Virus record (IMG/VR): IMGVR_UViG_3300001450_000031
Span: 1 to 28,299 of that record
DNA length: 28,299 nucleotides
Source of the DNA: a virus
Direction: 5' to 3' (one strand)
Shown: positions 1 to 28,299 of the stretch, piece by piece
Layout of the letters: each line of letters opens with the position of its first letter
How positions within the stretch are numbered: position 1 is the stretch's first letter
Position numbers and translations under genes: made by a program
Notes under the pieces: generated by a model
Seen by the model: the letters and a program-made list of their open reading frames with translations, nothing else
Told to the model about the DNA's origin: nothing
Databases searched by the model: none

Positions 1-479
1 GGGCTTGATCCAGATAAATAACTAATAGAAGCTGAAGTAGCAGTTATAGATCCTCCAGACAAGGTATCAATGTATGCTGTTCCATCAACATATAAGTTTC
101 TCCATTCATAATTTGTAAATCCTAAATCAAACTTGTCATCTGCAGAAGGTATTAAACTTCCAGATGACTTAATAAATGGAGTATAAGAACCTATACTTAA
201 ACTTCCTGGAATTGATTTAAGTTCTTTAATATATGAAGCACTAACATAAGACGAATTCCATAGTTTTGTACTTGAACCTAAATCATATGTATCATTAGCA
301 TCAGGTATTATACTAGAACTTATTTCAGCACCCAATGAAACTGAGTCTGTTGTAGAATCTCCTAGTATTATGTTGCCATTTGCAGTAATAGATCCACTCA
401 CTAGTAGAGATCCAGATACGCTTACTGTTCCTGTTACACCGCTTAAAGGTGTTATGGTATTTACGTTTATATTGCTCAT
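1..479 (-). CDS. Tail-fibre-like structural protein, 3' end cut by window
   Basis: The frame is open from an ATG at 479 to the window edge, so the C-terminus lies outside. The visible 159 residues begin MSNINVNTITPLSG and contain VSGSITANGNIILGDS, then two copies of a module seen in many marine phage fibre proteins (DTYDLGSSTKLWNSSYVSA and DDKFDLGFTNYEWRNLYVDG). These modules typically form trimeric beta-rich fibre shafts. The S/G/T-rich composition matches the fibre genes at 23653-28299. A Shine-Dalgarno (CGGAG) lies about 9 nt upstream and a late-promoter-like motif at 503-511. The exact role (fibre, whisker or adhesin) cannot be told. Confidence 0.75.
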   Translation of the reverse strand, partial: MSNINVNTITPLSGVTGTVSVSGSLLVSGSITANGNIILGDSTTDSVSLGAEISSSIIPDANDTYDLGSSTKLWNSSYVSASYIKELKSIPGSLSIGSYTPFIKSSGSLIPSADDKFDLGFTNYEWRNLYVDGTAYIDTLSGGSITATSASISYLSGSS

Positions 480-502
480 TATTTAACTCCGTTTTTTCTA
501 TA

Positions 503-511
503 TATAAATAT
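503..511 (-). promoter_or_regulatory. Putative late-promoter motif ATATTTATA
   Basis: The minus strand reads ATATTTATATATAG about 24 nt before the start at 479, in a 57-nt intergenic gap. It is one of eight intergenic copies of the same 9-mer. Assignment as a promoter is inference. Confidence 0.4.
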
Positions 512-536
512 ATTTTATTTTTTTAATTTATTCTCA

Positions 537-833
537 TCAATTACCAATATTATCCATATTAACTATTCTAACAGATGCTCCTGCACTTATGGTATAATCT
601 ACTCCCAATGCAATAGTGATAGATGGGTTAGCATTTGATGTATAAAGTAATACGTTATATCCAGCCGGTATAAAGGTATTTCCTGTTGGTATTGAAGGAT
701 TACCAATAGAATTTGCTGCTAAGAATCCATTAGCTACTCCTGTGCCCGCAGGCCCTGTTAATCCTCTTGGGCCTGGAGAACTTACTCTTACTACCTTTAT
801 ATTTCCTGTGTTTATCGTTACCTTATTACTCAT
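537..833 (-). CDS. Small structural protein with a collagen-like segment
   Basis: 98 residues, not recognised as a named family. Residues about 19-31 hold Gly-X-Y type triplets (SPGPRGLTGPAGTG), a short collagen-like stretch of the sort found in phage tail and fibre proteins. The rest is small-residue and beta-prone (ITIALGVDYTISAGASVRIVNMDN). The ATG at 833 follows the upstream gene's TGA by one base, and its Shine-Dalgarno (GGGAG) lies inside that gene, so translation is probably coupled. A minor virion or fibre-associated component is the best guess. Confidence 0.65.
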   Translation of the reverse strand: MSNKVTINTGNIKVVRVSSPGPRGLTGPAGTGVANGFLAANSIGNPSIPTGNTFIPAGYNVLLYTSNANPSITIALGVDYTISAGASVRIVNMDNIGN

Positions 834-834
834 A

Positions 835-1245
835 TCAATAGCTCCCTAATGTTACGTTTTTAGATAATTTTATTTTGCCTTCTAAAAGTCTGGTTACATA
901 TATATCTGCACTACTAGCAGAAGCTATTTCTAAATCATAAACAGCTGTTGAAAAATCAAAATTTGAAGAGCTTTCAGCTGAAATATAAACTCCTATTGAA
1001 CCTGACGCTAACGGTTTAGGATACGTTGATGAATGCTTTGAACCACTTAAATTTAATCCTGTACCATCATTATGTAAGCTAGAAGATAAAGTCATATGAG
1101 GACTAGAACCAATACTTGTTCTAATTTGCATTCTTGCTACATGGTGAGATAAGTCTATAGGGTTACCGTCGTTGTCTGTGTATTGTACTTCAAAGTCTGT
1201 GGTTGATCCCTGCTCAATTGTAAAAGTATATTGACCTGCTGCCAT
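835..1245 (-). CDS. Virion protein resembling baseplate/fibre N-terminal domains
   Basis: 136 residues. The N-terminus (FTIEQGSTTDFEVQYTDNDG, then NPIDLSHHVARMQIR) and the end (AVYDLEIAS...VTRLLEGKIKLSKNVT) follow the pattern of small beta-sandwich domains at the base of phage baseplate or fibre proteins: polar insert, GxIxVxIS strand, YDLEI strand, R-L-EGK-x-x-xS strand. Start ATG with AAGGGA Shine-Dalgarno. It lies just before the 98-residue collagen-like gene and is probably co-transcribed with it. The family resemblance is from memory of the pattern; exact attachment is unknown. Confidence 0.6.
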   Translation of the reverse strand: MAAGQYTFTIEQGSTTDFEVQYTDNDGNPIDLSHHVARMQIRTSIGSSPHMTLSSSLHNDGTGLNLSGSKHSSTYPKPLASGSIGVYISAESSSNFDFSTAVYDLEIASASSADIYVTRLLEGKIKLSKNVTLGSY

Positions 1246-1274
1246 TAGTTATCCCTTAAGTTTAATTATTCTTA

Positions 1275-1283
1275 TATAAATAT
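1275..1283 (-). promoter_or_regulatory. Putative late-promoter motif GATATTTATA
   Basis: The minus strand reads TGATATTTATATAAG 29 nt before the ATG at 1245, between PhoH and the 136-residue protein. It is one of eight intergenic copies. Confidence 0.4.
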
Positions 1284-1320
1284 CAGCTTTATTGTCTAAA
1301 TCTATTGTTTTTGCAATAGT

Positions 1321-1983
1321 TTACATTCCCATTAGCATTTCAAATACATTGTCTATTGCTGGATGCCTGTGGTTATCCAGTAGTATTCTTTTATATACAT
1401 ATTCGGACTCTGTTATCTTAGATACATCTACTATTGCTGAGTAATTCTTATCTTTCAAATCTATTTGTTGATTATCTCCACAAAATATCATTGTAGAACC
1501 TTTACCTAATCTGCCTAGTGCCATTCTTAATTGAGATCTTGTTAGGTTTTGGAACTCATCTACTATTACTACACTGTTTTCAAATGTTCTACCTCTAAAG
1601 TGTGCTAGAGAAACTAGTTCTATTGATTCTTGTTTTTCTAATTTATCTAATATAAGCGGTTTATTATATACCTTTCGCATATTAGATCTAATAGGTACTA
1701 ACCATGGTTCCATTTTTTCTTTTTCTGAACCAGGTAAAAACCCATTGTCTTCTGTAGATACAGTTGGTCTTGTTATTATAATTTTATTTATTATTCTCTT
1801 AAAAAACATATCTAAAGCAACTTGACAGGCCAATAAAGTTTTACCACTACCTGCCTTTCCTACTATAAAATTATAAGGATGGTGTAGCATTGCTTGTTTT
1901 GCTGATTTTTGTTCTTCTGATAGGGTTATTGAGAATTTAACAGATCCCTTTGGGGGATTTTTATCTATATTTTGTTTTGCCAT
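1321..1983 (-). CDS. phoH: PhoH-like P-loop ATPase
   Basis: 220 residues, a PhoH-domain protein. Walker A is GKAGSGKT (residues 42-49), Walker B VVIVDEFQN (138-146), and a downstream sensor segment reads IFCGDNQQ (167-173). The signature TRPTVSTEDNGFLPGS (71-86) is typical of PhoH. The family couples an ATPase core to RNA-related activity in bacterial homologues; the phage role is unsettled, with phosphate stress and RNA processing both proposed. Lengths of 200-250 are usual for phage copies, which lack extra N-terminal domains. The start ATG has a GAGG Shine-Dalgarno. It sits downstream of gp23, separated by a strong terminator, with its own late-promoter-like motif at 2014-2022. Confidence 0.93.
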   Translation of the reverse strand: MAKQNIDKNPPKGSVKFSITLSEEQKSAKQAMLHHPYNFIVGKAGSGKTLLACQVALDMFFKRIINKIIITRPTVSTEDNGFLPGSEKEKMEPWLVPIRSNMRKVYNKPLILDKLEKQESIELVSLAHFRGRTFENSVVIVDEFQNLTRSQLRMALGRLGKGSTMIFCGDNQQIDLKDKNYSAIVDVSKITESEYVYKRILLDNHRHPAIDNVFEMLMGM

Positions 1984-2013
1984 ATTAACCTCTATTATTT
2001 AATTGTTATTTAC

Positions 2014-2022
2014 TATAAATAT
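2014..2022 (-). promoter_or_regulatory. Putative late-promoter motif GATATTTATA before phoH
   Basis: The minus strand reads TGATATTTATAGTAAATA about 30 nt before the phoH ATG and just after the terminator at 2031-2059. That is the right place to restart transcription. Inference from position and recurrence. Confidence 0.45.
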
Positions 2023-2030
2023 CAGAGCAT

Positions 2031-2059
2031 AAAAAAAGGAGCTAATTTCTTAGCTCCTT
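2031..2059 (-). terminator. Rho-independent terminator after gp23
   Basis: On the minus strand a perfect 10-bp stem (AAGGAGCTAA / TTAGCTCCTT) closes a GAAA tetraloop and is followed by a run of seven T. It lies 25 nt past the gp23 stop codon and ends the capsid transcript before phoH. Confidence 0.9.
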
Positions 2060-2083
2060 CTTTCAAAAAATATAAATAAAATA

Positions 2084-3745
2084 TTAGATTCTATTTAATC
2101 CTGCTACATGGATCTTACCATAAAATTCTGGTCTTACCATTTTCTTAGCATAACGAGTCATTACACCTTTACGTGGAGTAAAGTTTGTAGGATCGTAAAC
2201 TAAAGGAGTCATAATTAACGGAATATATGGTGCGTAAACCGCTCCAGTTTCCAAGAATTGTGTTCCTCTAAAGCCCATCAAGATAGTATTTTCCTTCATG
2301 TATGGGTTTTTGTAAACAGTAAATCTAGAGTTTAATGCTCCAACTTTTTGTACACCCATTGCAAATGACATTGCATTTCCATCAGTATCTGCAGCATATC
2401 CTGGGATTGATTCTAGGATTGTCGCAACTTCTGGAGAAGTTACTAAGAAGTTTGCACCACCTCTAAGAGTTTTTTGGTGAATCTTGTTAGAAACTTTTTG
2501 GATTTTAGTACCTAAAGTTTGGAACCATGTGAATTGTGTATAAGCTTCTGCAGCCGTTGGGCTTAAGAAAGCGTCTGAACCATTGTATGTTTCACCTAAT
2601 GCAGCCGACCAGTAGTCAGTTGTATTTGCATTTGCAAGAAGCATATCTAAAATTTCAAGATCAATTTCCATTGAAATATACTCAGATAACATTGAAGTTA
2701 ATTCAGCTTCAGCGTCAATTGAGTGATATGCATTTAAGTCTTGTGCGAATTCTGGAGACCATGCAGCTTTAAGCTTTCTAGTCTTAGCAACAATCGCTTC
2801 AGATCTTAAATCAACATCAATTTGTGGAATTCCAACATCTTGAGTGTCTAGTGAAGCATCAACGTTAGAACCAACCATTTCAAAGTCGTTTCTTTGGTCA
2901 GCTGTTGTAGCTCCCATGAAATGAACTTTAATACCGTTTTCTGAGTGACCAGCACCACCTGTTGCAGCAGAAACAGATACAAAGAAGTTTGCAGTTGTTC
3001 CATTAACAAAGTTATATGCATTTAAGTTTCTGTCTACAGACATAGAAATTGCAGCTGTTTGTCCTTGTAAACTTTCAACATATGCACTTCTAATTGCAGT
3101 TTCATCCAGTATAAATGTACCATCAGTTACAGATGAAACAGCAACTGCTTGTTTAATTACTTGACCAGCAGCTACAGATGCAGAAAGATCAGCACTAAAG
3201 CCAACATCTTTCCAAGTTGCAGATGAAGATGCGAAAGTAGTAACCGTAACGTCTCTCATTTTAGTAGTATATCCAGCTCTACCACCTCCTGCAGGTGTAT
3301 TACCATATAATCCACCAACTGGGTCTGAGTTAGACTTAGATGTATTACCCATGATATCGCCAGCATAAGCTCCACCATAGTTTGAATTTGTGTCCGTACC
3401 ATACTTAAAGTCTAAGAAAAATACTAGACCAGATGGTAAGTTCATCGGTTGTACGCTTACGAAGTCTTTTGCAGCGATTTCGCCGAAGACTCTACGTACT
3501 AATGGAAGAGCTACGCCCGACCATTGTTCTTTACTCGCAGTACCACTTGAAGTGTTATTAGCCTCGTCGATTAACTGACGTGCTTGATTTTCTAAAAGTA
3601 CAGCCATGCCTGATTTCTCATACTCATGTCCGATTCCTTCTAGTAAACCTGTTTTATCCCACTTATTTACTAACCCTCTTGTTTCTTCAAGCTTGTCAGT
3701 ATATGTAGTATTTGCAGAGTTTAATAAATTTGAAATGTTTGCCAT
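2084..3745 (-). CDS. 23: Major capsid protein, T4 gp23-like
   Basis: 553 residues, close to T4 gp23 (521). Hallmarks are the segment MAVLLENQARQLIDEA (47-62), then WSGVALPLVRRVFGEIAAKD (75-94) and FVSVQPMNLPSGLVFFLDFK (95-114). The C-terminus reads RPEFYGKIHVAGLNRI. It forms the hexamers of the prohead shell. Residues 59-62 read IDE|A, matching the gp21 protease consensus (I/L)xE|A and lying where T4 gp23 is cut (after residue 65), so the mature protein probably starts near A62. The start ATG has a TAGGAG Shine-Dalgarno. It follows gp22 by 29 nt and is closed by the terminator at 2031-2059. Confidence 0.98.
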   Translation of the reverse strand: MANISNLLNSANTTYTDKLEETRGLVNKWDKTGLLEGIGHEYEKSGMAVLLENQARQLIDEANNTSSGTASKEQWSGVALPLVRRVFGEIAAKDFVSVQPMNLPSGLVFFLDFKYGTDTNSNYGGAYAGDIMGNTSKSNSDPVGGLYGNTPAGGGRAGYTTKMRDVTVTTFASSSATWKDVGFSADLSASVAAGQVIKQAVAVSSVTDGTFILDETAIRSAYVESLQGQTAAISMSVDRNLNAYNFVNGTTANFFVSVSAATGGAGHSENGIKVHFMGATTADQRNDFEMVGSNVDASLDTQDVGIPQIDVDLRSEAIVAKTRKLKAAWSPEFAQDLNAYHSIDAEAELTSMLSEYISMEIDLEILDMLLANANTTDYWSAALGETYNGSDAFLSPTAAEAYTQFTWFQTLGTKIQKVSNKIHQKTLRGGANFLVTSPEVATILESIPGYAADTDGNAMSFAMGVQKVGALNSRFTVYKNPYMKENTILMGFRGTQFLETGAVYAPYIPLIMTPLVYDPTNFTPRKGVMTRYAKKMVRPEFYGKIHVAGLNRI

Positions 3746-3774
3746 TTTAATTTTCTCCTAATTTTCTTGCAGTT

Positions 3775-4824
3775 CTAAAGTAGACCTGCCAATTTTTTCA
3801 TTCGATTTGTAAATTGATCTGCCTCTACAATCACTTTTCGTGATGGTTTAGTAGATCGTGTAGTTTTTGAAGCAAAGCTTTCCTTTATAGTTCGCTTTTT
3901 GCTTGCACCTGAACTTAAAGATTCAGCTAAAGTAGAGTAAACTAATTTAACTTCTCTTGTTGATACTGCTCTGTCGAAAGTTTCAATGATTTTCATCTTC
4001 TGACCTTCAGTTAAGTTATGCGATTTGAATAACTTGTTAGAGAATAAAAGTTTTGCGTTTAATAAATTAACTTCATTTATAGTAGATTTCATAGTTTTAA
4101 TAGTACTATAAGCTTCTTCTAATCTTTCTGTTAAATCACTAACTTTTTCAGATTCACCTTCCATACCGTCTTCAGATTCATTAACTTCTTCGTCATCATC
4201 TTCTTCTTTTAAAGATTTAATAATTTCGTCTAAGTCAAGTTCTTCTTCTCCATCAGTAGTTTCTTCTTCTTCAGCCTCATAAGCCATTTCAGTAGGATCT
4301 TCTTCAGTTTCTTCCATTTCTTCGTCATGCATTTCTTCAACGTCTTCAGTTTCTTCAACTTCTTCGCCTTCTTCGCCTTCAAGTTCTCTAATAATAGCCT
4401 CTAGGTCAAGGTCTTCTTCTTCTTCTTCATCCATGTTAGCCATTTCAGTTTCAGTTTCATCGTCCTCTTCTCCTTCGTCCATTGTTTCTTCTTCTTCCTC
4501 TTCTTCAGTGAGTTTGTTAACAACAGTGTTGTTTTCATCCTCTGTACCATAGGCACCTGATTCAGTATCAGTTTCAGATTTTTCTTCGTCATTTCCATCA
4601 GCAACGTCGACTTTATTGTCGCCACTTCCAATGTTTGATGAGTCAGATTGCTCTTCAATTTCGTCTCCATCTTCTTCAGTCTCTTCTTCTATTTTTCTAG
4701 AAAGCATAGATTGAATTTTTGGAGTGAACGCTTCTTCAAGAGCAAGTCGTGCATTTGCAATAGCTGTTTCTCTGACAGCCTTAGCGTCAGCAATAGCTTC
4801 TTTTAGCAAGTTTGATTTTGCCAT
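3775..4824 (-). CDS. 22: Prohead core scaffold protein, T4 gp22-like
   Basis: 349 residues from the ATG at 4824 (MAKSNLLKEAIADAKAVR), which has GAGGAG 7 nt upstream. A longer reading from a TTG at 4839 would place the Shine-Dalgarno inside the gene, so I reject it. The order is a helical N-terminus, then about 170 residues dominated by Glu/Asp, then a helical C-terminal domain with ERLEEAYSTIKTMKSTINEV and FDRAVSTREVKLVYSTLAES, a pattern typical of marine T4-like gp22. It builds the internal core on which gp23 assembles and is degraded by gp21. Immediately upstream of gp23, as in T4. The acidic stretch is GAA/GAT/GAG repeat-like DNA. Confidence 0.9.
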   Translation of the reverse strand: MAKSNLLKEAIADAKAVRETAIANARLALEEAFTPKIQSMLSRKIEEETEEDGDEIEEQSDSSNIGSGDNKVDVADGNDEEKSETDTESGAYGTEDENNTVVNKLTEEEEEEETMDEGEEDDETETEMANMDEEEEEDLDLEAIIRELEGEEGEEVEETEDVEEMHDEEMEETEEDPTEMAYEAEEEETTDGEEELDLDEIIKSLKEEDDDEEVNESEDGMEGESEKVSDLTERLEEAYSTIKTMKSTINEVNLLNAKLLFSNKLFKSHNLTEGQKMKIIETFDRAVSTREVKLVYSTLAESLSSGASKKRTIKESFASKTTRSTKPSRKVIVEADQFTNRMKKLAGLL

Positions 4825-4942
4825 AATTGTTCTCCTCAATATTTTTATTTTTGGAATAAGATTATTAGGAATCTTAATAGATATTTGTTTTATAGTCTTT
4901 TACGCTTATATAAGAGATAAGGTATTTTTCGACCAATACAGA

Positions 4943-4951
4943 TATAAATAT
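4943..4951 (-). promoter_or_regulatory. Putative late-promoter motif before gp22-gp23
   Basis: The minus strand reads ATATATTTATATCTG, lying 21 nt past the bS21 terminator and about 120 nt before the gp22 ATG. It is the longest leader in the window (4825-4971), ahead of the most highly expressed genes. Inference. Confidence 0.45.
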
Positions 4952-4971
4952 ATACAAATATATCAAAAAAC

Positions 4972-4999
4972 AAAAAAAGGGAACAAAAATGTTCCCTTT
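4972..4999 (-). terminator. Rho-independent terminator after bS21
   Basis: On the minus strand a perfect 9-bp stem (AAAGGGAAC / GTTCCCTTT) with loop ATTTTT is followed by TTTTGTTTTTT. It starts 4 nt past the bS21 stop codon and separates bS21 from gp22-gp23. Confidence 0.9.
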
Positions 5000-5003
5000 A
5001 ATA

Positions 5004-5360
5004 TTAACTAGCTTTGCCGTCCATAATGGCGGTCCAGACGTGGCCTTTATTGGCTCTTTCTGCTTGTCTATCCAGCGTCCACTGGGCTCGATAAGCTGCC
5101 TCCTTTACTCTTTTGCGTTTAGCTGTTGGTTTTTCATAATACCTTTTTGCTCTTAATCGCATCATAGTATCATCATCTTTTAATTGCCTTTTTAAATATT
5201 TTAAGGCTTTTTCTAGTGTACCAATATTACTATCTGGTACTTTTACGGCTAAGCCGTTTCCTGGTACAAAAAATTCCTCTCTTCTATGTCTTTTGAAGTT
5301 TGATTTTTTGAACTTGCCATCCCTGTTATATGGACGGTCTTTTTTGAAATCTTTTCTCAT
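5004..5360 (-). CDS. rpsU: Phage-encoded ribosomal protein bS21
   Basis: 118 residues. The core (about 37-92) aligns with bacterial bS21: AVKVPDSNIGTLEKALKYLK, then R-rich helix, then RYYEKPTAKRKRVKEAA, against the E. coli segment FYEKPTTERKRAKASA. bS21 is a small, exchangeable 30S protein near the anti-Shine-Dalgarno of 16S rRNA and helps initiation. Marine phage copies are known. Bacterial bS21 is about 60-70 residues; this one adds a basic 36-residue N-terminal extension (KFKKSNFKRHRR) and a C-terminal tail ending TAIMDGKAS. No Shine-Dalgarno precedes the ATG. The gene stands alone between two terminators (5402-5430 and 4972-4999), so it is probably expressed and controlled separately from the head genes around it. 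Confidence 0.92.
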   Translation of the reverse strand: MRKDFKKDRPYNRDGKFKKSNFKRHRREEFFVPGNGLAVKVPDSNIGTLEKALKYLKRQLKDDDTMMRLRAKRYYEKPTAKRKRVKEAAYRAQWTLDRQAERANKGHVWTAIMDGKAS

Positions 5361-5373
5361 AAATTTGTTTTAG

Positions 5374-5385
5374 TTAAACGTTTAA
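5374..5385. promoter_or_regulatory. Perfect 12-bp palindrome in the bS21 leader
   Basis: TTAAACGTTTAA lies 14-25 nt before the bS21 start codon, in the 41-nt gap between the upstream terminator and the gene. It could be a protein-binding operator or part of a leader structure. AT-rich palindromes of this size can also arise by chance. Confidence 0.3.
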
Positions 5386-5401
5386 TTACTTTAATATAAA
5401 C

Positions 5402-5430
5402 AAAAAAAATGACATATAAAAATATATGCC
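5402..5430 (-). terminator. Rho-independent terminator upstream of bS21
   Basis: On the minus strand GGCATATA pairs with TATATGTC (8 bp, one G-U) around a TTTT loop, followed by A and eight T. It lies 24 nt past the stop of the gene ending at 5455. The stem is AT-rich and weaker than the other two. Confidence 0.65.
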
Positions 5431-5454
5431 ACTTAATTTCACTTTTGTTATTTT

Positions 5455-6495
5455 TTATCTAAGATCGATATAGTCTTTACTTGCATCTACTTTTTTAAGA
5501 TCTAGCTTTAATGTTTTGAAATATTTTTGTATACTTCTTGCATATTTAATCATTTCTTTTTGATAATATTTTTCTTCACTCCAAGAGGCTTTATCACCAG
5601 ACTTTAACTTATTGGCTTTATCTCTGTCTGCACCTTTAACTGCACTATTTTCTGCTCGTAAATAGTACTCAAAATCTTGTAGTATATCTCTATAAGCTCT
5701 ATTAATTTTACTAGCAGAATCATTCCAACCAGAAGAAACCTTTTTCTTTTTTAACATGTCTAATTGTTTATCAACAGACGCTTTATACATCTTTGTCACA
5801 GCATCTACCATTTTAATTATTTGGTCGCCTGGACTAGAATTTGCTAATCTATCTCTTAGTATTGTTTCGTATCTACTTCTGTTTTGTTGGGCAACTGTTT
5901 TTGCACCAATAAGTGCAGTTGCTCCTACTTTTGCAGCTGCTCTATCAGCTTTTTTACCACCAGATGAACCTATTTTAGTAAGGTCAATAGTAATTACTTC
6001 ATCAGCAACCTCTGCAAACCTTTTATAGTTGTGTAGGTTTTCAGTATTACCTCCCATTGGGGAACCAGTACTACGTCCTTTAGATTTTTCACCAGTAGCA
6101 GAATATGTTGATTTACCAGTGCCTCTGTCGTATCTGTCTCTACTAACGTGGATCTTTTCTTTTCCTCTAGTTACACCAATAAGTCCTGGTCTAATTGTAC
6201 CTTCCCACGAATAGCCACTTTTTACAAATGGATTTCTTTTATCTTTATTTACAAAAAAGAAGTTTACTAGTTTAGGGTCCGGACCTTTACCGAAAGCTTC
6301 TTCTGGCGCGTTTGCCCAATCTACATCATATGATTTTGCAAATGCTTGAAAGAATTTTGCGTCTGAGCCTTTTAATTTGCCGTATAATTTACTAGCAGTT
6401 TTAGACTGAAACTTTTCGTTTAGCGATTGTTTCTTTTCTTTAAGTACATTAAGTATTGTTTCCTTTACTAATTTTCTAAATGCTGATTTTTTCAT
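5455..6495 (-). CDS. Unrecognised basic protein, candidate internal head protein
   Basis: 346 residues from ATG 6495 (MKKSAFRKLVKETILNVLKE), chosen because GGAG lies 8 nt upstream. Alternatives are 6501, 6510 (forming TAATG with the upstream stop) and 6525. I recognise no family. Visible features are an N-terminal amphipathic helix with LVKE|T, LKE|K and SLNE|K peptides, a central K/R/S/G-rich part (SATGEKSKGRSTGSPMGGN), and a long helical Lys-rich C-terminal half. It sits between gp21 and gp22, the position where T4-type core and internal proteins cluster, so packaging in the head is plausible. A nuclease or ADP-ribosyltransferase fold cannot be judged by eye. Confidence 0.7.
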   Translation of the reverse strand: MKKSAFRKLVKETILNVLKEKKQSLNEKFQSKTASKLYGKLKGSDAKFFQAFAKSYDVDWANAPEEAFGKGPDPKLVNFFFVNKDKRNPFVKSGYSWEGTIRPGLIGVTRGKEKIHVSRDRYDRGTGKSTYSATGEKSKGRSTGSPMGGNTENLHNYKRFAEVADEVITIDLTKIGSSGGKKADRAAAKVGATALIGAKTVAQQNRSRYETILRDRLANSSPGDQIIKMVDAVTKMYKASVDKQLDMLKKKKVSSGWNDSASKINRAYRDILQDFEYYLRAENSAVKGADRDKANKLKSGDKASWSEEKYYQKEMIKYARSIQKYFKTLKLDLKKVDASKDYIDLR

Positions 6496-6509
6496 TGCCA
6501 TTTTCTCCA

Positions 6510-7079
6510 TTACCATTTTTTCCATATGGGGCTATCTGAATTATTCTTTTTTCCAGTTGCTATTCCCCAACGTTGTCCAGCCTTTCCACCAACTCTAGGA
6601 GATATAGTTTCATTTTTTATAGCCTTTGAAACTGTTTTTCTCCTGTTGGCTAAATATTCGTCAGATTTATCTTCATCACCGTCATTATCTATATCACCAT
6701 CTTCTTTTCCAACTGGATCAAGTTTTTCAGCTAGTTCGTAATATCTACCAAGTTTGCCTCCAAGATCTTCATATAGTGATTCAAGTCTTTGTTGTAAAGA
6801 TTCCATTTCTAAAGCAGCTTTTTCAAATAGTTTCGATGTGTTATTTATTTCTTTAACGTCTCTTTTTACAGTTACTCCGTCAAACCAACTTTCTGTTTCA
6901 GACATAATATAATTTCCTGCACCTGAAGAGAGTCTTTTTATAGCTTCTACAACGTCTTTTATATTGTTTTCTCTGTATATGCTATTACCATACTCATTGA
7001 ATTTTGAAACAGCCTCTACAAATGCTTGTTTTTGTTCTGGTGATAACTTAGATTCTTTTAATATTTTCTTTAATTTCAT
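6510..7079 (-). CDS. Candidate core/internal head protein with EF-hand-like loop
   Basis: 189 residues. It starts MKLKKILKE|SKLSPEQ, resembling the T4 capsid-targeting peptide in length and ending in (I/L)xE. Residues 85-120 are a predicted coiled coil (LEMESLQQRLESLYEDLGGK). Residues 129-140 (DIDNDGDEDKSD) match a calcium-binding EF-hand/dockerin-type loop with Asp at positions 1, 3, 5, 7, 9 and 12 and Gly at 6, followed by EYLANRRKTVSKAI. The same loop plus YLxxRR occurs in other marine T4-like head proteins as I remember them. Start ATG with AAGGAG. The stop overlaps the longest possible start of the next gene. Exact function unknown. Confidence 0.7.
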   Translation of the reverse strand: MKLKKILKESKLSPEQKQAFVEAVSKFNEYGNSIYRENNIKDVVEAIKRLSSGAGNYIMSETESWFDGVTVKRDVKEINNTSKLFEKAALEMESLQQRLESLYEDLGGKLGRYYELAEKLDPVGKEDGDIDNDGDEDKSDEYLANRRKTVSKAIKNETISPRVGGKAGQRWGIATGKKNNSDSPIWKKW

Positions 7080-7091
7080 TATATTGTCTCC

Positions 7092-7376
7092 TTATCTTTG
7101 TAGTACTAATATGAATGTTGTAGCATTATCTGATTCTGCACCTGCTAATCCTATTTCATGAACAACACCAATAGCTAAATCATCTAGTTCTATTGTTCCA
7201 CCTCTTGCTAACTTAACCCTACCTAAAATAGTAGAACCAGATATCATAAAGGCTGATGCACCTAAATCACTAGAGCCTGAACTAAAATCCCTAAATTTAT
7301 TACTTACAATTTGTACACCATTGTATCTTCCAAATGGTCCAAACTTATTTAATTCATCAGTTACTAATCCTGCCAT
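7092..7376 (-). CDS. Small structural protein downstream of gp21
   Basis: 94 residues from the ATG at 7376, which overlaps the gp21 stop as TAATG and has GGAGG 6 nt upstream. A TTG start at 7394 would bury the Shine-Dalgarno. The sequence (MAGLVTDELNKFGPFGRYNG, ending DNATTFILVLQR) is beta-prone with SGSTILGRVKLARGGTIEL. Not recognised. Position within the head cluster and coupled translation with gp21 suggest a capsid accessory or decoration role, which is inference only. Confidence 0.7.
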   Translation of the reverse strand: MAGLVTDELNKFGPFGRYNGVQIVSNKFRDFSSGSSDLGASAFMISGSTILGRVKLARGGTIELDDLAIGVVHEIGLAGAESDNATTFILVLQR

Positions 7377-8044
7377 TATTTTCCTCCACAACAAGAATCA
7401 TCAGCTATAGCTGGTATTTCACATTTACCAGTCATTTCGCAAAGAATATCTGAAATTAAGCTGTTCATTTTGCTATATTTATTTGTTTTTATATTTTTGT
7501 TAACACTTTCGTTCATATTAGTTGGGTGCATAAATGCTCCATGGGTTGAAGGATTACTAACAAAGTCCCAGCATATTAGTTCAAAGTCATCTTTAACCTT
7601 AACCATTTGATCGCCGTCTTCGTAAAGTTCTTCTACACTGCCTAAACCTCTAGAACTTATACCTAATTTTACACCAGCCTTTAATAATTCTTTAAGAATA
7701 TTACCTGCAGGGGTTCCAAGTACTTCTACCTCTCCCATCACATCATCGCCTTTCCACCAAACATTTTTTACATTATGGGAAACATTTTGTAAATTAACAA
7801 CGCTTGATTCTGGGTGATCTAATTCTCCTAAAGCTCTGCTTTCAGCAATGTTTATTTTTTTGTAGTTTTTAACCTCTCGCATTAAAATTTCTCGAGGATA
7901 AACCCTTCCATTTTGGTTTTTTGCGTCAGCCCTTTGTAAACACCCAGTTACAATAACTCTACCATTATTTTTTCTTTCAGATTCCACAATCATTTGAGGG
8001 GAAATGTCAAAGCTCGTATAATCTATTAAAAGTTTTTTATTCAT
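7376..8044 (-). CDS. 21: Prohead maturation protease, T4 gp21-like
   Basis: 222 residues, similar to T4 gp21 (212). Serine protease of the herpesvirus-assemblin/gp21 class. The start region has RVIVTGCLQRADAKNQNGRV then YPREIL. The catalytic His lies in GELDHP (H77) and the Ser in KLGISSRGLGS (S130 or S131). The signature DFVSNPSTHGAFM (160-172) is typical. It cleaves scaffold, capsid and internal proteins after (I/L)xE. The tail after about residue 178 ends DDSCCGGK, with four Cys in the last 21 residues, which is unusual. Shine-Dalgarno AAGGGA. It lies between the gp20-linked genes and gp22, as in T4. Confidence 0.93.
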   Translation of the reverse strand: MNKKLLIDYTSFDISPQMIVESERKNNGRVIVTGCLQRADAKNQNGRVYPREILMREVKNYKKINIAESRALGELDHPESSVVNLQNVSHNVKNVWWKGDDVMGEVEVLGTPAGNILKELLKAGVKLGISSRGLGSVEELYEDGDQMVKVKDDFELICWDFVSNPSTHGAFMHPTNMNESVNKNIKTNKYSKMNSLISDILCEMTGKCEIPAIADDSCCGGK

Positions 8045-8055
8045 GGTTGATTCCC

Positions 8056-8916
8056 TTAGTTATTAGTACCTTCTAATCTACGTAAAGTTGGAAAGTCATT
8101 TGGACCAAGGTCTCTTGATGACCATCTAGTTTTATCTGGTCCACAAAGTACATCTTCTCCTGTAACTGTTGTAGTTACGGATCCGGTACCTGCTGCTAGA
8201 TTAGTAGTCCAAGGTGTTCTTACTGTTCCTTCAAATGCTGATTGTATAGTTAATACGGTTCCATTCGCGGCGTGAAGAGCTGTACTAGCTGAGAAATATG
8301 TACTAGCCTTATTAGCTGTTGTTGTAGTTCCTGCAGTATTCATTAAGTACTTATCATTTATAGTGTTTCTAATTTCAGTTAATACGGATGCAGTTGTAGT
8401 TGCTTGTAAATCCATGTTAACAGAACCAGTTAATCTAAATTGTGCAGAACCTAAAGGTGCAGCTGTACTTAAACTACTTGTTTCAAATGATAATCTTACT
8501 TGGTATCCACTATTTCCACCGTTTGTAGATAATTGGCCTTGTCCAACCCTTGCAGAATATAAATCTATATAGTTTGCACCAATACTACTACTATTATTTA
8601 TTGCTGCACCTGAACCTGTAATACTTCCATTGTTTGTAAATCTAAATGTTGCTGTATGAAAAATATTTTTCTTTGCAACTTTGTATAGTGATTTACCTCC
8701 TGCAGCTGCATTTGCTGTTGGATTATTATCCGCAAAATTAGCATAGTTTGCAGTTTCAACAATTCTTGCTTCTGCTATTCTATATAATCTCATTTGTTCG
8801 TGCATAGGTAGGTCCCATCCTTGGAATTCCTTACCTTCAAACATGTGTACTTTTTTCTTAATATCGTTTCTGAATTGTTGCCAACCATAAACGCTTTGTC
8901 TTACAAATTTTCCCAT
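8056..8916 (-). CDS. Unrecognised virion/head protein between gp20 and gp21
   Basis: 286 residues. The N-terminal 75 residues are charged and helical (MGKFVRQSVYGWQQFRNDIK, then MHEQMRLYRIAEARIVE). The middle is S/T/G/A-rich and beta-prone with repeated TASTA-like strings. The C-terminus ends KTRWSSRDLGPNDFPTLRRL. No family recognised. Start ATG with GGGGAA upstream. Location in the head cluster points to a head or core component. The simple-sequence middle resembles decoration or fibre domains. Confidence 0.65.
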   Translation of the reverse strand: MGKFVRQSVYGWQQFRNDIKKKVHMFEGKEFQGWDLPMHEQMRLYRIAEARIVETANYANFADNNPTANAAAGGKSLYKVAKKNIFHTATFRFTNNGSITGSGAAINNSSSIGANYIDLYSARVGQGQLSTNGGNSGYQVRLSFETSSLSTAAPLGSAQFRLTGSVNMDLQATTTASVLTEIRNTINDKYLMNTAGTTTTANKASTYFSASTALHAANGTVLTIQSAFEGTVRTPWTTNLAAGTGSVTTTVTGEDVLCGPDKTRWSSRDLGPNDFPTLRRLEGTNN

Positions 8917-8936
8917 TGTTTTTTCCCCTGTTTATT

Positions 8937-9377
8937 TTATGAAGCTATTTCTCTTAGTTTATGTGATACCTTTAATAATCTTTCAGCTATTTTGGACATC
9001 CTTGGTTTAGTTGATTTCCAATACTTATCAGAAGAAACACCAGCCTCTTGTTTAAGTTTAGCAGCTCTTCCAATTATTCTTTCTATTTCAAAAAGTCGCT
9101 TATTTATTTCTTTTATAGCTCCATTGACTTTTTGTCTAGAATTTTTTGATTCTTCTTTCTTAAACGTTGGATAATTGGTACCATATATTTCTTTTACAAC
9201 TTTATATCCAGTACTATTTTCAGCGTTTTCTTTTTCTTTCTTTTTATCTTTACCAGTTTTACCCGAAAAAGCGTTTGGGGTTTGATACCCAGCGACATTA
9301 CCAGTAGTTGAAGCTTCTGTTACTTCTTCATCTGTTATTTCGTCTATTATTTCTTTTAATCGCTTACTAATTGACAT
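8937..9377 (-). CDS. Small charged core-type protein (position of T4 67/68)
   Basis: 146 residues from ATG 9377 with GAGGAG 7 nt upstream; a TTG at 9392 is rejected because it overlaps the Shine-Dalgarno. It begins MSISKRLKEIIDEITDEEVT and then E|ASTTGNVAGYQTPNAFSG. The VTE|A site fits the gp21 consensus, and the TGNVAGYQTP segment is, as I recall, a recurring marine phage motif. The C-terminal half is a Lys/Arg-rich helix. T4 has the small core proteins gp67 and gp68 (141 residues) at this place between 20 and 21, so an equivalent role is likely but homology is unproven. It overlaps the upstream gene by 11 nt. Confidence 0.7.
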   Translation of the reverse strand: MSISKRLKEIIDEITDEEVTEASTTGNVAGYQTPNAFSGKTGKDKKKEKENAENSTGYKVVKEIYGTNYPTFKKEESKNSRQKVNGAIKEINKRLFEIERIIGRAAKLKQEAGVSSDKYWKSTKPRMSKIAERLLKVSHKLREIAS

Positions 9378-10224
9378 TTTTACACTCCTCAATTAGTTCG
9401 TACAAGTTCATCATCGTTGTTAAATGCTTATCATTTGTACGATTTGATTTTTCTATCTTTTTTAATTGATTTGCCACTTCTTTTAATTTTATAGAAGTTA
9501 TCTTATCATCAATTTTATTTGCAGCTTGCACTATTTTTTTTCTATTAGTTTTAGCTTCTTTATTCATATATTTTACTATACTAGAACCATTTGAGTTTAT
9601 ATATTCTCTCAATAATGACTGTTGTTTGTCATTAAGTGCTTTGCCATATTTTTCATTAAATTTTTCTAACAATAATTTATAGCTTAATAGTCTCATATCT
9701 TTATCTTGTTGAGAATATTCTTTTGCAACCTTTTCCTGTAAGGTTTTTGGTTTACTTTTTGAAACATGCTCTATTATAGTTTCCTTACACAACATTATGT
9801 GTTTTGGATTATTAACGCTTTTACTATTAATAGATTCAAATAAACTATATATAGAAGCATTCATTTTATAATTAGATATTTTTGTTCTAAAAAATGATTC
9901 TAGACTATATTGCCTGTTTATTTCCTTTATCAAATTGTATTTTTTTCTCTTAAGATTAAGATTTGAAATCTTTTTTCTTTCAGATAATACTAAATTCAAA
10001 AACTTTTCAGCTCTTGGAATATTTACAAACTTTTCATTTGACAATGAATTATACAAATTTAATTCTTTACCTAGGATAGTATTTTTTCCAAAATATTCCT
10101 TTACTATTTTTAACGCAGGAGAATTACTTGTCCCGTTTAAAGTATCAGTAGTTATTTGCCTAACTAATAATTCAAACAGTACCCCAGTGTTTTTTAGCTT
10201 TGAGTGTTTTATGCTTTTTGCCAC
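9367..10224 (-). CDS. Conserved helical protein following the portal gene
   Basis: 285 residues from a GTG at 10224 with a strong AAGGAG Shine-Dalgarno. It begins (V/M)AKSIKHSKLKNTGVLFELLV, a start I associate with a conserved marine myovirus protein encoded next to gp20. It is rich in Lys/Asn/Leu and almost wholly helical, with no catalytic motif seen. An assembly, core or portal-associated role is suggested by place only. A late-promoter-like motif lies 40 nt upstream. Confidence 0.75.
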   Translation of the reverse strand: MAKSIKHSKLKNTGVLFELLVRQITTDTLNGTSNSPALKIVKEYFGKNTILGKELNLYNSLSNEKFVNIPRAEKFLNLVLSERKKISNLNLKRKKYNLIKEINRQYSLESFFRTKISNYKMNASIYSLFESINSKSVNNPKHIMLCKETIIEHVSKSKPKTLQEKVAKEYSQQDKDMRLLSYKLLLEKFNEKYGKALNDKQQSLLREYINSNGSSIVKYMNKEAKTNRKKIVQAANKIDDKITSIKLKEVANQLKKIEKSNRTNDKHLTTMMNLYELIEECKNVN

Positions 10225-10263
10225 CTATTATATCTCCTTTGTGTACGATACCTTACATTCATA

Positions 10264-10272
10264 TATAAATAT
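10264..10272 (-). promoter_or_regulatory. Putative late-promoter motif downstream of gp20
   Basis: The minus strand reads GATATATTTATATATG, 40 nt before the GTG at 10224, in a 61-nt gap with a later AAGGAG. One of eight intergenic copies. Confidence 0.45.
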
Positions 10273-10285
10273 ATCAAAACAAACC

Positions 10286-12130
10286 TTATGTTATGTCGGT
10301 ATCCAATAAATTAGACTCATCTAACATATTAGCCTTCTCGCTCAACATAGATTTTTTATTTTTGAATAATTCCATTGAATTTGCAATTTCTTTTGCCAAT
10401 GGGTTACTATTTTTGTACTTAGTTTTTATTGAACGGTCTTTATTTTTAGTATCTCGCTTTACTTTTTCTCTACCAAGAGGATCTCTTCCTCTTGCTCCGT
10501 TATCTGTTCCGTAGTAATTGTTTTCTTTAGGTCTGCCGACATCTGCATCTGATTCACCATCTCTTGTCTTTCTAGTATCATTTGCAGATCTAAGTCTTTC
10601 CCTATTTTTACTTTTTATATCTTCTTGTACAGTTGGTTCTTTTGCTGGGTCTTTACCCTCTTGTTCTATCATGTCATGCCTATATTTATTTATAGTATCT
10701 TCAACAACTTTTTCTCTTTCAGAACTTACACTATCTTTAACTATTCCATATATGTTTTCGTATATCCAGTCTTCAGATAACATCTTATTACTACGAATTT
10801 GATCGGCTAAATTGATTTTTGACGTCCATAATTCTATTTTTTCTTGTTCATATATTGTTGATGGATTTGTTAATGATAAACTAAAATCAACTAAATCTTC
10901 ATCAGTATACCCTTGTGTATATAGGTGTACTAATCCAATTTTTGTTAACTCACTTACAACTATTCTTTGAATTCTTTCAATTGTTCTTGCAAATCTTACA
11001 TCTAGTGCTGCAAGAGTAGCTTTACCATCAACGCCTTCTTCATAACCTAAAAACGCTTTTGGTACTCTTAATGAAGCAAGTAATCTATTTTTTAGATATT
11101 CAATATCTTCTGTTCCTGTCCATTCCATTCCTGCAAGTGAATCTATACTTGTTCCACTATTTCCTCCTCTAGTAGGTAAATAAAAGTCTTCCATCATATT
11201 TTGAAGATTAAACTTTAGGTTATAATCACCCGTGTTTTGGTCTATATATGGCGTCTTTTTCATTTGATTTATTACTTTTTGCATATAGCCATCAACTTCA
11301 CTTGGTGGTATATTACCTATATCAATATTAAATACCCTTTTTTCTGGAGCTCGCATAATCCTGTGGATCATCATTGCATCTTCCATAAGTGTTAATTGTT
11401 TCCAAGTTTTTCTACCTGATTCAACTATTGATTTACCATAGGGTAACCAGTTAGTATCATTTAACATTCTAAAATGGGCTACTTCATAATTTTCATAATA
11501 TGTTTTACTAGTTGAATTTACATTTGAACCATTTGCTCCCGCAAAACTAGGGTCATGTAAAAATCTAACATATTCTGGTCTCTGTGGATCTATTCCTTCT
11601 TCTCTTTGTACTTCATATGCAGATATCGGAGATACACCAGTTACTCCTACTTTTTCTAAAATATCTAATTTAAGATAAAAGTCTCCATACTTACATATAT
11701 TTCTTATCCATGGCCATAAATTAAATTCTACATTTAATACATCATAATATAAATTATGCAATATTTCTTGTATTTCTTGTTTTTCACTATTTATTGTTAG
11801 TATATCTCCAAATTCATTTTTCATAGTTGATTCGTCTGCATATATATCTAGTGCAGAAGAAATTATTGAATCTGTATCCATAGCTTCATAGTCTGTAAAT
11901 AGCTCGTTTCTCATTTGGGCAAATGCTTGAGTAGGATTATAAACAGAATTAGCCAAATTTGAATGGTGTAATCTATTATATCTATCAATTAGTGTATTTG
12001 ATGCAAGATTTCCAGCTGACTGAAGTCTAGCGGTGTCTACTACACGTAGGTCTTTATCACCTACCCGCCTTACAACTGCTCCAGTTGAAAATAATTTTTT
12101 TAGTCTTCCAAAAAATGTTTTATCTGCCAT
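10286..12130 (-). CDS. 20: Portal protein, T4 gp20-like
   Basis: 614 residues, longer than T4 gp20 (524). The portal core is clear: MRNELFTDYEAMDTDSIISS, YGKSIVESGRKTWKQL, MIHRIMRAPEKRVFNIDIGN, the KMEDFYLP-type segment NMMEDFYLPTRGG, and RVPKAFLGYEEGVDGKATLA. It forms the dodecameric ring for DNA packaging and neck attachment. The last roughly 110 residues are a hydrophilic, charged extension (SKNRERLRSANDTRKTRDGE) ending MLSEKANMLDESNLLDTDIT; the MLSE and MLDE peptides loosely resemble gp21 sites. Start ATG with AAAGGGA. It follows gp17 directly, without T4 genes 18 and 19 in between. Confidence 0.95.
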   Translation of the reverse strand: MADKTFFGRLKKLFSTGAVVRRVGDKDLRVVDTARLQSAGNLASNTLIDRYNRLHHSNLANSVYNPTQAFAQMRNELFTDYEAMDTDSIISSALDIYADESTMKNEFGDILTINSEKQEIQEILHNLYYDVLNVEFNLWPWIRNICKYGDFYLKLDILEKVGVTGVSPISAYEVQREEGIDPQRPEYVRFLHDPSFAGANGSNVNSTSKTYYENYEVAHFRMLNDTNWLPYGKSIVESGRKTWKQLTLMEDAMMIHRIMRAPEKRVFNIDIGNIPPSEVDGYMQKVINQMKKTPYIDQNTGDYNLKFNLQNMMEDFYLPTRGGNSGTSIDSLAGMEWTGTEDIEYLKNRLLASLRVPKAFLGYEEGVDGKATLAALDVRFARTIERIQRIVVSELTKIGLVHLYTQGYTDEDLVDFSLSLTNPSTIYEQEKIELWTSKINLADQIRSNKMLSEDWIYENIYGIVKDSVSSEREKVVEDTINKYRHDMIEQEGKDPAKEPTVQEDIKSKNRERLRSANDTRKTRDGESDADVGRPKENNYYGTDNGARGRDPLGREKVKRDTKNKDRSIKTKYKNSNPLAKEIANSMELFKNKKSMLSEKANMLDESNLLDTDIT

Positions 12131-12150
12131 AGTTTTTCCCTTTTATAACC

Positions 12151-13734
12151 TTATAACAACCATCGTAAATCTTCTTCATCATTACGTGTTGTTTTCATTT
12201 TCCAAGGATTATTTGTTGCTGTATTATTAGTATATACGCCTTGATTGGATTTTCCAATTCTGCTTATAGCTAATTTATCTAATTCTATTCCTTGTTGTTT
12301 TAATTTTAACGCTGTATCTCTAACCCACATTGCTATTGAAAAAGCCATAACTAAATCATCGTTATATCCTCTTTGTGCCTCTGCTTTACTACCATTCCAA
12401 ATAAAAACTCGTAATTCTTCTAATAGCCTTTTTGATCTTACAATGCAGTCTTTTTCTCTTAAATAAATATCAAGTTTAGAAATTAAAAGTGGCCTAGTTT
12501 TTGAAGAAGTGGTAAATCCAGGTGTCATTTGTGATTTATCTTTTAAGTCATATCCTCGGGTTAATTGTGTAGTTGCGTCTACTACACCATCTTGTTTATA
12601 TGTATAATATAAGTTCTTATATTCTCTATCAATTGCACTTTGTATTGATCCAAAACCTACACTTGCATTTTCAATAACTAATAAAGCGTCATTATATTCT
12701 GTTGCTATGTTAACCAACATATTACCAAAGTCTTTAGGTGATAATTGTCCTCTGTATTCTGCTACCTGAGTTACTGTTTCAATATCAATCACATGGAAGG
12801 TAGAAAAGTCACTACCATCACCTCTTGCAACGTCAGCTACGACCATATATGTTTTACTATAGTTTGGTTGTTCCCAAATCCAACAATTCCCATCAAATCC
12901 TCTTGTTTCTTGTGGATCCATTTGATGTGTGTTTGAATACCATTCTATTATTGATGGATCAACCACGTTATGACCAGATGAAACAAAATCACAATCACAC
13001 TCTTGTGCGGCCATTTTAGGACCAAGTAATTCATCTTGTTCATTTCTCCAAACTTGTTCTCTGTCTGGGTGTACTGACCAATGTAATCTTATGGTATTAA
13101 AGTTATTTGTTCCTTCTTCTGCTTTTACCCAGGTTTTATGAAACCAGTTACCAACACCATTTGGCGTAGAAAGGGCTATACATTTACCACCAGTTGCAAG
13201 TGTTTGTTGTGCTGATGCCCATATTTCTTCAATTTTATCAATAAATGCTGCTTCATCTATTATAAGTAGTGATAGTGCTTCCGATCTACCAGCGTCTCCA
13301 GAACTAGAAACCGCCTTTATTTGTGATCCATTTTTAAATCTAAGACTTAATTTATTATCTTCAGTACAGTTTCCCTTTAACCATGACGGTAGGTAATCGT
13401 GCATTTCTCTAACCTTAGTCACAAGATTTTTTGCAACGTCTTGTTTAGTTGCTATTACTAGAACATTTTTATCTTGGTGAAAAAGCATTAACCAAAGAGA
13501 ATATCCAGCAGATATTGTTGATATACCTAATTGTCTAGACTTTAATATAATATTATAATCGTTATTTTGGAATTGTTCTAATGAACGCTCTTGAAACGTA
13601 TATAGATTAAACGGTATTCTTCCTCGGGTAGGGTGTTGAATTTGACAATACTTTTTCATAAAGTATATAGGGTCCTGGACGCACTTTAAGTATTCTTCCC
13701 GTATAATTACTTTAATAGACTTTGTCTTCTTCAT
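12151..13734 (-). CDS. 17: Large terminase subunit, T4 gp17-like
   Basis: 527 residues. The ATPase domain has a deviant Walker A KSRQLGIST (65-73), where the usual P-loop Lys is replaced and a Lys sits upstream, Walker B SLLIIDEA (155-162) and coupling motif LSTPNG (188-193). The RNase H-like nuclease has acidic residues in VVADVARGDGSD (D301), LLVIENA (E355) and GYNDDLVMA (D459/D460). It is the packaging motor and headful nuclease. T4 gp17 is 610 residues. The ATG has no Shine-Dalgarno and is abutted by the motif at 13738-13746. gp20 follows after 20 nt. Confidence 0.95.
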   Translation of the reverse strand: MKKTKSIKVIIREEYLKCVQDPIYFMKKYCQIQHPTRGRIPFNLYTFQERSLEQFQNNDYNIILKSRQLGISTISAGYSLWLMLFHQDKNVLVIATKQDVAKNLVTKVREMHDYLPSWLKGNCTEDNKLSLRFKNGSQIKAVSSSGDAGRSEALSLLIIDEAAFIDKIEEIWASAQQTLATGGKCIALSTPNGVGNWFHKTWVKAEEGTNNFNTIRLHWSVHPDREQVWRNEQDELLGPKMAAQECDCDFVSSGHNVVDPSIIEWYSNTHQMDPQETRGFDGNCWIWEQPNYSKTYMVVADVARGDGSDFSTFHVIDIETVTQVAEYRGQLSPKDFGNMLVNIATEYNDALLVIENASVGFGSIQSAIDREYKNLYYTYKQDGVVDATTQLTRGYDLKDKSQMTPGFTTSSKTRPLLISKLDIYLREKDCIVRSKRLLEELRVFIWNGSKAEAQRGYNDDLVMAFSIAMWVRDTALKLKQQGIELDKLAISRIGKSNQGVYTNNTATNNPWKMKTTRNDEEDLRWLL

Positions 13735-13737
13735 ATA

Positions 13738-13746
13738 TATAAATAT
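13738..13746 (-). promoter_or_regulatory. Late-promoter-like motif abutting the terminase start
   Basis: The minus strand reads AATATATTTATATAT directly followed by ATG. With no Shine-Dalgarno, this arrangement suggests a leaderless mRNA for gp17, or that the motif acts in some other way. Confidence 0.4.
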
Positions 13747-13761
13747 ATTTTTAGGACAATT

Positions 13762-14163
13762 TTATTGTTGTTTCTTAGTTCTCTTTTCGAAACTTCTTCC
13801 ACCAAAATATGCACCGATGACTGTAATTAGAACTAATTGTAAAAGGTCTGTCCATTTTTCTTCTACTACGAACTTTATTGAGCCTGCATCTATAAATATC
13901 ATAAGAACAGTACATACGACTAGGAATATAAGTACTAGTGGTCTGACGTTTTTAGATAACCAGGAATCAGAATTCATATCTGCTTTCCATCTATCTGTTA
14001 TATTTGCTTCCATCTGTGTTTCATAATTTGAAACTAATTCTTGTATTTTTTGTTCAGCTGCTAGCTTTTCTGCTTTAGATGTATGTAGGTTGTCTACTAC
14101 TCCACCTATACCTTTTACTAGATCTGCTGCACCTCCTGAAAATATTTTTCCTAATATACTCAT
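13762..14163 (-). CDS. Holin of the 3TM / GTA-release type
   Basis: 133 residues. The hallmark DSWLSKNVRPLVLIFLVV (66-83), preceded by DRWKADM, is typical of the holin family named for gene-transfer-agent release. Two hydrophobic segments are evident (about 74-92 and 107-122), with a helical cytoplasmic N-terminus (SKAEKLAAEQKIQELVSNY) and basic C-terminus (EKRTKKQQ). It would permeabilise the inner membrane at lysis. Start ATG with AAGGAG. Neighbours include a second small TM protein at 15462-15716. No endolysin is visible in the window. Confidence 0.82.
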   Translation of the reverse strand: MSILGKIFSGGAADLVKGIGGVVDNLHTSKAEKLAAEQKIQELVSNYETQMEANITDRWKADMNSDSWLSKNVRPLVLIFLVVCTVLMIFIDAGSIKFVVEEKWTDLLQLVLITVIGAYFGGRSFEKRTKKQQ

Positions 14164-14181
14164 AACTTTTTCTCCTTAATT

Positions 14182-15459
14182 TTAATATTCAAATGGAGGT
14201 GTACCATAGTCTTTTTGACTTATACCATACCAAATATTTCCTACTTGATAGTACCACCATCCATGTTTATTGTCTTCTATAATCTTAAACTTGCCCTTTG
14301 GTAGAGGTGAGTCTTTTTTAGAAGCTCTTGCAATGTATTTTAATACGGGTACTCCATCATCCCATGTTTTATCTGTTTTTCTAGCCTTTACAGATTTTCT
14401 TTTTTCTGTATTAGTTGCCATATGAAGCTTAAATGCTGAATCATCTCCTAAAAAGCTTTTCCATACATCTTCATTTAATTTGCCTTCATTTAACTTGCCT
14501 TCTTTAATGGTTAGAAAAGCTTTTACCATCGGTGCTCCACTAGCTCCTTGCTTCCATTTCATTATATCTTTAACAGCAGCTAACTTTATCTTCTTAACTA
14601 CCGCTTCTGTATCCCATAATTGTTTGCCGTTCCAATTAAACTTATTATCGCCTACTTTTGTAAATGTCATTTTGTAAGCTAGTATCTTGCCACCTATTTT
14701 AAGGTCTTTCATTCTCATTCTAAGGTTAACTCTAAAATTAGCTGCTCTCTGAGAGAAGTCTTCATTTAATTTGCCTTCATTAACACCTTCAAAAGCTGAT
14801 TTAGTTGGTTTTCCTTTGAGAGCTTGTTTGCATTCTTTATTGAATCTTTTTAACCAACCAGTAGCTTGTGATGCATATCCATCTTGCATCTTTTCAATAG
14901 CCATGTTTAGTGTAGATGCTATTTCATCTGCATATTCATCATCTATTCTATCAAATTTATCTGATAGTTTAACTAGTGCATCTTCACCAACCTTTTTAGT
15001 GATCTTTGAACCTATAGTTAATAGTGGTTTTAGCCCTCTTGCTAACGCTTCATTAACTTTGCCTTCTTTATTTATAGACTTAGCAGCTTTAACGGCATCT
15101 TTGTGTGCTTTAGAGTTTTTATGTGCTGGTTTTTCGCCTCTTTTTCTTTTGGCATGTATATTTGCCCAAAGTCCTTTACTTTTTTCCGTTAACTCATCCT
15201 CGATTGGCTCTGTTTGTAGTGCTTTGTTAAAGTCTTTTTCAGCCTTTACTACTTGTGCATGCATTTTTATTAGACCTTGTTTTAGTTTTTCTTTTTTCTT
15301 AGGGTCTTTTTCACTAACAAAGGCTTTCCTTAACTCTTGCTGATTTAACTGGATTTTTTTATATGTTTCAATTGCTTTAGTAAAATTTTTTGTAATACTT
15401 TCTAGTAAAACACTAACTAGTTCATCAGCTATTATTTCTTTTAATATTTTTTTTTTCAT
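14182..15459 (-). CDS. Modular protein with repeated GKLNE cleavage-like motifs
   Basis: 425 residues with no whole-length family recognised. The N-terminus MKKKILKE|IIADELVSVLLE|S resembles capsid-targeting peptides. (E)GK(L/V)NE occurs at residues 132-137, 228-233, 320-325 and 326-330 and splits the protein into parts: a Lys-rich helical part; a basic linker with KGLWANIHAKRKRGEKP (96-112), a short motif I recall from many marine phage proteins; a helical domain (138-227); an alpha/beta piece (234-319, NKFNWNGKQLWD); and a beta-rich C-terminal piece (331-425) ending WYYQVGNIWYGISQKDYG. Each repeat fits (L/V)NE|(A/G/D). I infer a polyprotein of internal head proteins cut by gp21. A simpler reading is linker repeats in one structural protein. 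Confidence 0.7.
   Translation of the reverse strand: MKKKILKEIIADELVSVLLESITKNFTKAIETYKKIQLNQQELRKAFVSEKDPKKKEKLKQGLIKMHAQVVKAEKDFNKALQTEPIEDELTEKSKGLWANIHAKRKRGEKPAHKNSKAHKDAVKAAKSINKEGKVNEALARGLKPLLTIGSKITKKVGEDALVKLSDKFDRIDDEYADEIASTLNMAIEKMQDGYASQATGWLKRFNKECKQALKGKPTKSAFEGVNEGKLNEDFSQRAANFRVNLRMRMKDLKIGGKILAYKMTFTKVGDNKFNWNGKQLWDTEAVVKKIKLAAVKDIMKWKQGASGAPMVKAFLTIKEGKLNEGKLNEDVWKSFLGDDSAFKLHMATNTEKRKSVKARKTDKTWDDGVPVLKYIARASKKDSPLPKGKFKIIEDNKHGWWYYQVGNIWYGISQKDYGTPPFEY
14470..14499. repeat. Tandem 15-bp repeat encoding GKLNE GKLNE
   Basis: TTCATTTAATTTGCC and TTCATTTAACTTGCC lie head to tail (one mismatch). An identical third copy is at 14761-14775 and a diverged fourth at 15049-15063. 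All encode GK(L/V)NE in the same frame of one gene. Conserved spacing to domain edges suggests selection at the peptide level. Confidence 0.85.
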
Positions 15460-15461
15460 TT

Positions 15462-15716
15462 TTAATCCCAGAATATCATTTTACCCAATATACCTAATAA
15501 AACAATCCATATTGACCATATTGTTTTTTGAGCGTTTTTTCTAAAGGTTGTATTTTTGTTTACTCTTGCAATAGTTCCAGAATCAGGACCCAACAATGTC
15601 TTTTTAATCATTGTAATATCATCTTGCATTTTAGATTGACTCTCTTTTACGTGTTCAATATCTTTTTTTACAAGTTTTATTTCGCTATATAGTTGTTCGT
15701 TTGTGTGTCTTGCCAT
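15462..15716 (-). CDS. Small coiled-coil protein with C-terminal membrane anchor
   Basis: 84 residues. Residues 7-42 form a heptad-like coiled coil (EIKLVKKDIEHVKESQSKMQ), 43-60 are polar, and 65-83 form one membrane segment (TIWSIWIVLLGILGKMIFW). The layout resembles XhlA-type lysis proteins, and the gene is two genes upstream of the holin, so a lysis accessory or antiholin role is reasonable. No true Shine-Dalgarno precedes the ATG; a diverged motif GATATTTATTAAAGAT abuts it. Confidence 0.75.
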   Translation of the reverse strand: MARHTNEQLYSEIKLVKKDIEHVKESQSKMQDDITMIKKTLLGPDSGTIARVNKNTTFRKNAQKTIWSIWIVLLGILGKMIFWD

Positions 15717-15738
15717 ATCTTTAATAAATATCTTTATT

Positions 15739-16326
15739 TTATTCTTTATGCATACTTTCGTACTTTTTTGTTAGGTCTTTTTCTAGGTTTGTAATTCTAG
15801 TATTAATCCTATCACGTACTTCTTTTGTATTTTCATTGCTCCAATCTTCTATTTTGCCAGATTCAGTGATATATCCCTTTCGATTTGTTTCACTAATAAA
15901 ATCGGCTGCAACTGATTTTAGGTCTTTCATATATGACTTGAAATTTTTAGTCATTATATCTTTTTCATAATCTTTATATTTACCCTTTATTTTAAGATCT
16001 GTTTCGTAAAAAATTCTACAATCCATACATTCACTATATAATTTCCAAAACATTTTATCTAGTTCTCCCTTCATTACCCTACTATTACACTTTGGGCAAA
16101 CTAATGGCATATGAACCTTATTTCTAACACTGTCTAATTTTGTAACTGTTTGTGTTATTCCGTTTTTTATTGTCCAAGTTTTTTTACCCTCAGTCCAAAC
16201 ATCACCTTCAACATGGTCTCCTTCATTATTACCATAACCTATTTGTATTTTTGTCTTGTTTCCAAACTTTTTTGTTGCAAGATTTCTCATTCTTTGAACT
16301 TTGTGTTCTGGAATATATTTTTTCAT
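15739..16326 (-). CDS. Zinc-ribbon protein of unknown function
   Basis: 195 residues. It starts MKKYIPEHKVQRMRNLATKK, which I recall from other marine phages. A four-Cys zinc ribbon is clear: CPKC (77-80) and CMDC (100-103), 19 residues apart. Before it lies a small beta domain (VEGDVWTEGKKTWTIKNGIT), after it a long Lys/Asp-rich helical tail. Zinc ribbons of this kind bind nucleic acid or act structurally; which applies here cannot be said. Start ATG with AAGGAG. It follows the 792-residue fusion by 14 nt and is probably co-transcribed. Confidence 0.75.
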   Translation of the reverse strand: MKKYIPEHKVQRMRNLATKKFGNKTKIQIGYGNNEGDHVEGDVWTEGKKTWTIKNGITQTVTKLDSVRNKVHMPLVCPKCNSRVMKGELDKMFWKLYSECMDCRIFYETDLKIKGKYKDYEKDIMTKNFKSYMKDLKSVAADFISETNRKGYITESGKIEDWSNENTKEVRDRINTRITNLEKDLTKKYESMHKE

Positions 16327-16340
16327 AACCTTTTCTCCTT

Positions 16341-18719
16341 TTAGAAAGTCATCATGCCAGCAATTTGATTTACTGGTGCAAATGCTCCTGTTAATTTATA
16401 CGTATTTCCTTTATATATAAAAACTAATCCTTCACTTGGAATTATAGTTTTAAATCCTCCTATTGAAGCAACCTTTTTTAGCTGTTGAGTCATTCTATTT
16501 AATTTTTTAAGGTCTCCACCTTTTCTAACATCACTAATTGCTTTTGCAACCTGTTTTCTGACGTTTTGAATTGCTTTGTCTGGGTTTGCAGCTAAAAAAC
16601 CCTCTACGTTTTTAAGTACTTCAGCACCTAGTTCAAAGAATATAGTTTCAAATGGTAGCATATTTTTCTTTACCTGGTCTGCGTGATTTAGTTTATCAAA
16701 ATCTTTAGCTTTGGCTAATATTGCTTCATCAGAAATTGTTTTTTTATCTAATCTAAAAGATTTATCAAAAAATGCCCAACGTTTAACCAATCCCATTTTA
16801 ATTGTATTATCAATACCTTTTATTTTTGTGTCAACAAAATTTTCCCACCATACTTGGTGATAATATGAAAAAGAATCTGAATCTTTCATTTTATATTTTT
16901 TCATAAGTTTACTTAATTTACTTAAAAAATATGGTTTTTTAGCTGAATAGTCTTGGTGAGGATTTATTTTAAGAATCTTTGGGCCTATAATAGAAAAGTT
17001 TTTTTGTACCGATTGATTTATTTGCGCAATCATTCCCGCAAGTATTCTTGCACCATCACTAACTGATCCAATTGCTGTACCTCCCTTATATTTTAATACA
17101 TTATGGAATTGTAAATATGGTGCGTCATAGGTAATTACGTTTGCAGATGCTGGAAACATGATTTCCATATTTACCCAATTGTTACCGTTATCAAATATTT
17201 TTTCTTGTTGTTTTAGATTAAGGCTTCCTATTGCTTTTTCAAGATCTTTCATTGCAAAAGTGAAGGCCTTTTCTATATTACCTCTACCTTTAAATTTTGA
17301 AGCAACTGCTTTGTAATCCATTCCTCCCTTTTTAAGGTCTCCAGTATTTCTAGCTGCTAGCATTTTACCGTTCCAACTTACAAATAGGTTTTGTCCATCT
17401 GTTTTTTCAGTTGCTGCTTTTTCTAGGTCAAGATTTCCTTGGAGTGCAAGGTCTATAATTTGTTTAAAGTCTCCAAAGGTTAAATTTCTATCATCAAAGG
17501 GGTGTGACATATGGCCATAGGCTCCTCCTTCTAATAATAATTGTTTTGCAATCCATTGTCCTAAATTTTCATTAGTAGTATTTACAGATATATTTTTTGG
17601 AAAAGAAACTTTTTTTCCTAGTTTTTGTTTTTTAAGGGTATTTTTAATATTGCTCATTTCTTTACTTTGTTTTATAGGTTCTTTTTTGGATTGCTTAATT
17701 GATTTTTCTGCCCCTAAGTACTCTATGAATTTAAACCCTGATTGTTGTGCTAAATATTTTGACCAACGTTTCCACCTATTATATGCTGCCGTACCAACTC
17801 TATCCTTTATATAATTTGTACCTCCAGATACATTAGCAGCTCCTGTTGCAGGTATACCAACAGGAAAATAAGATACACCGCCAGTGGGTCCATCAGGGTA
17901 TGCTGTTCCGTGTTGAAAAAATTCTTCTTCTGGTACAAGATAATTTAGTACATTCATACCTAACCTAAATGCCATTTTTTTAGTATCTGTCCTATATGAT
18001 TTTTGGGTACCATAAAAATATCTTGGACCATCATCAACACCCCTTTGGCCTGGTAAAGTGTTACTTGCTTCCTTTATTATTTTTTTCAAATCAGTTTTAA
18101 TAAAGAAATTTTCCATAACTTCATTAAGCTTTTCTAATTTATTTACTATGAGTTCATAGTTTTTAGTATGGCCAAATATTCCTTTAAATACCTTTGTCTT
18201 TTCTTTTTTATCTAAGTCTTTATCACCTAAAGCCTTTCTAATTGCAGTACCACTCATTTCACCATAACCAGGTACTGTTAGGCTTACGTGGGGAGCTATA
18301 TATGTATATGCACCATCCTTATATCCAACCTCAGCTTTACCTTTCCAAGGCCTAAAAAACTTACCACCTAATCTACTAGCATCTTTTTTACCAACAACAA
18401 ATACTGCAGCTGTAGTTTTAGCATCGTATTTTTTTAATATTTCTTCTGCTTTATATGTGTTTTTAACCTGTACTACTTTAGAAATTCCATATGATTTTAT
18501 TATTTTTTTCTTTTCAGCAAATGTAAATGGAGACTTAGGCAAATCAACCTTACCACTGGTTGCTACATATGCGTCTTTGAATTTAGAACTAACATGTTTA
18601 TATACTTCAGCATGATGTTTACCCATAGGTTGAAATCTACCAGGATATATAGCAACAACTGTTGTTATCTTTTTTTCTTCTAAAAGTATTTGATTTGCTA
18701 CCCACTTACCTAAACTCAT
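16341..18719 (-). CDS. Fusion: nucleotidylyltransferase + middle domain + RNA-ligase-like domain
   Basis: 792 residues. Domain 1 (about 17-200) is a HIGH-superfamily nucleotidylyltransferase (NMNAT/cytidylyltransferase type): VVAIYPGRFQPMGKHHAEVY (21-40), where the first His of HxGH is Gly, and GEMSGTAIRKAL (153-164) as the ISTxxR-type motif. Domain 2 (about 218-385) is unrecognised (RGVDDGPRYFYGTQKSYRTD). Domain 3 (about 398-792) has covalent nucleotidyltransferase motifs: motif I KTDGQN (K439 candidate nucleophile), a motif III-like NMEIMF (E519), motif IV EGLVFIYKG (E763) and motif V YKLTG (K775), fitting an RNA-ligase-like enzyme. The peptides LGKWVANQILLEE (3-15), KKIIKE|A (212-218) and LGQWIAKQLLLE|G (386-398) sit at domain edges and resemble gp21 sites. 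The start overlaps the kinase stop (ATGA). Confidence 0.8.
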   Translation of the reverse strand: MSLGKWVANQILLEEKKITTVVAIYPGRFQPMGKHHAEVYKHVSSKFKDAYVATSGKVDLPKSPFTFAEKKKIIKSYGISKVVQVKNTYKAEEILKKYDAKTTAAVFVVGKKDASRLGGKFFRPWKGKAEVGYKDGAYTYIAPHVSLTVPGYGEMSGTAIRKALGDKDLDKKEKTKVFKGIFGHTKNYELIVNKLEKLNEVMENFFIKTDLKKIIKEASNTLPGQRGVDDGPRYFYGTQKSYRTDTKKMAFRLGMNVLNYLVPEEEFFQHGTAYPDGPTGGVSYFPVGIPATGAANVSGGTNYIKDRVGTAAYNRWKRWSKYLAQQSGFKFIEYLGAEKSIKQSKKEPIKQSKEMSNIKNTLKKQKLGKKVSFPKNISVNTTNENLGQWIAKQLLLEGGAYGHMSHPFDDRNLTFGDFKQIIDLALQGNLDLEKAATEKTDGQNLFVSWNGKMLAARNTGDLKKGGMDYKAVASKFKGRGNIEKAFTFAMKDLEKAIGSLNLKQQEKIFDNGNNWVNMEIMFPASANVITYDAPYLQFHNVLKYKGGTAIGSVSDGARILAGMIAQINQSVQKNFSIIGPKILKINPHQDYSAKKPYFLSKLSKLMKKYKMKDSDSFSYYHQVWWENFVDTKIKGIDNTIKMGLVKRWAFFDKSFRLDKKTISDEAILAKAKDFDKLNHADQVKKNMLPFETIFFELGAEVLKNVEGFLAANPDKAIQNVRKQVAKAISDVRKGGDLKKLNRMTQQLKKVASIGGFKTIIPSEGLVFIYKGNTYKLTGAFAPVNQIAGMMTF

Positions 18720-19417
18720 GATTTTCTCAACTCCAATTCTTTTTTAATCCACTGTTTAGCTATGTGGTTTTGTAATGGTTTTTTTATGAATTTATTTGCT
18801 CCTTTTTTAACAACATCTGGAAACTCTTTTTTTTCTGAATTATCAACAACAAGCATATTACTTGAACCAAAAAGCGCTTGGAATTTACCCATATTGTTTT
18901 GTACGGCTTGCCAAGAACTTTTTACTAATTCTGATGGAAGTTTTCTATCTCTTTCAAAATTTCTTTGTAAAGCTACCTCAAGATCAGTGTTTACAAAAAT
19001 CATAAAACAGTCATAACCTACAGCTTGTAGTTTCTTTTTTTGTTTTGCTATGTTTCCATAGTTTTTACCTGTTCCATCTATAAGAAGGCCAAGCCTTCCA
19101 TTAATATAGTTTCTAAGGGCAGTGTCTCTAACCTGTTTACTTTTATTTCGCAGTATCATTGCAAGTTTATGGTCATCATTACTGAGCTTTGATATATCTT
19201 GGCTTAATCCCTTCATTTGTAAAAATGTTTCAAAGTACTTATCACTATTAACAGATTTTAATCCTTGAGCAGAAACGAATGGCATTTTCTCTGGCATTCC
19301 AAAAAGTGAAGATGCAGCATATGATTTACCACTACCAGGACCACCCGCAGTAAACACTGCTTTGAAAATACCTGGATCGTATACACCTTCGTTTAGTATA
19401 TCTTTTAATTTAATCAT
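18716..19417 (-). CDS. P-loop kinase (zeta-toxin/polynucleotide-kinase-like)
   Basis: 233 residues. After a short N-terminal peptide MIKLKDILNE|G, residues 18-32 give the strand and Walker A (FKAVFTAGGPGSGKS; GGPGSGKS 25-32). NSDK (57-60) offers a catalytic Asp, LLIDGTGKN (111-119) is the Walker B region, and RNFERDRKLP (152-161) is an Arg-rich lid. This is the AAA_33/zeta-toxin fold that phosphorylates nucleotides, nucleic-acid ends or UDP-sugars; substrate unknown. The peptide ahead of the fold matches the T4 capsid-targeting pattern (10 residues ending LNE|G). No Shine-Dalgarno. The next gene encodes an RNA-ligase-like domain, so a kinase plus ligase end-repair pair is possible. Confidence 0.82.
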   Translation of the reverse strand: MIKLKDILNEGVYDPGIFKAVFTAGGPGSGKSYAASSLFGMPEKMPFVSAQGLKSVNSDKYFETFLQMKGLSQDISKLSNDDHKLAMILRNKSKQVRDTALRNYINGRLGLLIDGTGKNYGNIAKQKKKLQAVGYDCFMIFVNTDLEVALQRNFERDRKLPSELVKSSWQAVQNNMGKFQALFGSSNMLVVDNSEKKEFPDVVKKGANKFIKKPLQNHIAKQWIKKELELRKS

Positions 19418-19421
19418 CTTA

Positions 19422-19430
19422 TATAAATAT
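19422..19430 (-). promoter_or_regulatory. Late-promoter-like motif 4 nt before the kinase start
   Basis: The minus strand reads CTATATTTATATAAG followed by the ATG at 19417. There is no Shine-Dalgarno, as at the terminase and at 21385. Confidence 0.4.
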
Positions 19431-19441
19431 AGAAATTTTCA

Positions 19442-19987
19442 CTATAATACCAATTTTCCACTTGACAATTTTATTTTTCCACTTGATAACTGGAGAAACG
19501 ATGGGGTTAGTAGTGTAAAATGGACGATTACATACACAAAAGTTGCTATCAAAGCTATACCACCGCCATTTGGTTCTATTGGGTCACAAAGTTTTACCCT
19601 AAGATTTGATATATCATTTTGGCTCCAAGTTTTACCCCAAGTATTGGTGGGTCCTCCAATTTCTAAGTTTTGTGCAGTGCCAGTAATATTAGATGTGAGT
19701 ATTGGTGAGGTAAAAGCTCCCGATGATTCGTGATGTAGTTTAGTATTAAATGTATTGGGATTACTACCGCCAGCAAGTTGACCATATGCATCTTCTATAA
19801 TAACACTTATTCCATTAACTGTTCCATAACTTGATAATATAGGTCCTCCGTCGTAGATTTCTACAGCAGCATAGGCTGAACTTTTACCTACATCTAAGTA
19901 AAAAGTAGATGTATTATCTATAATAGCGTTTTCACCTTGATACCCTCCATCTACGGTAGTAAATATAATTGTTCCTGTTGCTGGCAT
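19442..19987 (-). CDS. Unrecognised structural protein
   Basis: 181 residues starting MPATGTIIFTTVDGGYQGEN. It is beta-rich with many Gly/Ser/Thr (FYLDVGKSSAYAAVEIYDGG, LRVKLCDPIEPNGGG), like a virion surface or fibre-tip domain. After a hydrophobic stretch (IALIATFVYVIVHFTLL) it ends with a short duplicated unit LSSGKIKLSSGKLVL. No family named. Weak Shine-Dalgarno (GGAT). Its position between fibre genes and the kinase suggests a virion component. Confidence 0.6.
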   Translation of the reverse strand: MPATGTIIFTTVDGGYQGENAIIDNTSTFYLDVGKSSAYAAVEIYDGGPILSSYGTVNGISVIIEDAYGQLAGGSNPNTFNTKLHHESSGAFTSPILTSNITGTAQNLEIGGPTNTWGKTWSQNDISNLRVKLCDPIEPNGGGIALIATFVYVIVHFTLLTPSFLQLSSGKIKLSSGKLVL

Positions 19988-19990
19988 ATA

Positions 19991-20032
19991 TTATTTATCC
20001 GCAGATATTGTATATGTTGCTGTTACTGACAT
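19991..20032 (-). other. 13-codon micro-ORF in frame with the next gene
   Basis: The minus strand encodes MSVTATYTISADK then TAA, one codon short of the ATG at 19987 and in the same frame. The peptide looks like the beginning of a beta-rich phage structural protein. It may be a leader, an eroded gene start, or chance. Weak Shine-Dalgarno. It fills the only gap (51 nt) between the flanking genes. Confidence 0.25.
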
Positions 20033-20038
20033 GTCTTA

Positions 20039-20488
20039 TTAACTCGATGCGTTTAATACAAATGTTTTTTTAGTTGTTGTTTTACCTGAAGTAACTGCAA
20101 CCACAATTATTAAAGTATCAGTTGCATCAACACTTGCGGCAGCTGCATGTGTTATACTATTAATTTCTACTGTTGTTTTAGCTTGAGTTGTTGTTAAAGC
20201 GGGAAAAGGTGATGTTACTTTAGCATCATTTGTAGTTACTCTAGTTGAAAAAGATCCTGAAGCTGTTGTATATTCTTTTTTAAGAGATGCATAAGATCCT
20301 GAAGCTGCATCATTAGCATTTACTACGTCAGTTAAATCATCTATTGATGTTCTTAACATTTCCATTGCTTTCCATTCTGGATCTATTTGTATGTCTACAT
20401 CTCCAGTAAAGAATTTTTCTTCTGGTGATCCATCCTTTGATCCACCTGATCCAAATTTATCTGACGATTTTGTTTTTTGTCTTGCCAT
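20039..20488 (-). CDS. Small structural protein, Ser/Thr-rich
   Basis: 149 residues. Polar N-terminus (MARQKTKSSDKFGSGGSKDG) followed by EEKFFTGDVDIQIDPEWKAM and a helical stretch with SIDDLTDVVNANDAASGSYA, then a T/A/S-rich beta-prone tail (IVVAVTSGKTTTKKTFVLNA). Start ATG with AAGGG. Not recognised. It belongs to the run of small genes following the fibre cluster and is likely a virion or assembly factor. Confidence 0.6.
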   Translation of the reverse strand: MARQKTKSSDKFGSGGSKDGSPEEKFFTGDVDIQIDPEWKAMEMLRTSIDDLTDVVNANDAASGSYASLKKEYTTASGSFSTRVTTNDAKVTSPFPALTTTQAKTTVEINSITHAAAASVDATDTLIIVVAVTSGKTTTKKTFVLNASS

Positions 20489-20499
20489 TTATATAACCC

Positions 20500-21072
20500 T
20501 TATTTTCTTTTTGAAAGTACTTTAACCACCGTATCTATAACTTGGCCAGATTCATTTACTGGGTTGTTTCTAACATATTCTGCTATAATATTATTTACCT
20601 TATTTCTTTTTATAGAAAGATTATTTATATTTATGTTTTCTTTTATTAACATCTTTAATATATTTACAACATGTTGTTTTTCAGATAATGTTATTTTCTT
20701 TTCTTTTATTCCTGATACCTTTACTTTTGGACCAGAAGATTCTACTATTCTATCTTTGCTTGGTTGAGACTTTACTTCTACAGTTACAGACTTAGATTTC
20801 TCCACAGAAAAATCACTTTCCCATGGTATAAAATATGTATCTTCAGCTATTACTTCTAATTTTATATTTCCACTTATGGATTCACCAATGATGCCCTTAA
20901 GTTTTTTTATTGGCACAGTACATTTTCCGTCAGAAGTTACCTTACCGTTAAAAAGCAAACTATAATCTGCTGTTTCTACGACTAATCTAGCCTTTGTTTT
21001 TGTCAAACTTGCACCAGTTAGATTTATGTCACATTCAAATATCTCTGTTTTATCTGTATATAGTTTATACAT
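20500..21072 (-). CDS. Conserved small phage protein, unrecognised
   Basis: 190 residues. The N-terminal half is a beta domain: MYKLYTDKTEIFECDINLTG, KARLVVETADYSLLFNGKV, CTVPIKKLKGIIGES, KLEVIAEDTYFIPWESDF. The C-terminal part is helical (LSEKQHVVNILKMLIKENIN). I recall similar proteins in marine T4-like genomes, without function. The start ATG has GGAG and overlaps the end of the preceding gene by 8 nt, indicating coupled translation with it. Confidence 0.68.
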   Translation of the reverse strand: MYKLYTDKTEIFECDINLTGASLTKTKARLVVETADYSLLFNGKVTSDGKCTVPIKKLKGIIGESISGNIKLEVIAEDTYFIPWESDFSVEKSKSVTVEVKSQPSKDRIVESSGPKVKVSGIKEKKITLSEKQHVVNILKMLIKENININNLSIKRNKVNNIIAEYVRNNPVNESGQVIDTVVKVLSKRK

Positions 21073-21385
21073 GTATGTTCTCCGCTTTTAGTTTAGCTTT
21101 TATATCTTTAATTATCATCTCAACATCTTCTATATCTATTTTTATGTCTTCCTTTACAACTTTGGAACCATCATATATCTTAATTCCTTTTTTACGCATG
21201 ATAAGGTGTATAAGTCTTTTCTTTTTCTTTGGTTCAAGTTTATCAACCTTCTTTTTTATACCAGTTGAACTTGTATCTCCTTTTGTGATTTCTTCAATTA
21301 GTTCTACATCACTCCATGTAAAACCATTGTCGTTCCAAAAAAAGTTTGCATTATTCCACTTTATTTTAGTATTAAATTGTGCCAT
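21065..21385 (-). CDS. Conserved small phage protein, unrecognised
   Basis: 106 residues starting MAQFNTKIKWNNANFFWNDN with a tryptophan-rich GFTWSDVELIEEI segment, a basic stretch (VDKLEPKKKKRLIHLIMRKK) and an acidic helical end (DIEDVEMIIKDIKAKLKAEN). The W-N-N-A-x-F-x-W-N-D start is familiar from marine phage tail/virion gene neighbourhoods. No Shine-Dalgarno; the ATG is abutted by the motif at 21387-21395. Confidence 0.68.
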   Translation of the reverse strand: MAQFNTKIKWNNANFFWNDNGFTWSDVELIEEITKGDTSSTGIKKKVDKLEPKKKKRLIHLIMRKKGIKIYDGSKVVKEDIKIDIEDVEMIIKDIKAKLKAENIHV

Positions 21386-21386
21386 A

Positions 21387-21395
21387 TATAAATAT
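21387..21395 (-). promoter_or_regulatory. Late-promoter-like motif abutting a start codon
   Basis: The minus strand reads TGATATTTATAT directly before the ATG at 21385. No Shine-Dalgarno. This is the clearest case of the motif touching a start codon. Confidence 0.4.
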
Positions 21396-21429
21396 CATTT
21401 TCTACACTATTATTATTAGTTATTTATTT

Positions 21430-21900
21430 TTATTCTTCAGGGTCTTCAGTTTCCCAAAAAGATGATGAGTTAGGTGATACTTCTGTTATTTCAAAGCCAT
21501 TAGACCCAGAGTTATAGCAATAATAACCTAGTGAATCATCTGATTTTACAAATTCTACATAACCAATCATTGTTGGTCCTGAAAATTCTCTTCTGATCCA
21601 GTTTTTTATTGTTCCAGTAGACACCTTTGTTTTTAAATCTGCAAAAGAAGTAGACATAAACCCTGAATGTGGGTTATTAAAAAATATAGCATCACTATCA
21701 TCTAATTCTGCAGACTCTACGCCATCCTCTATAACTACACTAACAGCTATATTTTTAGACGTTATTTTTCCACAATACCTAAATACACAATCCCAATGGT
21801 ATAATTTATAATTTCCAAATTCTCTAACTAGGTTTTCGCCATTCCAAGCAATCAATTTGTTATCTATATATTCCGTTTTTAGTTCATTGTATGTTGCCAT
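21430..21900 (-). CDS. Unrecognised protein after the fibre genes
   Basis: 156 residues, MATYNELKTEYIDNKLIAWN onward, with KLYHWDCVFRYCG (two Cys), a charged middle (IEDGVESAELDDSDAIFFNN), IKNWIRREFSGP, YYCYNSGSNGFEI and an acidic end (FWETEDPEE). It looks like a small globular alpha/beta protein. Family unknown. Start ATG with TAGGAG, 11 nt after the 583-residue gene. It could be a fibre assembly chaperone or a minor virion protein, since such genes often follow fibres; that is only positional reasoning. Confidence 0.6.
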   Translation of the reverse strand: MATYNELKTEYIDNKLIAWNGENLVREFGNYKLYHWDCVFRYCGKITSKNIAVSVVIEDGVESAELDDSDAIFFNNPHSGFMSTSFADLKTKVSTGTIKNWIRREFSGPTMIGYVEFVKSDDSLGYYCYNSGSNGFEITEVSPNSSSFWETEDPEE

Positions 21901-21911
21901 ATTTAATTCTC

Positions 21912-23663
21912 CTAACTTTTTTCTAAATAAGTTCCTCTAATCCAACCAGATTTACTAACACTTGTGGTATTATCTGAATATTCATATAAGTAGTGTTTTG
22001 AACCTACATGGGGTTCTCCTACTGGCTGTAAATCTCTAGCATTCCAATAAGGTCCTAAAGGTATTGGGTGATACCTTCCAGACATACCACCAACAGTCAT
22101 CTTAGTACCGTTTTGGGATGGTGAACCATTTTCCAATTGTCTAGTAGATGCAGTAAGTTGAGCAATAAGACTTAAATCTCCATTTCTAAGGTCAAAGTTA
22201 TAATGGGCTATTTGGGCAGAGCCAGTACCTTGGTGATTAAAGTGTAAGACAAATTCAGTGTTTACATCTTTTTTAGATATTATATTAAAGTGTTGCCAGC
22301 ATCTACCACCAGCATTAGCACTAACAGTATTTAGATACCTTCTACTACCAGTATAATGGTTTAAGCCTAATTGACTAGATAAATCTGTTATAGTCACAGA
22401 ATCTGCTTGGGTTATTCTTGCACTATGACAATAAGTTTGTCCGTCAGATCCATGGCCTTCGCCCATTAAACTAAACCACACAATCCAATCATCTCCTGTA
22501 TCTGGGTGCTTACCCACAAAATCTCCAACGTTACTAGAACCCCTAACATCTGTTTGATTTTTCCAATCATCGTTTATTAGTGTCCAGTTTGTTGAACCAA
22601 TAGTTTGCCATGTGCCTGTGTCTGAATTGTATTCTGTCTTTGCTGGAGTTGCATAAAATAAAGTATTTGATTTGTAGTTTCCTCCATAAGAATGAAAACA
22701 AACATAAAAGAATTTTTTAACAACTCCATCATCTGATCCACTCCTATATGCCAATAGAGTACCATGAAGACCACAAGTAAAACCACTGTAACCTGAGGGT
22801 TTTGTAGGTTCTGCTGCTATATCAGGATTAAGCGTTGAACCCTGTTTTCTAACTACAGAAGGTTTTGCTTCCATGTTTCCTCTACCAGTAATAAATGCGA
22901 CCGCAGATTGAGAAAAATTAGTACTTGTAATAGAGGTAAAGTTGTTTGTCTTGGCTGTGTGTACTGCTGTTAGATTAGTTAAATTTCCAGCTGCATCAAT
23001 AAATTGTCCATATGTTTTTCCACTTATACTTTGGTTTCTTGAAAGAACTAAAGCTGAACCAGATTCTATTGGATGTGCATTTATTATTGATCCATTTGTT
23101 ACGCCTAAAGCTCCTTCAGGAATTACTAGTCTTTGTATACTTCCAGTACCTCCTCCAGAGGTTGCAGCTGATCCACTATCAAAACTCTTAATTACGTGGC
23201 CACAATATTTGTGGTTGTTTGAACTATTTCTATAACATACTATTATTACAGGTTCTCCACTACTACTTAAAATAATTGCAGCATTTCTTCCCGGTGCGTG
23301 GCCTATATTTGAATCACCATAAGTATCTGCGGATAATGCTATGTCAGGTGCTAGTGACGTATCAGGTTTGCCTGTGGTATGATGATAAAATTGACTACCA
23401 GACTTAAAAATCCAATTTTTATAATGGTCATAGCCATCAAAATTATTTAATTTATATATTGTACTAGAAGAGTTTGGTTTATTAGTATTTGAATGGTTAA
23501 AATTTTTAAAGTCACCAATTACTGCTTGTACTTCTGTGGACATTGATACTACACCAACCGATGATGATAATAAGGACAAGGCCGTTAAGCTAACATCTCC
23601 ACTTTGAGTCATAGATGCTGAAAAATTTGCAGCTTGGGTTAATAAACTGACATTATTTCCCAT
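21912..23663 (-). CDS. Large virion surface/spike-like protein
   Basis: 583 residues. The N-terminal 50 residues (MGNNVSLLTQAANFSASMTQ) look like a virion-attachment segment. The rest is a repeating beta-rich domain with Trp, His, Gly and Asn in phrases such as DHYKNWIFKSGSQFYHHTTG, APGRNAAIILSSSGEPVIIV, FFYVCFHSYGGNYKSNTLFY and TGDDWIVWFSLMGEGHGSDG. The pattern, strands broken by short turns with recurring aromatic/Gly ends, suggests a beta-propeller or similar receptor-binding head. No enzyme motif found. The start (GAGGAT Shine-Dalgarno) overlaps the stop of the S74 fibre gene by 11 nt, so the two are translationally coupled. Confidence 0.65.
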   Translation of the reverse strand: MGNNVSLLTQAANFSASMTQSGDVSLTALSLLSSSVGVVSMSTEVQAVIGDFKNFNHSNTNKPNSSSTIYKLNNFDGYDHYKNWIFKSGSQFYHHTTGKPDTSLAPDIALSADTYGDSNIGHAPGRNAAIILSSSGEPVIIVCYRNSSNNHKYCGHVIKSFDSGSAATSGGGTGSIQRLVIPEGALGVTNGSIINAHPIESGSALVLSRNQSISGKTYGQFIDAAGNLTNLTAVHTAKTNNFTSITSTNFSQSAVAFITGRGNMEAKPSVVRKQGSTLNPDIAAEPTKPSGYSGFTCGLHGTLLAYRSGSDDGVVKKFFYVCFHSYGGNYKSNTLFYATPAKTEYNSDTGTWQTIGSTNWTLINDDWKNQTDVRGSSNVGDFVGKHPDTGDDWIVWFSLMGEGHGSDGQTYCHSARITQADSVTITDLSSQLGLNHYTGSRRYLNTVSANAGGRCWQHFNIISKKDVNTEFVLHFNHQGTGSAQIAHYNFDLRNGDLSLIAQLTASTRQLENGSPSQNGTKMTVGGMSGRYHPIPLGPYWNARDLQPVGEPHVGSKHYLYEYSDNTTSVSKSGWIRGTYLEKS

Positions 23664-23937
23664 TCTTTAAATCCTCTATCTTATCATTTAATTCCTTTAT
23701 AGATTCTATAAGTAAGGGAACTATTGAAATGTAATTTACAACCTTCCGTGTTTCTTCTACACCTAATATATTCTTTTCCTTTACTAATCTAGGTATTATT
23801 TTTTCTACATCTTGTGCTATCAAACCGAAATCTGAATTGCCAGTCGTTTTCCATTCAAATTCTTTACCTTCTAGGCTGAGAATCTTTTCCAGTGGGCTAT
23901 TTATCGGTTTTATATTTGTTTTTAGACGGTAATCTGA
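23653..23937 (-). other. S74 chaperone domain with Ser/Lys dyad
   Basis: Codons for residues 512-605 of the fibre. Ser512 begins SDYRLK, with Lys517 as partner. Both residues are kept, so autocleavage should work and the mature fibre should end near residue 511. Confidence 0.85.
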
Positions 23938-25470
23938 AGGCGTTGTACTAGATGCTACTACATCTCCAACGGCATGTATATCTCCACCAGCATAAATATA
24001 CCCACTTGCACTTATATTGCCTGAGGCTGTTACTGGTCCATCCAAATATATGTTTGTACCATCTATGTGAGTTTTTAACCCTGTTTTTGCTACTGTTGTT
24101 GTAACGCCATCTGTTCCTAAAACGCCATACCCTGCTGAATAAAATGCACTATCTGAGTATATTTTGTCTGCATATATATTACCACTTGCACTTATACCAG
24201 CAGAAGCCGTTATTGCACCTAAAACAAGTAGTCCAGTGTCTTGTGTTGTGTCTCCTATTAAATGGTGAAATGATCCTGATCCTCCGAATATTGTACTTGT
24301 TCTACTTGAACTTATATTACCTGATGTTGTTACTGGGGCATTTAATGTGATATTTGAACTTGATAATATTATATCTCCGGAAACTCCTTGTCCTCCTGGT
24401 CCTAATTTGAAAGAATTTTGAGTTCTATAAAGTAAAGATATACCATCCATCTTATAACCATTTGTGGATCCATTTAGTGCATTAAATGATGTTCCCAATA
24501 TATCTCCACTTGCACTTATATCGCCTTGAGCTGCTAAAAGGGGATGTATAGTTATATGGTTACCATGTTGTCCTTGTGGAACTGTTATTAGGTCTGTGGA
24601 ACCACTCTGGAAACGCCAATAATCATCTCCAACAGTTGTAAATTCCATAGTAAATATACCATTGGCACCAAATTGGAGTTGTTTTGTATTACCTATCTTT
24701 ATATGTTGGAATGAATAATTCTGACCAGAGTACATATTCCAATAATCAAGGCCTCCAATGTTGATCCGCCCAAAGGGTTGACTATCATTTATACCCATAT
24801 ATAGACTATCACCCATTGTAATATTTCCACTTGCGCTTATATTACCTGAGGCGGTTATATGAGACTCAAATCTACTATTTCCATCAACAAGGAGATTAAC
24901 ATTTGTAGGAGAATCACTTCCAATAGTTAAACCGGATGTTATTACTGAAGGTACTGTTCCTAAAACTTTTAACCTATCTGATGTAATTTCACCACTTGCA
25001 CTTATATTACCTGAGGCTGTTATATTACCTACACCTCCTATCATAGTGTTATCAACACTAAGACCCTGATTTATAGTTACTCCAGATGCATTTGCTTGAA
25101 TTTTTGCTAGGGAGTTTGTATTAAAATCTGGAAAAACTGTACCATTTCCAACCCATTGATCTCCAAATATTTGACCACTTGCACTTATTTCGCCTGAGGC
25201 TGTTATGTATCCTAAGAATGTATGGGTATCGTCTGTGGAGTCTCCAAATTCAGTAGATCCAGATAATTGTAGTGTAGTTATATTAGTAACGGAAGAAGAG
25301 ACTATATATTGTTGGGCAATCAATGAACCAGATATTCGTATATTATTGCCTTCGACCTTAATGGGCAATGCACTACCAGTACCATCAAGTAATTGACCAC
25401 TTGTATCTTTTTGTACTACCCGTTGATAAGTATCTTGAATATTTTGGTTTGTTAAATCAGGCAATGCCAT
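23653..25470 (-). CDS. Tail fibre with C-terminal S74 self-cleaving chaperone
   Basis: 605 residues. The N-terminal 40 residues probably attach to the virion. From about 45 to 505 the shaft holds ITASG-N/E-ISASG repeats between short beta domains. Residues 512-605 are an intramolecular chaperone of the S74/endosialidase type: SDYRLKTNI with catalytic Ser512 and Lys517 (five apart, as in the family), FEWK, DFGLIAQDVEKIIPRLV, VNYISIVPLLIESIKELNDK (coiled coil). It trimerises the fibre and then cuts itself off before Ser512. Start ATG with GGAG, 4 nt after the upstream fibre gene. Residues 49-98 are paralogous to a segment of that gene. Confidence 0.9.
   Translation of the reverse strand: MALPDLTNQNIQDTYQRVVQKDTSGQLLDGTGSALPIKVEGNNIRISGSLIAQQYIVSSSVTNITTLQLSGSTEFGDSTDDTHTFLGYITASGEISASGQIFGDQWVGNGTVFPDFNTNSLAKIQANASGVTINQGLSVDNTMIGGVGNITASGNISASGEITSDRLKVLGTVPSVITSGLTIGSDSPTNVNLLVDGNSRFESHITASGNISASGNITMGDSLYMGINDSQPFGRINIGGLDYWNMYSGQNYSFQHIKIGNTKQLQFGANGIFTMEFTTVGDDYWRFQSGSTDLITVPQGQHGNHITIHPLLAAQGDISASGDILGTSFNALNGSTNGYKMDGISLLYRTQNSFKLGPGGQGVSGDIILSSSNITLNAPVTTSGNISSSRTSTIFGGSGSFHHLIGDTTQDTGLLVLGAITASAGISASGNIYADKIYSDSAFYSAGYGVLGTDGVTTTVAKTGLKTHIDGTNIYLDGPVTASGNISASGYIYAGGDIHAVGDVVASSTTPSDYRLKTNIKPINSPLEKILSLEGKEFEWKTTGNSDFGLIAQDVEKIIPRLVKEKNILGVEETRKVVNYISIVPLLIESIKELNDKIEDLKNGK
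23995..25215. repeat. Dispersed ITASGNISASG DNA repeats in the fibre gene
   Basis: Near-identical plus-strand units beginning CACTTGCACTTATATTACC and continuing as TGAGGCTGTTAT occur around 24005, 24185, 24505, 24832, 24992 and 25178. Related copies are in the neighbouring gene near 26018 and 26325. They encode hinge-like T/S-A-S-G-N-I-S-A-S-G peptides. Such repeats permit recombination between fibre modules. Confidence 0.85.
25171..25326 (-). repeat. Paralogous fibre module, copy 1
   Basis: Encodes IAQQYIVSSSVTNIT, LSGSTEFGD and DDTHTFLGYITASG. It matches the module at 26381-26529 in the upstream fibre gene (IAQNYVVSSSVTNIT, LSGSTIFGD, DDTHTFTGNITSSG), which shows duplication or exchange between the two fibres. 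Confidence 0.8.
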
Positions 25471-25474
25471 ATTA

Positions 25475-28299
25475 TTACTCCGTTGTTATTCCGTCTAATC
25501 TATAATTAAATCTCCAGGCTTGGGTTCCAGAACCTTCGTTTTTCATGAACACAGCCATTAATTCATGTCCTGGGTTTGGTGTAAATGATTTACTTCCCGT
25601 TATATTTATATGGTATGAACGTTGACCAGACCCGTTTGTTTCGCCATCACCTGTAATACCATGGATTGATTGTGAAGCTGCAAAACCCATAGTAATAGGT
25701 GCATTAGAATCGTCATGAATACTTCCAGTATAAATCCATATGGTTGGATTTTGTGTGTGGCCACATCTTTGATTTGATTTTAAAGTTACGTCTTTAACAG
25801 CACAAGGTATTATATGTAAATTGTTAATATATTGTGGAGGTATATATGCTTGTCCATAACTTCCACTTGTTTGGCCAATTCCAACATTCCAAGTATTACT
25901 AGAGAGTCCATTTGAACCACCATAAAACATTAGGTTTTGTGTTGGTGATGAAATATTTGAAGATGCATATGCAATATTAACCCTTTGACCTATATAGCCT
26001 GCAGCTGTAATATTTCCACTTGCACTTATATTGACTGAGGCTGTTATATCTCCTGTTATATCGATACCAGTAGCTTTAGTTGATAATTTTTCAGAATTGT
26101 TGTGGTATAATTTTACATGTGAGTTTTCTACTGCATCTATTAGGGTTTCATTATTATTTGCATTCATGACTCTAAATTGACTACTTCTAAATTTAGTTCC
26201 ACCAGTACCAGAATCGTATAGTACTGAGTCTGAACCGTCATGGCTTATGGAGAAATCGTGACTATTTCCAAAACGTATTTTACCACCATCTGGTAAGAAA
26301 ATATTGCTTGCTGCTATATCTCCACTTGCACTTATATTACCTGAAGCGCTAATATATGCAAATGATCCTGTTCCAGAACTAACAATATTTCCAGATGATG
26401 TTATGTTTCCTGTAAACGTGTGGGTGTCGTCAGACGTATCACCAAATATTGTAGAGCCAGAAAGTGCTTGATATGTTATATTGGTCACAGATGAAGACAC
26501 AACATAATTTTGAGCTATTATATTTCCAGTTACTTTTACATTTCCTACAACATGTAATTTTTCTTCAGGTGTACTTGTTCCTATACCAACCTTATCTATT
26601 CCTGCATCTGCAAAAATTAGGTGGGTGTCATCATCTCCTTCAACTCTAAAGTCATATCCTGATGCATGGTTTTGGTTAAATATTACACCAGTACCACCAA
26701 TAGTAATTTGAGGGTTAGAATTGTTACCAGCAAACATTTGAATTACATTAGTGGTAAACTGTATATTAGTATCTGGATCACCAAGATGTCTTAATTGATT
26801 TGCTATATCTAAAGTAGCTCCTTGATGCAATATGTTTCCAGATAAGTTTAATGACCCTGTTATTTCGTGTGTGCCTGTTGTACGTAAAGCAAGGGCTGTT
26901 GCTGGAACTAAATTACTGGCCTCTGAAGTATCTATTTGGAATTCCATATCTCCAGCAACACCAGTATCTGTAACTGCAGCGGCAACTACTCTAATTTTTG
27001 CAGCTTCTCCTGAAGAACGTTTAAGTAAAGCCAACGAGCCCGAATTCATTGTCCAACGTATTGAACCCATAACATCTCCTATCTGGGCTTTTTGTGGGGC
27101 AGCTGGTGTTCCTCTAGTATACATAAGTATGTATTCACTACCAGTTTGAGCAGCATCGGCTGACTGAGCAAATGATTCGAAGTTTCCTTCTTTATTCATT
27201 TTTATACCTCTATCAGCTGATCTTTTTACAAATCTAATATCATCTGCAACTACTTCAAAATCTGATTTAGGGTCCGTTGTACCAAATCCTAACCTACCAG
27301 ATCCAGAAAAGTACATACTTGCAGATTGATTAAGGGAACTAGATATATAAAAACTTTTATCATCGTTAGGGTCTGTCTTTACTTCTCCAATTATAGCAGA
27401 ACCAGTATAGTATCCTTGGTTTGAACTTGTAGTAGCTGTACTACTTATGAGTTGTAAAGAACCAGATATAAATTGCATTGTTGGAGAGTTAGGATTAAGG
27501 AAGAAAACGTCGGCTGATGCATGTCCTATTTTTATGTCTTTATCAATTGGATTGGCAGAATCTGGATCTGCAAAAGTAATTATACCTGTTGATTTATTAT
27601 AGGTTAGAAGTGATCCACCTGCCTTATTAAATGTTCGTACCCTTACTGGGTGTTGACTTGACTCTTGTTCTCTAATATCTAGGTGATATGCTGGATATAA
27701 TCCTATCCCTACACCACCACCATCATCAGATGCTGTAGTAACGGTTGGTAAATGAAAGTGAGTACCTATTCCTGGTCCTGCACCCCAACATGATAATGCA
27801 TCTTGTCTAGCTCCATCTGCAGGTCCAACCCCAACAATAAAGGATGCATCTTGTGTATATTTTCTATTATATTTACCAACAGCAACAAAACCTCCTGTTG
27901 ACGATGACATATGTAATCCAGCACCAATTGCAAATTGAAGATCTTGTGTTGTAGCAACATTAGCGCTTCCAATTAAAGCACTAATTTTAGATCCATTAGA
28001 TCTATTACTTGATCCAGCTATTAGTGTTTGGTCTCCTGAGTCGTTATAATTATCTGAACCAACAGTGATACTTGCATGGCCTGAGGATGAATTATTTAGA
28101 CCCACAACTATTGCTCGTAAATTGTCCGTTCTAACGGTATTACCTGCACCAACTATTAGGGATTCGGCACCACCGTCTACATGAGAAACTCCCATTGCAG
28201 AGCCATTCCATTCTCCAACAACTAATGATCCTTGGAGAGTATGTACATCACTACCAAAGGTTCCTCTTGATTCATTTCTGTCTCCACCCTTAAAAAGGG
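25475..28299 (-). CDS. Large tail-fibre/adhesin-like protein, 5' end beyond window
   Basis: The frame stays open past the first internal ATG (28195) up to the window edge, adding 34 residues (GSLVVGEWNGSAMGVSHVDG spans that ATG). The true start is therefore outside; 940 residues are visible. The N-terminal part holds YadA-head-like repeats (ESLIVGAGNTVRTDNLRAIV, ISALIGSANVATTQDLQFAI). The middle has fibre modules such as DKVGIGTSTPEEKLHVVGNV, QNYVVSSSVTNIT and FGDTSDDTHTF. The C-terminus (SKSFTPNPGHELMAVFMKNE) may be a receptor-binding tip. It has no S74 chaperone; that domain is on the next gene. Likely a long fibre subunit. Confidence 0.8.
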   Translation of the reverse strand, partial: LFKGGDRNESRGTFGSDVHTLQGSLVVGEWNGSAMGVSHVDGGAESLIVGAGNTVRTDNLRAIVVGLNNSSSGHASITVGSDNYNDSGDQTLIAGSSNRSNGSKISALIGSANVATTQDLQFAIGAGLHMSSSTGGFVAVGKYNRKYTQDASFIVGVGPADGARQDALSCWGAGPGIGTHFHLPTVTTASDDGGGVGIGLYPAYHLDIREQESSQHPVRVRTFNKAGGSLLTYNKSTGIITFADPDSANPIDKDIKIGHASADVFFLNPNSPTMQFISGSLQLISSTATTSSNQGYYTGSAIIGEVKTDPNDDKSFYISSSLNQSASMYFSGSGRLGFGTTDPKSDFEVVADDIRFVKRSADRGIKMNKEGNFESFAQSADAAQTGSEYILMYTRGTPAAPQKAQIGDVMGSIRWTMNSGSLALLKRSSGEAAKIRVVAAAVTDTGVAGDMEFQIDTSEASNLVPATALALRTTGTHEITGSLNLSGNILHQGATLDIANQLRHLGDPDTNIQFTTNVIQMFAGNNSNPQITIGGTGVIFNQNHASGYDFRVEGDDDTHLIFADAGIDKVGIGTSTPEEKLHVVGNVKVTGNIIAQNYVVSSSVTNITYQALSGSTIFGDTSDDTHTFTGNITSSGNIVSSGTGSFAYISASGNISASGDIAASNIFLPDGGKIRFGNSHDFSISHDGSDSVLYDSGTGGTKFRSSQFRVMNANNNETLIDAVENSHVKLYHNNSEKLSTKATGIDITGDITASVNISASGNITAAGYIGQRVNIAYASSNISSPTQNLMFYGGSNGLSSNTWNVGIGQTSGSYGQAYIPPQYINNLHIIPCAVKDVTLKSNQRCGHTQNPTIWIYTGSIHDDSNAPITMGFAASQSIHGITGDGETNGSGQRSYHINITGSKSFTPNPGHELMAVFMKNEGSGTQAWRFNYRLDGITTE
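26381..26529 (-). repeat. Paralogous fibre module, copy 2
   Basis: Partner of the module at 25171-25326. The amino-acid match is strong while codons differ in places, so the duplication is not recent or has been exchanged among phages. Confidence 0.8.

Follow-up and report, generated by a model that had tools for sequence, protein, structure and literature searches.

Overall, we believe that the 425-residue protein encoded on the minus strand at 14182..15459 of the window (the whole 28,299-nucleotide stretch analysed here, which is part of a 67,294-base record of a T4-like phage) is likely to be a polyprotein of basic, capsid-internal cargo modules that is cut by the prohead protease and shuffled at its spacers. 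The repeats, the shuffling, the conservation of the joint motif at the protein level, the matching sites in the capsid protein and the protease, and the stand-alone modules behind targeting-like peptides are shown here. That the protein is cut, packaged and injected, and what its modules do, is inferred, and the cutting has no peptide or gel evidence behind it. The original prediction, made from sequence alone, read the repeats as a spacer cassette for producing several small internal proteins from one gene; that reading is supported, with the cleavage and packaging of the products unproven.

The genes for PhoH, the major capsid protein, an acidic scaffold, the prohead protease, the portal and the large terminase all lie on the minus strand, and the terminase finds its best matches in Flavobacterium phage immuto and Microcystis phage Mel-JY01, at ~58% identity. 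The 425-residue gene adjoins a holin-like gene and the terminase, and its product carries a total charge of ~ +34 with a pI of 9.8. It opens with the targeting-like peptide MKKKILKEIIADELVSVLLE (residues 1-20; 15400..15459, minus strand, as are all features of this gene), which has the (L/I)-x-E ending of a T4-type targeting peptide as LKE8 and as LLE20↓S, where ↓ marks a putative cut site or module joint here and below. There follow a constant, helical N module ending in LTE↓K (residues 21-92; 15184..15399) and the GLWANIHAKRKRGEK or GLWANIH module (residues 93-132; 15064..15183), which has a charge of +10 when taken together with its spacer (93-137). Spacer 1, GKVNE (residues 133-137; 15049..15063), with a predicted cut at E137↓A138, separates this from module A (LARGLKPLL...SAFE, residues 138-225; 14785..15048); spacer 2, GKLNE (residues 229-233; 14761..14775), preceded by a VNE at 226-228 and with a predicted cut at E233↓D234, leads into module B (residues 234-317; 14509..14760); and spacer 3, the tandem site IKEGKLNEGKLNE (residues 318-330; 14470..14508), with a predicted cut at E330↓D331, leads into the constant C module (DVWKSFLGDD...TPPFEY, residues 331-425; 14185..14469). 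By calculation, all of these modules are basic, at ~5-11 kDa and pI 8.7-10.5.

Four copies of GK(L/V)NE, one in tandem, had been claimed for this protein, and they are present at residues 133-137, 229-233, 321-325 and 326-330, the earlier numbering being off by no more than one residue. In 200,000 composition-preserving shuffles the pentapeptide never appeared in more than one copy, and the protein likewise holds five (L/I/V)NE against 0.28 expected and 12 (L/I/V)xE against 5.5 expected. An additional (L/I/V)xE lies directly upstream in two of the three spacer regions (GVNE-GKLNE and TIKE-GKLNE-GKLNE). The claim of near-identical DNA at three sites also held: the sequence GGCAAATTAAATGAA is shared exactly by the copies at 229 and 326, and at 321 it carries a single-base difference. 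The MKKKILKE start is as described, but the position conserved in relatives is the later LLE20↓S, their N-terminal peptides ending in LSE↓A, LNE↓A or ILE↓S. LNE does recur in the kinase (residues 8-10) and in the gene at 5455 (residues 35-37), as had been stated; KE↓G, said to recur in the same two genes, was found in neither. (L/I/V)xE is a short motif, some of its occurrences in the protein will be chance and some may go uncut, and single sites cannot be called with certainty.

The modular reading would be undermined if the repeats lay inside a continuous fold. This is not what the AlphaFold2 model indicates, although its overall confidence is low (mean pLDDT 58.5, pTM 0.31): the better predicted stretches, at ~25-80, 142-222 and 330-425, are separate from one another, and each GK(L/V)NE falls within or at the edge of a stretch with pLDDT <50 (125-141, 224-266 and 298-329). 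The L053 copy of module B was left out of the underlying alignment, having aligned wrongly on the N-terminus; module B by itself, with its one relative, was also poorly predicted (mean pLDDT 51). The prediction is compatible with linkers between independent domains and is weak evidence by itself. Nor did Pfam, PHROGs or Foldseek assign a family or fold to any module. Pfam gave nothing above its curated cut-off for the whole protein, and no embedded zincin-like metallopeptidase or other characteristic polyvalent domain; the significant PHROG matches were to families of unknown function only; and a Foldseek search of the model against the PDB returned mostly helical proteins and nothing at E 0.001 or better. 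The C module has a faint, sub-threshold YkuD match (E 0.14), no sequence relation to a known T4 internal protein or Alt was found with Pfam or PHROGs, and tblastn of the whole protein against isolate phages gave one weak match, to the GLWANIH module only. Because no module has an identified family or fold, the case for a cargo role is indirect.

An IMG/VR scan yielded 52 relatives of the protein, ~185 to 425 residues long, built on a constant N module behind a targeting-like peptide of 15-20 residues and a constant C module, with an interior that differs: the two either adjoin directly or enclose the GLWANIHAKRKRGEK module, module A, or modules of quite another kind. Alignment of homologues, suggested originally as a way to look for modules shuffled around a constant GKLNE, is thus positive for shuffling, but the spacer itself is not constant. 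Directly before the C module the joint reads KLNE, GLNE, SVNE, GINE, SINE, AINE, IIAE, ILTE, VITE or KLTE. The loss of the terminal Glu among homologues, which would have counted against the prediction, is not the pattern seen; the spacer varies while the Glu and the hydrophobic residue two before it stay. The C module is preceded by (L/I/V)xE with a P1 Glu in 21 of 22 distinct contexts and with L, V or I at P3 in all but the same one context (L022, where an LKLE lies four residues earlier). Module A has the P1 Glu in seven of eight contexts, the exception being FNE↓GT, and its hosts are otherwise unrelated, with joints such as MTE↓ALARG, LLTE↓ALARG, PVTE↓KLAKG, VVTE↓KLARG and VVNE↓KLAKG; module B recurs in L053 between GINE↓ and EGKLNE↓. 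Since the residues change across relatives while P1 and P3 persist, we conclude that selection acts on the protein. As a separate observation, one relative (L094, 13914-15044; the same gene occurs in L061, L063 and L065) carries module A inside a Glu-rich, scaffold-looking protein, after ELEESVVNE↓, and it is conceivable that in such genes the cargo rides on the scaffold protein itself.

The pattern extends past this gene to unrelated modules and other marine T4-like phages. The GLWANIH module was found in 72 distinct contexts, including cyanophage-like contigs, at anywhere from 12 to 651 residues after the start of the protein, and in 63 of them an (L/I/V/M/F)xE ends no more than five residues away; four of the nine exceptions begin at the initiator Met. 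It also stands alone behind targeting-like peptides, as in MKMKNILSE↓KGKGLWHNIH (L114) and MKLADIISE↓KNKGLW (L142). The best individual argument for processing is that a module can lie inside a protein in one genome and elsewhere lead its own gene behind a targeting-like peptide, in each case directly after (L/I)xE.

The enzyme that would do the processing is encoded in the same genome as the 425-residue gene, as a gp21-family prohead protease (Peptidase_S77; 7376..8044, minus strand; PF03420, E 9e-31). The T4 enzyme, gp21, cleaves C-terminal to L/I-X-E and divides gp22 and further core proteins into several pieces (PMC9026906). The module boundaries described here fit (L/I)-x-E, with V also occurring at P3, and the protease itself has IVE↓S at its N-terminus, with (L/I/V)xE↓S kept in most relatives. 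An S77 protease was detected in 11 of 18 records, and the remaining seven, without a detected match, may be incomplete. In one 132-kb relative (G005), the S77 match lies in an open frame of ~585 residues (L079), far above the usual gp21 size; (L/I/V)NE sites crowd its long tail. The major capsid protein (2084..3745, minus strand) carries LIDE61↓A near the position of the T4 gp23 maturation cut (residue 65); four relatives and Flavobacterium phage immuto retain this site, with LI(D/T/Q)E↓A or LVNE↓A as variants near residue 61. The gp22-like acidic scaffold (3775..4824, minus strand) contains 20 (L/I/V)xE sites.

The same motif marks other genes on the minus strand. A P-loop kinase of 233 residues (18716..19417), with a weak match to L-seryl-tRNA(Sec) kinase in a solved-structure library, begins MIKLKDILNE10↓GVYDPG, and across relatives this start, MIKLxDIL(N/S/T)E↓G, has the P1 Glu in 26 of 26 distinct upstream contexts while P2 varies. 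A protein of 189 residues (6510..7079) beginning MKLKKILKE↓S holds a LDPVGKEDGDIDNDGDEDKSDEYL module that is also found in cyanophage, pelagiphage and Flavobacterium phage proteins, and a protein of 356 residues (5455..6525) has SLNE37↓K, most relatives having (L/I)(N/T/S)E↓KF close to their N-terminus. A 792-residue fusion (16341..18719) consists of a nucleotidyltransferase-like domain behind the targeting-like SLGKWVANQILLE, a middle domain, and a ligase-like domain (GGAYGHM, EKTDG motif) that starts right after LGQWIAKQLLLE397↓ and has no sequence match in the solved-structure library. In 77 of 85 relative contexts an (L/I/V/M)xE lies exactly at the joint before the ligase-like domain, where P2 is unconstrained (L/T/V/I/S/N) and the positions ahead of P4 vary. 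The other eight (L254, L260, L266, L272, L274, L278, L279 and L281) all have LLLM in place of LLxE, and this Met could possibly be an internal start codon that yields nearly the same mature N-terminus without proteolysis. The ligase-like domain is also a stand-alone gene in the 462-kb phage LR756500.1, where it starts MKFLKSYEEFLNE↓NLILE↓GGSYGHLNHP, an N-terminus that, by analogy, resembles a T4-type targeting peptide. Two side observations concern the kinase. Its gene overlaps the start of the 792-residue fusion, whose nucleotidyltransferase-like domain carries GRFQPMGKHH and whose ligase-like domain carries EKTDG, the two genes together spanning 16341-19417, and in L267 and L281 the kinase and the ligase-like domain share one reading frame; we tentatively raise the possibility that kinase and ligase form a pair for RNA repair that is delivered along with the DNA.

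Internal (L/I/V)xE segments might alternatively be repeated targeting or scaffold-binding motifs that boost the packaging of an uncut protein. In favour of this, the segment before the ligase-like domain in the 792-residue gene and many of its relatives is similar to the peptide at the N-terminus of that gene (in the window, SLGKWVANQILLE and NLGQWIAKQLLLE), and the T4 targeting sequence is itself the segment that gp21 removes (PMC9026906). Against it, the spacers of the 425-residue gene are only 5-13 residues long and lack a helical, targeting-like part, so that the cut-site residues alone are held in common. We consider this alternative very unlikely.

A second objection is that the spacers are ordinary flexible linkers, predicted to be disordered, in phage proteins whose Lys- and Glu-rich composition makes chance (L/I/V)xE frequent. 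We addressed the frequency of the motif in 1,082 non-redundant proteins from relatives, taking as modules those BLAST segments that are common to otherwise unrelated proteins. (L/I/V/M)(N/T/S/A)E occurs at 57 of 317 module starts, whereas positions drawn at random from those proteins would be expected to give 19.7 (s.d. 4.2, with a maximum of 34 in 500 trials); in proteins with a targeting-like N-terminus it occurs at 37 of 142, against 13.2 expected. Control motifs of similar composition, (D/K/Q/S/R)xE, (L/I/V/M)xD and (L/I/V/M)xK, show no enrichment at module starts. Seven of the 10 motif-bearing starts in the tail-like control class are cargo-type genes matched by the pattern GPTG, and true tail or fibre genes show no enrichment, with three motif-bearing starts against ~3 expected. 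Nor would a linker be expected to keep P1 and P3 while leaving P2 free. Chance occurrence in ordinary linkers is thus, in our judgement, highly improbable as an explanation.

A third alternative deserves more weight, and holds that the spacers are DNA-level recombination joints without proteolysis, the modules remaining parts of one multidomain protein. Its support is that the spacer DNA varies less than its coding role would demand, and that one spacer is duplicated in tandem. The Gly codons of the spacers are GGC 11, GGT 8 and GGA 0, as compared with GGC 33, GGT 82, GGA 51 and GGG 5 in the rest of the spacer-bearing genes (Fisher's test, p = 0.0006 for GGC and p = 0.002 for GGA); this skew implies that the spacer DNA has been copied or kept alike, and it could aid homologous exchange. 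On the other hand, a given joint differs among relatives in its DNA and in most of its residues (KLNE, SVNE, GINE, IIAE, ILTE, VITE) but retains the P1 Glu and the hydrophobic P3, and single-domain genes obey this rule at their N-termini, as do the capsid protein and the protease, where module joints are absent. Recombination without cleavage is therefore unlikely. The alternative does not exclude processing, since the DNA may recombine and the protein be cut, and we think that both apply: the protein site is under selection, and the spacer DNA can serve as a joint.

For the polyprotein that we favour, a general pathway can be inferred. By inference from T4, where a targeting sequence of 10 N-terminal residues is all that internal proteins need (PMC9026906), the N-terminal peptide would direct entry into the prohead core. 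The gp21-family protease would then cut after the Glu of each (L/I/V)-x-E spacer, as inferred from the motif and its conservation, releasing four or five separate modules, with predicted products of residues 21-92, 93-137, 138-233, 234-330 and 331-425; LTE92↓K is the least certain of these cuts. Double sites such as GVNE-GKLNE would trim the linker off, and the released modules would presumably be ejected with the DNA into the host, again by inference from T4. The nearly identical spacer DNA may also supply homology for module exchange. Because each cut both terminates a module and frees the start of the one after it, modules could be gained, lost and exchanged without disturbing folding or processing. 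A single gene may in this way load the phage head with several proteins that are interchangeable.

The kind of system is known from T4 internal proteins and gp21 substrates; what is apparently new, within the literature we searched, is the modular, multi-cargo form. Work on T4 has established targeting sequences, cleavage by gp21 and a diversity of internal proteins (PMC9026906, PMC3012670, PMC12373910). T4 IPI, IPII, IPIII and Alt share with the present system small basic modules, an N-terminal peptide ending in (L/I)-x-E and an S77 protease in the same genome (PMC9026906, PMC3012670), and the mature parts of T-even internal proteins are similarly diverse behind a conserved targeting sequence. 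The T4 proteins, however, hold one cargo per gene and are cut N-terminally (Alt also C-terminally), whereas the 425-residue gene holds several modules with cut-site-like spacers. The T4 core proteins gp22, gp67 and gp68 have many (L/I)xE sites per polypeptide and are cut by gp21 into several pieces (PMC9026906), but these scaffold and core pieces mostly leave the head, and the segments described here are conserved, separately inherited modules. Head proteins of SPN3US and phiKZ have a gp21-related protease, a P1 Glu and several sites per protein, the SPN3US motif being A-X-E (PMC5694885, PMC10052503). Multiple propeptide cleavages are known for SPN3US (PMC10052503); the extra cuts reported in these phages fall within propeptides, and exchangeable cargo modules are not described there. 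Polyvalent proteins carry 2 to 15 domains per polypeptide, are thought to be delivered with the DNA and have been likened to viral polyproteins (Iyer et al. 2017, PMC5512222). With its separately inherited modules, the 425-residue protein meets the polyvalent criterion of at least two unrelated domains on one phage polypeptide; polyvalent proteins differ in having recognised domains and a proposed processing by an embedded zincin-like peptidase (PMC5512222), where we propose the prohead protease acting at spacers. A modular cargo polyprotein with prohead-protease joints was not described in the literature searched, from which subscription journals were mostly absent.

Further parallels lie in cyanophage Syn1, pelagiphage HTVC008M, Methylophilales phage Melnitz and Flavobacterium phage immuto, whose modular proteins, annotated as hypothetical protein or cytidyltransferase, share modules (GLWANIH type, LDPVGKED, WVQxKLTKA) separated by (L/I/V/M)xE; they differ in their module sets and spacer flavours (LEEKKK and VEEGKK in cyanophage-like contigs). 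Phage immuto is a culturable isolate, and its 841-residue hypothetical protein (L284, 8981-11506) has many (L/I/V/M)NE joints and shares modules with HTVC008M, cyanophages and the 189-residue protein of the window. A second immuto protein, of 907 residues (L284, 2106-4829), is annotated NadR-like and contains the HExxH-like motifs SHEMIHH and RHEIEHL; it may conceivably be a polyvalent protein with a metallopeptidase domain. An outside hint comes from cyanophage S-SM1, in whose virions a putative cytidylyltransferase (T4-GC190) has been detected (PMC3037559), the window's gene at 16341-18719 also having a nucleotidyltransferase-like domain.

A bolder reading, towards which we lean by a narrow margin, is that of a widespread polyprotein strategy among aquatic T4-like phages, in which the prohead protease is the processing enzyme and the cut site a standard cargo joint. 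In the same reading, and with no greater assurance, the kinase, the ligase-like enzyme and many small basic proteins of unknown function would be shuffled between genes and lineages, one late gene delivering several host-take-over or anti-defence proteins. If the polyprotein interpretation is right, (L/I/V)-x-E↓ joints behind a targeting-like N-terminus would mark the boundaries of injected cargo in abundant marine phages, in genes that are mostly annotated as hypothetical. A large pool of unknown multidomain open reading frames could then be resolved into individual candidate effectors and anti-defence proteins whose mature ends are predicted, and the cargo content of heads would become testable by ordinary virion proteomics. 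It would also mean that a double-stranded DNA phage uses its capsid protease for polyprotein processing in the style of RNA viruses.

Follow-up and report, generated by a model that had tools for sequence, protein, structure and literature searches.

A P-loop kinase and a neighbouring 792-residue enzyme fusion encoded by a marine T4-like bacterial virus are probably loaded into the phage head by N-terminal tags and then trimmed, and where several enzymes form one chain also separated, by the virus's gp21-like protease, much as T4 internal proteins are. The window, by which we mean the whole analysed stretch of 28,299 nt, comes from IMG/VR record IMGVR_UViG_3300001450_000031, and all features described here lie on its (-) strand. 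We established where the sites lie and how they are conserved, that they match the capsid-protein site of the same clade, which folds the enzymes have, and that the sites are retained through domain shuffling.

The head protease and the capsid protein as calibration

The gp21-like prohead protease (7376..8044) lies in the head gene cluster and is an S77 peptidase (Pfam Peptidase_S77, E 9e-31; PHROG 207 head maturation protease, 6e-53), which bears out its original identification. It carries a conserved N-terminal LxE of its own (MIVE|S), aligned in 92% of 37 orthologues with a P2 entropy of 3.0 bits. T4 gp21 cleaves after L/I-x-E, and propeptides of 10-19 residues serve as targeting sequences; Asp in place of the Glu prevents processing in T4 but leaves targeting intact (PMC9026906). 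For the clade studied here we used the major capsid protein (2084..3745) as calibration. Across 81 homologues its candidate cut site, QLIDE61|A62, has Glu at P1 (81/81), I/V/L at P3 (81/81), a variable P2 and mostly A/S/N at P1'. The motif at the enzyme junctions described below matches this predicted site of the clade's own capsid protein. Counting an LxE as aligned when it was kept in at least 85% of orthologues with a P2 entropy >2.5 bits, we found such motifs with free P2 in the window only in gp21, a cassette ORF, the fusion and the kinase; they were absent from the window's portal, terminase and PhoH.

The kinase and the 792-residue fusion

The kinase (18716..19417, 233 aa) is Zeta-toxin/polynucleotide-kinase-like by Pfam (Zeta_toxin 6.7e-11, 42.4 bits where the cut-off is 22.3; AAA_33 5.7e-5) and by PHROG (2071 ATPase, 505 polynucleotide kinase), with GGPGSGKS as its Walker A motif. 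It starts with the candidate capsid-targeting peptide MIKLKDILNE|G (19388..19417), with a predicted cut after E10, and both the peptide and the reading frame are exactly as the first-pass annotation gave them. At 10 residues the tag equals that of T4 IPIII in length, and the strict pattern [ILV]xE|[AGSN] occurs in the kinase at position 10 only. An aligned LxE was present at 100% of 104 kinase N-termini; in the 92 unique junctions P1 is always Glu (92/92), P3 always Leu, Ile, Val or Phe (92/92), and P2 is free (entropy 3.06 bits). Kinases of isolates begin similarly, with MIPFILKE|G in HTVC008M and MKTFAELQE|G in Melnitz. The Atu_ph07 kinase homologue, gp053, lies within the CDS 31-76 cluster, from which 29 proteins were detected in virions, a count for the cluster as a whole.

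The fusion (16341..18719, 792 aa) joins a nucleotidyltransferase, a middle domain with a DDGP motif, and an RNA-ligase-fold domain. The first of these (18120..18668, residues 18-200, GRFQPxxxxH) belongs to the HIGH superfamily. Its sequence scores are low (Pfam CTP_transf_like 0.0017, under the curated cut-off; phrog_395 1e-5); homologues L130 and L131 do reach the CTP_transf_like cut-off. Foldseek places its model with PPAT/NMNAT (prob 1.00). The window motif, GRFQPMGKHH, conforms to the GxFxPxxxxH of NMNAT/PPAT-type enzymes and the fold is Rossmann-like. The small middle domain, M (17685..18068, residues 218-345), has a mostly low-confidence model, and in relatives is fused with a kinase, nucleotidyltransferase, ligase or exonuclease. 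Its conservation proved too slight for a profile of M to be used as a query. The C-terminal domain (16344..17528, motif I EKTDGQN) gave an AlphaFold model with pLDDT 89 and pTM 0.85, whose top VIA-align match was Naegleria RNA ligase (Z 9.0, 184 aligned, 3.9 A), with T4 Rnl1 at Z 8.2. The K, D and G of its KxDG motif I are invariant in 85 sequences. No match to RNA-ligase sequence families was found in Pfam, PHROG, NCBIfam or PDB sequences, comparison with the PDB giving only chance-looking matches; the predicted fold, at moderate Z, and motif I point to the RNA ligase superfamily.

A candidate cut site lies at each domain boundary. The start of the fusion carries LGKWVANQILLE, and the N-terminal candidate targeting peptide, MSLGKWVANQILLE (18678..18719, 14 residues), has a predicted cut after E14. 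An [ILVF]xE occupies the same place in homologues of the same domain order, and LxE is aligned in 86% of 93 orthologue N-termini (P2 entropy 3.1 bits). Both the kinase and the fusion tags thus have the form of T4-type CTS, namely some 7-20 N-terminal residues ending in L/I-x-E, with P2 free. The linker ahead of M (18069..18122) holds two conserved sites, LNE200 and IIKE217|A, whose Glu residues are invariant in 36/36 homologues, five polyproteins among them. Ahead of the ligase lies a second, internal targeting-like peptide, LGQWIAKQLLLE|G (17529..17564), with a predicted cut after E397. Within the fusion, positions 203, 217 and 397 are the only ones that fit the strict pattern [ILV]xE|[AGSN], and pLDDT falls below 50 at residues 213-238 and 386-409, the linkers that hold E217 and E397. 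E14, E200, E217 and E397 provide an [IL]xE at each domain boundary in flexible linker sequence, with an exception in some relatives at the ligase junction (see below). The fusion ORF and its three peptides, LGKWVANQILLEE at residues 3-15, KKIIKE|A ending at E217 and LGQWIAKQLLLE|G ending at E397, are placed precisely as first described. The recurrence of the tag inside one protein had been considered hard to explain except by packaging, cutting and delivery. The near-copy is indeed present here, but before the ligase a full near-copy is confined to one subclade, others retaining only the end, [LI]xE|GG. We rejected recent duplication as the source of the two tags, no DNA repeat being present there among the repeat families found.

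Conservation of the junctions in relatives

We counted LxE in the ∼25 residues ahead of each domain, using cluster representatives and 500 composition shuffles. The motif preceded 45/45 kinases (shuffles 22.8, maximum 32), 66/66 middle domains (45.4, maximum 56), 23/25 ligases (16.1, maximum 22) and 18/18 nucleotidyltransferases (9.6, maximum 14). Since Glu- and Leu-rich linkers would yield LxE often, composition might be held to account for the pattern; shuffled windows already contain the motif in about half or more of cases, and enrichment within a single genome is modest. Yet the counts for all four domains exceed every shuffle and the conservation is site-specific, so that composition is a barely credible explanation and, given the relatives, a chance origin of the tag and junction motifs is very unlikely. 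In HTVC008M the bare N-terminal pattern occurs in 31/179 genes against 17 expected, about twofold, and in 5/8 genes of the gp126-133 cluster; a genome-wide N-terminal regular expression was therefore ruled out as sole diagnostic. The weight rests instead on conservation of the motif across relatives. Within domains LxE was depleted (ratio 0.22-0.60), but the control AxE was depleted likewise, so that this depletion carries no specific signal of avoidance.

With K for kinase, N for nucleotidyltransferase and G for ligase, the domain orders in relatives include K, N-M-G, K-N-M-G, M-K, N-G, M-N-G, G-N and K-M-K, and LxE stands ahead of nearly every domain, N-terminal or internal alike. The same type of tag, MSLGTWLAEQIL, heads a different protein, M-K (homologue L120), and a stand-alone ligase (homologue L158) starts with MKFLKSYEEFLNENLILE|GG. 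Judged by sequence, the pattern is shared by a large family of related phages. The peptides might instead be docking or structural helices, with the conserved Glu part of the fold (for example as a kinase N-cap) and no packaging involved; in favour of this, the spacing between the E|G of the kinase and its P-loop is constant. At the M junction (nearest-site set, 129 unique), where P1 Glu is kept and P2 free, the distance to DDGP varies, mostly 8-14 residues, in regions disordered in the model. Sites ahead of four unrelated folds have this P3/P1 pattern in common with the junctions of an unrelated cassette protein, and a tag-bearing enzyme has been reported in virions, all of which makes a docking or purely structural role very improbable.

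A further alternative accepts packaging but limits processing to the N-terminus, the chain being one multifunctional protein and its internal LxE motifs uncut relics of once-separate tagged genes. The near-copy of the tag within the fusion does resemble a fused second gene, and of the 14 prohead-protease cuts mapped in SPN3US, 13 take off an N-terminal propeptide (PMC10052503). At the ligase junction P1 is Glu, with L/I at P3 and free P2, in 83/97 unique sequences, and Met replaces it in 13/97 with the domain kept. Loss of the Glu from homologues retaining the domains had been named at the outset as evidence that would refute the proposal; it is found in this minority. We consider relics unlikely because Glu at the internal P1 positions persists over large distances while P2 stays free, as at E217 and the M junction. 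Moreover, the T4 scaffold protein gp22, gp67 and others are cut internally at several sites (PMC9026906).

A neighbouring cassette polyprotein

The neighbouring 425-aa ORF (14182..15459) is built from cassettes and forms a second polyprotein, its junctions marked by repeated (K/G)(L/V)NE|. In relatives its end modules are constant and its middle cassettes swappable. Four 23-nt direct DNA repeats (14468-14490, 14483-14505, 14759-14781 and 15047-15069; span 14468..15069) encode the EGK(L/V)NE junction.

A tagged nucleotidyltransferase in cyanophage virions

T4-GC190, a putative cytidylyltransferase, was detected in purified S-SM1 virions by mass spectrometry (PMC3037559). We noted that it starts with MKKFSAFLNE|A, almost identical to the targeting peptide of T4, and that its counterparts start with MKKFSAFLSE|A (Syn9), MKKFSTFISE|A (S-ShM2) and MRFRQFIIE|A (S-WAM1). 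Its gene adjoins a relative of HTVC008M gp127, which is DUF6267 by Pfam. Like the fusion, GC190 combines a T4-like tag with a nucleotidyltransferase of the HIGH superfamily; it differs in that such genes are mostly separate rather than joined in one chain, and in being distant in sequence. A profile of the window domain did not retrieve GC190, only the broad PHROG 395 being common to both, and we dropped a direct relation; the virion evidence is thus by analogy, in tag and in class of enzyme, rather than by orthology. In the literature searched, whose coverage was partial, we found no description of the GC190 tag and no prior account of cyanophage CTS or of a prohead protease that processes polyproteins.

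Proposed mechanism and significance

The first-pass annotation proposed that these enzymes are packaged, cut by gp21 and delivered to the host. Its targeting and cutting part is strongly supported by comparison, through the gp21 L/I-x-E motif, the capsid site of the clade, the travel of the motif with the domains, and the CTS-bearing nucleotidyltransferase of S-SM1 virions; packaging, cutting, injection and the substrates of the kinase and fusion are what we infer as part of the best explanation. The two proteins would be internal head proteins, a peptide of ∼10-20 residues ending in [IL]xE leading enzyme or chain into the prohead core. During head maturation gp21 would cleave behind the Glu of the tag and behind matching Glu residues in disordered interdomain linkers, converting the nucleotidyltransferase-M-ligase chain (in relatives, kinase-nucleotidyltransferase-M-ligase) into separate enzymes within the head, each of a size that could pass down the tail alongside the DNA. 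In the host, the P-loop kinase, HIGH-family nucleotidyltransferase and RNA-ligase-fold enzyme could act at once, most likely to repair cleaved RNA or to carry out nucleotide or cofactor chemistry against early host defence.

The broader proposition, for and against which we see equal weight, is that such polyproteins form an injected protein kit in a widespread group of T4-like phages. Shuffled enzyme and effector cassettes would have prohead-protease sites as joints, sometimes with a short DNA repeat encoding KLNE|; one tag would load several enzymes, released by head maturation, and a packaged RNA-repair or nucleotide set would act before phage gene expression. To our knowledge, most injected phage proteins have stayed unknown because they bear no sequence mark. 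If the [IL]xE junction rule is true, genome and metagenome sequences would directly reveal the packaged proteins of T4-like marine phages, whose cassettes could be catalogued as candidate effectors of the first minute; the head maturation protease would double as a polyprotein-processing enzyme, like many animal-virus proteases, and RNA repair or nucleotide chemistry would be placed at DNA entry.

Comparison with known systems

The kinase and fusion set appears to be a new variation on the internal proteins of T4. It resembles IPI-III and Alt of that phage in that a short N-terminal peptide ending in [IL]xE precedes the mature protein and a gp21-type protease is encoded beside the head genes, Alt, an ADP-ribosyltransferase, being a precedent for enzyme cargo. 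In contrast to the T4 internal proteins, one chain holds several enzyme domains, each junction between them bearing a candidate site, and the candidate cargo comprises RNA-ligase-fold, nucleotidyltransferase and kinase enzymes. Polyvalent proteins (Iyer et al. 2017, PMC5512222) are multi-domain, shuffled effectors delivered with the DNA, for which proteolytic domain release was proposed. The proteins described here share this shuffled multi-domain architecture among phage late genes, but processing of polyvalent proteins was attributed to fused protease domains (for example in P1 DdrB), whereas a separate head protease with T4-type sites is implied here. In the ejection proteins of phiKZ and SPN3US a prohead protease likewise cleaves head proteins after a short x-x-E, but with A/S-x-E specificity, and the mapped cuts shed propeptides and do not split an enzyme chain. 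Finally, the pairing of a kinase with an RNA-ligase-fold enzyme recalls T4 RNA repair (Pnkp and Rnl1) and fungal Trl1; T4 produces its pair once the cell has been infected, whereas the kinase and ligase described here are candidate cargo.

Locus and enzyme domains

The window covers 28 kb of a 67 kb source IMG/VR virus record and carries on its minus strand a T4-type head block (capsid protein, scaffold, gp21 protease, portal, terminase), followed by the genes for a kinase (18716-19417) and a fusion protein (16341-18719). The coordinates and peptides reported for both enzymes in the first-pass annotation proved exact on rechecking. The 233-aa kinase matches Zeta_toxin/AAA_33. The 792-aa fusion has an N domain, a HIGH-superfamily nucleotidyltransferase (motif GRFQPMGKHH) with PPAT and NMNAT as top Foldseek matches, and a small middle (M) domain with a conserved DDGP-type motif. 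Its C-terminal domain, folded alone, gave a good AlphaFold model (pLDDT 89, pTM 0.85) whose nearest structures are RNA ligases (Naegleria RNA ligase, Z 9.0; fungal Trl1, 8.3; T4 Rnl1, 8.2); key residues of its motif I, EKTDGQN, are invariant across 85 sequences. Because Pfam, PHROG, NCBIfam and PDB sequences gave no sequence-family match to this domain, the ligase assignment rests on fold and motif, and so qualified, the earlier "nucleotidyltransferase/ligase" label appears right. The joints are disordered in the full-length model (residues 213-238 and 386-409 below pLDDT 50).

Conservation of the predicted cleavage motif at domain joints

The strict motif [ILV]xE↓[AGSN] (arrow, predicted gp21 cut after Glu) occurs only at positions 203, 217 and 397 of the fusion and position 10 of the kinase. 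Taken within one genome, the N-terminal pattern is a weak signal, a point against the targeting/cutting reading. Relatives were gathered from viral contigs and isolates, and the four domains located by profiles. Among cluster representatives the motif lies directly ahead of the kinase (K) in 45/45, M in 66/66, the ligase-fold domain (G) in 23/25 and N in 18/18, each count exceeding every one of 500 composition shuffles. With one mis-parsed row omitted from each set, kinase junctions have L/I/V/F at P3 (92/92), free P2 (3.06 bits), Glu at P1 and Gly/Ala at P1'; ligase junctions have L/I at P3, free P2 (2.39 bits) and Glu at P1 in 83/97. Loss of this Glu where the domains persist had been proposed as evidence against packaging and cutting; the kinase keeps it in 92/92, and the 13 of 97 ligase joints with Met instead count against that reading. 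The linker around E217 and E200 varies, yet all 36 homologues retain both Glu residues.

T4 gp21 cleaves after L/I-x-E (PMC9026906). At the expected capsid-protein site, QLIDE↓A, all 81 clade homologues have Glu at P1 and I/V/L at P3, with variable P2 and mostly A/S/N at P1'; the enzyme junctions and this site have the same pattern. As a control, window genes were screened for an N-terminal LxE that aligns across 85% or more of orthologues and has a free P2, with entropy above 2.5 bits. Besides gp21 itself (7376-8044), only the fusion, ORF 14182-15459 and the kinase showed this; portal, terminase and PhoH did not. Two head-block ORFs have tag-like starts: 6510-7079 (MKLKKILKE↓S, aligned in just half of orthologues) and 5455-6525 (SLNE↓K).

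Domain shuffling in related phages

The kinase stands alone in 123 ORFs of related phages. Other arrangements are N-M-G (112 ORFs), K-N-M-G as a single chain reaching 1759 aa (29), M-K and N-G (4 each), and M-N-G, G-N and K-M-K (1 each); M is also found joined to a DnaQ-type exonuclease. The LxE joint travels with nearly every domain, N-terminal or internal: a stand-alone ligase (L158) begins MKFLKSYEEFLNENLILE↓GG, internal kinases are preceded by PLKE↓G, PLTE↓A or QLNE↓A, M by FLLE↓S, IIKE↓A or LLE↓A, and a KOW-like insert (EDITIPIxIGDT...) is likewise flanked by LxE joints. Another ORF (L282:6624-8732) has a tag-like start, MRFKEYIKTIPIKE↓A, then a fusion of a Pol-beta-type nucleotidyltransferase with a cytidylyltransferase.

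A second polyprotein, ORF 14182-15459, lies three genes downstream from the fusion; its first and last modules are constant in most relatives, and the middle cassettes are swappable, each terminating in (K/S)(L/V/I)NE↓. In the window its EGK(L/V)NE joints are coded by a 23-nt direct repeat present in four copies, so their likeness may be partly at the DNA level; such repeats could serve as recombination joints. This ORF contains a GLWANIHAKRKRGE module that is also found near T4-GC190 in S-ShM2.

Reported and possible virion proteins of other phages

The virion proteome of cyanophage S-SM1 is reported to include T4-GC190, a putative cytidylyltransferase (PMC3037559). Its N-terminus, MKKFSAFLNE↓A, and those in Syn9 (MKKFSAFLSE↓A), S-ShM2 (MKKFSTFISE↓A) and S-WAM1 (MRFRQFIIE↓A) come very near the T4 internal-protein tag cited in the first-pass annotation (MKTYQEFIAE↓A); no earlier mention of the GC190 tag was found in the literature searched. 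The adjoining gene is related to HTVC008M gp127 (Pfam DUF6267). PHROG 395 is common to the HTVC008M relative of GC190 and the window N domain; since a direct profile match between the window nucleotidyltransferase and GC190 failed, the virion link is by analogy of tag and enzyme class. In Atu_ph07 the kinase homologue gp053 (L163:11254-13590) has an N-terminal region, then VTE↓G, then the kinase, and its gene sits within a virion-protein cluster, a link at cluster level; by eye the N-terminal region is ART-like, without Pfam support.

HTVC008M gp126-133 (L161:9194-15974) comprise DUF6267, KOW-like, kinase, cytidylyltransferase and other proteins, 5/8 of which have [ILVF]xE↓small at the start. 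S-ShM2 GC1137 (L451:5921-6814) has a C-terminal run of motif sites (MME↓ASLME↓SGLFSE↓S...LSE↓G) and resembles a scaffold or multi-cut protein.

Proposed processing and comparison with known systems

By analogy with T4 (PMC9026906), the kinase and fusion may be targeted to the prohead core, cut there into separate products and ejected from the head. Their folds suggest RNA end repair for the kinase and ligase pair, and cofactor or nucleotide chemistry for the nucleotidyltransferase. Mapped cuts of the SPN3US prohead protease remove propeptides and leave enzyme chains undivided (PMC10052503), so a chain cut into several enzymes would be a new form of such processing. The nearest published idea for shuffled injected proteins is that of polyvalent proteins (PMC5512222), whose proposed processing differs from that put forward here.
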